Source: Luteolibacter flavescens (GTDB lineage: Bacteria; Verrucomicrobiota; Verrucomicrobiia; Verrucomicrobiales; Akkermansiaceae). Taken from it: a DNA stretch of 64,000 nt. The DNA lies in contig NZ_JAPDDS010000001.1 in the NCBI RefSeq assembly GCF_025950085.1, forward strand, positions 620,001 to 684,000, read 5' to 3'. A program made the translations under genes and the position numbers. The number at the start of each line of letters is the position of its first letter. The stretch's first letter is position 1. Shown here piece by piece: positions 1 through 64,000 of this stretch. A model generated the notes under the pieces. It saw only the letters and a list, made by a program, of their open reading frames with translations. It searched no databases and had not been told where the DNA came from.

Positions 1-1206
1 GGAGCTGCCGCTCACGGCTTGGATGGCGCTGGCGCTGATGTTGTTCCGGATCACATTTCCGGAGGCGGGTGTGGTGCGGGTCTTGTGTTTCTCGATCTTG
101 ATCCACGGCTTCATCCCGTCATGGGGACCACTGAATGGATTCTCCACGACCGTGTTGTTCACGATCCGGCAATTGATCGCCCCGTAAACCGAAATCCCGT
201 GATAGTGGTCGGTCACGACCAGATTGTTCTCGATGACCCAGCCCTCGAAATATCCGTCGAAGAGTCCCAGTCCGTGAGGGTCCGTGCGATGGCTGCCGGA
301 TGAACCCGTCGCGCTGATGAACTTGTTCCCGCGCACCGTGACGCGATACACCGTGCCCGTCCCTGTCCCACTGACACCTTCCGTCGTGGACCAGCTTTGG
401 AAAAAGTCATCGTGCTGGCTGCCGGAGTGATCATCGTTGTTCACATAGGCCTCCGTGACCGTATTGCCTTCGTATAGACAGTCGTCGGCGAGTGCCACGA
501 TCGCATCGTGGGAAAAGTTCCGGATCGTGTTTCCCGTGAAGCTGGAGAACTTCGCGGGCTTCTGGATCGATAGTGCGAACTGGCAATTGGAGATCCGCGA
601 ATCGGCCAGCACCGTGTAAGGAGCGTCGCTCCGGAATGCCCGGCCGACCTTGTCATCCCAGTCCGACAGTCCCCACCCCGCAATGCTGTCCGCTCCACGG
701 ATATCGCAATCCCTCAGCGTGATCCGGCTGGAACTGCCAGCCACATACACGAGGCCGTTACGATCCGTGTAGGTCGTCCCGGCGGCGGAATTTTCCGGAC
801 AGATATCGAGCCCCGAAATGTCCCAACGCGAGGCGGAATTCACCGAGAGATTTCGCAGCCTGGGTGTGGCACCGGCTGCGGGACGGATAAATACCACGGC
901 GGAATTGTCGCCCTTGATATTCGGCGCGCCGTGATATCCGGAATAGAGGAGAATCTCGTCCCCTGCCGCGAACTTCTTGTTCGCTGAGAATACCGCCTCA
1001 AGGGTGCTCCATGGTTTCCCGGAGCTGCCGTCATTCGACATGCTGCCCGTGGCGGGATCCACGTGATAAGTAGCGGCGACAGCGGATGAGGCGGATATAA
1101 GCAAGACCGCAACAACCCTCTTCGACAGACAAAGGAATGCGTTATTTAAAGAGTAAATGGCGAGCAATTTGAACCGGGGTTTATTTACGAACGAGATTAA
1201 GTTCAT
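1..1206 (-). CDS. Secreted right-handed beta-helix protein, C-terminus cut by window edge
   Basis: The reading frame runs without a stop from an ATG at 1204-1206 (complement) to base 1, so 402 codons are visible and the 3' end is missing. A hydrophobic segment followed by an Ala-rich cleavage-like site (residues about 31-43) suggests a signal peptide, although the N-terminal stretch before it is unusually long and the true start may lie further in. The mature start (ATYHVDPATGSMSNDGSS) and the later run of short turns with stacked N residues (VIENNLVV, CRIVNNTVV, VIRNNISA) are typical of parallel beta-helix proteins that bind or cleave polysaccharides. I infer an exported carbohydrate-active or adhesion protein; the substrate cannot be told. 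It is divergent from the beta-lactamase-family gene at 1304. Confidence 0.75.
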   Translation of the reverse strand, partial: MNLISFVNKPRFKLLAIYSLNNAFLCLSKRVVAVLLISASSAVAATYHVDPATGSMSNDGSSGKPWSTLEAVFSANKKFAAGDEILLYSGYHGAPNIKGDNSAVVFIRPAAGATPRLRNLSVNSASRWDISGLDICPENSAAGTTYTDRNGLVYVAGSSSRITLRDCDIRGADSIAGWGLSDWDDKVGRAFRSDAPYTVLADSRISNCQFALSIQKPAKFSSFTGNTIRNFSHDAIVALADDCLYEGNTVTEAYVNNDDHSGSQHDDFFQSWSTTEGVSGTGTGTVYRVTVRGNKFISATGSSGSHRTDPHGLGLFDGYFEGWVIENNLVVTDHYHGISVYGAINCRIVNNTVVENPFSGPHDGMKPWIKIEKHKTRTTPASGNVIRNNISASAIQAVSGSS

Positions 1207-1230
1207 TCCGCCGCCAGTCCACCATGGTTA

Positions 1231-1250
1231 GATTCGCGGATTTACGAATC
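1231..1250. promoter_or_regulatory. Inverted repeat in divergent promoter region
   Basis: GATTCG at 1231-1236 is matched by CGAATC at 1245-1250, an interrupted palindrome of 6-base arms with an 8-base centre. It lies between the divergent starts at 1206 and 1304, so an operator role is possible. No regulator is identified. Confidence 0.3.
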
Positions 1251-1303
1251 GTGACAAACAACCGTTAAACACGCCGTAATATCCAGCTTATCCGGACACT
1301 GAA

Positions 1304-2431
1304 ATGCCACCCATGAATCGCCGCAACTGCCTGAAACGACTGGCTGTCACCCTCCCCACCTTGGCATTGCCGACCGGATGGGCCGAGACAATCGAGCGGT
1401 CGGGGAAAGAGGCGGCGGACATCGGAATCATCGCGAAGAAATTCATGACCGAGCATTCCGTTCCCGGTCTGTCCGTGGCATTCGCCCATCGGGAGAGGCT
1501 CGTATTCAGCGCTGCCTATGGCCTCGCGGACGAGGCGAAGGGCGAAAAGCTCACAAGCAATCACACCTTCCGGATCGCGAGCGTCTCGAAACCGATCACC
1601 GCCGTGGCAATCTTTGCATTGATCGAACAAGGAAAGCTGAAGCTTGGCGACAAGGTCTTCGGCGAAGGCGGACTGCTCGCGGTGAAGAGCCTCGATAAAC
1701 TCCCGCCCAAAGTGAGCGACGTAACCGTCCAGCACCTGCTCACGCACACTGCCGGAGGCTGGGGAAACGAGCGTGCCGATCCGATGTTTCAGCATCCGGA
1801 ACTCCGTCACTCCGACCTAATCGCCCGCACCTTGCAGGATCATCCGCTGGAGCACGATCCCGGCACAAGCTACTCCTACTCGAATTTCGGCTACTGCCTG
1901 CTCGGGCGCATCATCGAAGAAGTGACCGGCAAGGGCTACGAGGAGCACGTGCAACAAGCCGTGCTCGATCGCTGCGGCATCCGCACCATGAGGATCGCGG
2001 GTAATACCCTGGCGGATCGAGCCCCCGGAGAGGTGGTTTACCATGGCCGCGGCGGCGAAGATCCTTATGGCATGAATGTCCGCCGCATGGACGCCCACGG
2101 CGGCTGGCTCGGCAGACCGGAGGATCTGGTGAAATTCCTGATCCGGGTCGATACCCGCGTCGAAGTTCCGGACATCCTCAAGGAGCCGTCCTTGAAGCAG
2201 ATGTTCCAAGCCTCGGCGGCGAATCCCGGCTACGCCTGCGGATGGGCGGTGAATGCCGCGCCGAATCGCTGGCATGCAGGCAGCCTGCCCGGCACGACGA
2301 CCATCGCCGTGACCACGGCGAGCGGGATGAGCTGGGCCGGCTTCACTAATGCCCGTGGACCTGACATCAATGCGGCGCTGGACCGCATGATGTGGGAAAT
2401 GGCGAAGGCAGTCCCCGCATGGAACGCGTGA
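1304..2431 (+). CDS. Serine beta-lactamase/penicillin-binding-family hydrolase
   Basis: The 375-residue product belongs to the class C beta-lactamase/transpeptidase-like family. All three active-site motifs are visible: SVSK at residues 93-96 (nucleophile Ser93 and Lys96), YSN at 192-194 and HAG at 324-326 in the place of the KTG box. The N-terminus, NRRNCLKRLAV followed by a hydrophobic run, looks like a twin-arginine (Tat) signal, so the enzyme is probably folded before export to the periplasm. An ATG at 1313 is an alternative start and would place the RR pair nearer the N-terminus, as is usual. Members of this family include esterases, D-peptidases and true beta-lactamases, and sequence alone does not separate these. 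It is convergent with the gene at 2468. Confidence 0.88.
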   Translation: MPPMNRRNCLKRLAVTLPTLALPTGWAETIERSGKEAADIGIIAKKFMTEHSVPGLSVAFAHRERLVFSAAYGLADEAKGEKLTSNHTFRIASVSKPITAVAIFALIEQGKLKLGDKVFGEGGLLAVKSLDKLPPKVSDVTVQHLLTHTAGGWGNERADPMFQHPELRHSDLIARTLQDHPLEHDPGTSYSYSNFGYCLLGRIIEEVTGKGYEEHVQQAVLDRCGIRTMRIAGNTLADRAPGEVVYHGRGGEDPYGMNVRRMDAHGGWLGRPEDLVKFLIRVDTRVEVPDILKEPSLKQMFQASAANPGYACGWAVNAAPNRWHAGSLPGTTTIAVTTASGMSWAGFTNARGPDINAALDRMMWEMAKAVPAWNA

Positions 2432-2467
2432 CGTCCCCATGATCGGGAACGTCCGCGGCGCGCCGGA

Positions 2468-3235
2468 TCACTTCTTCTTCGGTGCCGGCTTGGGAGCCGG
2501 GCGAGTCGCAGGAGCAGCCGGAGCCGTCCTCGGCTTCACCACACCTGCGTCACCAAGTGGGAAGCGGACGACCATTCCGTCGTCAGCGGTCTTGTGACCT
2601 TGGTCGGAGACTTCCTGGAGGCGATACACCAGCAGACCATACTTCTTGTCCCCGGTCTTCCCGATGGCGAAGTTCTCCTTGATGGTGCCAAAGCCGGACT
2701 TTTCCTCGAATTTCCACTCGTGGCCGGTCCATGCACCCAGCGTGCTGTTCGCATCGGCAGCCACGTCCTCGATCCGCTTGAGTTCGCCATTGGGCGACTT
2801 GAAGGAATCGGTCTTCGGGTCGAACTTGAGCGTCGAAAGCGTGGCGGCACGTCCACCCACGATGATATTCCAGCGACCGTCGCTACCCGCGCTCAGGCGG
2901 ATCGGAACGGCTTCGATGCCCTTGAACTCGCGCTTGCCCCAATACTTGAGGTAGTCGTCGTATTCCTCCTTGGTCAGGCCGAGACGCTCGTCAAAGGGCA
3001 GCGGCACGCCAGGCTTGCCCTTCTTCGCGTGCTCGCGGAACCACTCGGGATCCTTGCGGGCGGACTCCTCGACCTTGACGATGTACTTGTCGAGTTCCTT
3101 GGGCGGCACCACGACCACGATCTCGCCCTTGATCATCGTGTTCGGGATCAAGTAGTCGGCGAGGGCCTTCGGAGCCTCCGCGGCGATGACGGCGGGAGCG
3201 ACGAGGGCGAAGACGGCGGCGAAAGTGGATTTCAT
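2468..3235 (-). CDS. Exported protein of unknown function
   Basis: I do not recognise the family. The start at 3235 (MKSTFAAVFALVAPAVIAAEA) gives a clean signal peptide with cleavage near residue 19; the frame stays open for 24 more codons upstream, but those encode no plausible export signal. The mature part is charged and soluble, with a central section rich in K/D/W and a C-terminal tail of Ala-Pro-Lys repeats ending in KKK. The protein should be periplasmic or outer-membrane associated. It lies 108 bases downstream of tpiA on the same strand and could be the last gene of that transcription unit, but no functional link to glycolysis is visible. Confidence 0.8.
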   Translation of the reverse strand: MKSTFAAVFALVAPAVIAAEAPKALADYLIPNTMIKGEIVVVVPPKELDKYIVKVEESARKDPEWFREHAKKGKPGVPLPFDERLGLTKEEYDDYLKYWGKREFKGIEAVPIRLSAGSDGRWNIIVGGRAATLSTLKFDPKTDSFKSPNGELKRIEDVAADANSTLGAWTGHEWKFEEKSGFGTIKENFAIGKTGDKKYGLLVYRLQEVSDQGHKTADDGMVVRFPLGDAGVVKPRTAPAAPATRPAPKPAPKKK

Positions 3236-3343
3236 GGCGTGCGGACGTGGGAGCATTCCCGGCCGGGCCGGAAACTCAAGCGGCAATCCGGCGATCTCCG
3301 CCCGCATCGGGACGGATGATCGCCTTCAGGCAAACTGCAGCGA

Positions 3344-4111
3344 TCAGGGAGCGCCTTTCTCGATGATGTCGAGGAAGCTCTGCGGCTCCAGCGAGGCACC
3401 GCCGATGAGCGCTCCGTCGATGTCCGGGCAGGCCATCAGCTCGGCGGCGTTGCCGGGCTTCACGGAGCCACCGTACTGGATGCGGATCTTGGCCGCGGAG
3501 TCGTTGCCGAATTGCTCGGCGACGAGCGAGCGGACGAAGGCGTGTGCCTCTTGCGCCTGCTCGGCAGTGGCGGTGACGCCGGTGCCGATGGCCCAGACGG
3601 GCTCATAAGCGATGACCGTGTCGAGCAGGTCGCGCTCACTGAGACCCTTCAGGCCGAGGCTCACCTGGGTGCGGAGCACCTTCTCGAGCTGGCCGGCCTT
3701 CCGCTCCTCGAGCGTCTCGCCGATGCAGAAGATCGGGCGGAGATTCAGCTCGCGGGCCTTGCGGACCTTGACGTTGATGACCTCATCGGTCTCGCCATAG
3801 ATCGCGCGACGCTCGCTGTGGCCGAGGATCACGTAGTGGACGAAGAATTCCTTCAGCATCATCCCGCTGATCTCGCCGGTGTAGGCTCCGGAGTCGAATT
3901 GCGAGCAATTCTGCGCGGCCAGCGCGATGCTGGAGACATTGCCGAGGATCTCGGCGGCCTTGGCCAGCGAGACGAAGGGCGGCGCGATGACGATGTCGCA
4001 GGGGAAAGTCCGGTTCTGGACCTTCGACAGGAAGCTCTTGGCGAAGTCCTCGGTCTCGGACGGACCAAGGTTCATCTTCCAGTTTGCGGCAAAGATGGGC
4101 TTACGGATCAT
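3344..4111 (-). CDS. tpiA: Triosephosphate isomerase
   Basis: The 255-residue product interconverts dihydroxyacetone phosphate and glyceraldehyde 3-phosphate in cytosolic glycolysis/gluconeogenesis. The catalytic residues are in place: Asn10 and Lys12 in AANWKMN, His98 in ILGHSERR and Glu170 in AYEPVWAIGTG. The flexible loop 6 (PVWAIGTG) and the C-terminal phosphate-binding GG motif (ALIGGASL) are intact, and length is normal. It follows pgk with a 53-base gap on the same strand, so the two are very likely co-transcribed; gapA, the common third member of such clusters, is not in the window. Confidence 0.98.
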   Translation of the reverse strand: MIRKPIFAANWKMNLGPSETEDFAKSFLSKVQNRTFPCDIVIAPPFVSLAKAAEILGNVSSIALAAQNCSQFDSGAYTGEISGMMLKEFFVHYVILGHSERRAIYGETDEVINVKVRKARELNLRPIFCIGETLEERKAGQLEKVLRTQVSLGLKGLSERDLLDTVIAYEPVWAIGTGVTATAEQAQEAHAFVRSLVAEQFGNDSAAKIRIQYGGSVKPGNAAELMACPDIDGALIGGASLEPQSFLDIIEKGAP

Positions 4112-4164
4112 GAATCGGGGATGGATACAGTGGGACGGCGTGGGACAGCGGGATTCGGGCCAAG

Positions 4165-5361
4165 TCAGGCTTCAGTTAGGGCAGCTACGCCGGGAAGCAC
4201 CTTGCCTTCAAGCAATTCCAGCGAGGCACCGCCACCGGTGGAGATGAAGGTCATCTTCTCGTCGAGACCGTACTTGTTCACGGCGGTCACGGAGTCGCCG
4301 CCGCCGACGATGGTCACGCCATCGTTCGCGGCCATGGCTTCCGCGACGGCCTTCGTGCCGTGGCCGAAGCTGTCGATTTCGAAAACGCCCATCGGGCCGT
4401 TCCAGATGATGGTCTTGGCCTTGGCGACCTCGGCCACGAACTCGCCGATGGCGACGTCGCCGATGTCGATGCCTTCCCAGCCATCCGGGGTCTCGCCGCC
4501 GTTTTCATAGGGAGCGGTGCACTTGGTCTCGGCACCTTCCTTGAATTCCTGGGTGATGCGGGTGTCGGCGGGCAGCAGGAAGCCCACGCCCTTTTCCTTG
4601 GCGGTTGCCAGAATGCTGAGGGCGAGGTCGAGCTTGTCGGCTTCCACGCGGCTATTGCCGGTGTGGTATCCCTGCGCCTTGCGGAAGGTATTGGCCATCG
4701 CGCCGCCGATCAGGAAGGCGTCGGCCTTTTCCATGAGGCGGTTGATCACCTGGATCTTGTCGGAGACCTTCGAGCCGCCCATGACGACGAGGAAGGGACG
4801 CTCCGGGTTCTCCAGCTTGCCTTCGAGGTATTCCAGCTCGCGCTCGACGAGGAGGCCCATGGCGCTCTTGGAAACGAAGTGCGTCACGCCTTCCGTGGAA
4901 GCGTGGGCGCGGTGGGCGGTGCCAAAGGCATCGTTCACGTAGATTTCGGCGGTGCCGGCGAGGTCCTTGGCAAAGCCGGCCTCGTTCGCCTCTTCGGCAG
5001 GGTAAAAGCGGGTGTTTTCGAGCAGCAGCACCTGGCCGGGCTGGAGTGCGGCGCGGAGGGCGGCCACTTCATCGCCGACGCAGTCAGGGGCGAGCTTCAC
5101 TTCCTGACCGATGAGTTCGCCGAGACGGGCGGCGGCAGGAGCGAGGGAGAACTTCGGCTCGGGGCCACCCTTCGGACGACCGAGGTGGGAGCAGAGCACG
5201 AGCTTCGCGCCGCCCTTGAGAAGGTGCTGGATGGAGGGAACCGCGCCCTGGATGCGGGTATCGTCGGTGATGACGCCGCCTTCCAGCGGGACGTTGAAGT
5301 CCACACGCATGAGGACTTCCTTGCCGTTGACGTCGAGGTCGCGGATCGAGAGCTTGGCCAT
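4165..5361 (-). CDS. pgk: Phosphoglycerate kinase
   Basis: This enzyme transfers phosphate between 1,3-bisphosphoglycerate and ADP. I place the start at 5361 (MAKLSIRDLDVNGKEVLMRV), giving 398 residues, close to the family norm; the frame is open 13 codons further but without family similarity. Visible signatures are RVDFNVP near the N-terminus, SHLGRPKG, VNDAFGTAHRAHAS, the hinge region GGSKVSDKIQV, GPMGVFE and the nucleotide-site FISTGGGASLELLEG. It is 31 bases downstream of the SpoIIE-type phosphatase gene and upstream of tpiA, all on the minus strand. Confidence 0.98.
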   Translation of the reverse strand: MAKLSIRDLDVNGKEVLMRVDFNVPLEGGVITDDTRIQGAVPSIQHLLKGGAKLVLCSHLGRPKGGPEPKFSLAPAAARLGELIGQEVKLAPDCVGDEVAALRAALQPGQVLLLENTRFYPAEEANEAGFAKDLAGTAEIYVNDAFGTAHRAHASTEGVTHFVSKSAMGLLVERELEYLEGKLENPERPFLVVMGGSKVSDKIQVINRLMEKADAFLIGGAMANTFRKAQGYHTGNSRVEADKLDLALSILATAKEKGVGFLLPADTRITQEFKEGAETKCTAPYENGGETPDGWEGIDIGDVAIGEFVAEVAKAKTIIWNGPMGVFEIDSFGHGTKAVAEAMAANDGVTIVGGGDSVTAVNKYGLDEKMTFISTGGGASLELLEGKVLPGVAALTEA

Positions 5362-5392
5362 GGCGCGGGACTGCCCGAAGACGCCGGGCAAG

Positions 5393-7531
5393 TCAAGCAC
5401 CGCTCGGGACTGATCCTGTCAGAGAGGCCGTCCTTGCCGGGGCTTCCTGGACCACCCCGGGCAGCACCTCCACCGCCACAACACACACATCGTCATCGTG
5501 ATGGCGTCGCTTCTGATAGGCGGCTACCTCGCATACGATCTTTGCAGGCATCGCGGCCAACGGACCGTCGAGCGACTCGTCGAAGGTGGAAATCAATCGC
5601 GGCATCCCGAATTCCTTCCCGCCCGGATTCTCCGCCTCCACCACCCCGTCGGTGAAAAGCAGGAACACGTCCCCCGCCCGGATCGCCGAGGTCGAGGTGT
5701 GATAGACCATGTCCGCAACCAGCCCAAGCGCCGGTTGCTTCAGCGCACCGCTCCACAGCGCCTGCGGTGGATTGCCCGTGCTGCGGCGGGCGCGGAGTGG
5801 CGCGGGATGCCCGGCGACAGCCCACGTCACCTTTGCCTCGCGGGTATCCAGCACCATGAAGAAGGCAGTGACAAAGAGCGTCTGCTGGCTGCGCTCGATC
5901 ACTTCATGAAGCTCGCGATTCAGGATGCCGAGGAAGTCCCCCGGATTCCCCGCCGAGATCACATGATTCCGCACCACCGCCCGCAGGATAGCCGTGACGA
6001 GGGCGGATCGCGCGCCGTGCCCCATCACGTCCGCGATGAGCACGCCGGTCCGGTGCTCATCCAGCTCCATCAGGTCGAAGAAATCACCGCCGACCGTGGA
6101 GGCAGGCTGATAGAAATGCGCGAAGCCGAGCCGCAGGGGATCGGTCCGCAGCGTCGTATCCGGATAGCCGGAAGGCAGCAGGGCATTCTGGAATTCACGC
6201 GCCATTTCCAGTTCCTCACGGAGCAATGCCGTCTTTGCATCTACCTCGGACTCAAGCTCGCGATGGTAGCGCATCACACGCGAAGTCATGATGCCGAAGT
6301 CCGCGGCCAACTCCTCGACCTCGTCGCCCGTCTTGATCGATTCGATACGCTCCAGGTCTTCCTTTGCCGCACGCCGCCTCGAGTCCACCTCGCTTTCGGA
6401 AAGGGTGGGATCACGGCGGAGATTCACCGTCTCGGCGAGGGCCCGCGTCGCTTGGCTCAGCATCGCCACCGGTTGCAGGATCTTCCGATCCACCAGCGCA
6501 TACCCCGCCAGCACACAGGCACCGGTGGCCAGCCCTGCCGCCAGGCCGATGAGCATGACCTGCCGCCGCAGGGGCGCGACCACCGCATTCTTCGGCGAGG
6601 AATATAATACATAGCCGCCGGGCTCGAAGAGCTTGCGATCGATCTCCGGGGACTGGATTGCCGCGAAGCCGGTCATGCGCTCGTCGATCGTCCCCTTCCC
6701 CGTGAGCGTCCAGCCGGTGCGACCGACCCGCATGCTGAGCAGCGCGTCCGGCTCCAGCTTTTCCTTCAGCGACTCGAAGCCCTTGTCATTCGTGCGGGCG
6801 AGGATGTGCCCGTCGGGCAGCAGGATTTCCAGCCGCGCCTGCTCGTCATCGTCCGGTGCATGAAGCCCCAGGAAGAGCGGCGAGACATCCAGCACCAGCT
6901 TCGCGACGCCGAGGAACTCGTGATCGCGATGCAGCGGCAGGACGAGATCGAGCGAGAAGACATCGGCGCTCGCGTCGAAATGCAGCACCTCCGCCCACAT
7001 CCCGCCCTCCCTGAGGCTGCGGCCGATGGTCCACCATTCCTCGTCGGCCTGATCGTAGTCGGTCGTCTTGCGGGTGGCCGCCACCACCCGGCCCGCCGTA
7101 TCGGTCACCAGGATCTCCGCGGCCTGCGGATGGGAGGCGGCGTAGCGGGACAGGCTCAGCGATGCCGGATTGCCGAGGATCTCCCGCAGCAAAGGATCAT
7201 CGGCGGATAGCTTCGGCCACTGCTTTTCGACGGCGGCGGTTTCCTCAGGCGAAAGCGAAGGCCTCGGGATGGACAGGAAATCCGGCAGCGCGGGATCCGC
7301 GGCGATCCAGCTCCAGAAATGCCCGGACTGAGACTCCACCGCCATCTCAAGCGAGCGCGACAAGGCCCGCGCCTCGGACTCATAGAGCCGCCCCTTCGTG
7401 GCGAGCAGATGCCCGAATCCGAAGGTCTCCAACGCGATAAGCCCCACCACCAGCGGCAGCAGCGCGGCGATGGCCAGGGCCAACGCGATCTTCGCGCGGA
7501 GTCCGAGGGGCGGAAGTCTCACAGTAGGCAT
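5393..7531 (-). CDS. Membrane-bound sensor SpoIIE-type (PP2C) protein phosphatase
   Basis: The 712-residue protein has a first transmembrane helix at about 14-36, a large periplasmic sensor region of roughly 290 residues with cache-like features, a second helix at about 325-347, a HAMP-like linker, a short coiled region (RELESEVDAKTALLREELEM) and a C-terminal PP2C/SpoIIE phosphatase domain. In that domain the metal-binding aspartates appear in GGDFFD (481-486), ADVMGHG (500-506) and FTDGVVEA. Family knowledge: such proteins dephosphorylate anti-sigma-factor antagonists in partner-switching stress pathways. No STAS or anti-sigma kinase gene is nearby, so the partner must be elsewhere. The closely spaced pgk and tpiA genes downstream suggest shared transcription. 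Confidence 0.93.
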   Translation of the reverse strand: MPTVRLPPLGLRAKIALALAIAALLPLVVGLIALETFGFGHLLATKGRLYESEARALSRSLEMAVESQSGHFWSWIAADPALPDFLSIPRPSLSPEETAAVEKQWPKLSADDPLLREILGNPASLSLSRYAASHPQAAEILVTDTAGRVVAATRKTTDYDQADEEWWTIGRSLREGGMWAEVLHFDASADVFSLDLVLPLHRDHEFLGVAKLVLDVSPLFLGLHAPDDDEQARLEILLPDGHILARTNDKGFESLKEKLEPDALLSMRVGRTGWTLTGKGTIDERMTGFAAIQSPEIDRKLFEPGGYVLYSSPKNAVVAPLRRQVMLIGLAAGLATGACVLAGYALVDRKILQPVAMLSQATRALAETVNLRRDPTLSESEVDSRRRAAKEDLERIESIKTGDEVEELAADFGIMTSRVMRYHRELESEVDAKTALLREELEMAREFQNALLPSGYPDTTLRTDPLRLGFAHFYQPASTVGGDFFDLMELDEHRTGVLIADVMGHGARSALVTAILRAVVRNHVISAGNPGDFLGILNRELHEVIERSQQTLFVTAFFMVLDTREAKVTWAVAGHPAPLRARRSTGNPPQALWSGALKQPALGLVADMVYHTSTSAIRAGDVFLLFTDGVVEAENPGGKEFGMPRLISTFDESLDGPLAAMPAKIVCEVAAYQKRRHHDDDVCVVAVEVLPGVVQEAPARTASLTGSVPSGA

Positions 7532-7679
7532 CTAATGCCCGGTCCGGGCGAATGGCCAGCAGCTTTTGAGTCGTCGCCACCACTGCGCCTTGCCTCTATA
7601 TAAGAGGACGCCCTGGGCTCCCGGTGGAATTCGACTTTCCCCCGCTCGGTCCGGCGCCCAGACTGGCCGCCACCCAAAG

Positions 7680-8441
7680 ATGCCCGGAGCACCCGTCAAC
7701 ATCATCTGCATGAAGTGGGGGACGCGATACCCGTCCCGCTACGTCAATATCCTCTACCGCTCGATCGGCCGCCATCTACGGCGTCCCTTCCGCTTCGTGT
7801 GCCTCACGGACAATATCGACGGCCTCGTGGAGGGCATCGAGACCCACCCCTTTCCTGAAAACCCGGGCGTCACGCAGGCCCGCTGGCCGAATGTCTTCCT
7901 GAAGCTCGTGATGACACGCGACGGCTTCGCGGGTCTGGAAGGCCCCACTCTCTTCCTCGATCTCGACCTCGTCATCCTGGACGACATCGACTGCTTCTTC
8001 GACTACAAGCCGGGGAAGAACTGCATCATCCACAACTGGATCGAGCGCCGGAAGCAGATCTTCCGCAAGCGCCCGGACATCGGGAATTCGTCGATCTTCC
8101 GCTTCGAGGCCGGCCAGTCGCAGTACATCTACGATACATTCCTCCGCGAGATGGACCGAGCGCAGGACCGCTCGATCTTCCAGACCGAGCAGGCATTCCT
8201 CACCTACGCCATGAAGGAGCGCTACTGGTGGCCGGAGGAATGGGTGCGCAGCTTCAAGTACAACTGCCGCCCCGCCTTCCCGCTGAATCTCTTCGTCCCG
8301 CCGCAGAAGCCGAAGGGCGCGAAGATCCTCGTCTTTCACGGCAAGCCCGACCCGCCGGATGCCGCAGACGGCGTCACCACCGGCAAGATCCACCACAAGG
8401 TGCTCCCCGCCCCGTGGGTGGCGGAGCATTGGAAGGAGTAG
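7680..8441 (+). CDS. Putative GT-A fold glycosyltransferase
   Basis: From the ATG at 7680 the product is 253 residues and cytosolic. It opens with a beta strand (VNIICMKWGTRY) and an RSIGRHLRRPFRFVCLTDN segment, and carries the sugar-nucleotide/metal motif DLDLVI within TLFLDLDLVILDDIDCFF, as in family 8-like glycosyltransferases. Later motifs include an H-rich C-terminus (VFHGKPDPP, IHHKVLPAPWVAEHW) resembling the third metal ligand region. The acceptor is not predictable. The frame is open 38 codons upstream, but those residues are low-complexity and unlike the family. It is divergent from the phosphatase gene and 56 bases upstream of dprA. Confidence 0.8.
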   Translation: MPGAPVNIICMKWGTRYPSRYVNILYRSIGRHLRRPFRFVCLTDNIDGLVEGIETHPFPENPGVTQARWPNVFLKLVMTRDGFAGLEGPTLFLDLDLVILDDIDCFFDYKPGKNCIIHNWIERRKQIFRKRPDIGNSSIFRFEAGQSQYIYDTFLREMDRAQDRSIFQTEQAFLTYAMKERYWWPEEWVRSFKYNCRPAFPLNLFVPPQKPKGAKILVFHGKPDPPDAADGVTTGKIHHKVLPAPWVAEHWKE

Positions 8442-8497
8442 CCCTTCCCTCTGCCCGCCCCCAAATTCCCTCCCCTTTGTTTTGGATCGCCCAGGCC

Positions 8498-9598
8498 ATG
8501 ACCTCCCTTGAAGCCCTCGTCGCGCTCAACCAACTCCCAAAGATCGGCCCGATCCGGGTCCGCCGCCTCCTAGAACGCTTCGACTCCGCCGAGGCCATCC
8601 TTTCCGCGACGAAGGACCGGCTGATACAGGTCGATGAAATCGGCGAACAGACGGCAAACATTCTCGTGAAGTGGCAGGACCACGCCGACCCGGTGAAGGA
8701 GATCGGCGAGGTGAAGCAACGCGGCCTGTCCATCATCACGCCGGAGGATGCCGTCTTCCCGCCCTCGCTCAGGCAGGCCTACGACGCGCCGCTGCTGCTC
8801 TACGTGTGGGGAAAGCTGGAGGAGCGCGACCGCCACGCGATAGGCGTGGTGGGCACCCGGCGCATCACCCACTACGGGCGCGAGGCGACGAAGAAGCTCT
8901 CCTACCAGCTCGCACACGCCGGCTTCACCATCATCTCCGGCCTCGCTCGCGGGGTGGACACCGTGGCCCACGAGGGAGCGATCGCAGCAGGCGGACGCAC
9001 GGTCGCGGTGCTTGGTTCGGGCTTGGCCCAGCTCTTCCCGGCGGAGAATCTGGGACTGGCGGAGAAGATCGCCTCCGGTCACGGCGCGGTGCTCAGTGAA
9101 TTCCCGCTACACACCCCTCCTGACAAGCAGACCTTCCCTCAGCGGAACCGCATCGTCGCCGCGTGGTCGGAGGCCCTGCTGGTGACGGAGTGCCCGCTGC
9201 GCTCCGGCTCGCTGATCACCGCGAATCTCGCCAGCGACTACGGCAGGCAGGTCTATGCCGTGCCCGGGCCGATCAATGCGCCGACCTCCATGGGCTGCAA
9301 CAAGCTGATCCGCGACGGTGCCACGCTGGTGATGGACGCCGGGGACATCGTCGAGGATCTCGGCGAGCTGCCTTTCGCGCGGCAATCATCGCTTCCGGAA
9401 AAGGACAGCCACGCCGTGCCGGAACTCCCTCCCGAGGAGGCCAAGGTCTTCTCCGCGCTCGGCGAGGGCGAATCCGGCGTGGACCGCCTGATCGAGCGCA
9501 CCGGCCTCCCCGCCCAGACTGTCTCAGCCACGCTGATGAAGCTGGAGATGCGAAGGCTGGTCCGGGCCCTGCCGGGATTCAGGTATGTGAAGCGGTGA
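8498..9598 (+). CDS. dprA: DNA processing protein DprA
   Basis: DprA protects incoming single-stranded DNA during natural transformation and loads RecA. The 366-residue product has an N-terminal helix-hairpin-like segment (LPKIGPIRVRRLLERF), the Rossmann-like core with GVVGTRRITHYG, ISGLARGVDTVAHEGAI and VAVLGSGL, the conserved FPQRNRIVAAWS and RSGSLITANLASDYGRQVYAVPG stretches, and a C-terminal winged-helix segment (SGVDRLIERTGLPAQTVSATLMKLE). I chose the ATG at 8498 because family similarity begins there; the open frame upstream overlaps the glycosyltransferase gene. No other competence genes are in the window. Confidence 0.96.
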   Translation: MTSLEALVALNQLPKIGPIRVRRLLERFDSAEAILSATKDRLIQVDEIGEQTANILVKWQDHADPVKEIGEVKQRGLSIITPEDAVFPPSLRQAYDAPLLLYVWGKLEERDRHAIGVVGTRRITHYGREATKKLSYQLAHAGFTIISGLARGVDTVAHEGAIAAGGRTVAVLGSGLAQLFPAENLGLAEKIASGHGAVLSEFPLHTPPDKQTFPQRNRIVAAWSEALLVTECPLRSGSLITANLASDYGRQVYAVPGPINAPTSMGCNKLIRDGATLVMDAGDIVEDLGELPFARQSSLPEKDSHAVPELPPEEAKVFSALGEGESGVDRLIERTGLPAQTVSATLMKLEMRRLVRALPGFRYVKR

Positions 9599-9734
9599 AA
9601 TGTGAGCGAGGGGGACCGGAACAGGCCCACAATATTCCATCCCCTACGGGGATTGCCCGGCTCTTTCAGGAAAGCCCTTGCCAAGTTGGCCCCGGCACGT
9701 CTAGTGCGTCGCCGACGTCCGACCCGCTTATTTC

Positions 9735-12257
9735 ATGGGAAAAATCCTCATCATTGCCGAGAAGCCATCCGTCATGACCGACCTGAGCAAGGCTCTGGCC
9801 AAGGCTTTGGGGAAGTTTGAAAAGGAGGGATCGGGCCGTGATTCGTGGTTCGAAAATGACAATGCGATCATCACCTCGGCGGTCGGCCACCTCGTCGAGC
9901 TGCGCATGCCGACGGGCCCGAATGGCAAGAAGCTGCCTTGGAAATTCGACGTCCTGCCGGCGATCCCGGAACGCTTCGAGCTCGATCCGATCCCGGATTC
10001 CGAGGCCCGCCTGAAGCAGGTCCTGAAGCTGGCGAAGCGCAAGGACGTGGACCAGATCGTGAACGCCTGCGACGCCGGCCGCGAGGGGGAACTGATCTTC
10101 CGCTACATCATGGACATCGGCGGGATCCAGAAGCCGGTGAAGCGCCTCTGGATGCAGTCGATGACCAACCAGGCAATCATCGACGCCTGGGAAAAACTCC
10201 GCTCCGACGAGGAAATGCGCCCGCTGGCCGATGCCGCGAAGTGCCGCTCCGAGTCCGACTGGCTGGTCGGCCTGAATGCGACCCGCGCGCTCACCTGCTT
10301 CCGCTCCCGCCACGGCGGCTTCAATATCACCGCCGCCGGTCGCGTGCAGACGCCGACGCTGGCCATTCTCGCCGCCCGCGAGGCGGAGATCCAGGCCTTC
10401 AAGCCGAGCCCCTATTATGAAGTGCACGCCACCTTCGGCGTCGCCGCCGGGGACTATCTCGGCAAGTGGATCGACGAGGCATTCAAGCGCAACGAGGCGA
10501 ACCCGCACGGCCGTGCCGAGCGGATCTGGGATCAGGAGGCAGCCGAGGCGGTCAAGGCGCGTTGCGACGGCAAGACCGGCACCGTCTCCGAGGAAAAGAA
10601 GGCGCAGTCGCAGATCGCCCCGCAGCTCTACGACCTCACCTCCCTGCAGCGCGAGGCGCCCTTCACCGCGAAGGGCACGCTGGCCATCGCCCAGGCGCTG
10701 TATGAAAAGCATAAGATGATCACCTACCCCCGTACCGACTCCCGCTACCTGCCGGAGGACTACGGGGACACCGTGCGCGAAACCCTGCGCGACATCGCCA
10801 ACTCCGACCTCGGCGTGGCAGACTACGCCAAGGCGGTGCTCGATGGCAAACAGGAGGCGGGTCCCCGCTTTCACAAGTCGAAGCGCGTCTTCGACTCGAA
10901 GAAGGTCTCGGACCACTTTGCCATCATCCCGACCGGCAAGTTCGTGAAGCTCAGCGACACGGAGGAGAAGCTCTACGACATGATCGTGAAGCGCTTCATC
11001 GCCGTCTTCTTCCCAAGCGCGGAATTCGAGCAGACGACCCGCCTGACCCGCATCACGACCGGCGACGTCACGGACACCTTCAAGACGGAAGGCCGCGTGC
11101 TGGTGAAGCCCGGCTGGCTGGAAGTCTATGGACGCCGCCCGGGCGTGGCCTCCGGCAAGGACGAGCTGACGCAGGTCGCCGCAGGTGAAAAAGCCCCGGT
11201 GAAGGAAATCGAGGTCCACCACGAGCAGACCAAGCCCCCGGCGCGCTTCAATGAATCCACCCTGCTCTCCGCCATGGAAGGCGCGGGCAAGCTGGTGGAT
11301 GACGAGGCACTGGCCGAGGCGATGTCCGAGCGTGGCCTGGGCACACCCGCCACCCGCGCGGCGATCATCGAAGGCCTCATCGCCCAGAAATACATCGTCC
11401 GCGACGGCCGCGACCTCCACGTCACGCCGAACGGGATGCGCCTCATCCACATCCTCAATGAGATGAAGATCGCCGGCCTCACCTCCCCCACCATGACCGG
11501 CGAGTGGGAGTACAAGCTGCGCCAGATGGAGCAGGGCCAGCTCCAGCGGAAGGCCTTCATGCAGGAGATCGAGGACTACACGAAGGACATCGTGGTCCGC
11601 GCGAAATCCCTCGCCACCGAGATCAAGAACCGCGCTTTCCCCGACCTCCAGGCGACCTGCCCGAAGTGCGGAACGGAAGGCCTGAAGCAGACCGACGACA
11701 CCTACGAGTGCCGGACCCCGGACTGCGGCTTCAAGGCGAAGAAGCACATCGCCGGCCGTGCCCTCTCCGAGGACGAGGCCCGCGAACTCTTCAGCAAGCG
11801 CCTGGTGGGCCCTCTGGAGGGCTTCAAGAGCAAGTTCAACAAGCCCTTCGACGCCGCCCTCGAACTGGACGACAAATTCAAGATCAACTTCGTCTTCGGC
11901 GACAAGGACGAGCCCGATGTGGAGCTGACCGATGACCTCGTCGTCGGAACCGCCCCCCTCGCCGATGGCCGACAGGTGAAGGTGTACGGCACCGAGAAGG
12001 CCTACCTCATCCCCGAGCTGAAAACGAAGAAGGACCCTGACGGCGTCCGCATCGGGAAAACCATTCTCCAGAAGGAGCTGCCGCTCGACCAGGTCTTCAA
12101 GATGCTGGCCGAGGGCAAGACCGACCTGATCAAGGGCTTCGTCTCGAACAAAACGAAGCGCGGCTTCGATGCCTTCCTGACTTTCTCCACCGCTGACGGG
12201 AAAGTGGGCTTCGAATTCCCGCCCCGCGCCCCGAAGGCACCCAAGGCCGCGAAATAA
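9735..12257 (+). CDS. topB: Type IA DNA topoisomerase, TopB (topoisomerase III)-like
   Basis: The 840-residue enzyme relaxes or decatenates DNA through a transient 5'-phosphotyrosine. The Toprim domain starts at the N-terminus ([17 protein letters not shown]) with [12 protein letters not shown], the TopB-type acidic motif. The catalytic tyrosine is Tyr331 in [13 protein letters not shown]. Downstream is a single four-cysteine zinc ribbon (Cys642, 645, 659, 664) followed by topoisomerase C-terminal repeats ([27 protein letters not shown]) in place of a long Zn-ribbon tail. It is monocistronic by context, with a good terminator 37 bases after the stop. Whether this is the cell's second type IA enzyme next to TopA cannot be told here. 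Confidence 0.95.
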
Positions 12258-12293
12258 TTTGTCATCGCGAGGCCGGAATCCCGGAATCACTGT

Positions 12294-12326
12294 GCCTTTT
12301 TCCGAGGGAGCTCGGGAAAGGCTTTT
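12294..12326 (+). terminator. Rho-independent terminator of topB
   Basis: Arms GCCTTTTTCCGAG and CTCGGGAAAGGC pair over 12 positions with one bulged T around a GGAG loop, followed by TTTT at 12323-12326. It starts 37 bases after the topB stop on the same strand. Confidence 0.75.
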
Positions 12327-12359
12327 CGTGCCCCGAAATCGGGTCCGCCCCACGCGTTC

Positions 12360-12660
12360 GCGTAATGGCGTAAGCGCTTGATTTGCCCGGATTTGCCGAA
12401 ATTGGGAGGTATAAGCGCCGTGCATTATTCAACCCGATTGATGCCGCCGATTTTGAAACTCTCAGGGACACCATAAGTTTTACATGGTTAAAAGACCCCC
12501 TTGTGATCAGCAAAACCGGAAAATTAATACATCTTAATAAAATGGCAAGGAACCCTTATTCTAAAAGGGATTCCAAACCTTGATCTCCGTGAATTCACGA
12601 ATATTTGGTCATCCCCATCATCTGCATTGTCAGTTTTTCCCCCTCATAAAAACTTCTTGC
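12360..12660. other. AT-rich intergenic stretch without a supported gene
   Basis: Base composition drops visibly against the surrounding GC-rich genes (for example TTAATACATCTTAATAAAA at 12525-12543). It holds two spaced copies of ATTTGCC near 12378-12395, two TAAGCGC elements, and a hairpin (GGAACCCTT paired with AAGGGATTCC around 12549-12575) that, read on the minus strand, is followed by a T-rich stretch. A 66-codon frame at 12383-12583 has no recognisable similarity and unconvincing composition, so I do not call it. I see no tRNA. Confidence 0.4.
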
Positions 12661-12689
12661 CAGATAAAGCATTCCGCCGTTCACTGCCG

Positions 12690-12956
12690 CCGTCCCCGCG
12701 GGACACCCCAGCACGCCGAAGGTTTCCCCCGACCGAAAGCGATGGAACATACGGACCGAGCAAAGGAATCCCCCACCCGAGCAAGGTCCCGAGACACCGG
12801 TTGCCGAAGAATCCCCCGATCCCGGCCTCCGACTTTCCCCCCGAAGTGTGTGTCGTGACGTGTCAGCCGCCCGGCGGGTCATCTCCCCGATCCGCCGGGC
12901 GGACTGCTCGCCGCAAAAGGCCGAAAAGCCAGCCGCCCTGCTCCGGGCGGCTTTTT
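12690..12956 (+). ncRNA. Candidate structured small RNA with C-run hairpin loops
   Basis: No protein is supported here, but the plus strand shows a chain of short inverted repeats that ends in a canonical terminator. In order: GTCCC/GGGAC at 12692-12704; GGTTTCCCCCGACC at 12721-12734; GGAATCCCCCACCC at 12765-12778; GAATCCCCCGATC at 12809-12821; ACTTTCCCCCCGAAGT at 12832-12847; an 11-base stem CCGCCCGGCGG/CCGCCGGGCGG at 12867-12902 with CCCC in its loop; then the terminator stem at 12931. Four C5-C6 runs are each flanked by short complementary arms, as in RNAs that expose C-rich loops for base pairing. The strand is inferred from the U-tract. The 5' end is not defined, and a leader of the downstream protease gene is an alternative. 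Confidence 0.4.
12931..12956 (+). terminator. Strong rho-independent terminator
   Basis: AGCCGCCC (12931-12938) pairs perfectly with GGGCGGCT (12945-12952) around the loop TGCTCC, followed directly by TTTTT (12952-12956). It sits 57 bases upstream of the S2P protease start with no protein-coding gene just before it, so it must end a non-coding transcript or attenuate a leader. Confidence 0.85.
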
Positions 12957-13012
12957 CGTAATGAGGGCACAGACCTTGCGCGTGGGAGTGATCCGGTCTT
13001 TCCTCCGGCCCG

Positions 13013-13729
13013 ATGGTCCGTTTCACGCTTTTTGGCATCCCCGTAGAAATCCAGCCTTGGTTCTGGCTCACGATCGCCCTGCTGAGCGGGGCTCTTTTCA
13101 ACCCCGACCCCGCCGGAATACAGTACGGGCTGATCTTCATCCTGGCGGCCACCGTTTCGATTCTGGTCCACGAGCTCGGCCACGCACTGACGGGCCGGCG
13201 CCTCGGCGGCGGCTACCCGAAGATCGTTCTCTGGGCGATGGGTGGGCTCGCCTACAACGAGGGCGGGCGCTTCACGAAGAGCGGGCGCTTCTGGATGATC
13301 GCCGCTGGGCCGGGAGCTGGCTTCATCCTCGGCGGACTCGTGTTCCTGATCATGGTGGCTGTCTTCGGCCTCAGCGATGCCGCGAATCTGGCGGGCTGGT
13401 CCTTGATCGGCATGAAGCCCACACTCTCCGCCGAGTCGCTTGAGTTCGCTCTGAACCGGGAGCCTCTGATGTCCCTTTTCCGCAGCATGCTGTGGATCAA
13501 TTTCTGGTGGGGCGTGATGAACCTGCTGCCGGTCCTCCCGCTCGATGGCGGGCAGATCACCCAGCTTTTCGTGAAGCCTCAGAAGCTGGTCCACCAGATC
13601 GCCATCGCCGCGGCGGTCGCGACCGCGGTGGTCGGCCTGGTGTGGAGGGAGTCCCTCTTCATGGCTCTACTCTTCGGCTATCTCGCGTGGCAGAATTACC
13701 AGGCAATGCAGAGCCTCTACCGGCGGTAA
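13013..13729 (+). CDS. Site-2 protease family (M50) intramembrane metalloprotease
   Basis: The 238-residue protein is almost entirely membrane-embedded, with about five or six hydrophobic helices. The zinc-binding HELGH motif is at residues 49-53 (SILVHELGHALTGRRLGG), and the third ligand is the Asp in NLLPVLPLDGGQ near residue 178. It is a short S2P homologue without PDZ or CBS domains, similar to compact bacterial S2P proteins that cleave membrane-anchored regulators. Its substrate is unknown. It is convergent with the TauE/SafE gene (11-base gap) and lies directly after the terminator at 12931-12956. Confidence 0.9.
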   Translation: MVRFTLFGIPVEIQPWFWLTIALLSGALFNPDPAGIQYGLIFILAATVSILVHELGHALTGRRLGGGYPKIVLWAMGGLAYNEGGRFTKSGRFWMIAAGPGAGFILGGLVFLIMVAVFGLSDAANLAGWSLIGMKPTLSAESLEFALNREPLMSLFRSMLWINFWWGVMNLLPVLPLDGGQITQLFVKPQKLVHQIAIAAAVATAVVGLVWRESLFMALLFGYLAWQNYQAMQSLYRR

Positions 13730-13740
13730 CCGCGGTCACG

Positions 13741-14532
13741 TCACGCCAGCAGCAGGCGACCGGCGACGATCAGCGAGAAGCCGATGACCAACCACTCGAA
13801 GGCCCGCTGAGAAACCCGCTGCACCAGCCACTTGCCCACCCAGATGCCTGCAAAAATGGCGGGGAGGCACTTCAGATTGTCCCACAGCGTCGCCGGGGTG
13901 ATGAGATTGAAGCTCCCGCTGAGCGGCACCTTGACGAGATTCACGAGCAGGAAGAATCGCGCGCCGATGCCAAGCAGCTCCATCTTCGGGATGCGGCGCG
14001 AGAGCAGGTAGAGCTGGATGACCGGGCCCGCGGCATTCGCGAGCATGGTGGTGATCCCTCCCGTGATGCCCGCGGCGGTGCCAAAGGAGCGCGCATTCGC
14101 CAGGCGCTCGGCCAGGACCGGCTTCCACGCGCGAAATGCCTGCAAGGCGACCATGGCCAGGATGCAGCCCCCGATGACGCGCCGCGCGACCTGATCCGAC
14201 GACTCCTGGACCAGGATCACCTTCAGCAGCCAGACTCCAATCGCGAGACCTGCCAGCGTGGCGGGCAGGAGCTTCCACACCGGCTTCCACGAGCCGTGCT
14301 TGCGGAAAGCCGGATACACCGCGAGGTCCGCGGCGATGAGCAGCGGTAGCATGATGCCCGTGGACGGCACTGCCCCGTAGAGATCCGCCATGATGAAGAT
14401 GGCGATCAGCGAGATGCCGCTGAAGCCCGCCTTCGACATGCCGATGCAAAAGGCCGCCAGCAAGGCAAGAGCGAGGGCGGCAGGACTATCGAGCACGCCG
14501 ATGGGATTACGCTTCGGCTTTCGGTGGGGCAA
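13741..14532 (-). CDS. TauE/SafE-family permease
   Basis: The 263-residue product has around eight hydrophobic segments in two repeats, with the family-type motifs GMSKAGFSGISLIAI in the first half and TAAGITGGITTMLANAAGPVIQLYLLS in the second. TauE/SafE proteins export or import sulfite, sulfonates or other small organic anions across the inner membrane. No sulfur-metabolism gene is nearby, so the substrate is open. The start at 14532 is followed by a basic stretch (MPHRKPKRNPIG) before the first helix. Confidence 0.88.
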   Translation of the reverse strand: MPHRKPKRNPIGVLDSPAALALALLAAFCIGMSKAGFSGISLIAIFIMADLYGAVPSTGIMLPLLIAADLAVYPAFRKHGSWKPVWKLLPATLAGLAIGVWLLKVILVQESSDQVARRVIGGCILAMVALQAFRAWKPVLAERLANARSFGTAAGITGGITTMLANAAGPVIQLYLLSRRIPKMELLGIGARFFLLVNLVKVPLSGSFNLITPATLWDNLKCLPAIFAGIWVGKWLVQRVSQRAFEWLVIGFSLIVAGRLLLA

Positions 14533-14544
14533 GCACTGGCAAAA

Positions 14545-14775
14545 GGATTGGCGGAGCCGGGAGCGCTGGCTTCAGCCGACTTGGCAGGTAGGCGAATTAC
14601 CTGCGAGCCACTCCCACTGGGTGCCCCTCCCTGGGAACGCGTGCCACTGGCGCGCTTGGCTGGTAGGCGAACCTAGGGAAGAAGCTGCGCTCATGGAGAG
14701 GCCTCTTGGGAATTATGCTCATCCGGTTGCTTCGCAGGACCATCCAAGCGAGCCGGTGGCACGCGCTCCCAGCGG
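14545..14775. repeat. Clustered short direct and inverted repeats in a 354-base spacer
   Basis: The gap 14533-14886 holds no gene. CTTGGCAGGTAGGCGAA at 14580-14596 recurs as CTTGGCTGGTAGGCGAA at 14655-14671 (16 of 17 identical). The first copy forms a hairpin GCAGGTA/TACCTGC around GGCGAAT; the second forms TAGG/CCTA around CGAA. CTGGGAACGCGTGCCAC (14631-14647) is matched by GTGGCACGCGCTCCCAG (14756-14772), an inverted repeat with one mismatch. This could be a REP/MITE-like element or a structured leader of the GH76 gene; I see no transposase. Confidence 0.5.
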
Positions 14776-14886
14776 GGCCGCCTTGATAGGCCGAGCTATT
14801 CCCCTCCTTCCCTCCGCTTCTAACACAAAGCAGACGGATTCACAAAATCCACCGTCCTTGCGCAAGATCTGCTGTGCTCGCTACGA

Positions 14887-16026
14887 ATGAGGACCGTGAC
14901 TTTCCAAACGCGTTTGCTTTCCCCTGCCCTCGCGGCGCTCAGCTTGCTCCTGCCTGCCGTCTCCGCCGCCGCGGAGGAATTGCCGCCTTTCCGCCAATGG
15001 GGCGCGGAGACGCAGGAGGTGCTGCACAAGGACATGTGGTTGCCGGAAAAGAAGCTCTACGCGGAGCGGATCAATCTGGAGACCGGCAAGCCGGATCACC
15101 CATCTTTCATGTGGGGCGTGGGCGTCCAGCTCTCGGCGCTGGCCGCCGCAGCCGACGTGGACCCGGACAAGTATGCCTCGCACATGCGCGAGTATGCCGA
15201 CGCCATCCAGGTTTACTGGTGGGAGCACAATGGCATCGAGGGCTTCGACGTGCAGCCGGGACCGCGCAACTCGGATCGCTACTACGATGACAATGCGTGG
15301 CTGGTGCTCGCGCTGGCCGAGGTGCACGAGATCACGAAGGAGAAGAAGTACCTCGACCGTGCCGAGGCCACCTTCCGCTTCGTGATGAGCGGCGAGGATG
15401 AGAAGCTCGACGGCGGCCTCTACTGGCGGGAGCTGGAGAAGACTTCCAAGAACACCTGCACGAACGCGCCCGCCATCGTCTCCGCACTACGCCTGCACCA
15501 GCTCACGAAGGACGAGAAGCACCTGGAGACCGCCAAGCGCATCTACGCCTGGACGAACTCCAAGCTGCAGGACGCGGACGGCCTGTATTGGGACAACATC
15601 AACATGGAAGGCCGCATCGACCGGCGGAAATTCAGCTACAATTCCGCGCTGATGATCCGCGCAAACTGCCTGCTCAACGAAGTGACCGGCGAGGCGAGCT
15701 ATCTCGATGAAGCCAAGCGCATCGCGAAGGCCGCCGAGAAACACTGGATCAACGAGGCGGGCGGCGTTTCCGACACGGGGAAATTCGCCCATCTCCTGCT
15801 GGAGTCCTTCCTGGAACTGCACGACCGCGACAAGGACCCACATTGGCACGCGCTGGTGACGCGTTGCCTCGTCCACCTGCACGACAAGCTGCGGGATGAA
15901 AACGGCCGCTATCCCGGCCACTGGGCGCGCAATTGGCGTCGTCCGCTGCGGAGCGTGATGCTGCTCGACCAGGCCAGCCCGGCGCGGATCTACTGGCTGG
16001 CAGCGCGCGAGATCAAGGCGCGCTGA
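14887..16026 (+). CDS. Exported glycoside hydrolase family 76-like protein (alpha-1,6-mannanase type)
   Basis: The 379-residue product starts with a signal peptide (cleavage near residue 28, AVSAAAEEL) and is otherwise an all-alpha toroid-type fold. The paired catalytic-type aspartates Asp134-Asp135 stand in RYYDDNAWLVLALAEV, the hallmark of GH76. Repeating helix motifs (GGLYWRE, LYWDNINMEG, FSYNSALMIRANCLL) follow, also as expected for the family. GH76 enzymes cleave alpha-1,6-linked mannan, as in fungal cell walls, but some members act on other alpha-linked sugars. The gene is convergent with the YihY-like gene and their ends overlap by 37 bases. Confidence 0.85.
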   Translation: MRTVTFQTRLLSPALAALSLLLPAVSAAAEELPPFRQWGAETQEVLHKDMWLPEKKLYAERINLETGKPDHPSFMWGVGVQLSALAAAADVDPDKYASHMREYADAIQVYWWEHNGIEGFDVQPGPRNSDRYYDDNAWLVLALAEVHEITKEKKYLDRAEATFRFVMSGEDEKLDGGLYWRELEKTSKNTCTNAPAIVSALRLHQLTKDEKHLETAKRIYAWTNSKLQDADGLYWDNINMEGRIDRRKFSYNSALMIRANCLLNEVTGEASYLDEAKRIAKAAEKHWINEAGGVSDTGKFAHLLLESFLELHDRDKDPHWHALVTRCLVHLHDKLRDENGRYPGHWARNWRRPLRSVMLLDQASPARIYWLAAREIKAR

Positions 16027-16892
16027 GCGGCCCGTTTCCTTTTCCCCGCGCGGCGGCTGAATCCCGCGGCCACCTCCGCCCCGGCGAGGAAGGCCTGAAT
16101 GGAGGCGAAGAGCCAGAAGAGCAGCAGCAGGAAATTCAGGCCGCCGCCGATGAAGGTACCCCACGCCGTGTGGCGGAAGTAGAGGTCCAGCCCGCCTTTC
16201 AGCGAGACCGCCACGAGAGCGGCAAATGCCCCGCCCGCCAGCGCATGCCGCCACAGCGGGCGGCGGCGCGGCAGCACCTTCAGAATGAGGGCGAAGGCAA
16301 AGGTGAGCAGGACGTAGGTGGAGAGCCAGCCGAGCCGCTGGACCAGATTCAGATCCTCCAGCCACGGCGCGTCCATGCGGGCGGCGACATAGGCTGCGAA
16401 GCCATCCAGCAGGGTTCCCGCCGCCAGCATAACGCCGAAGACGAGGATGAGGCCCGCGCACAGCGCCCGGGAGGCGAGCCTGCCGAGCCAACGCCGCGAG
16501 GGGTCCGCGGGCGCGGCTTCATTCACGAGATTCAGCGTCTTCCGCAGCTTCGTCAGCACGTGGGAGCCCGCGTAGAGCAGCGTGACCATCGCCACGACGA
16601 AGGCCCCAGGCTGGGACCGCGGTGCGATACGGGCGCTCTGCAGCACGCCCTCTATGACGCGGGCCATCTCCTCGCCAAGCACCGCCGCCATCTTGCGCTC
16701 CAGCTCGCCGTGGGCGGCTTTTTCCCCCAGCACCATGCCCGCGACCGTCACGCCGATGAGCAGCAGCGGGGGCAGCGAGATCATCGCGTAGAAGGCGAGC
16801 GCCGCCGCATTGTCGGCATGGCGATGCTGCCTCCACCGGCGGGTCATGATCCGCAGGAAAAGGAAGAAGCGCAGCTTTCGCATCCTCGACAT
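15990..16892 (-). CDS. YihY/UPF0761-family inner-membrane protein
   Basis: The 300-residue protein has about six hydrophobic helices and the family N-terminus (ADNAAALAFYAMISLPPLLLIGVTVAG), a middle helix block (SRALCAGLILVFGVMLAAGTLL) and a C-terminal block (GTFIGGGLNFLLLLFWLFASIQAFLAGAEVA). The family was once annotated as ribonuclease BN or virulence factor BrkB, but its function is uncertain. The C-terminal tail is very basic. It is divergent from the LpxL-like gene. Confidence 0.85.
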   Translation of the reverse strand: MSRMRKLRFFLFLRIMTRRWRQHRHADNAAALAFYAMISLPPLLLIGVTVAGMVLGEKAAHGELERKMAAVLGEEMARVIEGVLQSARIAPRSQPGAFVVAMVTLLYAGSHVLTKLRKTLNLVNEAAPADPSRRWLGRLASRALCAGLILVFGVMLAAGTLLDGFAAYVAARMDAPWLEDLNLVQRLGWLSTYVLLTFAFALILKVLPRRRPLWRHALAGGAFAALVAVSLKGGLDLYFRHTAWGTFIGGGLNFLLLLFWLFASIQAFLAGAEVAAGFSRRAGKRKRAAQRALISRAASQ

Positions 16893-17037
16893 CGTCCGGC
16901 ATCTAACACCCGGAACGCGTCACGCGAAAGCGCCGATTCCATCGGTATGCCCCCGCCCTGCCATCGCGGGCCGCTGTCAGCCCCCGCTGCCACGGGGCTT
17001 GCCGGACGGCGGGCGCGTGTGGAAAGTCGCCCCGCGC

Positions 17038-18417
17038 ATGAGCGAAGCCGCCGATGAAACCCCGAAGTCCCCGACCCTGGCCCACCGGCTGGAGTATGCG
17101 GCATTCCGCGCGGCGGAGGGGCTGTTGTCTCTTTTCTCGCTGGAGACCACGGTCCGCGTCGGCCAAGGGCTCGGCGTGCTCGCATGGGCGCTTTTCCCGA
17201 AATGGCGCAAGCTGGTGGAGCGAAACCTGCGGATCGCCACTGCCGCTGACGAGACCCCGCCGGATGCCGCGGAGATCGGCCGGATGGTGCGGGAAACTTT
17301 CCGCCGTGCGGGGAACAACCTCCTGAGCAGCCAACGCGCCGCGCTGATGACGCCGGAAGAACTGCAGGCGCACATCGAATTCGAGGGTCTGGAACACTTG
17401 CTCGAGCCGGTGAAGGCGGGTCGCGGCGTGGTGCTGGTGTGGTCGCACATGGGGAACTGGGAAGTGCTCGCCCAGCTCGTGAAGACCCTTGGCCCGGACG
17501 CGAAGGGCGGCCCGATTTTCCGCCGACTGGAGAATCCGCTGCTGGACGAGCTGACGGTGCAGCGCCGCACGCAGCAAGGGGCCGTGCTCTTCGACAAGCA
17601 CGACGGCTTCAATGGACCTGCGGCACTGCTCCGCGAGGGCGGTGTGGTCACGGTGATGACGGACCAGCGCGCCGGGGGGCATGGCGAGCTGTGTCCCTTC
17701 TTCGGACGTCTTTCCTCCTGCACTCCCCTGCCCGCTCTGCTGGCTCGGCGCACGGGTGCGGCAATGGTGACGCTCTCGGTTTTTTGCGTGGGCACCGGCC
17801 GCTGGCGGCTGAAGGTGCGGCCCGTGCCGGACAAGGCACGCACGCCGGAAGTCCTCACCCACCTGGAGACGGCGATGCGCGACCGGCTCACGGATGTCTT
17901 CTGGTTCCACGACCGCTGGCGCATCGACCGCGTGCGCCCGCTCTGCTTCTTCACGAAGCAGGTGCCCACCGAGGCGGCGCGCACGGCCACGGTACCGACG
18001 AGACTCGCCGTCACTCTACCCGCGGGCAGGCCGGATGCGGTGGAGGTGCTGCACGAGCTCTTGGAATTGCGGCCCGACCTGCGGATCGACGTGCTGGACT
18101 CCGGCGACCTCCCCGCCTTGCCGGATGACCCGCGGATCGTGCGCTTCCCATGGGATCGCGAGGGACCGGAGATTCACGCCGGAGCCGTGGTGGAGCAGTG
18201 CGGTGCCTCCCATCCCGCGCCGCTGGATTTCGTGCTGCTGCTCGGAGGCGAGCTGCCGCTGGCGCTGGAGGCGAAGCGCCTGGGCCTGCGCGCAATCATC
18301 GGCGTCGCTGTCTCCGGCAAGCCGTGGACCAAGAGCTTTCCCATGCCTGCGGATGCCGAGGGCTGGCGAAACCTCGCCGGGGATCTGGTGCTCACCGCGA
18401 AGAATCGCAAGGCATGA
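17038..18417 (+). CDS. LpxL/HtrB-family acyltransferase with an extra C-terminal domain
   Basis: Residues about 20-300 form a lipid A biosynthesis (Kdo2-lipid A) acyltransferase-like domain: the catalytic HxxxxE is HMGNWE near residues 139-144, followed by IFRRLENPLLDELTVQRR and VMTDQRAGG, all in the usual order. Residues about 305-459 are additional to the usual length of 290-310: TRLAVTLPAGRPDAVEVLHELLELRPDLRIDVLD and later a LLLGGELPLALEAKRLGLRAIIGVAVSGKPW stretch resemble half of a GT-B fold such as GT9 heptosyltransferases, without a full active site. I infer a membrane-associated acyl transfer to lipid A or a similar glycolipid. The stop overlaps the start of the ELM1-like gene (ATGA), so translation is coupled. 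Confidence 0.87.
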   Translation: MSEAADETPKSPTLAHRLEYAAFRAAEGLLSLFSLETTVRVGQGLGVLAWALFPKWRKLVERNLRIATAADETPPDAAEIGRMVRETFRRAGNNLLSSQRAALMTPEELQAHIEFEGLEHLLEPVKAGRGVVLVWSHMGNWEVLAQLVKTLGPDAKGGPIFRRLENPLLDELTVQRRTQQGAVLFDKHDGFNGPAALLREGGVVTVMTDQRAGGHGELCPFFGRLSSCTPLPALLARRTGAAMVTLSVFCVGTGRWRLKVRPVPDKARTPEVLTHLETAMRDRLTDVFWFHDRWRIDRVRPLCFFTKQVPTEAARTATVPTRLAVTLPAGRPDAVEVLHELLELRPDLRIDVLDSGDLPALPDDPRIVRFPWDREGPEIHAGAVVEQCGASHPAPLDFVLLLGGELPLALEAKRLGLRAIIGVAVSGKPWTKSFPMPADAEGWRNLAGDLVLTAKNRKA

Positions 18418-19334
18418 CACCGCTGGAAATCCACGTCTTGTCCGACGGCAAGCCCGGCCACGAAAACCAGTCCTACGGGCTGGCCGAGGCGATCGGTCGC
18501 ATTCGTCCAGTGACGACCGCGAAGATCAGCCTGGCCGGTGTGCGAGGCCCCATCGCGCGGCTGAAGAAGACCTTCAAGGAATCAGGCCATCTGCCGAAGC
18601 CGCAGCTTCTCATCGGCGCGGGGCATGCGGTCCACACCTCGCTCCTCGCGCTATCGAAGAAGCTGAACGTGCCATGCGTGCTGATGATGAAGCCGACCTT
18701 CCCGGCGGCGCTCTTCGATCTCTGCCTGATCCCGGAGCACGATCTGGAAGGCCGTGCGCCGCAGGACCACGTGATCCCCACGACCGGCGCGCTGAACCGC
18801 GTGCCGCCTCCGGATGGCAGGCAGCGGCAAGGCGGGCTTATCCTGTTAGGCGGACCGTCATCCTCGCACGGCTGGGATGCCGCTTCCGTGGAGGCCGCGA
18901 TTTGCCAGATCGTCGCCGCCGGCAAGGATCGACCCTGGCGCATCACCAACTCGCGTCGCTCGCCTGCGGGATCGCTTGATGCCCTGGCGAAGGCCTGCCC
19001 CGCGCTGGCCACCTATCCGCATGGCGATACAGGCCGCGACTGGCTGCCCCAGATGCTCGCCGAGGCGGCGGAGGTGTGGGTCACGGAAGACAGCATCTCG
19101 ATGATCTACGAGGCTCTTAGTAGCGGCGCACGCGTCGGTCTCCTGCCCGTGCCTGCGATCAAGAAGGCCGGCCGTGTCGCCCGCGGCGTGCAGCGACTGG
19201 CGGAGCAGGGCTTCGTCACCCGCTTCTCCTATTGGTCGCCCGCCACCGGCCTGGCCGCTCCGCCCCGCATCTTGCGCGAGGCCGACCGTTGCGCCGCCAT
19301 CGTCCTCCAGCGTCTTTTTCCCACACCGGCATGA
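18414..19334 (+). CDS. ELM1-family protein (GT-B-like, envelope operon)
   Basis: The 306-residue product matches the bacterial family named after plant mitochondrial fission ELM1: an N-terminal LSDGKPGHENQSYGLAEAI motif, LLIGAGHAVHTSLLALSKK, a central GGPSSSHGWD strand-turn and a C-terminal VTEDSISMIYEALSSGARVGLLP that resembles the donor-binding helix of GT-B glycosyltransferases. The biochemical role in bacteria is not established. The position between a lipid A-type acyltransferase and a GT4 glycosyltransferase, with ATGA overlaps on both sides, argues for a task in lipopolysaccharide or glycolipid assembly; that is inference. Confidence 0.85.
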   Translation: MTPLEIHVLSDGKPGHENQSYGLAEAIGRIRPVTTAKISLAGVRGPIARLKKTFKESGHLPKPQLLIGAGHAVHTSLLALSKKLNVPCVLMMKPTFPAALFDLCLIPEHDLEGRAPQDHVIPTTGALNRVPPPDGRQRQGGLILLGGPSSSHGWDAASVEAAICQIVAAGKDRPWRITNSRRSPAGSLDALAKACPALATYPHGDTGRDWLPQMLAEAAEVWVTEDSISMIYEALSSGARVGLLPVPAIKKAGRVARGVQRLAEQGFVTRFSYWSPATGLAAPPRILREADRCAAIVLQRLFPTPA

Positions 19335-20440
19335 AGGTCCTGCAGATGATCCCCGAGATGGAGTCCGGCGGTGTCGAGCGCGGCACGCTGGAGCTCGCCC
19401 GGCATCTGGGCGAGCAGGGTCACGAGTCCGTGGTGATTTCCGGCGGGGGCAAGATGGTGAAGCAGCTCGAAGCCTGCGGCACCCGCCACATCACCCTGCC
19501 GGTGGGCCGCAAGCGCCTCTCGTCCCTGCTGCTGGTGTCCCGGCTGCGACGGCTCTTCGCCGAGGAGAAGCCGGACATCCTCCACCTGCGCTCGCGCGTG
19601 CCCGCATGGCTCGCGTGGCTGGCATGGCGCGGCATGGACCCGGCCAATCGCCCGCGCCTGGTGACCACCGTGCATGGCTTCAATTCCGTGAACCGCTACT
19701 CCGAGATCATGACCTGCGGCGAGCGGGTCATCTGCGTCTCGGAAAGCATCCGCGACCATGTGCTGAAACACTACCCGAGGGCCGCGACGGACAAGCTGCG
19801 CGTGGTCCACCGGGGCATCGACCCCGCCGACTACCCGCATGGCTACCGCCCGAACGCCGCGTGGCTGGAGGCTTTCCACCGCGAATTCCCCGAGACGGAA
19901 GGAAAGCGCCTGCTCACCCTGCCCGGCCGAATCACCCGGTTGAAAGGCCACGAAGACTTCGCGAAGATCCTCAAGGCACTCGCTTCCGACGACAGCCTGC
20001 ACGGCGTGATCGCCGGTGGCGCGCATCCGCGGAAGGCCGCGTATCTCGATGAGATCCGCTCGCTCTTCAGTGCGGAAGGATTGGCAGATCGGATCACCTT
20101 TACCGGCGGACGCTCGGACCTGCGGGAGATCCTTGCGATTTCCTCGGTGGTGCTTTCGCTGACCACCCAGCCGGAATCATTCGGCCGCACGACGCTGGAA
20201 GCGCTCGGGCTCGGCATCCCCGTCGCGGGCTACGATCACGGCGGCGTGGGCGAGCAGCTCGCGCTGCTCTACCCCGCAGGCCGCATTCCTCCAAATGACC
20301 CCGCCGCCGCAGTGCCGGTGGTGAAAGCACTGCTGGAGAATCCGCCCGCCGTACCGGTGAAGCATCCCTTCACCCTCGCCGCGATGCTTGACGGAACGAT
20401 GGACGTTTACCGCGAGCTGTTAGAGCAGCCCCCGAAATAA
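19331..20440 (+). CDS. GT4-family glycosyltransferase
   Basis: This 369-residue GT-B glycosyltransferase shows the N-terminal glycine turn (GGVERGTLELARHLGEQGH), TVHGFNS and CVSESIRDHVL in the acceptor half, then VVHRGIDPADY, PGRITRLKGHEDF and the donor-binding ExxxxxxxE motif in PESFGRTTLEALGLGIPVAGYDHGG. GT4 enzymes use nucleotide sugars with retention of configuration, typically for lipopolysaccharide core or O-chain sugars. The start overlaps the stop of the ELM1-like gene by 4 bases, making it the third and last gene of the operon. It is convergent with the SLC13 permease. Confidence 0.93.
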   Translation: MKVLQMIPEMESGGVERGTLELARHLGEQGHESVVISGGGKMVKQLEACGTRHITLPVGRKRLSSLLLVSRLRRLFAEEKPDILHLRSRVPAWLAWLAWRGMDPANRPRLVTTVHGFNSVNRYSEIMTCGERVICVSESIRDHVLKHYPRAATDKLRVVHRGIDPADYPHGYRPNAAWLEAFHREFPETEGKRLLTLPGRITRLKGHEDFAKILKALASDDSLHGVIAGGAHPRKAAYLDEIRSLFSAEGLADRITFTGGRSDLREILAISSVVLSLTTQPESFGRTTLEALGLGIPVAGYDHGGVGEQLALLYPAGRIPPNDPAAAVPVVKALLENPPAVPVKHPFTLAAMLDGTMDVYRELLEQPPK

Positions 20441-20472
20441 CAGCGCCATTCCTGCCACCTTCCCGCCTTACC

Positions 20473-22320
20473 TCACGGATAAAACGGCCAGACAATCGGG
20501 ATCAGCAGGCAGGAAACGATCCAGCAGATGATATTCAGCGGGATACCCACGCGGAGGAAGTCCGAGAACTTGAAGCCCCCAGGACCGTAGACCATCATGT
20601 GCGTCTGGTAGCCCATGGGCAGCGCGAAGGCCGTCGAGGCCGCCACCGTCACCGCCATGACGTAAGGCCAGTGGCTCACGCCAAGGCTCGCGGCCAGCGT
20701 CACCACGATGGGCACCATCATCACCGCCGTCGCGTTGTTCGACAGCACCTCGGTGAGCAGCAGCGTGAGCAGGAAGATCATCCACAGCATCACGATGGGC
20801 ATCCACTCCGGGGTGACGAAGCCATTCGCCACGTCCACCATGCTCTCCGCCAGCCACTTCGCCGTGCCGGTCGATTGCATTGCCAGCCCCAGGCCCAGCA
20901 GGCCGTAGAGCATCAGCAGCACCTGCCAGTCGATGCTTCCGTAGGCCTCGCGCGGCGTGACGATCTTCGACCACAGCAGCACCAGGGCACCGACCATGGC
21001 GGCAAAGTGAATCGGGATCACGGGCAGCCACTTGAACACGCCCTGCTCCCCTCCCAGCAAATCGGTGAGCGTGGCGATGAGGACCACGCCGATCAGCACC
21101 GCCCAGGAAACCCACGCATGGTGCGGCGGCTTCTTGTTGACCGTGGTCACCGGGGAATCCTCCGGCGCATCGGTGAGGATGAAGTCCCGCGTGGACTCCA
21201 GCGCGTCGAGGTTGTTCAGCGCGGTAATGACCAGCAACGTGTCGCCACCCTCCAGCGGGATCTCGGCGAGCTGGTTGGTGATGTTCACGCCATTGCGATG
21301 CACCGCCATGACCACGCTGTTGTAGCGCTGGCGGAAATCCGACCGCGCGAGCGTCTGCCCGGCCAGCGATGCCTCGTCGCGCACCACGAGTTCCGTCACC
21401 ACGCCGTCGATGGTGGAGAGCAGGTTCGCCCCGATTTCCTCGCACAGGTCCTCGGCCTTGCCCGCCTTCCCGCGGCGGCCGTGCAGGGCGATAAGGAAGC
21501 GGTCGTTCTTCTCGATGGTCAGCGTGTTCAGCCCGTGCATTTCCCGCGCGCCCTTGCGGCGCACTTCCATGATGTGGACGTGCCGGCCTCGGTCAAAGAG
21601 GGGTGTCTCGCTCAGGCGCTTGCCCACCAGCGGGGAATTCTCGCCGATGAGGATGTGGTAGAGCGGTGTCGCACGTTCCTTGATCTCCAGGCTGCCGGAA
21701 ATGGTCGTGCGGGACGGGATCAGCTTCGGACCGAAGATCGTCAGGTAGGCGATGCCCGCGATCGACAGCGGGATGCCGATCGGCGCGAGCTGGAACATCG
21801 TCATCGGCTCCATCTTCATGTCCTTCAGCGTACCATTCACCAGCAGGTTCGTGGACGTGCCGATGAGCGTGCAGCAGCCCCCGAGAATGGAGGCGTAGGA
21901 CAGCGGCATGAGCAGCCGCGAGGGAGCGATATCCCGGTTCCGGGCAAATCCAAGGGCCACTGGCAGCAGGATGGCCACGATGGCGGTATTGTTCATCCAC
22001 GCGCTGAAGAATGCCGTCAGCAGCGCGAAGGCCAGCATCGCCTTGCGGGTATTCGACGGCAGCTTGTCCCGCAGCACGCGCCCGATGTGATCCACCGCGC
22101 CGGAGGCTTCGAGGGCACCACCGATGATGAAGAGCGCCGCGATGGCGAGCGGGGCCTCGTTCCTGAAGACCGAGGACATGTCGTTCATGCCGACAAGCCC
22201 CAGCGCCACCACGCCGACCAGCACGGTCAGGGCGATGACGTCCGGTGCCGCCCATTCGCGGATGAATGCGACCAGCGTCAGGACGATGACCGCCAGGGTG
22301 AGGCCAATTTCGAAAGTCAT
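20473..22320 (-). CDS. SLC13-family permease with two RCK_C (TrkA-C) domains
   Basis: The 615-residue protein has a block of about six transmembrane helices, a cytosolic insert and a second block of helices. The insert, residues about 205-385, contains two TrkA-C/RCK_C-like modules (SPLVGKRLSETPLFDRGRHVHIMEVRR and ASLAGQTLARSDFRQRYNSVVMAVHR). The transporter motifs FFSAWMNNTAIVAILLPVA and LTEVLSNNATAVMMVPIVV are the paired SNT-type signatures of the DASS/SLC13 superfamily, which move dicarboxylates, sulfate or similar anions with sodium. RCK_C modules suggest ligand control. No operon partner is seen; the gene is divergent from gatB with a 201-base gap. Confidence 0.92.
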   Translation of the reverse strand: MTFEIGLTLAVIVLTLVAFIREWAAPDVIALTVLVGVVALGLVGMNDMSSVFRNEAPLAIAALFIIGGALEASGAVDHIGRVLRDKLPSNTRKAMLAFALLTAFFSAWMNNTAIVAILLPVALGFARNRDIAPSRLLMPLSYASILGGCCTLIGTSTNLLVNGTLKDMKMEPMTMFQLAPIGIPLSIAGIAYLTIFGPKLIPSRTTISGSLEIKERATPLYHILIGENSPLVGKRLSETPLFDRGRHVHIMEVRRKGAREMHGLNTLTIEKNDRFLIALHGRRGKAGKAEDLCEEIGANLLSTIDGVVTELVVRDEASLAGQTLARSDFRQRYNSVVMAVHRNGVNITNQLAEIPLEGGDTLLVITALNNLDALESTRDFILTDAPEDSPVTTVNKKPPHHAWVSWAVLIGVVLIATLTDLLGGEQGVFKWLPVIPIHFAAMVGALVLLWSKIVTPREAYGSIDWQVLLMLYGLLGLGLAMQSTGTAKWLAESMVDVANGFVTPEWMPIVMLWMIFLLTLLLTEVLSNNATAVMMVPIVVTLAASLGVSHWPYVMAVTVAASTAFALPMGYQTHMMVYGPGGFKFSDFLRVGIPLNIICWIVSCLLIPIVWPFYP

Positions 22321-22521
22321 GGGGATTTTTCACCTCCCCGTGCGGGGTCGGCGGCCCCCGGCCATGCACCGGGAAGGCGGAGTTGGCAAGAGTCGGGAGC
22401 GACATGGAGATGCGGAAATTGGACGATTGAGGGATTGAGTCACTGGCCGCCAATGGCCAAGGATCGGCCCGCCGGACGAGCTTCCCGGATTTCCCAAATC
22501 TCCGAATTTCCGACTTTCCCA

Positions 22522-23979
22522 ATGTCCTATCTGGTCACCATCGGCCTCGAAGTCCACTGCCAGGTCAAAACGCGCACGAAGATGTTCTGCGCCTGCGAAA
22601 CCTCCTTCGGCGAGGAGCCGAACACCCGCACCTGCCCGGTCTGCCTCGGACTGCCCGGCGCCCTGCCCGTGCTGAACCGCCACGCCATCGAGAAGACGCT
22701 GCTCGCCGGACTGCTGCTCGAGTGCGGATCCCCGGAGATCTCCCGCTGGGACCGCAAGAGCTACTTTTATCCGGACATGCCGAAGAATTTCCAGACGACG
22801 CAGATGGACTACCCCCTCTGCATCGGCGGCGGGGTCCCACTCTACGACCACTGCTACCCCACGGACGCGCGGAAAAACATCGCCCGCCCCGGCCACAAGG
22901 TCCGCCTGAACCGCATCCATCTGGAGGAGGACGTGGCCAAGTCCACCCACCTCGGCACGTCGTCGCTGATCGATTTCAACCGCGCCGGCACGCCGCTGAT
23001 GGAGATCGTCAGCGAGCCCGACCTCCAGTCCGGCGAGGAGGCGGGTGCCTACCTCCGCTCGCTCCAGATGATCCTCCAGCAGGGCGGCATTTCCGATGCC
23101 GACATGGAGAAGGGCCAGATGCGCTGCGACGTGAACATTTCCCTCCGTCGCAAGGAGAGCGATCCCCTCGGTGCGAAGATCGAGCTGAAGAACCTGAACT
23201 CCATCTCCGCCGTCCGCCGCGCGATCGCCCATGAGGTCGAGCGGCAGGCCGAGGAACTCGACGCGGGCATCCCGCAGATCCAATCGACCCGCCGCTGGGA
23301 CGACGACCGCGGCGAGACGCAGCTCATGCGGACGAAGGAAGACGCGCACGACTACCGCTACTTCCCCTGCCCCGACCTCCTGCCGATCGTCACCGCGCCG
23401 ATCTTGGAAAAGGTCCGTCCGCTGCTGACCGAGCGTCCTCACGAGCGCTCCGCGCGCTACGAAGCCGACTACGGCGTCAGCGCCTACGACGCCTCGGTGC
23501 TCTCGTCCGACCTGCCACTGGCGACTTACTTCGAAGCCCTCGCCGCCACGCCCGGCGTGCCCGGGAAGAAGGCCGCGAATTTCTTGCTGAACGTTCTGCT
23601 GGGCTCGCTGAACGATCGCTCCGTCGCGATCTCCGACTCGCCATTGCCTCCGGAGAAGACCGGCGCGCTGCTCGGACTCGTTGAAAGTGGAGCCCTCGCC
23701 CTCAGCCAGGCGAAGGAAGTCCTCGCCGTGCTCCTCGACGCACCGGACAAGGATCCTGCCGCCGTCGCGAAGGAACTCGGCTTCGAGCCTGCCGACGCCG
23801 GTGAACTGGACGCCCTCTGCGATCAGGTGATCGCCGCAAATCCCAAGCAGGTCGAAGAGATCAAGGCCGGCAACGAAAAGCTCCTGAACTTCCTCACCGG
23901 CCAGGTGATGAAAGCCTCCTCCACCAAGCCGAACCCGAAACAGGTGACGGATCTGCTGAAGGGGAAGCTGGGAGTCTGA
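22522..23979 (+). CDS. gatB: Aspartyl/glutamyl-tRNA amidotransferase subunit B
   Basis: GatB is the kinase-like subunit of GatCAB, which converts Glu-tRNA(Gln) or Asp-tRNA(Asn) to the amidated forms. The 485-residue product has the zinc-knuckle cysteines (FCACETSFG, TCPVCLGLPG), the conserved SYFYPDMPKNFQTTQ and GQMRCDVNISLR stretches and a C-terminal YqeY-like tail (KPNPKQVTDLLKGKLG). The ATG at 22522 is chosen by similarity; the leader CCGACTTTCCCA is pyrimidine-rich with no Shine-Dalgarno sequence. gatA and gatC are not in the window. Confidence 0.98.
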   Translation: MSYLVTIGLEVHCQVKTRTKMFCACETSFGEEPNTRTCPVCLGLPGALPVLNRHAIEKTLLAGLLLECGSPEISRWDRKSYFYPDMPKNFQTTQMDYPLCIGGGVPLYDHCYPTDARKNIARPGHKVRLNRIHLEEDVAKSTHLGTSSLIDFNRAGTPLMEIVSEPDLQSGEEAGAYLRSLQMILQQGGISDADMEKGQMRCDVNISLRRKESDPLGAKIELKNLNSISAVRRAIAHEVERQAEELDAGIPQIQSTRRWDDDRGETQLMRTKEDAHDYRYFPCPDLLPIVTAPILEKVRPLLTERPHERSARYEADYGVSAYDASVLSSDLPLATYFEALAATPGVPGKKAANFLLNVLLGSLNDRSVAISDSPLPPEKTGALLGLVESGALALSQAKEVLAVLLDAPDKDPAAVAKELGFEPADAGELDALCDQVIAANPKQVEEIKAGNEKLLNFLTGQVMKASSTKPNPKQVTDLLKGKLGV

Positions 23980-23981
23980 AA

Positions 23982-24530
23982 ATGGTCATGAGCCCGAAAC
24001 GCCATCTTCCGGAATTCGCGCATTCGCTTTCACAGCGTTTCGAGAGTGACGGCATCCCCCTGCTTCTCGCGGGAGGATGGGCGGTATGTTTCCACGGTTA
24101 TTCGCGGGCCACGCTCGATATCGACTGGATCTGCAAGCGCTCGCAAATTCGCAAGGCATCCGAACTCATGGAGAGCCTCGGATTCGAGCGCATGACGGAT
24201 GGCATGGCCTGCCGCTTCAAGCACCGCCGCGATCCGTCGGTGCCCTACATCGATCTGATCTGGGTGGACGACGCGACATTTGGAACGATGCGCGAAACGT
24301 CCGAGGCATCGCCGCTGCCACTTAGCGTGCCGATGCTGGGGTTCAGAGCACTGCTTGCGATGAAGCTGTTCGCCCTGAAAGATGGCGAGACGAGGGATCA
24401 CAAAGACCTGCTGGATATCAGAAGCCTTCTGCGCTACTCTGCCACCAAGCTCGACGATTCCGAACTCAAGGAACTCTGCAACCGCTACGCAGGACCGCAG
24501 GCTTTCGACCTCATCCGGGGACCGCAATGA
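23982..24530 (+). CDS. Nucleotidyltransferase of the MNT/AbiEii-like fold
   Basis: The 182-residue protein carries the nucleotidyltransferase signature GGWAVCFHGYSRATLDID: Gly31-Gly32, then Asp46 and Asp48 as metal ligands, followed by an alpha/beta core and an FALKDGETRDHKDLLDI segment typical of AbiEii/MNT proteins (KxxxxxxRxxxKDxxD). Related proteins act as toxins that modify tRNA or as antitoxins that AMPylate HEPN toxins. It begins 2 bases after the gatB stop and overlaps the 71-residue gene downstream by 4 bases, so all three could be transcribed together. A toxin, antitoxin or housekeeping role is not decided by sequence. Confidence 0.8.
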   Translation: MVMSPKRHLPEFAHSLSQRFESDGIPLLLAGGWAVCFHGYSRATLDIDWICKRSQIRKASELMESLGFERMTDGMACRFKHRRDPSVPYIDLIWVDDATFGTMRETSEASPLPLSVPMLGFRALLAMKLFALKDGETRDHKDLLDIRSLLRYSATKLDDSELKELCNRYAGPQAFDLIRGPQ

Positions 24531-24742
24531 AGACCATCGAACTCAGCCTGCCGGACATGTCCGACCATCCGCCGCCGCCTCAGGTGGACTTGGGGACATT
24601 TGAGTCCTGGGTGCGAGGCGATGCTGCCACGAAGACCCGGGCCTCCATGACCGATGAGGAAATCATCGCGGATTTCATGCGTAACGAAGGTCGGCAAACC
24701 GAGCCTTGGCCGGACTTTGGGGCGGTATCGGAGTTGCGCTGA
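24527..24742 (+). CDS. Small protein coupled to the nucleotidyltransferase
   Basis: The 71-residue acidic product (start MKTIELSLPDMSDHPPPPQ) has no family I recognise. Its start codon overlaps the upstream stop (ATGA), which indicates translational coupling, and a terminator-like hairpin begins at its stop codon. The central segment TKTRASMTDEEIIADFMRNEGR looks helical and could bind a partner; the N-terminal part starts with a short beta-strand-like run, as in many small antitoxins. A partner or antitoxin role is inference from gene order only. Confidence 0.6.
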   Translation: MKTIELSLPDMSDHPPPPQVDLGTFESWVRGDAATKTRASMTDEEIIADFMRNEGRQTEPWPDFGAVSELR

Positions 24743-24765
24743 GCGCTTTCGGCAGGGCGCTTTTT
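24742..24765 (+). terminator. Probable terminator after the two-gene unit
   Basis: AGCGC (24742-24746) pairs with GCGCT (24757-24761), followed by a T5 run at 24761-24765. The stem is short, but position and U-tract fit a terminator that separates this pair from the methyltransferase gene. Confidence 0.5.
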
Positions 24766-24809
24766 CCCGTGTCCCAATCCGACCTTGGCGGCACGGTGCG
24801 GGATCACGC

Positions 24810-25637
24810 ATGCTCTCCTCCGTGCTCCACCATGGCGACTGCCTGAAAGTGCTGCCCACCTTGCCGGATGGCTCGGTGGATCTCGTCGTCACGTCGCCTC
24901 CCTACAATCTCGGCATCAACTACCGCAGCTTTGACGATACCGCGGGCCGGGCCGAGTTCATCGAGTGGTGCAAGTCATGGGCCGCCGAGGTGAAGCGGGT
25001 GCTGGCCGATGACGGATCGTTTTTCCTGAACGTGGGAGCCGCCCCGGCGAACCCGCTGATGCCGCACCAGATCGTGCTGGCATTCACCGAGGGCCCGGAC
25101 GCGCTCTTCGTGCTTCAGAATACCTTCCACTGGATCAAGTCGATCACCGTCGAGACCCGGCGCGGCGAGCAGATCAGCGCGGGCCACTTCAAGCCGATCA
25201 ACTCGCAGCGTTTCGTGAACGACTGCCACGAATACATCTTCCACCTGACAAAGTCCGGCGACGTGAAACTCGACCGGCGCGGCGCGGGTGTGCCGTATCA
25301 GGACAAGTCGAACATCGCCCGCTGGGGTCACACCGGTGGCGTGGACAAGCGCTGCCGGGGGAACACGTGGTTCATCCCCTACGACACCATCGTGTCCCGG
25401 GACAAGGAGCGGCCGCATCCCGCGAGCTTTCCCATCGCTCTGGTGGAGCAGTGCATCCGCCTCCATGGCAAAGGCACGGAATCGCGCGTGCTCGATCCCT
25501 TCCTCGGCATCGGCAGCTCCGCCATCGCCGCGAAGCGGCAGGGAGTGAAGGAATTCACCGGTATCGAGATGGATGACTACTACCTGTCCGTCGCGAGGGA
25601 GCGTCTGGACGCACCAGCGGAACAGGAGCTTTTCTAA
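24810..25637 (+). CDS. DNA (adenine-N6 or cytosine-N4) methyltransferase, beta-class order
   Basis: From the ATG at 24810 the product is 275 residues. The catalytic motif IV, TSPPYN, is at residues 28-33, and the AdoMet-binding motif I (RVLDPFLGIGSSAIAAKR) lies near the C-terminus, followed by GIEMDDYYLSVARERL. This circular order (IV first, I last) defines the beta class of amino-methyltransferases. The segment between them carries the variable target-recognition part (RRGAGVPYQDKSNIARWG). No restriction endonuclease gene is adjacent, so it is a solitary methyltransferase or part of a split system. Recognition site unknown. Confidence 0.92.
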   Translation: MLSSVLHHGDCLKVLPTLPDGSVDLVVTSPPYNLGINYRSFDDTAGRAEFIEWCKSWAAEVKRVLADDGSFFLNVGAAPANPLMPHQIVLAFTEGPDALFVLQNTFHWIKSITVETRRGEQISAGHFKPINSQRFVNDCHEYIFHLTKSGDVKLDRRGAGVPYQDKSNIARWGHTGGVDKRCRGNTWFIPYDTIVSRDKERPHPASFPIALVEQCIRLHGKGTESRVLDPFLGIGSSAIAAKRQGVKEFTGIEMDDYYLSVARERLDAPAEQELF

Positions 25638-25662
25638 CAGACCCATCCGACCTCCCGCTTCC

Positions 25663-26283
25663 ATGACCCGCCCACACCTCCTCGCTATTGCCTGCTGCTT
25701 CATCGTGACCGCTTGCGCCTCGCGCGAGGTCCCGTCGGCGTCGACTCCGCAGGGCACCACCTTGAATACCACGGCGTCCTGGGAGACCGCGGGGACGAAA
25801 GTCACTTTCCGGGCAGGGCCACACCAATCGACACCCGATGGATATGCCCACTCCTTCTCGTCCTACGGCATCCTTCACACTACGGACGAGATGACGGTTC
25901 CCACGGCGATCGAGAGTGCGCTCAATGCCGACTACTTCGGAGATTCGCCTGAAAGCTCCCCCACGGACTTCATCCGACTCTTCACCAGTGCCAGCGGCAA
26001 GACGCTGCTGATCCAGGAAGAGGTCCCGAACGGTTGCGCGCCCTGCACCAATCATATCCTCGTCCGGCTCGGCTCCAATGAACTCGAGCACGTCTATCTG
26101 GACCTCCCAATGTATAGCCCGCCGCGTGAACCGGGACAGGTGACCATGCCGATCTTCGACGAACCGGCCGAGGTCGTCGCCATCACCGATCGCACCGTGA
26201 CCTACAAGTATTCCCACGGAGGAAGGAAGACCGCCGAGATCAGCAAGCTTCCCACCTCCAAGCGTCCGACCTTCCCCGGCTAG
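25663..26283 (+). CDS. Lipoprotein of unknown function
   Basis: The 206-residue product begins with a lipoprotein signal (MTRPHLLAIACCFIVTAC) with the lipid-bearing cysteine at residue 18. The mature part has no recognised domain; a CxxC pair (NGCAPCTNH) near the middle may form a disulfide or bind metal. It starts 25 bases after the methyltransferase stop on the same strand and is convergent with parC, with ends that touch. I cannot assign a function. Confidence 0.75.
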   Translation: MTRPHLLAIACCFIVTACASREVPSASTPQGTTLNTTASWETAGTKVTFRAGPHQSTPDGYAHSFSSYGILHTTDEMTVPTAIESALNADYFGDSPESSPTDFIRLFTSASGKTLLIQEEVPNGCAPCTNHILVRLGSNELEHVYLDLPMYSPPREPGQVTMPIFDEPAEVVAITDRTVTYKYSHGGRKTAEISKLPTSKRPTFPG

Positions 26284-28263
26284 TCACGCTCCTGCCTCGG
26301 GATCGTAGTCCTTCGGCGCGCGGACGATGCGGTCGATCGGGAGCTTCGTGACGATGTTCCCGCCACTGCTGCGACCCTTGATCGGCACCTCGCCGAAGCT
26401 GAAGGGACGGCTCACGTTGCGCAGGCGCAGCGCGGGCTTGATGTGGACGACGAGCAATTGTTCCGCGCTCTCCGCCTCGCTCTTGTGGACGGCGAAGTAG
26501 AAAATGCGGCTGCCCGGCGTGCCCTTCATCAGGTCATACTCCTTGTCGCGCGTGATACCGCCGACCCGGAAGCGCTTCGCCAGGATCGCGCCTTCCTTTC
26601 CGTCGCGATAGATCATCGAGTAAATGAGGTCCTCGTCCTTCTTCAGGATGGCCACGCGCAGCGGACGCGGGCCGACGAAGAACTTGTCCGCCACCTTCAC
26701 CACGCGCATCTTGCCGTCCTGGCCGAAGATGATCACGTCATCCAGTGTCGAGCATCGCTCCACCGGCGTCTCCTTCTTCAGGCCGTAGCCGGCGAAGCCG
26801 TTCTTCTCATCGAGGTAAAGCGTCTCGGTGGCGAGGATCACCTGGCTGCGGTCCACGCGGTCGAAGGAGGAAACCTCCGTCTTCCGCTCGCGGCCCTTGC
26901 CGTATTTCTTCTTCAGGTCCTCGAACCACCGGATGGTGAACTTCGTGAGGTTCTTGAGATTCCTCTCGGTCTCCTCGATGTCTTTCTCCAGCGCCTTGAT
27001 CTCCTCGTCGGCCTTGAAGGAGTCGAACTTCGAGATGCGCTTGATCCGGATCTCCGTGAGGCGGACCAGATCCTCCTCGGTCACCTCGCGCTTGAGGAGC
27101 TTCTTGAAGGGCTTCAAGCCATCGTCGATGGCCTTCAGCACCGCTTCCCACGTCGTGCACTCCTCGATGTCGCGGTAGATGCGGTTCTCGATGAAGATCT
27201 TCTCCAGCGAGCTGAAGTGCCACTTCTCGGCAAGCTCGGCGAGGCGGATCTCCAACTCCTGCCGCAGCAGTTCCTTGGTGTGCTCCGCGTTCCGCTTCAG
27301 GATCTCGGACACGCCGAGGAACTGCGGCTTGTCATCCGCGATGACGCAGGCATTCGGCGAGAGGCTGAGCTCGCAATCCGTGAAGGCATATAGCGCGTCG
27401 CGCATGTTGTCCGGATCCACGCCAGACGGCAGGTGAACGAGGATATCGACCTCGGCGGCCGTGTTGTCCTCGATCTTCGCGATCTTGATCTTCCCCTTGT
27501 CCGCCGCGGCCACGATGGAGTCCATCAGCGCGCCCGTGGTGGTGCCAAAGGGGATCTCCGTGATGCGCATCACCCCCTTCTTCTCCGAAGAAATCCGCGC
27601 ACGCACGCGCACGCGTCCGCCACGCAGGCCGTCCTTGTAGTCGCTGGCATCCATGATGCCCGCAGTGGGGAAATCCGGCAGCAGCTCGAAGGGCTCCTTC
27701 CGCAGGGCACAGACCGACGCATCGATCAGCTCGATGAAATTGTGCGGCAGGAATTTGCACGCAAGTCCGACCGCGATCCCCTCGATGCCGTGGGCGAGCA
27801 GCAGCGGGAATTTCACCGGCAGCGTCAGCGGCTCCTTACGGCGGCCGTCGTAGTTCGAGATCCACTCGGTGATCTTCGGGCTGAAGAGGATATCGAGCGC
27901 GAACTTCGTGAGGCGCGCCTCGATGTATCGTCCTGCGGCGGCACCGTCACCGGTGAGGATGTTTCCCCAGTTCCCCTGCGGGTCGATCAGCAGGTCCTTT
28001 TGCCCCAGCACCACCAGCGCTTCCTCGATCGCGACGTTGCCGTGCGGGTGGTAGTTGATCGTGTGGCCCGCAATGTTCGCCACCTTGTTGTAGCGGCCGT
28101 CGTCGAGCTCCCTCATCGAGTGCAAGATCCGGCGCTGGACGGGCTTCAGGCCGTCATTGAGGTGCGGCACCGCACGCTCGAGGATGACGTAGGAGGCGTA
28201 GTCGAGGAAGTAGTCGGAATACATCGCCCCGAGGGAGGCGTGCTGGTCCGGATCGTGCATCAT
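26284..28263 (-). CDS. parC: DNA topoisomerase IV/gyrase subunit A (ParC-like), short C-terminal domain
   Basis: The 659-residue product (start at the first ATG of an ATGATG at 28263) is a type IIA topoisomerase A subunit. The breakage-reunion domain has LNDGLKPVQRRILHSM, YHPHGNVAIEEALV and the catalytic Tyr113 in AAAGRYIEARL. A long coiled coil follows (KADEEIKALEKDIEETERNL). The C-terminal part is only about 180 residues and has few beta-pinwheel blades (IIFGQDGKMRVV, LPIDRIVRAPKDYD), shorter than in typical GyrA or E. coli ParC and like Bacteroidetes/PVC ParC. No GyrA-box is evident, which favours a decatenase role. parE is not in the window. Confidence 0.93.
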   Translation of the reverse strand: MMHDPDQHASLGAMYSDYFLDYASYVILERAVPHLNDGLKPVQRRILHSMRELDDGRYNKVANIAGHTINYHPHGNVAIEEALVVLGQKDLLIDPQGNWGNILTGDGAAAGRYIEARLTKFALDILFSPKITEWISNYDGRRKEPLTLPVKFPLLLAHGIEGIAVGLACKFLPHNFIELIDASVCALRKEPFELLPDFPTAGIMDASDYKDGLRGGRVRVRARISSEKKGVMRITEIPFGTTTGALMDSIVAAADKGKIKIAKIEDNTAAEVDILVHLPSGVDPDNMRDALYAFTDCELSLSPNACVIADDKPQFLGVSEILKRNAEHTKELLRQELEIRLAELAEKWHFSSLEKIFIENRIYRDIEECTTWEAVLKAIDDGLKPFKKLLKREVTEEDLVRLTEIRIKRISKFDSFKADEEIKALEKDIEETERNLKNLTKFTIRWFEDLKKKYGKGRERKTEVSSFDRVDRSQVILATETLYLDEKNGFAGYGLKKETPVERCSTLDDVIIFGQDGKMRVVKVADKFFVGPRPLRVAILKKDEDLIYSMIYRDGKEGAILAKRFRVGGITRDKEYDLMKGTPGSRIFYFAVHKSEAESAEQLLVVHIKPALRLRNVSRPFSFGEVPIKGRSSGGNIVTKLPIDRIVRAPKDYDPEAGA

Positions 28264-28490
28264 GGAGGGCGGAGGCTGGGCCGTCCGGGCGGGGGGCGCA
28301 AGTGCGGAAGCGGACTGTGGCCAATCCTGCGCCAGCCGCATTTCCGGGGTCAAAAGACGCGCTTCCCCTCACCCACAGGCTGCCGGATCGCCCCGCGACG
28401 CCTGTCCCCACTCCGCTTCCTACCTCATTTCGGGGGATTGCGGGCCGTCCCCTCTCCGGAGTTTCATCGGGATGAACCGGCCCTCCGCCC

Positions 28491-31133
28491 ATGAAACCCA
28501 TCGCCCTGCTCCTGCTGATTTCCTCCCTCGCGCTTGCCGATGACACGGCTTGGCCCGCCGTCACGAACGAGGCGAAGCCGTGGACGCGCTGGTGGTGGCT
28601 CGGCAGCGGCGTCGATGCAGAGAACCTGACGCGCGAGCTGGAAGCCTTCTCCAAGGCCGGCCTCGGCGGCGTGGAGATCTGCCCGATCTACGGGGCGAAG
28701 GGCTACGAGGATCGCGACCTGACCTTCCTCTCCGAAAAATGGACCGCCGCCTACGCCCATGCCGCGAGGGAGAGCGCCCGGCTCGGGATGGGCATCGACC
28801 TCACCACCGGCACCGGCTGGCCCTTCGGCGGGCCATGGGTGGAGGAAAAGGACGCCTCCGCATCGCTCAAACCCATCGTCCAAACCGCCGGGGCAGGGCA
28901 GGTCTTCCGGCTGGTGGCGGACGGGAAGATCGAGGCGCTGACTGCACGATCCGAGGACGGGCAAGACGCCGACCTGATGGACCTCGTGAAAGGGAATCGC
29001 CTCACCTGGACCCCTGCCGAGGGCACCTGGAGGGTCCACGGCCTCGCTTCGAAACACGGCATCCAGAAGGTGAAGCGGGCCGCGCCCGGCGGTGCAGGCT
29101 GGGTGCTCGACCCCTTCTCACCGGAGGCAATCGCGAACTACCTGAAGCCCTTCGGCACCGCGCTCGACCGGCCCGATGTCCCCGAGCCGCGCGCCCATTT
29201 CCACGATTCCTTCGAATACTACGGTGCAGGGTGGACCGACGAACTTTTCGCGCGGTTCGAGGAGCTTCGCGGCTACGACCTGCGCACGCAGCTCCCCGCC
29301 TTCAACGGCGAGGGCGATGCCGGGACCGTTACACGCGTCCGTGCCGACTACCGGGAGACGATGAGCGACCTGCATCGCGAGTATCTTGCCAAGTGGCACG
29401 ACTGGGTCGGGCAGCGCGGCAGCCTGACGAGGAACCAAGCCCACGGCTCGCCGGGCAACCTGCTCGACCACTACGCCGTCGCGGACATCCCGGAAACGGA
29501 GATCTTCCGCCACGTCGATGAAGTGCAGATCCCGATGCTCCAGTTCGCATCATCCGCGGCTCACGCCACCGGGAAGAAGCTCGTTTCGGCGGAGACTTTC
29601 ACTTGGCTCGGCGAGCACTTCCAAGTGACCCCCGCGAAGCTGAAGGAAGCGGCGGATTTCGTCTGGCTCGGCGGCGTGAACCACATCGTCTATCACGGCA
29701 TCTCCTACTCTCCCGCGGATGCGCCGTGGCCCGGCTGGCTTTTCTACGCCTCCACCCACATGGGGCCGAATGGCGGGCTGTGGAAGGACCTGCCTGCTTT
29801 CAATTCCTACATCGCACGCGTGCAGTCCCATCTCCAGGCAGGTCGGCCGGACGCCGACGTGCTGCTGTATTTCCCCATCCACGACATCTGGCACGATGGC
29901 AGCGAAGGCCTGCCACTTTTCACGATGCACAATCAGGAGAAGTGGCTGCATCCAACCGCATTCTACCGCGCCGCGATGGATCTGTGGAAGGCGGGCGTCC
30001 CGTGCGACTACGTGTCGGAGCGACTGCTGGCCGATGCAAAGGTCAATGGTGGCCTCATCGAACTCGGCGGTTCTTCCCACAAGCTGCTGGTCATTCCCGA
30101 GACCCGCCATCTCTCACCCGATGTCGCGCGTCGCCTGATCGACCTCGCGGAAGCGGGAGCCACCGTCGTCTTCATGGGCGCGCTTCCTGCCGACGTTCCG
30201 GGGCTGTCGGCTCTTGAGGACCGGAAGAAGGAGCTCGCCGCGATCTTCGCTGCGGTGAAGGGCGACGGGGGCACTCCGGTTTCGCGGGGACGCATCATCG
30301 TCCGCGGAAATCCGGAGCAGGTCCTCGCCGCATCCGGAAGCGCTGCCGAGCCGCTGGCAAAGCATGGGCTTCGCTTCGTGCGTCGCCGGAGAGAGGACGG
30401 CTGGTGCTACTTCATCGTGAACACGACCGGGAAGGACTTCCGCGAGCAGGTGACCTTTGCCACGCCGATGAAGTCCGCCGTGATGCTCGACCCGATGACC
30501 GGCAGGAGCGGCGTGACCGAGATCACGGACGGCATCCACCTCAGCCTCGCGCCGGGCGAATCGCGCATCATCCGCACCTTCTCTAACAGATCGGCCGATG
30601 GCCCGCGATGGACAGCGCTGGAGCCGAGCGGCGAATCGCTCCCGCTGGCCGGCACGTGGAAGGTCAGCTTCCTCGAGGGAGGCCCGGCACTGCCCGCCTC
30701 CTTCGAGACTTCTACCTTGGGCTCTTGGACGGAGCAGGCCGGAGACGCCTTCCGCAGCTTCTCCGGCACCGCGCTCTATCGTTTGGAGTTCACGCTGGAT
30801 GAGAGCTTTCCGGCCGTGCTCGATCTGGGCGAGATCGCGCATACTGCAAGGGTGCGGATCAATGGAAAGGATGCGGGCACTTGCTGGACACCACCGCATC
30901 GGATCGACGCCAGCGATCTGTTAGAGAAGGGCACGAACGTCCTCGAAATCGAAGTCTCGAACCTCGCCGCAAACCGCATCACCGACCTCGACCGGCGCAA
31001 GATCCCGTGGAAATCCTTCCACGAAATCAACTTTGTGAACATCGACTACAAGGATTTCGACGCGTCTTCATTGCCTCCCCTGCCATCCGGCTTGCTTGGC
31101 CCGGTGCGACTTCTTCCGTTGAGAAAACCTTGA
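28491..31133 (+). CDS. Exported GH106-like glycoside hydrolase (alpha-L-rhamnosidase type)
   Basis: The 880-residue product has a short signal peptide (MKPIALLLLISSLALA) and then a (beta/alpha)8-type catalytic region beginning PWTRWWWLGSGVDAENLTRELEAF, with GGVEICPIYG and GIDLTTGTGWPFGGPWV, segments characteristic of the GH106 family. Further conserved pieces are HDSFEYYGAGW and HIVYHGISYSP. The C-terminal part (about 700-880) has a beta-sandwich, galactose-binding-like domain (ALYRLEFTLDESFPAVLDLGEIAHTARVRINGKD). GH106 enzymes remove terminal alpha-L-rhamnose from pectic and other polysaccharides. The neighbouring parC is divergent and unrelated. Confidence 0.88.
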   Translation: MKPIALLLLISSLALADDTAWPAVTNEAKPWTRWWWLGSGVDAENLTRELEAFSKAGLGGVEICPIYGAKGYEDRDLTFLSEKWTAAYAHAARESARLGMGIDLTTGTGWPFGGPWVEEKDASASLKPIVQTAGAGQVFRLVADGKIEALTARSEDGQDADLMDLVKGNRLTWTPAEGTWRVHGLASKHGIQKVKRAAPGGAGWVLDPFSPEAIANYLKPFGTALDRPDVPEPRAHFHDSFEYYGAGWTDELFARFEELRGYDLRTQLPAFNGEGDAGTVTRVRADYRETMSDLHREYLAKWHDWVGQRGSLTRNQAHGSPGNLLDHYAVADIPETEIFRHVDEVQIPMLQFASSAAHATGKKLVSAETFTWLGEHFQVTPAKLKEAADFVWLGGVNHIVYHGISYSPADAPWPGWLFYASTHMGPNGGLWKDLPAFNSYIARVQSHLQAGRPDADVLLYFPIHDIWHDGSEGLPLFTMHNQEKWLHPTAFYRAAMDLWKAGVPCDYVSERLLADAKVNGGLIELGGSSHKLLVIPETRHLSPDVARRLIDLAEAGATVVFMGALPADVPGLSALEDRKKELAAIFAAVKGDGGTPVSRGRIIVRGNPEQVLAASGSAAEPLAKHGLRFVRRRREDGWCYFIVNTTGKDFREQVTFATPMKSAVMLDPMTGRSGVTEITDGIHLSLAPGESRIIRTFSNRSADGPRWTALEPSGESLPLAGTWKVSFLEGGPALPASFETSTLGSWTEQAGDAFRSFSGTALYRLEFTLDESFPAVLDLGEIAHTARVRINGKDAGTCWTPPHRIDASDLLEKGTNVLEIEVSNLAANRITDLDRRKIPWKSFHEINFVNIDYKDFDASSLPPLPSGLLGPVRLLPLRKP

Positions 31134-31205
31134 TGCCACGGGGATCATGCACGCTGCAATTTCGTGCCCGCCAACCTTGATGCGCATGACGATTTTCCTT
31201 TGGCC

Positions 31206-31239
31206 GAACGAGCCATTCGGTTTTTCCGAAGGCTCGTTC
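31206..31239. promoter_or_regulatory. Perfect composite hairpin upstream of the heme oxygenase gene
   Basis: GAACGAGCC (31206-31214) pairs with GGCTCGTTC (31231-31239), enclosing a second stem TTCGG/CCGAA around TTTTT. An overlapping CGTTCTGAACG palindrome follows at 31235-31245. There is no T-run on the 3' side of either strand, so this does not look like an ordinary terminator; an operator or RNA structure in the bphO leader is possible. Confidence 0.4.
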
Positions 31240-31321
31240 TGAACGAAAAAATTGCACCTGCCAATGATCCGCGACAAATTCATGCACCGACGGCCATTTA
31301 CCGGCAGTTCGGTTCAGGCGC

Positions 31322-31906
31322 ATGACACTCCTCCAGGCATTGCGGGCCGCGACTCACTCGTCCCACCAGCAGCTCGACCGACAGATCTCCGGCGAAGAGA
31401 TCACCTCGGACCGGGAAGCCTACGCCCGTTATCTGGAGCGCTTCCACGACGGTCTTGCGACGTGCTGGTCGCAGCTTGACTGGGCACTGCTCGCGGATCT
31501 CGGCCTGCCGGATCTGGACGCCCGCAAGGCGCGCTATCACTCGCTCACCGCGGACCTGAACACGCTGGGGCATCCCGTTCCTGCGCTTGATGGCACGCCT
31601 GCGCCGCAAGGTGACGCGGCACGCACCATCGGCTGCCTCTACGTGCTGGAAGGCAGCATCCACGGCGGTGCCATCCTGCTCGCCGAGTTGGAAAAGAACA
31701 CAGGCACCGTGCCTGCCGATGCCTGCCGGTTCATGACCGGCTTCGGCGAGCAGAACCGCACCCGCTGGAAGGACTTCACCGCATGGCTCGATTCACTCGA
31801 AGCCGATGACGACTTCCGGAAAGACGCGGCGGAATCCGCGGTAAAGGCCTTCGAAAATTTCATCACCTCCTTCGGCGTCACTTCCGCCACTCCTGCCACG
31901 CCTTGA
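31322..31906 (+). CDS. bphO: Biliverdin-producing heme oxygenase
   Basis: The 194-residue product opens heme to biliverdin, the chromophore of bacteriophytochromes. It shows the proximal heme ligand His15 in LRAATHSSHQQLD and the distal-helix glycine motif GCLYVLEGSIHGGAILL. Length fits the short bacterial class. The stop codon TGA overlaps the ATG of the phytochrome kinase by one base (TGATG), so both are made together, the standard bphO-bphP arrangement. The leader carries the hairpin at 31206-31239. Confidence 0.94.
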   Translation: MTLLQALRAATHSSHQQLDRQISGEEITSDREAYARYLERFHDGLATCWSQLDWALLADLGLPDLDARKARYHSLTADLNTLGHPVPALDGTPAPQGDAARTIGCLYVLEGSIHGGAILLAELEKNTGTVPADACRFMTGFGEQNRTRWKDFTAWLDSLEADDDFRKDAAESAVKAFENFITSFGVTSATPATP

Positions 31907-34161
31907 TGAGCGACTCCATTCCATCATCCCTTCCGACACCGGACACCGACGATTGCGCCCGCGAGCCCATCCACATCCCGGGCTCGGTGCAGCCGCATGG
32001 CGTGCTCTTCGTGCTGGCCACGGAGCGACTGGAGATCCTCCAGGTCAGCGCGAGTGCAGCGGACCTCATCGGACGCGATCCCGCGGCGCTGGCAGGCACG
32101 GCATTCCTCGAAATCGTCCCGCCGGATGCACGCGGCCCGGTGGAGCGACTGGTGCGCGAGGCCGCCACGACCTACGTGAATCCCTTCCGCGTGCCCGTGG
32201 CCGTGGGAGACGAGGTCAGGTTCTTCGATGGCATCGTCCACATTCTGGAATCAGGCGAGACAGTGGTGGAGCTGGAAAACGATCCCGCATTTCCCCACCA
32301 GGGCCACGAGTCCACCGAGGGTCTGGACAACTACCTCCAGATCGTCCACCGCTCGCTTGCCCAGCTCTCCGGCGTCTGCAATGCCCGTGATATCGCTGCC
32401 GTGATGGCGCGCGAGGTGAAGACCTTCACGGGCTTCGACCGGGTGATGATCTACCGCTTCGCCGCGGACTACCATGGCGTGGTGATCGCCGAAGCCGTGG
32501 AACCGGAGATGGAGCCCTACATGGATCTCCACTACCCGGCCAGCGACATCCCGCCGCAGGCCCGCGCGCTGTATCTGAAGAATCCGGTGCGCCTGCTGCA
32601 GGACGTCCACGCCACCCCGGTGCCGCTCGTTCCCGCGCTGCATCCCGCAACGGGTGCCCCGCTCGACATGAGCCGCGCCGTGCTCCGCAGCATGTCCCCC
32701 ATCCACGTCCAGTATCTGAAGAACATGGGCGTGGCTTCCTCGCTCTCGATCTCGCTGGTCGTCGATGGCAAGCTGTGGGGCCTCATCGCGTGCCATCACC
32801 GCACGCCGCGCTTTGTCTCCTATGCCATCCGTGCGACGGCCTGCCTCTACGCCATCGTCATGTCGGCGCAGCTCAAGGCAAAGCAGGCCAGCCTGGAAAA
32901 CCTCCGCATGTCCTCCGCCCGACGCATGGCGCTGGACCTCATCACCGGCCTGAAGGACTACGCCGATCCGGTGGGCAGCCTCGGTGAAACGCTTCCGGCA
33001 CTGCGAGATCTCTTCAAGGCGGACGGTGCCGCCGTCCTGTCGCTCCAGGGCATCCGCTCGGAAGGCTCCGCGCCGGAAGACCTGGAATTGCTATCCTTGC
33101 GCCAGCAGCTCGAGAAGCACCGCGACCAGGGCATCGTGATCACCCACGAGGCATCCACCCTCTTCCCCAGCCTGGCGGAGGGCCTTCCCCGCGCCGCCGG
33201 ACTCGTGGCCATCCACCTCGGCGAACACGCGTGGCTGGTGGTCTTCCGCGACGAGGCGGTGAAGCGCGTGAAGTGGGCCGGCGATCCCACGAACGCGAAG
33301 TTCCGCGATGAAAGCGGCGTGCTCTCCCCGCGCAGCAGCTTCGCCGCGTGGCAGGAGACCGTCCGCGGACAAGCGATGCCGTGGCCCGACTCTACCACCG
33401 TGCTCACCACCGAAGTGCGTGCCGGCATCCTGGAGCTGGTCCGCAAGCGAAACATCCTGCTGGAACGCTCGAACCAGGACCTGCGCCGCTTCGCCGGAAT
33501 CATCGCCCACGAGGTGAAGAACCAACTCCAGTCCGGCATGATGGCGCTCTCGCTGCTGGAGTACAAGAGCGAATCCACTGCCCCCGAGGTCGCGCAGCTC
33601 GCCGGTCTCGCGAGCAGGTCGCTGGGGAATCTCGCGAAATTCACCAACGACATGCTGGAATTCTCCGAGACGGAGATGAACTCCACCATCGAGGACATCG
33701 ACTTCGCGGAAATGGCGCGCGAGATCGTGGACCAGCTCCACATGAGCGGCCGCACCGAGGGAGCGGTGATCCAGATCATGTCGCTGCCACGCATCCGCGG
33801 GCCGAAGTCGCAGATGCATCACCTGCTGAGCAACCTGCTGCGGAACGCGCTGACGCATGCTCGCTCGGAATCGAAGAACCTCCACATTGAGATCGGTGCG
33901 CGGGCGGACGAGACCCATGGCACCGTGATCTACGTCCGTGACGATGGCCGCGGCATCCCCTCGGAGAAGCGGGACAAGATCTTCGAATACTTCTTCAGCG
34001 ACCGCGGCGGGGAAACGAAGGGCACCGGCATCGGCCTCGCCTTCTGCGCGCAGGTCGTCCAGCGGCTCGGCCACCGCATGTGGGTGGAGTCGGAGGTTCA
34101 GGAGGGCTCCACCTTCTACTTCTCGGTCAGCCCGGCGGACGAGTCACCCCAGCAAGGCTGA
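31906..34161 (+). CDS. bphP: Bacteriophytochrome histidine kinase
   Basis: The 751-residue red/far-red light sensor has the full phytochrome core. The biliverdin-attaching Cys17 precedes a PAS domain (CAREPIHIPGSVQPHGVLFVL). The GAF domain contains YPASDIPPQARALYLKN (the DIP motif), and the PHY domain has the tongue motif PRSSFAAWQETVRG. The output is a histidine kinase: phosphoacceptor His535 in GIIAHEVKNQLQ, then NLLRNALTHA, DDGRGIPSEKRDKIFEYFF and GTGIGLAF. No response regulator lies beside it, so the partner is elsewhere. The 3' end overlaps the convergent acyltransferase gene by 18 bases. Confidence 0.97.
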   Translation: MSDSIPSSLPTPDTDDCAREPIHIPGSVQPHGVLFVLATERLEILQVSASAADLIGRDPAALAGTAFLEIVPPDARGPVERLVREAATTYVNPFRVPVAVGDEVRFFDGIVHILESGETVVELENDPAFPHQGHESTEGLDNYLQIVHRSLAQLSGVCNARDIAAVMAREVKTFTGFDRVMIYRFAADYHGVVIAEAVEPEMEPYMDLHYPASDIPPQARALYLKNPVRLLQDVHATPVPLVPALHPATGAPLDMSRAVLRSMSPIHVQYLKNMGVASSLSISLVVDGKLWGLIACHHRTPRFVSYAIRATACLYAIVMSAQLKAKQASLENLRMSSARRMALDLITGLKDYADPVGSLGETLPALRDLFKADGAAVLSLQGIRSEGSAPEDLELLSLRQQLEKHRDQGIVITHEASTLFPSLAEGLPRAAGLVAIHLGEHAWLVVFRDEAVKRVKWAGDPTNAKFRDESGVLSPRSSFAAWQETVRGQAMPWPDSTTVLTTEVRAGILELVRKRNILLERSNQDLRRFAGIIAHEVKNQLQSGMMALSLLEYKSESTAPEVAQLAGLASRSLGNLAKFTNDMLEFSETEMNSTIEDIDFAEMAREIVDQLHMSGRTEGAVIQIMSLPRIRGPKSQMHHLLSNLLRNALTHARSESKNLHIEIGARADETHGTVIYVRDDGRGIPSEKRDKIFEYFFSDRGGETKGTGIGLAFCAQVVQRLGHRMWVESEVQEGSTFYFSVSPADESPQQG

Positions 34162-35334
34162 CAGCCGCTCTTCCAGCAGGCCGGTCAATTGCCCCGCGCC
34201 GCCCTTGGCGGGAAGCTCTCCCGCCGCGAGCATGCTGCTCACGGGGATGGGCTCGCCCGCAGTGACGCGTGCGGTGCGTGGCGAGGGGTAGTTCGGAAAG
34301 CCGAGCAGGTCCTCTTCCAGCTTCATGATCGTCTCCGCCCGGCGGTCGAGCGTCTGCTCAGCGAGAAAGTAATCGCCGATGTAGCTGTGGGCCTGCAGCG
34401 CGGTGAAGACGCGGTCGAGATCGTCGAGCAATTCATCACGCTCCACGAAGGTCGGCGGCTTCTCGGCATCGAGCAGGCGCTTCCGGATGCGATAGCGCTG
34501 GGCACGCACGCGCTCCGGGGCGGTGGCGCTCTTCGGGTCGCGGCCATGGCGTGCTTCCGCGATGGTCAGCAGCGCATCGCACAGCGTGGCGAGGCGATCC
34601 TGGATCTGCCCGCGCCCGGCTTCACCCGTATGCTCCATTTCCTTCAGCCCCAGCAGGCCGGTGCCGAGCCTCACGATCCGCTCGTCGATGGGCAGTGCCG
34701 GCCGCGGTGTCCAGCCGATGCGGTCCTCCAGCCGGGACAGCCGGTCGCGGAAGGTCTCCTCAACCAGAGGATCATGCAGGAAGCGGATGCCCACCGGGAC
34801 GAGGTAGGCCTCCTTGCCATCCTTCAGCCGGGCGGCGGCCTTCAGCAGGATGGACGCGACGCCCTCGTGCAAGGGGTCCAGACGCTCGTGGTGGTGATAG
34901 ATCTCGCCCTCGGGATAGATCACCAGCGGATCGCTGCTGCTTTCCAGAAGGGTGATCGCCGTCTTGATCGCCGAGAGATCCGGGCCATCCCGATCCACGG
35001 AAAAGACGCCCATGCTCTCCAGCGCGAAGGAGCCGAGCTTGCTGATCTCGAAGACCTCGCGGGCTGCCATGAAATGCGACTTCATCCCGTGCCGCGCGAC
35101 CAGCTCGGTCATCACGTGCGGGTCCGAGTGGTCGGCGTGGTTCGGCGCGAGCAATACCGCATGCCCCGCGCGGGAAAGCTCTCGCACCCGGTCGAAGCCG
35201 GAGTCATCGAGCTTCGTGACCGCGAATTTCTTCTGGAGGTAGTAGCGGTTCGCCATCAGCCCGATGGGCCGGAACCACGCCCGCGGCCTCGGGGGGCGGA
35301 AGGTGTAGGGCAAGTCATTGCGGAGCCGACGCAT
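34144..35334 (-). CDS. PlsC-type acyltransferase with a C-terminal extension
   Basis: The 396-residue protein contains a glycerolipid acyltransferase domain: HADHSD (catalytic His66 and Asp71), the EGE-type motif YPEGE at 140-144, and LVPVGIRFL. It is longer than 1-acylglycerol-3-phosphate acyltransferases (about 240), with a helical C-terminal half (RYRIRKRLLDAEKPPTFVERDELLDDLDRVF) of unknown role. A membrane lipid or envelope acyl-transfer function is likely. The N-terminus has no strong transmembrane helix. Confidence 0.85.
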   Translation of the reverse strand: MRRLRNDLPYTFRPPRPRAWFRPIGLMANRYYLQKKFAVTKLDDSGFDRVRELSRAGHAVLLAPNHADHSDPHVMTELVARHGMKSHFMAAREVFEISKLGSFALESMGVFSVDRDGPDLSAIKTAITLLESSSDPLVIYPEGEIYHHHERLDPLHEGVASILLKAAARLKDGKEAYLVPVGIRFLHDPLVEETFRDRLSRLEDRIGWTPRPALPIDERIVRLGTGLLGLKEMEHTGEAGRGQIQDRLATLCDALLTIAEARHGRDPKSATAPERVRAQRYRIRKRLLDAEKPPTFVERDELLDDLDRVFTALQAHSYIGDYFLAEQTLDRRAETIMKLEEDLLGFPNYPSPRTARVTAGEPIPVSSMLAAGELPAKGGAGQLTGLLEERLSALLG

Positions 35335-35397
35335 GACATGAAGCTAGGGAGGGAGCCGGTGCTGCCAAGTGCCAATCGACACCCTGCTCGCACCCCC

Positions 35398-35435
35398 AAA
35401 AAGGAGGCTCCCCCGCATGACGGGGAAGCCTCCTT
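35398..35435 (-). terminator. Terminator of the TSP3-repeat gene
   Basis: On the minus strand AAGGAGGCTTCCCCG pairs with CGGGGGAGCCTCCTT (one bulge) and is followed by a T-run (35398-35402 complement). It lies 24 bases after the stop of the gene ending at 35459. Confidence 0.8.
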
Positions 35436-35458
35436 GGCTACAACACTCTCTGGGGAGA

Positions 35459-37756
35459 TCAATTCCGGTCCGCCTTCAGACGTGCGAAGATCTTGGCGCC
35501 GGACCCGCCGGTCACGGTCACCGTCACTTCCACCTCGTCCACGTCGGGTGCGGCATTGTCGACGATCACGTTCTCCGCGATCGTCGCGGTCACTCCTTCC
35601 GCACTGGACTCGCCGGACGCGTGCCAGTTCACGAGGTCGGTGGACCATTCATACGACGCGCTCACGTCCGATGCCAAAGCATTGGACCGGCTGTGGCGGA
35701 AGCTGAAGGAGCCCGCTGCGGACGCGAGGACATCCCGCAGGCCCTGCCCCGGGCTTGCCGGGTCGGAGCCCAGCACGTGCTCGATGCCATTGCTGAGGCC
35801 GTCGCGGTCAGGGTCTTCATCGAAGCCCGTCTCGCCACCCACCTCATAACCATCGATCCACGCCTGATAGTCGTCATCCGCCGGGACGACGCCGGGGAAT
35901 ACCGACAGCGCCGACCACTCCGTGCCCACCACGAGGTGATCCCACTCGGTCGCATCCGTGCCGCCGGATGCGAGGCGGACGGACGTGACGGGATTCGCCT
36001 GGGTGTAGGGAATGGTGAGCGTCGGGGCCGGCTCCGTGGCCGTCAGGTCCGGATTCACCCACATGCTCAGCAGGTCATTCGTGTAGTCCACCTTCACCAC
36101 CAGCGTGTAATCGCGCCCGGGCTGTACTTTGATGCCCGAGTAAACGGGCGTGGGCGACGGTTGTCCGATCGCGAACTCCAGCTCTCCCGAGGCCGGATTC
36201 GCGAGGGTCGGCACCCCGGCGAAGGCGCGCTCGGTGCCATACTCGAAGAACGAGATGCCATTCCACACTGCACCTGCCCCGCGCTTGAAGTCGGCACGGG
36301 CATAGACCACGCGGCCTGCCATGTGCTCCTCCTCGCCGAATGCCCCGAGGATCTCCCCGCTGCCCGGAAAGTCTCCCTCACCCGGCCCGCTGAACTCCCG
36401 CTTCGCACCGCTGTCGCGCGTGAGCAGCTTGCCACCGGCGATCGTGTTGACGCCTTGCTGGTTGTTCCAGTCGGAAGAGCCAAGGCCACGGTGGCCGAGG
36501 AAGCCGTCGTTCTTGGTACTATTGTCATAGTCGAAGCCATCGCCGCCGCTCTGCCCAGCCACGCCGCCATCCTCGTAGGAGAAGTCATCGCTGCCCACGA
36601 GCGCGAGATTTCCGGGTGAAGGGACGGAGTCCGGCAGGTTCGGGTTCGTGCCGCGGAGCACTTCGAAGTAGTCGCCCGCCCCGTCTCCATCCGTGTCGGC
36701 GAGGTTCGGATTCGTCCCGGGGTTCGCCTCGTTGACGAAGATCCCGCTGTTGTTCTCCTCGAAGTCGAGATAGCCGTCGCCATCGGTGTCATCGAGTATC
36801 GGGCTGGTCCCGGTATCCGATGCACTGACGTAGATGCCGGTGTCGGTTTCCGCGCCATCCAGGATTCCGTCCCCGTCCGTGTCCGGGTTGTTAGGGTCGG
36901 TACTGCGGAGGAATTCCTGCAAATTCGACAAGCCGTCGTTGTCGCGGTTCGTCACGCCCTCGGCAGCGTCGTTCACGCCCACGATGAGGCCGTGGGCATT
37001 CTCCCAAGCGTCCAGCATCCCGTCGCCATCGCTGTCGGCGGCCACCACGTCGGCGAGGTCATCACCCGCCGTCACGGCGTCGAAGGCCCAGCTCTCCGCG
37101 GTCACCGCGGCATCGCCCTCGCCGGAGCGGATCCGCAGGGTGTCGAAGGAAAGGTCCACATTCGTCCGCGTGATCTGCGGCGCACCCAGCGCAGTCACGC
37201 TGCTGGTGTCCGCGGGATTGATCCACACGTCGAGCGTGTCATTGGCACCGTCGATCATGGTGATCCGCGCGACGATGATCGTGGGGGAAAGCGTGGGCAC
37301 CGGCACCGTGGGGCCGACGAGCGTGCTGCCGGTGCCGGCGCGCCACTCGTAGGGACCGGGCCACGCCTTTCCAATGAGGAGCTTCTCGGTATTCCCGCGA
37401 TACAGACCGAGCCCGCCGAAGCTGGCGGTCGTGGATGTGGCGGGCACATTCGTGAACTGCTGGCCTTCGAACGAGATCCACACGATCTTCGTCCCTCCGA
37501 CGGGCGGCTCCTGCAGCGAAGAGATGAGGCGGCCCGCTTGCTGGTTCGAGACGGCGTTCACCACGCCCTTCGAACCGGCCACCGTGGGCGTCCCTCCGAT
37601 GGCCATCCAGCCGCTCATCCAGCCAAGCCCCCCGTGGTTCCCGGCGAGGTTGCCATTGCTGTAGTTGAAATCTTCACGGGCGAAGATCTCGGCATGCGCA
37701 CAGGGCGTCACCGCGATCAGAAGAGCGACCGGACCTATTTTTCTCAGGATCATCAT
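35459..37756 (-). CDS. Secreted protein with thrombospondin type 3 (DxDxDG) repeats
   Basis: The start at 37756 (an ATGATG pair) gives 765 residues with a signal peptide (LLIAVTPCAHAEIFA). Two jelly-roll/lectin-like beta domains, each opening with a DFNY or DFSYEDG motif and ending in an EWDHLVVGTEW-type segment, flank a calcium-binding TSP3 array (about 36605-37065) with DSDGDGMLD, NRDNDGLSN, DTDGDGILD, DTDGDGYLD and DTDGDGAGD. The C-terminus has DPDRDGLSNGIEHVLGSDP and a final WSTDLVNWHAS...KIFARLK module that also ends the 1804-residue protein at 40983. It is divergent from the ECF sigma factor and probably a target of that system. Adhesive or carbohydrate-binding function is inferred. Confidence 0.8.
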   Translation of the reverse strand: MMILRKIGPVALLIAVTPCAHAEIFAREDFNYSNGNLAGNHGGLGWMSGWMAIGGTPTVAGSKGVVNAVSNQQAGRLISSLQEPPVGGTKIVWISFEGQQFTNVPATSTTASFGGLGLYRGNTEKLLIGKAWPGPYEWRAGTGSTLVGPTVPVPTLSPTIIVARITMIDGANDTLDVWINPADTSSVTALGAPQITRTNVDLSFDTLRIRSGEGDAAVTAESWAFDAVTAGDDLADVVAADSDGDGMLDAWENAHGLIVGVNDAAEGVTNRDNDGLSNLQEFLRSTDPNNPDTDGDGILDGAETDTGIYVSASDTGTSPILDDTDGDGYLDFEENNSGIFVNEANPGTNPNLADTDGDGAGDYFEVLRGTNPNLPDSVPSPGNLALVGSDDFSYEDGGVAGQSGGDGFDYDNSTKNDGFLGHRGLGSSDWNNQQGVNTIAGGKLLTRDSGAKREFSGPGEGDFPGSGEILGAFGEEEHMAGRVVYARADFKRGAGAVWNGISFFEYGTERAFAGVPTLANPASGELEFAIGQPSPTPVYSGIKVQPGRDYTLVVKVDYTNDLLSMWVNPDLTATEPAPTLTIPYTQANPVTSVRLASGGTDATEWDHLVVGTEWSALSVFPGVVPADDDYQAWIDGYEVGGETGFDEDPDRDGLSNGIEHVLGSDPASPGQGLRDVLASAAGSFSFRHSRSNALASDVSASYEWSTDLVNWHASGESSAEGVTATIAENVIVDNAAPDVDEVEVTVTVTGGSGAKIFARLKADRN

Positions 37757-37966
37757 GGGCGGGTTTGAGTCGGGTTGGGGTTCTTGCACCGGGTTCCTTC
37801 CCGGTGGCATTCAGGTGCCTACGTACCGCCCGCATTTCGGTTACGGTCATCCGTGAAACTTTTCCGGTAAGCCCTCGCGGCAGGCGTGACCTGACGGGTG
37901 GCGTCCGCTCGCTGCACAAACTCGGCTATTGAAATCCTCCGCGGATTCGGTGTGGCTGCGCCTTGC

Positions 37967-38524
37967 ATGAGCGGCCCCCTCCCCCCTTCCCCCACGCCGG
38001 ATCCTCCGGAAGCGGGGAGCTTCGAGTCGCTGCTCGTCGCCCACCAGCAGCGGATCTACTTCTTCATCCGCTCGATGGTCTTCAATCCGGAGGACGCCCG
38101 CGACGTGCTGCAGGACGTGAATGCGATCATCCTGCGGAAGAAGGAGCGCTTCACTCCGGGCACCGATTTCAAGTCGTGGTCCTTTGCCATCGCCCGCTTC
38201 GAGTGCCTCTCCTACCTGCGCCGCTACCAGGGGCAAAAGGCCGTGCCGTCCGAAGAACTCCTCGACCATCTCGCCGGTGCTGCGGAGGCCCGCGCCGACG
38301 ACCTCGGGCCATGGCTCGGTGCCCTCTCCGAGTGCCGCAAGCTGCTGCCCGGCGAGAGCGTCTCGCTGCTCGACCTGCGCTACCACACCCGCATGCCACT
38401 CGATGAAATCGCCGGGAAATGGAACACCACGGAGGGTGCGCTGAAACAAAAGCTCTTCCGCATCCGGAACCAACTGAAGAACTGCATCCTCGGCAGGCTC
38501 GCGGGCCGACTGGCGGACGATTGA
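37967..38524 (+). CDS. ECF-type RNA polymerase sigma factor
   Basis: The 185-residue product has sigma region 2 (FESLLVAHQQRIYFFIRSMVFNPEDARDVLQDV, then FTPGTDFKSWSFAIARFECLSYLRR) and region 4 (DLRYHTRMPLDEIAGKWNTTEGALKQKLFRIRNQLKNCI), with no region 1.1 or 3, as in ECF sigma factors. It is the variant common in Planctomycetes and Verrucomicrobia. I use the ATG at 37967; the upstream extension to 37898 has no sigma similarity. The next gene, 67 bases downstream, encodes a FecR-like membrane protein that is probably its anti-sigma regulator. Confidence 0.93.
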   Translation: MSGPLPPSPTPDPPEAGSFESLLVAHQQRIYFFIRSMVFNPEDARDVLQDVNAIILRKKERFTPGTDFKSWSFAIARFECLSYLRRYQGQKAVPSEELLDHLAGAAEARADDLGPWLGALSECRKLLPGESVSLLDLRYHTRMPLDEIAGKWNTTEGALKQKLFRIRNQLKNCILGRLAGRLADD

Positions 38525-38591
38525 TCAGATTCCCACGATTCCTATAGTAACCTTCGCCCATTTTTCAAGTAAGCCCCTTGGAACCACGAGC

Positions 38592-40142
38592 ATGGACCCG
38601 GATTGGCAACATTGGATCGATCGCCTGAAGTCGCAGGACCTCACGGAGGCGGAGCTGCGTGAATTCGAGGAAGCGCTGCGTGCGGACCCCTCGCGCCAAG
38701 ATGCCTACCTTTCCGAGCTGCTCGCCGAGGTGGCACTGGAGGCTGAAGATCTGCCCGACCCTCTGGCCGCTCCCGGGCAGAAGATCATCGCGATGCCCAC
38801 AGTGGTCCGCCGCTGGCCGCATGCGCTGGGGATCGCGGCAGGCATCGCCGCGCTGGCGACTCTCTCCTACTTCGCGGGCGGCCATCTTTCCGGGAATGGC
38901 TCGCGCGAGGTGGCCGCCACGGTCACCGATACAGACAGCCTCGCCGAGATGGTGGGCCTGCGGATCGGCCAACCGCTGCCACGGGGCTCCGTCGCAGTGC
39001 CTGATGGCTCGGAAATCGGGATCGCCATGCGCGGGGGAGCCCGCCTGCAGATCCGCGGACCGGCGAACCTGCACATCGACGGGCCGGACAAGATCCGCCT
39101 CGAAAAAGGCCGCGTCAGCACCTACGCCCCACCCTACGCCAGCGGCTTCACCGTCGATACCGTGGACGGTCGCGTCATCGACTTTGGCACCCGCTTCGTC
39201 ACCGCTACCGGCACGCAGACCGGCGGTACCGAGGTCCACGTGATCGAGGGCCTGGTGACGGCGAATGCATCGCCCGAGACGACTCCAGCGCAAAACCTGG
39301 AATCGGAGAAGGCAGCCATCCTCAAGGGTGGCGTGCTCGTGCCCACCGAGTATCTCGCCCAGCGGCTGGCCGTTCCGCTGGACCCCGTGTCGCCGGACCG
39401 GGACGGGGATGGCTTCCCCGACTCCATCGAGAATTTCTACGGCACGCTCGCTGCCGATCCCACGTCCTTCCCCGCGGCGCTGCGGATCTCGGAGGCCTTC
39501 GCCGGCTACACGCCCGGAGCAGTGCGCGGAGCCGCGATGCTGGGCATCGGCGCGAGACCCGGAGCCCTGTGGGAAGGCGCCGGGACCTTCGACGCCACCG
39601 GCCTCTCCTTCACCCGGGATGGACGCGATCTCGCGGCCACCGGCGGCTCGATCACGACCACCGGAGAGAAATTCGAGGGCGCGATCCTGCGATTCGCCCC
39701 GGAGGAACTCGCCCGTGACGGCGTCACCTACATCAGCTTCCTCATGCGGAATTCCGGCAGCGCTCCGGACTGCTTCTCCGGCCTGCTGCTCTATCAGGAG
39801 GACCGCGAGGAACTCTTCGTGGGCAAGCTGAGCATCGCGAACACCTATGGCTCGCGCCTGAAGCAATCGCTCACGCAGAATTCCTACGCGATCCCCATGG
39901 ACGGCGAGACACACCTCTTCGTCATCCGCATCGACCGCACGCGGCTCGTCACGGACATCTTCGTCGATCCCCTGCCCGGCGAACCGGAGTCCGGAGCCGT
40001 GCGGGACTTCCGCTACCAGGACGTGCCGGACTTCGACCGCATCGTCGTCCGATCCGGCAGCAAGGAAGGAAAGTTCCCCGCCACCTTTGACGAGGTCCGC
40101 GTCGGCCTCACGTGGGGATCCGTAGTCCCCGCGCGGGAATGA
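38592..40142 (+). CDS. FecR-domain membrane regulator with C-terminal lectin-like domain
   Basis: The 516-residue protein has a cytosolic N-terminal helical segment (MDPDWQHWIDRLKSQDLTE) that may bind the sigma factor, one transmembrane helix at about 77-98, and a periplasmic FecR domain (GLRIGQPLPRGSVAVPDGSEI, GRVIDFGTRFVTATG, EVHVIEGLVTA). After a DRDGDGFPDSIENFYGT calcium-type motif, the C-terminal 240 residues resemble a concanavalin-like domain (VTYISFLMRNSG, FDEVRVGLTWGSVVP). Family knowledge: FecR proteins relay an envelope signal to the ECF factor. The lectin-like part suggests the signal may be a glycan, which is inference. Confidence 0.85.
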   Translation: MDPDWQHWIDRLKSQDLTEAELREFEEALRADPSRQDAYLSELLAEVALEAEDLPDPLAAPGQKIIAMPTVVRRWPHALGIAAGIAALATLSYFAGGHLSGNGSREVAATVTDTDSLAEMVGLRIGQPLPRGSVAVPDGSEIGIAMRGGARLQIRGPANLHIDGPDKIRLEKGRVSTYAPPYASGFTVDTVDGRVIDFGTRFVTATGTQTGGTEVHVIEGLVTANASPETTPAQNLESEKAAILKGGVLVPTEYLAQRLAVPLDPVSPDRDGDGFPDSIENFYGTLAADPTSFPAALRISEAFAGYTPGAVRGAAMLGIGARPGALWEGAGTFDATGLSFTRDGRDLAATGGSITTTGEKFEGAILRFAPEELARDGVTYISFLMRNSGSAPDCFSGLLLYQEDREELFVGKLSIANTYGSRLKQSLTQNSYAIPMDGETHLFVIRIDRTRLVTDIFVDPLPGEPESGAVRDFRYQDVPDFDRIVVRSGSKEGKFPATFDEVRVGLTWGSVVPARE

Positions 40143-40277
40143 CAGGCCGGCTCAAAGCCTGGGCAGCGTCAAGAGGCTGGGGCGATTTTCGATTGGTCTC
40201 CTTCGCGTCATTCACGAGGCTGAAAATCCGCACTAAAGGTCGCATTCCGCAATCTCTCTCATCGAGAAACTGACACA

Positions 40278-40302
40278 GCTTTCAAATTGCCAGAATGAAA
40301 GC
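40278..40302. promoter_or_regulatory. Operator-like inverted repeat before the DUF805 gene
   Basis: GCTTTCA (40278-40284) is matched by TGAAAGC (40296-40302) with an 11-base centre, 22 bases before the DUF805 start codon in a locally AT-rich 181-base gap. Could bind a dimeric regulator; unproven. Confidence 0.3.
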
Positions 40303-40323
40303 GTGTGGCATCTAACATAGTGT

Positions 40324-40764
40324 ATGAGTACTGACCCATATCAGCCCCCATCAAGTTCGAGCAAGTCCATGCCTGCCATCTCCCAGCAGATGCTTAAGGA
40401 GACCCTATTCTCGTTCAACGGGAGGATCCCTCGCCGCACTTACTGGCTCTGGGCGATCGCGAGCGGCCTCGTCATCGGAATCATCATTGGAATTCTGAGC
40501 TTCATTATCGGACCCTCTGTGGACCCCGAGACAGGCGCAGTAAGTGGAGGCGGACTTTTTTCCATCATCGTTATCCTTCTCTACATCCCACTGGTTTGGA
40601 TCGGCCTGGCCCTCGGAGTGAAGCGCTGGCATGACCGCGGCAAGTCCGGTTGGTGGGTTCTCATCGCCTTGATTCCCATCGTCGGCGGCATCTGGACCCT
40701 CGTGGAATGCGGTTTCCTTCGGGGCACCGTCGGCCCCAATCAATTCGGTCCGGATCCCACCTGA
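40324..40764 (+). CDS. DUF805 membrane protein
   Basis: The 146-residue protein matches the DUF805 family: the N-terminal FSFNGRIPRRTYWLWAI motif, a helix pair, the conserved VKRWHDRGKSGWWVLIALIPIVGGIW and a C-terminal RGTVGPNQFGPDP. It has about three to four transmembrane helices and sits in the inner membrane. The molecular function is unknown. It is a single-gene unit with its own terminator, placed between the FecR-like gene and the giant secreted protein. Confidence 0.92.
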   Translation: MSTDPYQPPSSSSKSMPAISQQMLKETLFSFNGRIPRRTYWLWAIASGLVIGIIIGILSFIIGPSVDPETGAVSGGGLFSIIVILLYIPLVWIGLALGVKRWHDRGKSGWWVLIALIPIVGGIWTLVECGFLRGTVGPNQFGPDPT

Positions 40765-40796
40765 TATCTTCCTTTCTACCCCCATAAACCTATCTG

Positions 40797-40832
40797 AATG
40801 GACCCGGCTCCGGCCGGGTCCATTTTGTTTTC
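40797..40832 (+). terminator. Rho-independent terminator of the DUF805 gene
   Basis: AATGGACCCGG (40797-40807) pairs perfectly with CCGGGTCCATT (40814-40824) around CTCCGG and is followed by TTGTTTTCC. Confidence 0.88.
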
Positions 40833-40982
40833 CTTGGCCCGGCCGTAGACACCCTTGGCACTTGGGTATGAATCCTCCACCCCCGGCCATCCGATCATAG
40901 ACCCGGACGGCGTATTGCGCTTTCAATCAAGGTGTCGCGAAACCCAATCCTCCACTCCGCGCGACCCACCTGCAAAAACGCC

Positions 40983-43900
40983 ATGAACTCCCGCCGGATG
41001 CACGGGCCTTGGAGGCCTGTACACTCCTTGGTCGCCGTGTCCCTCCTGACCTGCGCCCAAGCCGATCTCGTCAACCGCTGGTCATTCAACAATGCGCCCG
41101 GCAATGCACCGGCAGGCACGACCATCGAGGATCGCACCGGCACGTCCGCGGCGACGGTGGTGGGAAACAACGCCACCTTCGACGGCGCGGCGCTGACCAT
41201 TCCGGGCAACACGAATGGCAACCAGACTCCGGCGAACATCGCCGCCTACGTCGATCTGCAGAACGGGCTGATCTCTTCCAAGACGAATCTCTCCATCGAG
41301 ATCTGGGCCACACCGGTCTCGATCAAGAATTGGCAGCGCCTCTTTGACTTCGGTCGCATGGGCCAGCTTTCCAACAACGTGCGCGGCGGAGGCCAGGTGC
41401 TAGCCGGTGAGATCTTGCCCACCGCGACCCAGGCACCGAATAACGCCACCTCCAGCGACAACGTCGCCCTGGCGATCCACCGGGACACGACCGCGAACAC
41501 CCAGCGGATGATGGCACGGCTCGATGGCGGGACGGAACTCGGCAGCAACACCGGCGCGAATCTGACAGCCGGCACGCGGTATCATTTCCTCTGCACTTTC
41601 ACCGATGGAGCGGGTGCCTCCGGCGCTACGGGGGGCCAGTTGGCCTGGTATCTGAATGGCACGCTGGTCAGCACGCTCGACGTGAATTTCCGGCTGTCCG
41701 AAATCCAGGACCGGAACAACTGGCTGGGCCGCTCGATGTACAGCGCGGACAGCAATGCCAACATCGCCTACGACGAGGTGCGCATCTACGATCACGTGCT
41801 GACCTCTGCCGAGATCACCGCGAGTATCGCCGCGGGTCCGGACCAACTCGGCACACCCGAACCGGACCCCGCCCCTGTGCCGGACAATCTCTGGGATTTC
41901 ACCACCCAGGCCCAAGCCGAAACGCCCTCCGGCACCACCTTCACCGACAGCATCGGTGGCACGGTTGCGACCCTCCGCGGCAATGGCGGATCGCTCACGG
42001 GAGGTGCAGTGGTCCTCCCCGGCAGCACCACCGGCAATCAACCCGCCTCGACGATTTCCGCCTACATCGACCTGCCGAACGGGCTGATCTCGCAGACGCC
42101 GAGTATGACCATCGAGGCGTGGGCATCGCCACTCTCGTCGAAGAACTGGCAGCGCCTCTTCGACTTCGGGCGCTGTGCTTCCTCGCACGGCAGCGAAGCC
42201 GCCGCGGGCGAAGTTCTCGATACCGGCACTGCCCCGGGAAACACCACCGGCTACGACAATCTCAGCCTCACCTTCAACAATGCCGGGAACATGAACTCCC
42301 AGCAACTGGAGGGGCAATACGACGGGAATGCCGCGCAGTACTCCTTCTCCACTGCCGCGACCACTGCGGGGACCATGTATCACTACGTGCTGGTAGTGGA
42401 AGATGGCATCGGCACGCATGGCTCCGGCGGTTGCCAAGCCCGGTGGTATCGGAATGGCGCGCTCCAGAATTCCATGGACTTCCCCTTCCGCCTCAGCGGC
42501 ATGGAGGACGTGAACAACTGGATCGGCCGCTCGATGTACTCGGGCGATTCGAATTCACACATGGCCCTCGACGAATTGCGCATTTATCGCAGGGCCATCA
42601 CGCAGGGCGAGATCACCGCGAGCTTCGCCGCCGGGCCCGATCCCGCCGTCGGCCCGCCCGAGCCACCTGCCCCGGCACCCATCCCGACACGTCGCTGGAC
42701 CTTTGACACGGCCGCGGGGAATGCCCCGGCCGGCACGACCTTCCTCGACATCGCCACCGGCGAAGTAGCAACGGTCCGCGGTAATGGCGCCACGCTCACC
42801 GGCAGCCAACTCGTGCTGTCATCCGCAGCGACGAATGGCAACCAGACCGCCTCTAACATCTCCGCCTACCTTGACCTGCCAAACGGCATCGTCTCGTCGC
42901 GGCCGGACCTGACATTCGAGGCGTGGGCCACTCCGGTCTCATCGAAGAACTGGCAGCGGCTCTTCGACTTCGGCAGTGCGTCGATGACCAGCGGTCCCGG
43001 TGCCCAAGCAGGCGAGATCATCGACTCGGCCACCGCACCCGGCAACTTCGTTGCGAACGACAATCTCTTCCTATCGATCAACAACGGCGGGACACTCGGC
43101 TCGCACCGGCTGGAAGCGAAGCTCGATGGAGGCAGCACCGTGACGAACAACACGGACCTCTCCTCCGTCACCGCCGCAGGCACGCAGTACCACTACGTGA
43201 TGACCGTGAAGGACGGCGGCGGGGCCAGCGGAGCCGCGGGATGTCTGGTGAAGTGGTTCCGCAATGGCTCGCTGATCGGCTCAATCGACTTGCCCTATCG
43301 CCTGCCGGACTTGCGCGACGTGAACAACTGGATCGGTCGCTCGATGTGGGCCGCGGATTCGAACTCGCATCTCTCGCTGAATGAACTGCGCATCTACGAC
43401 CGGGCCATCACTACAGCGGAAGTCGCGACGACTTTTTCCGCGGGTCCCGACGCTGTATTCACCCCGCCCGTGGCGGCCAATGATGAAGCCACGATTCATC
43501 CGCAGCAGAAGGTGCTCATCGACGTGCTGGCCAATGACACCGGCGGCGCGTTGCCGGGCACCCTGGCCATCGATACGCCGCCATCGCTCGGCACCGCCAC
43601 GGTGAAAGGAGGGAAGATCCTCTACGCTCACAGCGGCAGCAGCGCCGCTCCGGTCACCTTCACCTATCGGGTGGGAAATGTGAGCGGCACCACTGCAACA
43701 GCCACGGTCACGATCCGCTTCGCCGCTTCGCTCCGCCTGACGAATCCATCGCTCGCCATGCCGGAGGCCCCGCCGGTGAATGCGTGGCAGCTCGTGGATG
43801 CACTGCCCGGCCTCACCTTCAATGAACCGCTGTGCATCACGGGGATCCCCGGAGACACCAGGCAGCTCTACGTTTGCGAGCGCATGGCGAAGATCAAGCG

Positions 43901-46397
43901 CGTGGCCGACGTGACCGCGACCGCACCGGTGCAGAATGTGTTCCTCGACCTTCAGAACGTCGTCGCAGGACGCACTCCCGCCGAGACCATCGAAGGCGGA
44001 GCGAATGCCGAGCACGGGCTGCTTGGCATGGCATTCCATCCTCAGTATGCGGCGAATGGTTACCTCTACGTGGCCTATACCGTGCGGATCAGTGGAGGGA
44101 GCTACTACCAGCGGCTCTCGCGATTCACGGCCAGCGGCGACCGCCTGACCGCAGTTCCAGGTTCGGAGCTGATCCTGCTCCAGCAGCTCGACGAAGGATC
44201 GAACCACGACGGCGGCGACCTTCACTTCGGCCCCGATGGCTACCTCTACTACGCGACCGGCGACGAGGAGAACTCGAACCGCGGACCACTCAACAGCCAG
44301 AAGCTCGATGGCGATTTCTTCGCGGGAATCTTCCGCATCGACGTGGACCTCGAGCCCGGGGATTACACCGCGAACGACGGCTCCGGGAGCGATGATGGCA
44401 ACCTGCGGCCCAACACTCATGCCGCGGTCGTCCTTCACGACGGCAAGCCCGCATTCGAAGTGCCCATCGACAATCCCTTCATCCACACCTCGCTCGGCGG
44501 CACGTGGACCGGCTCCTACAATGGAACGCCGGTCACCAATCTCGCCAATGTCCGCACCGAATACTGGGCCACCGGCCTGCGCCACATCTGGCGCATGTCC
44601 TTCGACTCCGCCACCGGCGACCTGTGGGCCGGGGATGTGGGCCAGAACACCTACGAAGAGGTGAACAAGATCACCAAGGGCGGCAACTACGGCTGGGGAT
44701 ATCGTGAAGGAGCGCACGCCTACAATGGCCCCCTCGGCACCGCGCCGTCCGGCTTCACGAGCATCGATCCCTTCTACGAATACGTCCACACGGCGATCGC
44801 CGGTGGCGATGCGAATTTCAAAGGAAACTCCGTGGTGGGTGGCCACGTCTATCGCGGCACCCGCTACCCGGCGCTCGCAGGCAGCTACGTCTTCAGCGAC
44901 TCCGTCTCCGGCCACGTGTGGCAGATGGACACCACCACCGGTACGACCGCGCGTCTAACAGGTCTGCCCGGTGCCTATGGCGTGATCTCCGCTCAAGGCG
45001 TGGATCCTTACAACAAGGACCTCCTCTTCTGCGCCTACCTCACCGGGAAGATCATGCGTCTCGGCACCGGCAGCGTTTCCACGGGAGCCTTCCCGGCCAC
45101 GCTCACCGCGACGGGATTATTCGCTGACCTTGGTGATCTGTCGCCGTCGCCGGGACTGCTGCCCTATCAGCCGAATCTCTCGTTCTGGAGCGATCACGCG
45201 ATCAAGCGACGGTGGTTCACCATCCCCGACGCCTCGGCCAGGATGACGTGGAGCAAGGACGGCAACTGGACCTATCCGACCGGCATGGTGTGGGTGAAGC
45301 ACTTCGACCTGGAGATGAGCCGCGGAAATCCGGCGACGAAGAAGCGCATCGAAACCCGCGTGCTGGTGAAGACCGACACCGGATCCTACGGAGTGAGCTA
45401 CCGTTGGAATGAATCGCAGGACGAGGCCTATCTGGTGGAGGATGCCGGAGCGGAGTTCGACCTCGCCATCGACGACCACGGCACGCCGCACACCCAGCAT
45501 TGGCAGATCCCGGGAAGATCGAGCTGCCTCACCTGCCATACTCCTCAAGGCGGGCAGGCGCTGTCTTTCAACACCCGCCAGCTCAACCTGACAAATGCCA
45601 TCAACGGCTACAGCGGCAACCAGATCGACCTGCTCGCGGCAAACGGCTTCCTCGCCAATGCGCCCGGCCCCGTGGCCACCCTCGCGCGCCACATTCGCCC
45701 GGAGGAAACCGCCTACCCGCTCGAGCAGCGCGCGCGATCCTACTTCGCGGTGAATTGCTCCTACTGCCACCAGACGGGAGGCAGCGTCAGCGGCTTCTGG
45801 GATGGCCGTGCCCATCTTACGCTGGAGCAGACCGGCATGATCAATGGAGCCGCCGACAACAACGGCGGGAACCCGGCCAACAAATACATCGTCCCCGGCG
45901 ACACCACCCACAGCATCATACTCAACCGCATGGCGGCCACGAATGGCTTCGGCCGCATGCCCCCGCTCGGCACCAGCGAGGTGGACCCGGCGAATATCCA
46001 GCTCATCACGGAGTGGATCAACAGCGACCTGCCGACTCGCCCGCTCTACGACCAGTGGAGGAACACATTCTTCGCATCAAACGATCCCGCGGGCATCAAG
46101 ACCGCCGACCCGGATGGTGACGGCGTAAGCAATTACGACGAGTATCTGTTAGGCAGCTCGCCGGTCAGCGGCAGCGGCGCGTGGCAGGCATCGATCACAA
46201 ATGGATCGCTCCAGTTCCTGAGAAAGTCACACCGCTACTACGCGATCCAGACCAGCAAAGACCTGACCACATGGCAGCCGTGGAGTATCCCGCAGATCGA
46301 CCACTCGTATCAATCCACTGACACCATCACCGAGATCCCATTGCCCGCGGATTCGAGCGGAAGGAAGTTCTTCCGCTTCCAAGTCACGGAGCCGTGA
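40983..46397 (+). CDS. Giant secreted LamG / sugar-dehydrogenase-like / di-heme fusion protein
   Basis: The ATG at 40983 gives 1804 residues with a signal peptide (SLVAVSLLTCAQA). Domains in order: three LamG/concanavalin-like modules at about 27-283, 303-553 and 566-823, each with the motif KNWQRLFDFG; a cadherin/Ig-like domain at about 829-915 (VLIDVLANDTG); a glucose/sorbosone-dehydrogenase-like beta-propeller at about 938-1364 (GLLGMAFHPQYAANGYLYVAY, EGSNHDGGDLHFGPDGYLYYATGD, GDVGQNTYEEVNKI); a C-terminal region with two heme c motifs, CLTCH (1515-1519) and CSYCH (1592-1596); and a final DPDGDGVSNYDEYLLGSSP plus RKFFRFQVTEP module. I infer an extracellular PQQ-type oxidoreductase that binds polysaccharide and passes electrons to its own hemes. 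It lies in the sigma/FecR locus. Confidence 0.87.
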   Translation: MNSRRMHGPWRPVHSLVAVSLLTCAQADLVNRWSFNNAPGNAPAGTTIEDRTGTSAATVVGNNATFDGAALTIPGNTNGNQTPANIAAYVDLQNGLISSKTNLSIEIWATPVSIKNWQRLFDFGRMGQLSNNVRGGGQVLAGEILPTATQAPNNATSSDNVALAIHRDTTANTQRMMARLDGGTELGSNTGANLTAGTRYHFLCTFTDGAGASGATGGQLAWYLNGTLVSTLDVNFRLSEIQDRNNWLGRSMYSADSNANIAYDEVRIYDHVLTSAEITASIAAGPDQLGTPEPDPAPVPDNLWDFTTQAQAETPSGTTFTDSIGGTVATLRGNGGSLTGGAVVLPGSTTGNQPASTISAYIDLPNGLISQTPSMTIEAWASPLSSKNWQRLFDFGRCASSHGSEAAAGEVLDTGTAPGNTTGYDNLSLTFNNAGNMNSQQLEGQYDGNAAQYSFSTAATTAGTMYHYVLVVEDGIGTHGSGGCQARWYRNGALQNSMDFPFRLSGMEDVNNWIGRSMYSGDSNSHMALDELRIYRRAITQGEITASFAAGPDPAVGPPEPPAPAPIPTRRWTFDTAAGNAPAGTTFLDIATGEVATVRGNGATLTGSQLVLSSAATNGNQTASNISAYLDLPNGIVSSRPDLTFEAWATPVSSKNWQRLFDFGSASMTSGPGAQAGEIIDSATAPGNFVANDNLFLSINNGGTLGSHRLEAKLDGGSTVTNNTDLSSVTAAGTQYHYVMTVKDGGGASGAAGCLVKWFRNGSLIGSIDLPYRLPDLRDVNNWIGRSMWAADSNSHLSLNELRIYDRAITTAEVATTFSAGPDAVFTPPVAANDEATIHPQQKVLIDVLANDTGGALPGTLAIDTPPSLGTATVKGGKILYAHSGSSAAPVTFTYRVGNVSGTTATATVTIRFAASLRLTNPSLAMPEAPPVNAWQLVDALPGLTFNEPLCITGIPGDTRQLYVCERMAKIKRVADVTATAPVQNVFLDLQNVVAGRTPAETIEGGANAEHGLLGMAFHPQYAANGYLYVAYTVRISGGSYYQRLSRFTASGDRLTAVPGSELILLQQLDEGSNHDGGDLHFGPDGYLYYATGDEENSNRGPLNSQKLDGDFFAGIFRIDVDLEPGDYTANDGSGSDDGNLRPNTHAAVVLHDGKPAFEVPIDNPFIHTSLGGTWTGSYNGTPVTNLANVRTEYWATGLRHIWRMSFDSATGDLWAGDVGQNTYEEVNKITKGGNYGWGYREGAHAYNGPLGTAPSGFTSIDPFYEYVHTAIAGGDANFKGNSVVGGHVYRGTRYPALAGSYVFSDSVSGHVWQMDTTTGTTARLTGLPGAYGVISAQGVDPYNKDLLFCAYLTGKIMRLGTGSVSTGAFPATLTATGLFADLGDLSPSPGLLPYQPNLSFWSDHAIKRRWFTIPDASARMTWSKDGNWTYPTGMVWVKHFDLEMSRGNPATKKRIETRVLVKTDTGSYGVSYRWNESQDEAYLVEDAGAEFDLAIDDHGTPHTQHWQIPGRSSCLTCHTPQGGQALSFNTRQLNLTNAINGYSGNQIDLLAANGFLANAPGPVATLARHIRPEETAYPLEQRARSYFAVNCSYCHQTGGSVSGFWDGRAHLTLEQTGMINGAADNNGGNPANKYIVPGDTTHSIILNRMAATNGFGRMPPLGTSEVDPANIQLITEWINSDLPTRPLYDQWRNTFFASNDPAGIKTADPDGDGVSNYDEYLLGSSPVSGSGAWQASITNGSLQFLRKSHRYYAIQTSKDLTTWQPWSIPQIDHSYQSTDTITEIPLPADSSGRKFFRFQVTEP

Positions 46398-46403
46398 GAC
46401 CTC

Positions 46404-48284
46404 TTAGTGCCGCTGCATCTCCAGCAGGTTGCGGAAGAGATTGTGCTGCTCCTGTAGCTCTTGGAAGGTGCCATCGCCGACGATCTTGCCGCCTTCGAAA
46501 ACGAGGATGCGGTCGGCGATACGGATCGTGCTGAAGCGGTGCGCGATGATGAAGGTCGTGCGGCCGCGCGTGAGATCGGCAAGTTCACCCTGGATGCGCG
46601 CCTCGGCCTCGGAGTCGAGCGCCGAGGTGGCCTCGTCGAGGATGAGCACAGGGGCGTTCTTGAGGAAGGCGCGCGCGATCGAGATACGCTGTTTCTGACC
46701 ACCCGAGAGCTGCGCGCCGCGCTCGCCGACCTGGGTGTCATAGCCCTGTGGCAGCCCCATGATGAAGTCGTGCGCATGTGCCTGTCGCGCGGCTTCCTTG
46801 ACCTCCGCCTCGCTCGCATCCATGCGGCCCAGGCGGATATTCTCGAAGATGGTGCCGGAGAAGAGCACCGCCTCCTGCGGCACGATGGTGATGTGGTCTC
46901 GCAGGTCCTTCAGACGAAGGTCGCGGATGTCCACGCCATCGAGCAGGATGCGTCCCTCCACCGGATCGTAGAAGCGCGGGACCATGCTGGCGAAGGTCGT
47001 CTTGCCCGCTCCGGACGGTCCGACAAGCGCGACCACCTGTCCTGCGGGGACATCGAGCGTGATACCATTGAGCGCGGCATTGTCCCCGTAGGCGAAGTTC
47101 ACGCCCTCGAATGTGACACGACCGCTGACCTTCTCGATCGAAACTGGATTCGGAGGATCGGTCACGCCTTCCTCGGCATGGAGAATCGTCTCCAGACGAT
47201 CCAGCGAGGCCTCGCCCTGCTTCATGCGGTTGTGGATTTCCCCGAGCTTTTTCATCGGGTCATAGCAGAGATAAAGCGCGGTCACCACGCTCATGAAGCG
47301 CTCCAGCGAGAGGCCCTTCGATGCACCGTAGCCCAACGCGAATGCGACTACCGCGGCGGCGACCATCTCGATGATCGGCGGCGTCATGTAGCGATACTTG
47401 ATCACCTTCAGGTGGAACTTCGTCCAGCGGCCGATCCCCTGGAGGAAGCGCTGGCCCATCATGTCTTCCAGATTGAAGGCACGGATCTCGCGAGTGGCGC
47501 CGAGCGTCTCGGCCAGCACCGCGGAATTGTCACCGGACTCGCGCTGCATGTGCGCAGCCTTTCGCATCAGGCGCTTCCCGAGGAAGCGGATCGGCACCAC
47601 CACGATGGGGATACTGAGCAGGCAGATGATGAGGAAGAACGAGTCGCTGTTCTCGATGCTGTCCGACACGAGGAAGGCCAGCGCACCGATGAGCGTGAAG
47701 GGCTGCTTGATGAGGTCGTTCGAGATCGTCGTCACCACGCCTTGCAGCATGTTCGAGTCGGTGATCACGCGGCTGATCAGGTCGCCCGTCTTGCGACCGC
47801 TGAAGAAGCCGAGCGGCAGGCGCTGGAGCTTCACAAAGACCGACTGCTGGATGTCCCGCAGCACATGGAGACCGGCGGCAGTGATGAAATAGACATTCAG
47901 GAATCCCGCAAAGCCGCGCAGCAAGGCCGCGATCGGGATGATGGCACAGGCCGCGATCAGCACGGCGCGCGGCGCATCCTTCACACCGAGTTGCTCGCTG
48001 AAAAAGGACCTGACCTTTTCGGTCTCCTTGAGATTTTTCATCTCCTCGCCGAAGGCCTCGTGGAGGAGCGCGGTGGCCCGCTCCGGGCCCACGGATTCAT
48101 TCAGCGTCCGCTGGACCTCCTCGATCTTGTCGGTCTTGCCGAAGATGATCGGGAAGGCAGTCTTCACCACCAGCGGCATGCCGAAGCCGCTGACGATCGC
48201 GAAGACGATGCCGGCGAGGACGCCGGCAATGAACGTGCCTTTGACTCCCTTGAGGTAGGCGAAATAGGGATAGAATCGCTTCAT
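46404..48284 (-). CDS. ABC exporter, fused permease-ATPase (MsbA-like)
   Basis: From the ATG at 48284 the product is 626 residues: a six-helix exporter membrane domain (about 15-330) with a roughly 100-residue extracellular insertion between helices 1 and 2, then a nucleotide-binding domain with Walker A (VGPSGAGKTTFASM), Q-loop (IVPQEAVLF), signature LSGGQKQRIS, Walker B (VLILDEATSALD) and the H-loop (IAHRFSTI). As a half-transporter it must dimerise. The MsbA-like layout suggests lipid or lipopolysaccharide flipping, but drug or peptide export is equally possible. It follows purH on the same strand beyond that gene's terminator. Confidence 0.9.
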   Translation of the reverse strand: MKRFYPYFAYLKGVKGTFIAGVLAGIVFAIVSGFGMPLVVKTAFPIIFGKTDKIEEVQRTLNESVGPERATALLHEAFGEEMKNLKETEKVRSFFSEQLGVKDAPRAVLIAACAIIPIAALLRGFAGFLNVYFITAAGLHVLRDIQQSVFVKLQRLPLGFFSGRKTGDLISRVITDSNMLQGVVTTISNDLIKQPFTLIGALAFLVSDSIENSDSFFLIICLLSIPIVVVPIRFLGKRLMRKAAHMQRESGDNSAVLAETLGATREIRAFNLEDMMGQRFLQGIGRWTKFHLKVIKYRYMTPPIIEMVAAAVVAFALGYGASKGLSLERFMSVVTALYLCYDPMKKLGEIHNRMKQGEASLDRLETILHAEEGVTDPPNPVSIEKVSGRVTFEGVNFAYGDNAALNGITLDVPAGQVVALVGPSGAGKTTFASMVPRFYDPVEGRILLDGVDIRDLRLKDLRDHITIVPQEAVLFSGTIFENIRLGRMDASEAEVKEAARQAHAHDFIMGLPQGYDTQVGERGAQLSGGQKQRISIARAFLKNAPVLILDEATSALDSEAEARIQGELADLTRGRTTFIIAHRFSTIRIADRILVFEGGKIVGDGTFQELQEQHNLFRNLLEMQRH

Positions 48285-48404
48285 CCGTGGGCGCGGAGAT
48301 TCCCCCCTCAGCCCCCCGCCTGCAAGCCCGGAACTCAACCTCCGTCTTGCAAGTCAGGAGCGGAAAAAATCACGTTTCACCCTTGGTTGCCCCGGCACCA
48401 AAAA

Positions 48405-48438
48405 CAAAACGCCTTGCCGACGATTCCGTCGGCAAGGC
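48405..48438 (-). terminator. Rho-independent terminator of purH
   Basis: GCCTTGCCGAC (48411-48421) and GTCGGCAAGGC (48428-48438) form a perfect 11-base stem around six bases; on the minus strand it is followed by GTTTTGTTTTT. It lies 46 bases after the purH stop. Confidence 0.9.
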
Positions 48439-48484
48439 GCAGAGAACTTTCATTACCGCCCCGGGCAGGAGCGGATCGCCGTCT

Positions 48485-50026
48485 TTAGTGGCGGAAGTGG
48501 CGGTGACCCGTGAAGATCATCGCGAGGCCCGCGGCGTCCGCAGCTTCGATGACTTCCTGGTCACGCATGGAACCGCCGGGCTGGATGCAGGCGGTGGCAC
48601 CGGCTTCGATCGCGGCTTGCAGGCCGTCGGCGAAGGGGAACATGGCATCGGACGCGATAACCGAGCCCTTCAGGTCGAGGCCTGCTTCCTTTGCCTTCCA
48701 GACGGCGATGCGCGAGCTGTCGACGCGGCTCATCTGGCCGGCACCGATCCCGAGCGTGCGGTCGGACTTCGCGTAAACGATGGCGTTCGACTTCACGTGC
48801 TTCACCACACGCCAGGCGAAGCGCATCGCGCGCATCTCCTCCTCGGTCGGCGGGCGCTTCGTCACCACCTTGCTCTCGAGGTTGTCGAGGCCCAGCGCGG
48901 TGTGGTCGCGATCCATGATCATGAGGCCTCCCGGGCAGGAGCGGATGACGGGAGCCTTCTTGGCAGAGAGGTAGGCGTCGTTCATCTTCATGATGCGCAG
49001 GTTCTTCTTCTTCTGCAGGACGGCACGCGCTTCCGGCTCGTAGTCCGGGGCGATGATCACGTCGGTGAAGATTTCGGAAATGATGCGCGCCACGCCTTCC
49101 GTCAGCGGACGGTTGCAGACGATCACGCCGCCGAACGGAGCCTGGCGGTCGGTCTCGAAGGCCTTTTGCCAAGCGATGCGCAGGTCCTCGTCATCCTGGC
49201 CCACGCCACACGGGTTCGTGTGTTTGAGGATGCCGATGGTCGGGCGGACGAAGTCGAGGATCAGGTCGGCCGCCGCCTCGATGTCGAGGATGTTGGTGTA
49301 GCTGAGTTCCTTGCCCTGGAGCTGGCTGAAGCAGCCCTTGAAATCGCCGTAGAGCGCGGACTTCTGGTGCGGGTTGTCGCCGTAGCGCAGCTCCATTTCG
49401 AGCGGCAGGCTCACGGTGAAGTTACAGCGCGTGCCATCCTTGCACTGGCCGAGGAAATTCGAAATCGCGGCGTCATACTGCGAGGTGCGCAGGAAAACCT
49501 TCACGGCGAGTTGCTCGCGGAAGCGCAGCGTGGTATCGCCGCCATGCTCGTTCATTTCCTCGATCACCTTCGGGTAATCCGCCGGATCGGTCACCACGGT
49601 GACGGAGGCGTAGTTCTTCGAGGCACTGCGGAGCATCGAAGGACCACCGATGTCGATGTTCTCGATCGCGTCCTGCAGGGTCACGCCTTCCTTCGCGACG
49701 GTCTGCTCGAAGGGGTAGAGATTCACCACCACAAGATCGATCGGCGGGATGCCATGCTCCTTCGCCTGGGCGAGGTGCTCCTTGTCATCGCGCTTGTGGA
49801 GCAGGCCACCGTGGACCTTCGGGTGCAGCGTCTTCACGCGGCCTTCGAAAAGCTCGGGAGCACCGGTGAATTCCGACACGTCCATGACCGGCAGGCCGGC
49901 ATCGCGCAGCGCCTTGGCAGTGCCGCCGGTGGAGAGGAGTTCGACGCCCAGCTCATGGAGCTGCTTGGCAAAGTCGGCGAGGCCGGTCTTGTCGGACACG
50001 GAAAGAAGAGCGCGGGCAATGGGCAT
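48485..50026 (-). CDS. purH: Bifunctional AICAR transformylase/IMP cyclohydrolase
   Basis: PurH catalyses the last two steps of de novo IMP synthesis. The ATG at 50026 (MPIARALLSVSDKTGLADF) gives 513 residues, the usual length; the open frame continues upstream but without similarity. The N-terminal MGS-like cyclohydrolase domain has LLSTGGTAKALRDAG and RVKTLHPKVHGGLL; the transformylase part has YGDNPHQKSALYGDF, LKHTNPCGVG and HVKSNAIVYAKSDRTLGIG, with the conserved Lys-His pair. It ends GHRHFRH. No other pur gene is nearby. Confidence 0.98.
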   Translation of the reverse strand: MPIARALLSVSDKTGLADFAKQLHELGVELLSTGGTAKALRDAGLPVMDVSEFTGAPELFEGRVKTLHPKVHGGLLHKRDDKEHLAQAKEHGIPPIDLVVVNLYPFEQTVAKEGVTLQDAIENIDIGGPSMLRSASKNYASVTVVTDPADYPKVIEEMNEHGGDTTLRFREQLAVKVFLRTSQYDAAISNFLGQCKDGTRCNFTVSLPLEMELRYGDNPHQKSALYGDFKGCFSQLQGKELSYTNILDIEAAADLILDFVRPTIGILKHTNPCGVGQDDEDLRIAWQKAFETDRQAPFGGVIVCNRPLTEGVARIISEIFTDVIIAPDYEPEARAVLQKKKNLRIMKMNDAYLSAKKAPVIRSCPGGLMIMDRDHTALGLDNLESKVVTKRPPTEEEMRAMRFAWRVVKHVKSNAIVYAKSDRTLGIGAGQMSRVDSSRIAVWKAKEAGLDLKGSVIASDAMFPFADGLQAAIEAGATACIQPGGSMRDQEVIEAADAAGLAMIFTGHRHFRH

Positions 50027-50121
50027 CGTGACGAGATTGTTTGGGGTGGTGGAGGCGAGGCGACCCGCCCCGCGTAGTCGCCGGTCCGGCGGGGGGCAAG
50101 CGCGGATTATCGGGGAGAATG

Positions 50122-50976
50122 TCAGGAACCGGCAACGATCCGTTGCTTCATTTCGCCGATTCCCTCGACGCCGAGCTCGACGCAATCGCCGGGAGAAAGG
50201 TAGCGGGCGGGCTTCATTCCCATGCCGACACCCGCCGGAGTGCCCGTCGCGATCACGTCGCCGGGTAGCAGGGTCATGAAGCGGCTGATGTAGCTGACCA
50301 GGTGGCGGACGCCGAACATCATGTCCCCCGTCCAGCCGTTCTGGCGCAGCTCGGTATTCACCTTGCACCAGAGGCGGAGGCCTTGTGGGTCGGAGACTTG
50401 TGACGCGGGTACCATCCACGGCCCCATGGGTCCGAAGGTGTCGTGGCTCTTGCCCTTCGTCCACTGGCCGCCCAGTTCCTTCTGCCAGGCGCGCTCGGAG
50501 TAGTCGCAAAAGACCGAGTAGCCCGCCACGTGCTCCAAGGCATTCTCCTCCTTCACGTTGGTGGCGGTCTTGCCGATGATCACGGCCAGCTCCACCTCGT
50601 AGTCGAGCTTGGTTGCGCCCGCCGGGTTGATCACGTCGTCAAAGGGCCCGCTCCAGCAGGTGGAGGCCTTCATGAAAAGCACCGGCTCGGTCGGGATACC
50701 CTCGCCGAATTCCTTCGCGTGCTCCAGGTAGTTCTTCCCCACGCAGACGATCTTCGAGGGGCGATCCACCGGCGGACCCAGACGAGCATCCGCGGGGATC
50801 TCCTCCGCATCCGGACAACCGTCCTCGACCCATGCCTGCAGGGCCTCGAGGCCTCCCATGGCGAAGAAACCCTCGTCGTAATCGTTGAATTGGCCGCCCA
50901 CGTCGAGCCGGCGTCCATCTTCCAGGATCACTCCCGGCTCCTCGCGTCCCAGTTCACCGTAGCGGATCAGCTTCAT
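50122..50976 (-). CDS. Fumarylacetoacetate hydrolase (FAH) family protein
   Basis: The 284-residue enzyme has the FAH-family core: VCVGKNYLEHAKEFG, the metal-binding DYEVELAVIIGK and GTPAGVGMGMKPARYLSPGDCVELG. The N-terminal about 70 residues form the small extra domain seen in 2,4-diketo-3-deoxy-L-fuconate hydrolase and ureidoglycolate-lyase-like members. Substrates of this family include beta-dicarbonyl acids in sugar-acid or aromatic catabolism; nothing in the neighbourhood selects one. The start codon is preceded by TTGTTAG nine bases away, a possible promoter element. Confidence 0.9.
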   Translation of the reverse strand: MKLIRYGELGREEPGVILEDGRRLDVGGQFNDYDEGFFAMGGLEALQAWVEDGCPDAEEIPADARLGPPVDRPSKIVCVGKNYLEHAKEFGEGIPTEPVLFMKASTCWSGPFDDVINPAGATKLDYEVELAVIIGKTATNVKEENALEHVAGYSVFCDYSERAWQKELGGQWTKGKSHDTFGPMGPWMVPASQVSDPQGLRLWCKVNTELRQNGWTGDMMFGVRHLVSYISRFMTLLPGDVIATGTPAGVGMGMKPARYLSPGDCVELGVEGIGEMKQRIVAGS

Positions 50977-51356
50977 GGGAGACTCCTAACAAGGGTCATG
51001 ACGGCTGGCAATGAAAGGCGGCGTCCTGAAAATCGGGGCTCGCCCGGGAAAACCATGGGAGCCGCCCTTACCGGGCTGCAAATAGCCTCATAAATCGAAA
51101 ATACCGGTCGATACTTTCCAAGTCCGGAAAATCAAGCGAGCCTCCTTGCATACGGGAGCGCTACGGCGATCCCGACTTCGACGGTGCAGGCCCGCAAATC
51201 CCTTGGTCGGAAATTGACTTCCGGGGGGATGTCATCCGACCGGATTTGCAATGGGTAGCACTGGTCGAATCACTGGAAAGGGCGCGAATCATGACTCCGG
51301 GGGGACTCTCATTCGCGCTCTTTCTGTATTTTTGCCACACGCACGGAAAGATTGCC
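50977..51356. other. 380-base gap without a supported gene
   Basis: Between the divergent FAH and tgt genes I see no open reading frame with credible similarity, no tRNA and no terminator. Composition is less GC-rich than the flanking genes. The last bases lead into the palindrome at 51357. Confidence 0.5.
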
Positions 51357-51388
51357 GGGCGCGGGATTTACCCGTAAATCCCGCGCCC
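51357..51388 (+). promoter_or_regulatory. Perfect 32-base palindrome ending two bases before the tgt start codon
   Basis: GGGCGCGGGATTTAC (51357-51371) is followed by CC and the exact complement GTAAATCCCGCGCCC (51374-51388); the tgt ATG is at 51391. The stem would bury the ribosome entry region of the mRNA, or serve as a DNA operator. Confidence 0.7.
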
Positions 51389-51390
51389 CG

Positions 51391-52521
51391 ATGTTTCAGG
51401 TTCTCGCGCGCGATCCCTCCAGCCAGGCCCGGCGTGGCCGCATGGAATTGGCCCACGGCACGGTGGAGACACCGATTTTCATGCCCGTGGGCACCCAGGG
51501 CACGGTGAAAACCCTGCATCCGGACGAGCTGGAGATGCTCGGAGCCCAGATCATTCTAGGAAATACCTACCACCTGTGGCTGCGGCCCGGGCCGGAAACG
51601 ATCAAGGAATTCGGCGGTCTGCACAAGTTCGCTACTTGGGATCGCCCGATGCTGACGGATTCCGGCGGATTCCAGGTCTGGTCGCTGGCCAAGCTGCGCA
51701 AGATCACCGAGGAGGGCGTGCGCTTCCAGAATCACCTCGACGGGTCGAAGATGATGCTCACCCCGGAGCTGAGCATGGAGATCCAGGCCGCGCTCGGCTC
51801 GGACATTGCCATGCTATTCGACGAGTGCCCCCCCTACCCCTGCGAGCGGATCTACGCCGAGAAATCGCTCGGCCTGACCACCCGCTGGGCAAAGCGCTGC
51901 AAGCACTGGATCGAGACGAACCGCCCCACCAGCGGCACCGGCATCCAGCGCCACTTCGGCATCGTGCAGGGCTCCATCTGGGCCGACCTACGAGAGAAAT
52001 CCGCCCGCGAACTGGTCGATCTCGACTTTGACGGCTACGCGATCGGCGGTGTCTCCGTCGGCGAGCCCGAGGAGGAAATGATGCGCGCCGTGGAGCACAG
52101 CGTCCCCTTCCTGCCGGAGGACAAGCCCCGCTACGCCATGGGTCTCGGCACGCCGCCGCAGATCCTGGAGATGATCGGCCGGGGCGTGGATATGTTTGAC
52201 TGTGTGATGCCTACCCGGGTCGCTCGCCATGGCCAGGCCTTCACCCTCGACGGGCCGATCCATATCAAAAACCTCGCCTACGAGCGGGATCCGCGCCCCC
52301 TTTGCGAGAGCGCCCACCCGCACGTCGCGAGGTTCTCGCGGGCCTACATCCGACACGTTTTCCGTGCCGGGGAAATCCTAGCTTTGCGGTTGCTTTCCTT
52401 CCACAACCTGCATTTCTTCCTCCGCCTTGCCGCCAACGCGCGGGAAGCCATCAGCGAAGGCAAATTCCTTGAATTCAAGGAGTCCTTCATCCGCCGCTAC
52501 ACCCAGTCGAAATCCGAATGA
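51391..52521 (+). CDS. tgt: tRNA-guanine transglycosylase with altered zinc ligands
   Basis: The 376-residue enzyme exchanges guanine 34 of GUN-anticodon tRNAs for preQ1. Family motifs are intact: NTYHLWLRPG, MLTDSGGFQVWSL, GGVSVGEPEEEM, YAMGLGTPPQ and the nucleophile Asp in DMFDCVMPTRVARHG. The Val in GGVSVGE is the residue type of bacterial preQ1-using enzymes. Unusually, the C-terminal zinc site CxCxxC...H is not conserved: aligning on SRAY and the final HNL, the three cysteine positions are Ser307, His309 and Val312, while His338 is kept. Cys305 and His311 are nearby. The start at 51391 is chosen by similarity. The next gene, yajC, overlaps by 4 bases. Confidence 0.96.
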   Translation: MFQVLARDPSSQARRGRMELAHGTVETPIFMPVGTQGTVKTLHPDELEMLGAQIILGNTYHLWLRPGPETIKEFGGLHKFATWDRPMLTDSGGFQVWSLAKLRKITEEGVRFQNHLDGSKMMLTPELSMEIQAALGSDIAMLFDECPPYPCERIYAEKSLGLTTRWAKRCKHWIETNRPTSGTGIQRHFGIVQGSIWADLREKSARELVDLDFDGYAIGGVSVGEPEEEMMRAVEHSVPFLPEDKPRYAMGLGTPPQILEMIGRGVDMFDCVMPTRVARHGQAFTLDGPIHIKNLAYERDPRPLCESAHPHVARFSRAYIRHVFRAGEILALRLLSFHNLHFFLRLAANAREAISEGKFLEFKESFIRRYTQSKSE

Positions 52522-52853
52522 TGCTTTCTCTTGTCACGCTGCTTGCCCAGGCAACCGCCGGCCAATCCCAAGGCGGTCTGTTTGCCCGGCCGGAAATCAT
52601 GATGGTCCTGATGGTCGTCATGTTCTATTTCCTGCTGATCCGTCCCCAGCAGCGCCAGCGTAAGGAACTCCAGAAGCGGATCGACGCCCTGCAAAAGGGC
52701 GACGAGGTGGTCACCACCGCTGGCATCCACGCCATCGTCCATAACATCAAGGACCGCACTGTCGTCCTCAAGGTCGCTGACGGCGTGATGATGGAATTCG
52801 ACAAGCCCGCAGTGGCCACGGTCATCAAGAAGGAAGCTTCCACGACCGCCTGA
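52518..52853 (+). CDS. yajC: Preprotein translocase accessory subunit YajC
   Basis: The 111-residue product has one N-terminal transmembrane helix (IMMVLMVVMFYFLLIRPQQRQRKELQKR) followed by a small cytosolic domain (LQKGDEVVTTAGIHAIVHNIKDRTVVLKVADGVMMEFDKPAV), the standard YajC layout. It associates with SecDF in the Sec holotranslocon. The ATGA overlap with tgt and the secDF gene 43 bases downstream reproduce the widespread tgt-yajC-secDF gene order. Confidence 0.96.
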   Translation: MMLSLVTLLAQATAGQSQGGLFARPEIMMVLMVVMFYFLLIRPQQRQRKELQKRIDALQKGDEVVTTAGIHAIVHNIKDRTVVLKVADGVMMEFDKPAVATVIKKEASTTA

Positions 52854-52896
52854 TCCGTTCGCGCCTTTTGCGCCAACAACCCTTCCCTTTCCCGTC

Positions 52897-55344
52897 ATGC
52901 TCCCGTCCGCGTTGCTCGCAGTGTCTATCTTGAACGACCCGATGGCCTTGTTCCTCTCCGGACTAGTCCTCCTGATCGTTTTCTTCTGGTACTTCGCCAC
53001 CGACCACGAGCGGCGGAAGAGAAACATCGGCACGTTCCTCCTCGCGGGTGTCTGCGCCCTGTCGCTCCTCGCCATCTTCTCGCCGGGTGCGATCAAGGGC
53101 GGCATCGACCTCGTCGGCGGCACCTCCTTCACCCTCCAGGTGCAGCCGAAGACGGACGAACTGACCGGCCAACCGATCTCGCTGACGACCGATGATGTCA
53201 ATCAGGCGAAGAACGTCATCGCGCAGCGCATCAACGCGCTCGGAACCAATGACGCGATCCCCACCGTGCAGGGCACCGACCGCATCGTCCTGCAGTTGCC
53301 CGGCATGAAGGAGGATGAGGCGAAAGACGTCCGCACCCAGATCGAGAAGGTCGCACGCTTGGAAGTCCGCCGGGTAAACAGTGAAGGCTTCACCCCTGGC
53401 CCGAACGGCAAGACCCTCGCCGAGCGGATCAAGGACAATGAGGAAGCCCGCATTCCCGGCTACAAGGTTTACCAGTACGACCGTGAGCGCGAAGGGGTGA
53501 AGACCACCCAGTATCTCCTGCTGAGCAACCGCATCGCATGGACCGGCAAGGACGTCCAGCAGGCCTACCCCGAAACAAAAGGCACAGATCATATCATCGG
53601 CATCCAGCTCACGGGAGCGGGTGGCGACAAGATGTTCAATCTGACCAAGGACATGGTCCCGGGCCAGGACTTCCTCGCCGTCGTTCTGGACGGCAAGGTG
53701 ATCCTCTCCTCCAGCCTGCGCGAAAAAGGCGGTCTCGGTAAGAATTTCCAGATCGATGGCCAAGAAAGCTTCGATGAAGCCCGCAACCTCGCCAATGCCC
53801 TCAAGAATCCCCTTGAGAACCCTCTCAAGATCATCGAGGAGCGCACCGTCACCCCGACCCTCGGTGCCGCCGTGGTCAAACAGGGTGTCTGGGCCGGTAT
53901 CGTCGGTCTCTCCTGCACGGCTCTTTTCGTCCTGATCTACTACCGCACCGCGGGTCTGATCGCCCTCTTCGGTCTGATCGTGAATACCCTGATGATCTTC
54001 GGGGGCATGGCCGTCTTCGGCTTCACCTTCACCCTGCCGGGTATCGCGGGTATGATCCTCTCGGTCGGCATGGCGGTGGATGCGAACGTGCTGATCTACG
54101 AGCGCCTGCGTGAAGAAATGGCTGCTGGCAAGCCCCTGAAGGTCGCCATCAGTGCCTCCTACGACAAGGCCTTCTCCGCCATCTTCGACTCCAACCTCAC
54201 CTCGCTGATCACGGCCGGTGTGCTCTTCTGGATCGGCAGCGGCACCATCAAGGGCTTCGCGGTCACCGTGGTCATCGGTCTTCTCGCCTCGATGTTCTCG
54301 GCCATTCTCGTGACCCGCGTGCTTTTCCGCTGGGTCAACGACCTGAACATCCTCAAGAAGCTCAACTTCCTGAACCTCATCAAGCCGACCAAGATCGACT
54401 TCATGAAGATGGCGAAGCCCGCCTACATCGCCACTGTCGTGCTTCTCCTGACCTGCATCGGTGCCTCCGTTTTCCGGGGTGAAAAGGCTCTCGGCATCGA
54501 CTTCACCGGTGGAACGGTGCTGATGTACCAGCTTCCAGCCGACAAGGAAGTTGCACAAACAGAGGTCGAGAATGCGCTCGGGTCCCTTCAGACATCGAAG
54601 CTTCCGGTGACCCAGGTGGAGCGATCCGTCGCGGGTGAACTGCTGACGATCCGCTGTGCCACCGAGGATTCGACCAAGATCATCGATCACCTTCGGGAAT
54701 CCCTGCCTGCAACCCTCGGCAGCAAGACCGAGGAAGGCACTTTCGCCATCCAGCCCGGCGTCGATACAATCGAGCCAAGCCTCGGGATGGACTTCCTGAA
54801 GAACGCCGGCCTCGCACTCGCGGCAGGCATGCTCGGCATCCTCATTTACATGACGGTGCGCTTCGAGTTCTCCTTCGCGCTCGGTGGCTTCGTCGCACTG
54901 TTGCACGACGTGCTCCTCACGGCGGGTGTGGTGATTCTCTTCGGCGGTGAGCTCTCGCTCATCCACGTGGGCGCGCTGCTGACCATCGCCGGTTACTCGG
55001 TGAACGACACCATCGTTATCTTCGACCGTATCCGCGAGTCCCTGCGTGACGGTGATGGAGACACGAGGGAGCTGATGAACGAGGCCATCAATGCCACCCT
55101 CTCCCGGACGGTGCTGACCTCGATCTCGACCATCGTCACGGTGGCCATCCTCACCTTCTTCGGCGGATCCGCTCTCAAGGACTTCTCTGCGATGATCCTG
55201 GTGGGCCTCGTGATCGCCACCTTCTCCTCCGTCTTCATCGCCTCGCCGGTGGTGCTCTGGTGGAGCAATCGCAAGGGCGGCAGCCTGCGGAAGGAGATCC
55301 TTCAGACCACGCTGGCCGAGTCGGACATCCAAGCCACTCCGTAA
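52897..55344 (+). CDS. secDF: SecD-SecF fusion protein of the Sec translocon
   Basis: The 815-residue protein fuses SecD and SecF, which use the proton gradient to pull proteins out of the Sec channel. The SecD half starts with GGIDLVGGTSFTLQV, has the periplasmic P1 region with NRIAWTGKDVQQAYPE, and the six-helix core containing VGMAVDANVLIYERLREEM. The SecF half begins near residue 500 (MKMAKPAYIATVVLLLT, GIDFTGGTVLMYQL) with AGYSVNDTIVIFDRIRESLR and SRTVLTSISTIVTVAILTFFGG. It has about twelve helices. Fused SecDF is common in PVC bacteria and Bacteroidetes. Confidence 0.97.
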   Translation: MLPSALLAVSILNDPMALFLSGLVLLIVFFWYFATDHERRKRNIGTFLLAGVCALSLLAIFSPGAIKGGIDLVGGTSFTLQVQPKTDELTGQPISLTTDDVNQAKNVIAQRINALGTNDAIPTVQGTDRIVLQLPGMKEDEAKDVRTQIEKVARLEVRRVNSEGFTPGPNGKTLAERIKDNEEARIPGYKVYQYDREREGVKTTQYLLLSNRIAWTGKDVQQAYPETKGTDHIIGIQLTGAGGDKMFNLTKDMVPGQDFLAVVLDGKVILSSSLREKGGLGKNFQIDGQESFDEARNLANALKNPLENPLKIIEERTVTPTLGAAVVKQGVWAGIVGLSCTALFVLIYYRTAGLIALFGLIVNTLMIFGGMAVFGFTFTLPGIAGMILSVGMAVDANVLIYERLREEMAAGKPLKVAISASYDKAFSAIFDSNLTSLITAGVLFWIGSGTIKGFAVTVVIGLLASMFSAILVTRVLFRWVNDLNILKKLNFLNLIKPTKIDFMKMAKPAYIATVVLLLTCIGASVFRGEKALGIDFTGGTVLMYQLPADKEVAQTEVENALGSLQTSKLPVTQVERSVAGELLTIRCATEDSTKIIDHLRESLPATLGSKTEEGTFAIQPGVDTIEPSLGMDFLKNAGLALAAGMLGILIYMTVRFEFSFALGGFVALLHDVLLTAGVVILFGGELSLIHVGALLTIAGYSVNDTIVIFDRIRESLRDGDGDTRELMNEAINATLSRTVLTSISTIVTVAILTFFGGSALKDFSAMILVGLVIATFSSVFIASPVVLWWSNRKGGSLRKEILQTTLAESDIQATP

Positions 55345-55363
55345 GCGCCCTCCCCTGTCTGGC

Positions 55364-56065
55364 ATGAAACGCCTCGTCCTCGGTCTCGCGCTGCTCCTTC
55401 CCGTTCAGGCCGAGGCCGGGACTGCCGGGGACGACGATAGGCTCCCGCTCGGGATCGAGGTCGTCACAGGCTTCCGCACGGACTACGTCCACCGCGGCTT
55501 CCAACTCGCCGGCAGCCTGATCGACGTGCAGGCGGAAGCCGAGGTCGCGCTGAGCGACAAGTGGCTGCTCAATGTGGGCGGTTACTACGGCACGGCAACC
55601 GGCGACGGTGATTTCTCGGAAGCCGCCGCTTTCTTCGACTTCCGCTACGAGACGGAGAAGTGGACCGCCGCCTTTGGCACCACCTGGCGGGAGTACAAGG
55701 ACAGCTTTTTCAAGGACGGCTTCGATCTCGCCCCGTCATTCACCTGGCACCTCACGGATGACTGGGACCTCGGCACCGGGATCGCATACGACACCGGGGA
55801 CGGCGGCTGGTATGGCCACATCGAGGCACGATGGTCGAAGGCCACCGGAGAGAATTCCTTCATCTCCACCGAGGCCGGCACTTCCTGGACCGAAGACTAC
55901 TACGGTAGCAGCGGCTGGCATGACGTGTATGCCCGCGTCGGCTGGACCTATGCCTTCAACCGCAGCGTCTCGGTCACGCCCTTCGTCGGCACCTCCGTTC
56001 CGATGAGCAGCAGCCCGGAGCGCAACCGCCTCTTCGGCGGCGTTTGGTTCGAGGTGAACTTCTGA
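55364..56065 (+). CDS. Exported probable outer-membrane beta-barrel protein
   Basis: The 233-residue product has a signal peptide (MKRLVLGLALLLPVQAEA) and then alternating hydrophobic/polar strands rich in aromatic residues (VVTGFRTDYVHRGFQL, WLLNVGGYYGTATG, WTAAFGTTWREYKDSFF) and ends in FEVNF, an aromatic C-terminal residue as in barrel proteins. It resembles TorF-like putative porins in style, though the family assignment is not certain. It starts 19 bases after secDF and may be co-transcribed with it. Confidence 0.78.
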   Translation: MKRLVLGLALLLPVQAEAGTAGDDDRLPLGIEVVTGFRTDYVHRGFQLAGSLIDVQAEAEVALSDKWLLNVGGYYGTATGDGDFSEAAAFFDFRYETEKWTAAFGTTWREYKDSFFKDGFDLAPSFTWHLTDDWDLGTGIAYDTGDGGWYGHIEARWSKATGENSFISTEAGTSWTEDYYGSSGWHDVYARVGWTYAFNRSVSVTPFVGTSVPMSSSPERNRLFGGVWFEVNF

Positions 56066-56093
56066 CCGAAGTCCCGTCCCGCCGGGCGGGAAA

Positions 56094-56936
56094 TCAGGGA
56101 GCGTCGGACGGCTTTTCGGCCTTGTCCGGCTTCGGCCCCTCGGGTGGCGGAGGGAAATCGGTAGCATCGATCTTCAGGTCCTTGTTCCGGTCCATCTTCT
56201 CGAAAACGTCTTCCTGCTCGTCCTCGCTCTTCCCCTTCAGGAAGCCCGCCTGGCGGAACTCCTCGAAGCTAAGGGCCCCATCGCCATTTTGGTCCAGACG
56301 GCGGATCATCTCCATCGGATGACCGCCCCGGCCACCCTTGTTGCCCTCGGTCTTGCCATCCTTGTTGCCGTTGTTCCAACGGCCTTCGCGGTGAGGCGGA
56401 CCTTCGGGGCGATCCTTTGCCGTGAGCGCGCCGTCGCCATCGCGATCCATGCGCTCGAAAATTTTCCGCTGCCTTTCCTCAGGAAGCTTGGCGACGAAGC
56501 CAAGGTTCTTGAATTCCTCGAAAACGATGCGTCCATCCTTGTCGGCATCGACTTCTTCCAGCGGTTGCATGCGCTCGGGACGGCGTGGAAGCTCATCCGG
56601 GCCGATCCGTCCGTCGCCGTTCTTGTCGAGCCGCTTGAAAATCTCCTCGCGCTTCTCGGGCGTGAGCTGGCTGGGCCGCTCCATGGTCGCGAATTCCTCC
56701 ATGGAAATGAAGCCGTCACCATCGGCATCCGCCTTCTTCCACAGGTCCACCATCCGGCCACCCCACTGTTGAGGCTTTCCGTCCTTGTCCTTCTCCTTGT
56801 TCTCCTTGCCGGGACGGGCGCGATCCTTCGCACCTTCCTTTTGTGCCGGGCGCGCGTCTTCCGTCTTCGGCGGTTCCTGCGACAAGGCGGTACCGGCGAG
56901 CAGAAAGGCAATCCAAGCGGTGTGAGAGGAGTTCAT
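56094..56936 (-). CDS. Exported six-EF-hand protein
   Basis: The 280-residue protein has a signal peptide (AWIAFLLAGTALSQ) and a charged linker, then six EF-hand-like calcium loops: DADGDGFISMEE, DKNGDGRIGPDE, DADKDGRIVFEE, DRDGDGALTAKD, DQNGDGALSFEE and DRNKDLKIDATD (the last lacks Gly at position 6). Between the fourth and fifth lies a basic Asn/Gly/Lys-rich insert. EF-hand proteins of this kind are common in Planctomycetes/Verrucomicrobia and may buffer or sense calcium in the periplasm; no binding partner is visible. It is convergent with the barrel-like gene. Confidence 0.88.
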   Translation of the reverse strand: MNSSHTAWIAFLLAGTALSQEPPKTEDARPAQKEGAKDRARPGKENKEKDKDGKPQQWGGRMVDLWKKADADGDGFISMEEFATMERPSQLTPEKREEIFKRLDKNGDGRIGPDELPRRPERMQPLEEVDADKDGRIVFEEFKNLGFVAKLPEERQRKIFERMDRDGDGALTAKDRPEGPPHREGRWNNGNKDGKTEGNKGGRGGHPMEMIRRLDQNGDGALSFEEFRQAGFLKGKSEDEQEDVFEKMDRNKDLKIDATDFPPPPEGPKPDKAEKPSDAP

Positions 56937-57079
56937 GGGGCCGGAGCGAGAATACCGGGACCTTTACGATCCGCGAGATGGAAAACTCCCGGCAACTTGT
57001 GAAGTTGCGACAGCGTCGGTTTTTTACTCCCCACCGGCAGTCGCGGCAACCCATGCTTCCGCCGTCTTTCCGCGCTCAC

Positions 57080-57991
57080 ATGCACATCCGCGATATCCTG
57101 GCAAACCGCCGCCCGACCTTTTCTTTCGAGTTCTTCCCGCCGAAGTCCGCCGCCGCGGTCGAGGATCTCTACAAGACCATCGTCGAGCTCCAGTCCTGCC
57201 AGCCGTCATTCGTCTCCGTGACCTACGGGGCGGGCGGCAGCACCCGCGAGATGACCCATGATCTGGTCGCGAAGATCCGCCAGACGACCACGGTGCCGCC
57301 GGTGCCGCACCTGACCTGCGTCGGGCACAGCGAATCCCAGATCGAGGAGATCCTGCGCCGCTATGCGGAGGTAGGAGTGAGCAACATCCTCGCTCTACGC
57401 GGGGATCCACCGCGCGATTGGCCGGACTACGACTGGTCGGACTGCGATTTCCGCCACGCCGCAGACCTCGTGCGTTTCATCCGTAAGTTCAATGAATCCG
57501 GCGCGCATCCCGACCCCCGCGGCTTCGGCATTGGCGTCGCCGGCTTCCCGGAAGGCCACCCCGCCACGCCGAACCGCCTGCTGGAACTCGACCACCTGAA
57601 GGCGAAGATCGACGCGGGAGCGGACTACATCTGCACCCAGCTCTTTTTCGACAACCACGACTTTTTCGACTTCCGCGACCGCTGCCGTCTCCACGGCATC
57701 CATGTCCCGATCATCGCGGGCATCATGCCGGTGACATCGCTTTCCGGCATGAGCAGGATGGCTGAGCTGGCGGCTGGTGCGCGCTTCCCCGCGAAGCTCC
57801 TCCGTGCGCTGGACCGCGCGAAGGGTGACCCAGCAGCCGTCGAGAAAGTCGGCATCCACTATGCCGCCCAGCAATGCGCGGAGCTGCTGGACCACGATGT
57901 GGATGGCATCCACTTCTACACGCTCAACAAGAGCAAGGCGACCCGCGAGATCTACGCCAGCCTGGGCCTCGCGACCACGGCGACCGACTGA
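57080..57991 (+). CDS. metF: Methylenetetrahydrofolate reductase
   Basis: MetF reduces 5,10-methylene- to 5-methyl-tetrahydrofolate for methionine synthesis, using FAD. The 303-residue product (from ATG 57080; an ATG at 57053 is possible) shows FSFEFFPPKS with the catalytic Glu, SVTYGAGGSTREMTHDL, PHLTCVGHS, ILALRGDPP, FGIGVAGFPEGHP, ICTQLFFDN and the C-terminal GIHFYTLNKSKATREIY. Length is normal for the bacterial enzyme. No met gene is adjacent. The end is convergent with the AsmA-like gene. Confidence 0.97.
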   Translation: MHIRDILANRRPTFSFEFFPPKSAAAVEDLYKTIVELQSCQPSFVSVTYGAGGSTREMTHDLVAKIRQTTTVPPVPHLTCVGHSESQIEEILRRYAEVGVSNILALRGDPPRDWPDYDWSDCDFRHAADLVRFIRKFNESGAHPDPRGFGIGVAGFPEGHPATPNRLLELDHLKAKIDAGADYICTQLFFDNHDFFDFRDRCRLHGIHVPIIAGIMPVTSLSGMSRMAELAAGARFPAKLLRALDRAKGDPAAVEKVGIHYAAQQCAELLDHDVDGIHFYTLNKSKATREIYASLGLATTATD

Positions 57992-58039
57992 GAGAGAGGC
58001 ACTACCTGACGGGCGTGCGCCCTTCGAAGAGCACGCCAC

Positions 58040-59653
58040 TCAGCGCTCTAGAGCCTCGGCCAGCTCGGTGATCTTTTCCGCCTGTTTGCGCGTGAGTTCC
58101 AGCAGCGGACCATCCAGAGGCACTTCAATCGAGATCCGCTTGGTTTCCGGATCGACCGGGTATGCATCACGCAGGGGCTGATTCCGGTCGAATGCCTCAC
58201 CCATGATGCTGATGCGCATGGTGCCACTGCAACGCAGGGCCTGGGATCGCCGCTCCAAGTCTTCCTTTTGAAGCTGCTCGGTGATTCGCTCCTGAGCGCG
58301 CCGGTCGTAGATTTCGTTGCCCTTTTGCGCAGCGGCACCACCGGTCGGTGCCGAGGCGGAGGCGGAGGCAGCGGACTTGTCAGAGTCGGCACTCGGCTTG
58401 GCGAAAGGCGTGAACCGTGCGGGAACCTTCACGCCATCCGGTCCGACAAGCTCCTGATCGGTGGGATAACGCACCTCCAGATTTCCCTGCATGGTCATCA
58501 GGTCGCCGGCGATCAGATCCACGCGGCTCAGCTTGAGAGCCCCGCCACCCGTCTTGATGTGGAAGCCTCCGCGGGTGAAATCCACCTTGCGGTAGCTGTT
58601 GAAGCGGTCGGCCAATGCCAGGGCCTTCATCAGGTAGAGCCGCTCCTGAATGCTGATCAGCGAACCTTCGTCCAGCTTCACATCACCCTCGAACTGGATA
58701 CCCTCCACCGAATTGGTCGATCCTGATATCGCAAGCTCCCCGGAGATATTGCCCTCCACGTAGTTGGTGGCCACGTCCGGCAGAAGCGACGCGAGCGATA
58801 CCTTCGTGAATTCAGCTCTTCCCGAAACTTCCGGTTTGTTCCCGCCGGTCACCCTCAGATCCTTGAGGACCACCTTGCCATCCTCGCTCTTGAACTTGCC
58901 CTCCTTGATCAGGAGGCCGCCGCGGCTGACCTCCATGACCAGATGCTCGATGGTCAGATTCTTCAGCCAGTTCTGGGAAAACTTGCCCCCTTTGAATTCC
59001 AAGCGCCAGCCTTCGGACGACCGGATGGCGACCATGCGGCTTTTCTCGATCATGCCAGGGGCCCGCAGCGAGTAGCCCCAACTGACCGACGCCTCATCCA
59101 CCTCCACAGAGGAAAACTCGAAACCGGGCCAATCGCGGAAAATCACCTCGCCGAATTTCTTGGCCTGCTCCGGCGAGTCCGCTCCGGCCTTGACCTTCAG
59201 TTCCATGACCTTGGCTTGCAGGGTGCCCGCTTGCCACGGCCCGCTCATCCCGGCCAAAAGCGGCATCTTGAAGCGGACATTCCCTGCATCAAGGCTGTGG
59301 AAAAAGCTGTTCTCCCCCCCTTCCACGGTCACCCGCTGGATCACGGCCTCACCGCTGCTCCGGTGATAATTCACGATCTTCGCCTCGCTGGCCGACAGGC
59401 CATCCCTTAGTCCGCCACCGAGCGATTCCACGAAGCTCTCGGACTTGACCCGCTTCACCAGCCAGACACCGAAGATGGCCGAGGCCACCAGCAGCGCGAT
59501 CGCGACCTTCAGCCCGATGCGCGTGAGGTGGTTGATCGTCATCGCCCAGCCACCGCAACCCGAGATCGAATGACGGAGTTGGAACCAGAACCCCTGGCTT
59601 GCGATCCACTGGCTCAGCTTCTGATTGAACGAATGCGTTTGGTCCGCCTCCAT
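58040..59653 (-). CDS. AsmA-like membrane-anchored protein
   Basis: From the ATG at 59653 the product is 537 residues with one membrane anchor at about 46-66 (IGLKVAIALLVASAIFGVWLV) and a long periplasmic beta-rich part. The section EGNISGELAISGSTNSVEGIQFEGDVKLDEGSL...GGFHIKTGGGALKLSRVDLIAGDLMTMQGNLEV has the repeating strand pattern of the AsmA/TamB C-terminal region. A low-complexity Ser/Ala linker follows near residue 430. AsmA-like proteins are thought to carry phospholipids between membranes. It is divergent from scpA with 103 bases between starts. Confidence 0.7.
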   Translation of the reverse strand: MEADQTHSFNQKLSQWIASQGFWFQLRHSISGCGGWAMTINHLTRIGLKVAIALLVASAIFGVWLVKRVKSESFVESLGGGLRDGLSASEAKIVNYHRSSGEAVIQRVTVEGGENSFFHSLDAGNVRFKMPLLAGMSGPWQAGTLQAKVMELKVKAGADSPEQAKKFGEVIFRDWPGFEFSSVEVDEASVSWGYSLRAPGMIEKSRMVAIRSSEGWRLEFKGGKFSQNWLKNLTIEHLVMEVSRGGLLIKEGKFKSEDGKVVLKDLRVTGGNKPEVSGRAEFTKVSLASLLPDVATNYVEGNISGELAISGSTNSVEGIQFEGDVKLDEGSLISIQERLYLMKALALADRFNSYRKVDFTRGGFHIKTGGGALKLSRVDLIAGDLMTMQGNLEVRYPTDQELVGPDGVKVPARFTPFAKPSADSDKSAASASASAPTGGAAAQKGNEIYDRRAQERITEQLQKEDLERRSQALRCSGTMRISIMGEAFDRNQPLRDAYPVDPETKRISIEVPLDGPLLELTRKQAEKITELAEALER

Positions 59654-59756
59654 GATAAATCCCGCGGGGAGGGCCGGATTACAACGACGCAGGCTCCGGC
59701 ATGCGAGCGCAAATTTCCCCTCGCCCGCCGCGGGGCGATCCCCTACCTGTCCGGCC

Positions 59757-60542
59757 GTGGAAGGCACCGACTACAAGGTCAAACTGGACATCTTCGAGGG
59801 ACCCCTCGACCTGCTTCTTTACCTCATCAAGAAAGACGAGGTCGATATCCATAACATTTCGATCTCCCGCATCACCAGCCAGTATCTCGACTACATCGAG
59901 ACCTTCCGCATGCTGAATATCGATCTCGCTGCCGAGTTCATCCTGATGGCGGCGAACCTGATGTATCTGAAAAGCCGCACGCTGCTGCCCCGCCAGGACC
60001 AGCCACCGGAAGAGGATGCGGAGGAGGACGATCCGCGTTGGGAGCTGATCCGCCAGCTCATCGAATACAAGAAATTCAAGGACGCGGCCGGCTTCCTCAG
60101 CCTGAAGGAAGTCGAGCAGGAAGGCTCCTTCGCCTATCAACCGGAGAAGCCGGATCTCCCGGAAGAGCCGCCAGTCGGGCTCGCCGAGGTCTCCATCTTC
60201 GACCTGATCCGCGCCTTCCAGAACGTGCTGAAGCGCTTCGAGGAATCGCACGATCTCGGAGACATCGTCGATGACCGCTACACCGTGGCTGACAAGATCG
60301 AGATGCTGCTCTTCCGCTTCGTGCCGGGGCAAGCGGCGCGCTTCGACTCGCTTTTCGAGACCGCGACCACGAAGGCAGAGGTCATTGTCACCTTCCTCGC
60401 CGTGCTGGAACTGATGAAAATGAACCAGTTCATTCTCCGCCAAACCCACCTGCTGGGTGAGATCGAGATCGAGCGACGGATTCACACCGCCGCCCACGTC
60501 GAGGCCGGGGAAGAGGAGCGACTCGAGGAGTCGGAAGCCTGA
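59757..60542 (+). CDS. scpA: Segregation and condensation protein A
   Basis: ScpA is the kleisin subunit of the SMC-ScpAB chromosome condensation complex. I start it at the GTG at 59757 (VEGTDYKVKLDIFEGPLDLLLYLI), where similarity begins; an upstream TTG in frame at 59625 adds residues unlike the family. The 261-residue product has the N-terminal SMC-neck-binding helices (DEVDIHNISISRITSQYLDYIE, EFILMAANLMYLKSRTLLP), an acidic linker, and the C-terminal winged helix (EVIVTFLAVLELMKMNQF). scpB and smc are not in the window. Confidence 0.95.
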   Translation: MEGTDYKVKLDIFEGPLDLLLYLIKKDEVDIHNISISRITSQYLDYIETFRMLNIDLAAEFILMAANLMYLKSRTLLPRQDQPPEEDAEEDDPRWELIRQLIEYKKFKDAAGFLSLKEVEQEGSFAYQPEKPDLPEEPPVGLAEVSIFDLIRAFQNVLKRFEESHDLGDIVDDRYTVADKIEMLLFRFVPGQAARFDSLFETATTKAEVIVTFLAVLELMKMNQFILRQTHLLGEIEIERRIHTAAHVEAGEEERLEESEA

Positions 60543-60548
60543 CCCTCG

Positions 60549-61298
60549 TCAGCCTTCCACCACCCGCACTTCTTCGGCCTGAACGATACGGCGGACACCG
60601 TCGGCGGTGCGGATGAGCAATTCGCCTCCATCACCGATCCCGACCGCATTTCCTGTCACAATACCGTCGGCGCAGGTGAGTCGCACGGTCTTGCCGGTCA
60701 GCGCGCAACGCTCACGGAAATTCCGTAGCAATTCATCGAAGTCCTTTCCGATCTTCGACTGCCAAACCGGAAGCCGCTCCAAGATCGAAGCCAGCACCGG
60801 CGGCAGCCCGGGTGCCTCGCCGCATTCGAGCGCTAGAGAGGTGGCGCTGCTTTCCAAGGCATCCGGGAACGCTGTCACGCCGACATTGATGCCAATGCCG
60901 ACGACCACGAAATCGTCGCCCGCCTCGACAAGGATGCCTGCGATTTTCTTCCCGCCGATCCACACGTCATTCGGCCACTTCACCTCGGCGGAGACGCCAT
61001 GGCGATCCAGCCCCTCGGCCACGGCAAGTCCCGCCGCCAGCGAAAGCCGTGGCCACAGGGCTTTCGGCTCGGATGGGCGCAGAAGCACGGAAAACGCGAG
61101 ACCCTCACCCGGCGGACAGACCCACGCCGCCCCGCGACGTCCCCTGCCCGCTTCCTGGCGCTCCGCGACGATCACCAGCCCTGCCCTCGCACCAGTCTGG
61201 GCTGCGGCCCGGATGTCGTCATTCGTCGAGCCGGTGACTTCCCGGAAATCGAGGCGATAGCCCGCAGGCAGCTCGGCATGGTCCCAGACGCTGCTCAT
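60549..61298 (-). CDS. birA: Biotin-[acetyl-CoA-carboxylase] ligase
   Basis: The 249-residue enzyme attaches biotin to carboxylase carrier proteins. Visible motifs are TGSTNDDIRAAA, the biotinyl-AMP loop EAGRGRRGAAW, KWPNDVWIGGKKIAGIL and GIGINVG. No N-terminal DNA-binding domain is present, so it is a monofunctional ligase and not a repressor. Its start overlaps the nadC stop by 4 bases, so the two genes form a translationally coupled pair. Confidence 0.96.
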   Translation of the reverse strand: MSSVWDHAELPAGYRLDFREVTGSTNDDIRAAAQTGARAGLVIVAERQEAGRGRRGAAWVCPPGEGLAFSVLLRPSEPKALWPRLSLAAGLAVAEGLDRHGVSAEVKWPNDVWIGGKKIAGILVEAGDDFVVVGIGINVGVTAFPDALESSATSLALECGEAPGLPPVLASILERLPVWQSKIGKDFDELLRNFRERCALTGKTVRLTCADGIVTGNAVGIGDGGELLIRTADGVRRIVQAEEVRVVEG

Positions 61299-62161
61299 TC
61301 CCGTTTCACGAAATCCAAGGCCAGATCGAGAGCCCGCGCCGAATGGGTGATCGCACCCACCGAAATGAAATCCACGCCGGTCTCGGCGATACCAGCTACA
61401 GTCTCGAGATTCACGCCACCGCTCGCCTCCAGCTTTGGGGAAGCCTTGTCTCCCCGCAGTTCGACGGCGCGGCGGAGTTCAGCCAGCGACATGTTATCGA
61501 GGAGAATGTGATCGACGTATTCCATTCCGAGGAAGGCTTCGACCTGGGTGAGATTGTCCGCTTCCAGTTCAACTTCCACGTCGGGATGATCCGCCTTGAG
61601 GTTGGCGATGGCCTGCTGGAGCTCTTCCACGCGACCCTCTGCCACGAGGTGGTTGTCCTTCACCATGACACGGTCGTAGAGGCCCATGCGATGGTTCACT
61701 CCACCGCCGTGGGTCACAGCCAGCTTGTCCAGACGGCGCCACCCCGGGATGGTCTTCCGCGTGTCCAGGATGTTGGCATTCGTCCCCTTCACGGCATCCA
61801 CATATTGCCGGGTTGCGCTGGCGACACCGCTCATGCGCTGGAGGAAATTGAGCACGGTCCGCTCGGCGGTGAGCAGGCTGCGGGCCGGGCCCTCGAGCTT
61901 GATGAGGTAGGCTCCGCTGGAAATGCGGCTGCCATCCTCCACCAATAGCGTCACCTCGATGGACGTGTCCACTTGGCGGAGCACCTCGAGTGCCACATCC
62001 CCGCCGGAAAGCACCCCGGATTCACGTGCAACGATGAAGCCGGTCGCGCGGCGTTCAGCCGGAACGAAATACCGCGAGGTCAGATCCCCGGGTCCGATGT
62101 CTTCTGCCAAGGCCGCCTGGATCAAACGCTCGACGCTTTCGTGCACGCGCCGATTGTTCAT
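61295..62161 (-). CDS. nadC: Quinolinate phosphoribosyltransferase (carboxylating)
   Basis: The 288-residue product converts quinolinate and PRPP to nicotinate mononucleotide in NAD synthesis. It has the N-terminal alpha/beta sandwich (DIGPGDLTSRYFVP), the active-site ILDTRKTIPGWRRLDKLAVTHGGGVNHRMGLYDRVMVKDNH with the usual Arg, Lys and His residues, EVELEADNLTQV and ASGGVNLETV. It precedes birA with a 4-base overlap. nadA and nadB are not seen. Confidence 0.98.
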   Translation of the reverse strand: MNNRRVHESVERLIQAALAEDIGPGDLTSRYFVPAERRATGFIVARESGVLSGGDVALEVLRQVDTSIEVTLLVEDGSRISSGAYLIKLEGPARSLLTAERTVLNFLQRMSGVASATRQYVDAVKGTNANILDTRKTIPGWRRLDKLAVTHGGGVNHRMGLYDRVMVKDNHLVAEGRVEELQQAIANLKADHPDVEVELEADNLTQVEAFLGMEYVDHILLDNMSLAELRRAVELRGDKASPKLEASGGVNLETVAGIAETGVDFISVGAITHSARALDLALDFVKRE

Positions 62162-62219
62162 TCGTCAGCCCTTTGAAAGCAAACAAACATTCGCTCTGAC
62201 CGGGACGATGAATCCGTTC

Positions 62220-63239
62220 TCAATGGTGGTGACCACCGTCCTCCTCGTGCTGGTGATAGTGCTCGGAAAGCATGTCGCGGCCGAAGTCGCCCTCGAAGCT
62301 CCGCCAGGTCGCATGGATGTGGTTGGCGTTGTTCTGGGTATTGGCCGCTTCCATCAGGAAGGTCGGGCCTTGCACCCGGTAGTACCATGCCTCGCCGCGC
62401 TTCGTCCCGCCGGCCCAGCCGAAGCGGACCTTGTCGAATCCCGCCTTGTCGATTTTCGCCAGATCCGCCTCTGCGAGGTCCTTACGGTGGCGCCCGACGT
62501 ATTCGGTGATCAGCTCGCGCAGCGCCTGCTTCTGTCCATCGGACATCTCGGAAGCGAGCAAGCCGACCGGTTCGAGCGCGGTTGCCTTGCGATTCTCCGC
62601 CGTGAGGATTTCCCCGGGTGCCTTGTCGCTGAAAATCACGTCCTTCTTGCCGCCGTCGATGAGGACATTCGCAAGCGCCATGGCGAGGTCTTCCTCCGCG
62701 GCCAGCACGCGCAGCCCCTTGTGCTCACCTTCCCGGACTTCCGCGGGATTGGCTGCGAAGAAGGAAGGCGTCACCGCCACCTTGTCGCCGACGACGGTGT
62801 AGTTCAGAGCGAGGTGATGGCCCTCGAATTTCCAACCCCAGCCCTTTTCATCGCCGGGCTTCCCGAAAATGGAGACGTAGTATTTCCCGGGATCACGATA
62901 AGTCGGGTTCTTCTCCATTTCGCGGAGCACGCCTTCCAGCGTGATGATCTGCATCGCCTTGAGCTTGCCCTTTTCGCTCAGCGCCGCCTCCAGCAGCTTC
63001 ATGGCTGCGGCATTCTGGGTCTCGCTCATTTCCTTCAGCGGCAGGCCGGTGCGCTCGCGCGGGGTGAACTTGAAATTCTCCCGCTCGTCGCCATCGAAGG
63101 CGAAGACGGCCTTCTCGCGCTTGGCCTCGTCGAGTGAGCCGAGGAAGGCATCGGCTGCCGATTTCATCGCGGCCACGGAGGACAGATCGTCGGCCATGAC
63201 AGGAAGGCTAAGCAGCAGAGCGAGGAGCGGGGCTTTCAT
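62220..63239 (-). CDS. Exported DUF3500-domain protein
   Basis: The 339-residue product has a signal peptide (MKAPLLALLLSLPVMA) and matches the DUF3500 pattern: AFDGDERENFKFTPRERTGLPLKEM, GWKFEGHHLALNYTVV, VRFGWAGGTKRGEAWYYRVQGPTFLMEAANTQNNANHIHATWRSFEGDFG and an extreme His-rich C-terminus (EHYHQHEEDGGHHH) that may bind metal. The molecular function of the family is not established. I use the ATG at 63239 and discard a 90-codon upstream extension without similarity. Confidence 0.88.
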   Translation of the reverse strand: MKAPLLALLLSLPVMADDLSSVAAMKSAADAFLGSLDEAKREKAVFAFDGDERENFKFTPRERTGLPLKEMSETQNAAAMKLLEAALSEKGKLKAMQIITLEGVLREMEKNPTYRDPGKYYVSIFGKPGDEKGWGWKFEGHHLALNYTVVGDKVAVTPSFFAANPAEVREGEHKGLRVLAAEEDLAMALANVLIDGGKKDVIFSDKAPGEILTAENRKATALEPVGLLASEMSDGQKQALRELITEYVGRHRKDLAEADLAKIDKAGFDKVRFGWAGGTKRGEAWYYRVQGPTFLMEAANTQNNANHIHATWRSFEGDFGRDMLSEHYHQHEEDGGHHH

Positions 63240-63329
63240 GATCCATCCACTACAAGGCCAGCGGGACCGATCTCGCAAGCGGAGTGTCAGTTTCTCGACT
63301 GGATGAGGGTGAGGTGTTAGTTCGGCTCC

Positions 63330-64000
63330 ATGCGAATCCTCCGCCGGGTCTTCCTGTTCCTCGTCGTTCCGATAGCGGGAGCGCTCGCGCTGCTCACCGG
63401 TTGCCAGAGCAAGCTGATCTACTTCCCCCGCCCCTACGGGCCTGACCATGTCGCGCAGTGGGACGCCGAACCCGGCACCACGGTCGTCGGCTACTCCACG
63501 CCGCACGGCCGGCAGCAGGCCTACCTGCTCTCCCCCAACCCGAATCCCGAGCGGCTATGGCTGGTGACCGGTGGCAATGGCACGCTTGCGCTGGATTGGT
63601 CCGACTGGCTGAGGGAAAACGGTCCACGGAACGACGCTTGGCTGCTCATCGACATCCCCGGCTACGGGGCCTGTGAAGGAAAACCACGCCCAGCCACCAT
63701 CCGGGAAAACCTCAAGGCGGTGGTGCCGGCGGCCATGACCTCGCTGAATTGGTCGCTGCCCGCCGATCACAGTAAGCTTCGCTTCTTCGGCCACAGTCTG
63801 GGCAGCGCCGTGTGCCTGATGGCCGCCGAGGAATACGACATCCGCCGCGGCGTGCTGCTCAGCCCCTTCACGAGCTCGATGCAGATGACCGAGGCGATGT
63901 TCGGCGTCGATCTCGGCTTTCTCGTCTGGCATCGCTTCGACAACCGGGAGCGCCTGCGGACACTGGAAAAGACCGGCAATGCGGAGGTTTTCATCATCCA
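63330..64000 (+). CDS. Alpha/beta-hydrolase lipoprotein, C-terminus cut by window edge
   Basis: The frame starts at the ATG at 63330 and runs off the window after 223 full codons. The N-terminus has a lipoprotein signal with lipobox LLTGC (Cys25). The mature region shows the alpha/beta-hydrolase fold: an oxyanion-type turn (WLVTGGNGTLALDW), LLIDIPGYGACEGKP and the nucleophile elbow GHSLGS, with the acid and His still expected beyond the edge. An envelope-anchored esterase or peptidase of the BAAT/dienelactone-like type is likely. A TGTTAG hexamer lies nine bases before the ATG. Confidence 0.85.
   Translation, partial: MRILRRVFLFLVVPIAGALALLTGCQSKLIYFPRPYGPDHVAQWDAEPGTTVVGYSTPHGRQQAYLLSPNPNPERLWLVTGGNGTLALDWSDWLRENGPRNDAWLLIDIPGYGACEGKPRPATIRENLKAVVPAAMTSLNWSLPADHSKLRFFGHSLGSAVCLMAAEEYDIRRGVLLSPFTSSMQMTEAMFGVDLGFLVWHRFDNRERLRTLEKTGNAEVFII

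Follow-up and report, generated by a model that had tools for sequence, protein, structure and literature searches.

The tRNA-guanine transglycosylase of Luteolibacter flavescens lacks the zinc-binding cysteine triad and probably works without structural zinc

Two hallmarks are attributed to tRNA-guanine transglycosylase (Tgt), a barrel and a zinc domain (PMC6165067), and the zinc residues of the enzyme are described as highly conserved (PMC4425180). A 64,000-nucleotide stretch of the genome of Luteolibacter flavescens, referred to here as the window, has a tgt gene whose product reads CESAHPHVA where the cysteine motif CxCxxC is expected. Mutation of the zinc ligands of E. coli Tgt leads to loss of both zinc and activity. 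No report of a Tgt without a zinc site was found in the open-access literature searched.

The gene codes for a bacterial Tgt. Its product matches PF01702 with 517 bits and passes the curated equivalog cut-off of TIGR00430 (499.3 bits, cut-off 306.75), while falling below that of the archaeal arcTGT model TIGR00432 (128.3 bits, cut-off 350). The pair of catalytic aspartates, Val223 and the fold are also those of a bacterial Tgt. Downstream are yajC and a secDF fusion gene (Table 1), and both a YajC match and a match to the first 300 residues of SecDF were found at the tgt locus for all 18 rows of the genus (L004-L021); yajC and sec matches also lie near tgt at an enterobacterial locus (L105). 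Val223, the preQ1-type residue, presumably corresponds to Val233 of Z. mobilis Tgt. In the Z. mobilis enzyme, Asp102 is described as the general acid/base and Asp280 as the nucleophile (PMC4425180), with Trp326, Tyr330 and His333 forming an aromatic hot spot of the dimer (PMC5395182). Residues Phe315, Tyr319 and His322 of the window Tgt align with this hot spot and are retained in most rows lacking the triad, with Tyr319 (the Tyr of the SRAY motif) being replaced by Ala in nine Akkermansia-like rows.

Table 1. Features of the tgt locus, in window coordinates; residues are numbered from the ATG at 51391, and rows are those of the 220-row Tgt alignment.
Feature	Position	Strand	Basis
tgt, tRNA-guanine(34) transglycosylase without CxCxxC triad	51391..52521	+	376 aa, complete; PF01702 and TIGR00430 matches
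Asp90, general acid/base (Z. mobilis Asp102)	51658..51660	+	218/218 rows with a letter there, of 220
Val223, preQ1-type residue	52057..52059	+	Val in 218/220 rows, Leu in 2 (L228, L229)
Asp270, nucleophile (Z. mobilis Asp280)	52198..52200	+	220/220 rows
Former zinc segment, Cys305 (codon 52303-52305) to His338 (codon 52402-52404)	52303..52404	+	Alignment; AlphaFold2 pLDDT 95-97
Ser307-Ala308-His309, replacing Cys302-x-Cys304	52309..52317	+	Alignment
Val312, replacing Cys307	52324..52326	+	Alignment
His338, retained fourth ligand position	52402..52404	+	Alignment; Gln in 21/220 rows
yajC	52518..52853	+	PF02699, 92.8 bits; overlaps tgt end
secDF fusion	52897..55344	+	PF02355, 252 bits

The former zinc segment runs RPLCESAHPHVARFSRAYIRH...SFHNL, the same segment also being given as CESAHPHVARFSRAY...SFHNL. 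When the alignment is anchored on SRAY, the zinc ligands, Cys302, Cys304, Cys307 and His333 in E. coli numbering, fall on Ser307, His309, Val312 and His338; the positions and segment coordinates given by the sequence-only reading are correct. Cysteine-bearing relatives such as L042 have one residue more in the loop between PL and SRAY, so that Cys302 might just as well be matched with Ala308, as it is with MAFFT. The residues at the ligand positions are thus Ser307 or Ala308, His309, Val312 and His338, in place of three cysteines and a histidine. Cys305 is the sole cysteine of the segment and lies outside any CxCxxC spacing, which rules out a triad in a shifted register. All solved Tgt chains compared residue by residue (three of Z. 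mobilis type and one enterobacterial-like) possess the triad, and no triad-less structure was recognised among the PDB matches listed. Compared with canonical Tgt (Z. mobilis, E. coli; TIGR00430, PF01702), the window Tgt has the same fold, catalytic aspartates, preQ1-type Val, tgt-yajC-secDF gene order and dimer-interface residues, apart from Phe315 which is Trp in Z. mobilis; it differs in the missing CxCxxC, in the shorter loop and in having just His338 left of the four ligands.

The distribution of the triad was read from an alignment of 220 distinct Tgt rows. One source was a set of 38 genomes from the window's genus, family and order, the genome of the window among them; the others were 240 genomes drawn from the phylum, targeted fetches, and a contig scan of genomes from which the best 80 of 589 loci, those nearest to the query, were kept. 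In the 240-genome draw, the class of the window is covered by all first-copy matches, second matches of eight class genomes being left out, and the other classes by 34 of 155 matching genomes (35 rows).

A full CxCxxC is present in 95 rows, one of its three cysteine positions is still Cys in 36 and none is in 89, such that 125 of the 220 are without the full triad. None of the 18 rows of the window's genus has it, nor do any of the 26 rows of the rest of the family or the five named rows of Akkermansiaceae and Rubritaleaceae. The loss is therefore clade-wide, as an alignment of Verrucomicrobiota Tgts, the check proposed in the sequence-only reading, makes apparent, and its presence in all 18 genus rows, that of the window among them, rules out a sequencing error. 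Within the order, the triad is missing from all 12 first copies of families f2, f4 and f6 and is found in one of two first copies of f3. Further out in the class, it is absent from all 37 rows of families f7, f9, f13, f14, f16 and f17 and present in all nine of f8, f10, f12 and f15. Loss has thus occurred in 11 of the 15 class families for which a Tgt was read. Two other named Verrucomicrobiota rows have (L042) or lack (L043) the triad, and all 35 rows read from the other classes of the phylum have it. Outside the phylum, the full triad is absent from all 25 Bacteroidota rows and present in all 45 others, named or unassigned; the named rows from outside the phylum are a biased sample, coming from the 80 of 589 loci nearest to the query.

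Among the 36 partial rows, 32 retain the third cysteine (families f2, f4, f7, f9, f13, f14 and f16) and four (L022, L023, L027, L144) have one in the column of the first, an assignment that hinges on where gaps are placed in L022, L023 and L144. In the 89 rows with no triad cysteine, the histidine at position 338 is kept in 68 and is Gln in 21; a cysteine is found somewhere in the segment in 24 and nowhere in 65.

Five genomes of the phylum (G034, G037, G030, G025, G133) possess a second Tgt with CxCxxC (L119-L122 and L227), 43-45% identical. L119-L122 extend well beyond the usual end and have Gln at the position of Arg276, where L227 has Ala; in the four genomes of families f3 and f4 coding for L119-L122, the first Tgt also has an eroded triad. 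Family f17 has two divergent triad-less Tgts, L228 and L229, with the segments LPAPASRNFSRAY and LPPSASRNFSRAY respectively, the former on a long branch. In both, Val223 and Glu225 are replaced by Leu and Ser, and they may differ in substrate. One further match (L220/L231, G251:C1:1782437-1783541, genus group g3) covers two overlapping frames, probably owing to a frameshift or an assembly fault.

A tree of 107 rows was built with the zinc columns removed. It derives from a list of 123 rows, which excludes rows at least 80% identical to a kept one as well as the fragments or partial sequences L118, L220, L226 and L230, less 16 full-triad rows. In the window's order, the states found are CxCxxC (L042, L115, L176 and L183, and likewise L149), the intermediate THPLC with the third cysteine kept (family f2 and most of f4), and HPxV-type loops without the third cysteine as the end state (families f1 and f6). 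Another branch of the class has DNYTC as its intermediate and NYTT as its end state, and the rows of f7, f9, f13, f14 and f16 form a separate clade (support 100). The 15 Bacteroidota rows in the tree form one clade (support 100) beside three triad-bearing Ignavibacteriota rows, far from the window's class. Parsimony gives seven changes between full and eroded states on this tree and five on another one built from 125 rows, some of them on weak forks. The triad has been lost separately at least two times, the exact number being uncertain. A single loss common to Bacteroidota and the window's lineage, or a transfer between them, is unsupported by the tree. Those rows with Gln at position 338 that the tree includes cluster with L040, a row named as Akkermansia (support 100), suggesting that the 21 such rows are probably Akkermansia.

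The triad-less gene is under strong purifying selection. Between the tgt of the window and those of 17 relatives of the genus (L005-L021) dN/dS ranges from 0.040 to 0.184, and in 19 of 19 comparisons the non-synonymous difference over residues 300-342 does not exceed that of the rest of the protein, being near-equal to it in a few (L005, L006, L009, L012).

The genome of the window, 97.5% complete, has one full-length Tgt and two distant partial matches. Four other genes of the queuosine (Q) pathway were tested and all are above cut-off, namely queA, queG, queC (two copies) and queF (two copies). As the full-length Tgt is the sole one beside these genes, no other insertion enzyme for the pathway is visible. 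A hidden second canonical Tgt is rejected for this 97.5% complete genome, the partial matches being a DpdA protein (L003) and a weakly DpdA-like protein (L002). According to genome-based statements, the capacity for Q synthesis is typical of Akkermansiaceae and some Bacteroides (PMC11130926), and five Akkermansia strains make all of the vitamins studied except B12 (PMC6593275).

The two DpdA-like genes lie in a defence-like island of the same genome (G000:C11, about 183.5-215.3 kb; L123, L124, L002, L003). The DpdA protein matches padloc PDLC02807 with 398 bits and the second, weakly DpdA-like TGT paralogue scores 44 bits. The island also has HerA/NurA-like, DEAD-helicase and GmrSD-like genes along with a queC and queF pair at 214-215 kb, a gene content that suggests 7-deazaguanine DNA modification.

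The AlphaFold2 model of the window protein, made with 47 relatives, has a mean pLDDT of 92.2, with 95-97 in the ten-residue blocks of 301-340, a confidence that is aided by zinc-bearing rows in the alignment. For the control L042, which has the cysteines, the values are 91.8 overall and 96-98 over residues 311-350, and both models show a short predicted helix after the former knuckle. The PDB matches listed by Foldseek (50 rows) are Z. mobilis Tgt, with TM 0.92-0.95 (by query), rmsd 1.5-1.8 A and 49-51% identity, while VIA-align comparison with the Z. mobilis and T. maritima enzymes gives Z of about 53 and rmsd 1.3 A (range 1.1-1.5 A). The model confidently predicts that the TIM barrel and C-terminal subdomain can be drawn with the normal fold in the absence of the triad; it says nothing on stability without metal.

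Taken together, the window Tgt is probably an ordinary working preQ1 Tgt which no longer needs structural zinc; we infer both that it carries no bound metal and that it is active. The enzyme would replace guanine-34 of GUN tRNAs with preQ1 in the standard way: within the TIM barrel, Asp270 would attack as nucleophile and Asp90 would serve as acid/base. The C-terminal subdomain, normally pinned by zinc, would be held through protein contacts only, and the adjoining residues Phe315, Tyr319 and His322 of the dimer interface would stay in place. In the window's lineage the site would have eroded stepwise, CxCxxC giving way to forms such as THPLC and these in turn to HPHV, with a separate loss in Bacteroidota. 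Points that speak against zinc independence are the loss of activity in E. coli ligand mutants, the histidine at position 338 retained by 68 of the 89 rows with no triad cysteine, and the 24 of those 89 rows with a cysteine elsewhere in the segment.

The sequence-only reading goes too far in stating that the zinc site is required by bacterial Tgt, with triad-less forms in 11 of the 15 class families and in all 25 Bacteroidota rows. Its view that the gene is not simply decayed is borne out by the intact Asp90, Asp270 and Val223, the dN/dS values and the sole full-length Tgt beside the que genes. It had left a choice between a re-wired site and a zinc-free Tgt; the latter is favoured across the family, and the former is possible just in the genus and three near rows.

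In the re-wired form, Cys305, His309, His311 and His338 would bind zinc in a new geometry, the enzyme of the genus thereby remaining a zinc protein. Two of these residues, His309 and His338, occupy original ligand positions. Cys305, His311 and His338 are invariant in the 18 genus rows and His309 is present in 17, being replaced in L016 by Asp, which could bind zinc too; all four candidates are also found in the near rows L037, L038 and L126. However, such conservation is weakly informative because the genus rows agree in 247 of the 376 columns, and the other four cysteines of the protein (146, 151, 170, 271) are equally constant in them. The complete set occurs in just 20 of the 220 rows, these being the 17 genus rows and the three near rows. 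Cys305 is present in 24 rows, of which those beyond the genus and L037, L038 and L126 are L029, L031 and L182, each missing another ligand. Several relatives have Ser, Thr or Phe in place of His311, and His338 is the residue replaced by Gln in 21 rows. Because the candidate ligands vary outside the genus and the three near rows, there is no replacement site common to triad-less forms at large, and since only 20 of 220 rows have all four of them, zinc independence fits the wider family better than a re-wired site. Re-wiring is thus considered unlikely, though it retains some chance for the enzyme of the genus itself.

A further explanation is that intermediates with a single cysteine (HPLC or DNYTC plus His) bind zinc weakly and that full loss came later, giving an active enzyme with lower stability or with activity under certain conditions only. 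The stepwise states, with the third cysteine kept in most partial rows, agree with such a course. However, the purifying selection on the triad-less form, and residues 300-342 that evolve no faster than the remainder, speak against a weakened enzyme and make this explanation improbable. It is hardly credible that the protein has ceased to make queuosine and is decayed or moonlighting, even with one of the two hallmarks of Tgt altered, given its unchanged catalytic residues, low dN/dS, position as the sole full-length Tgt beside queA, queG, queC and queF, and a family described from genomes as typically Q-synthesising.

Zinc independence of the window Tgt may be set beside other triad-less forms. 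Like the window protein, the Tgt of Bacteroidota (e.g., Pedobacter, L052; TIGR00430 485.6 bits) has lost its three cysteines and kept the histidine, but it has other replacement residues (DADSDLHADQVYSKAY) and lies on a separate branch of the tree. The Akkermansia Tgt (L040, probably genus group g3; TIGR00430 472.5 bits) belongs to the same family and has an HPHV-type loop in which, as in the window Tgt, the second ligand position is His; however, with Gln at position 338 and no Cys305, it possesses zero canonical ligands. A precedent outside Tgt is bacterial GluRS, also a tRNA enzyme, in which a zinc-binding domain without zinc is described, the zinc motif is missing in many bacteria and zinc is dispensable (PMC4381286). 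GluRS is unrelated to Tgt, and its dispensability of zinc is reported there as experimentally shown.

The repeated natural loss, which includes the named Akkermansia row and every Bacteroidota row, suggests that zinc in Tgt is probably a removable prop. Triad-less Tgts are natural candidate zinc-free enzymes with which structural and functional roles of the metal could be separated, and cultured hosts exist. The loss is widespread and not peculiar to the genome of the window, which makes this one gene less of a surprise and the phenomenon of more general interest.

The ribosomal proteins of the same genome (L238 and L239, its L31 and L36) may have a bearing on this. Zinc-free paralogues of L31 and L36 are produced under zinc limitation in other bacteria. 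The sole L31 here has no cysteine, and the sole L36, a protein viewed in the window's genome only, is the zinc-free type B (NF002021, 81.1 bits, cut-off 70). L31 was then searched for in 130 genomes chosen from those with a Tgt row, of which 125 could be typed by the presence of CxCG and CxxC (G019, G025, G183, G276 and G287, with no match, were dropped); the comparison excluded the Tgt paralogues L119-L122 and L227. Genomes with an eroded Tgt have zinc-free L31 only in 50 cases and zinc-type L31 in eight, the corresponding numbers for an intact Tgt being six and 61 (n=125; Fisher p = 1.5e-19, a naive value which ignores relatedness). All 19 typed Bacteroidota have a zinc-free L31.

With independent pairs, taken as the mean of 200 pairings on supported branches, 2.2 of 4 pairs differing in Tgt erosion agree and 0 oppose, 1.9 of 6 pairs differing in L31 agree and 0 oppose, and 1.3 of 7 pairs differing in complete triad loss agree with 0.1 opposing. 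None of the sign tests on these pairs is significant, and about two independent events support the link. It is a tentative and somewhat doubtful idea that loss of the Tgt zinc site belongs to a broader remodelling by which Bacteroidota and parts of Verrucomicrobiota spare zinc in their translation apparatus, with Akkermansia, which has neither the triad nor the fourth ligand, as an end point; if true, it would amount to a lineage-wide zinc economy in translation. The six cases of an intact triad with zinc-free L31 only are from Cupriavidus, Calditrichota, Melioribacteraceae, Oligoflexales, Halothiobacillus and G074. The eight genomes combining an eroded Tgt with a zinc-type L31 belong to families f2, f4 and f6, and both types of L31 are present in G026.
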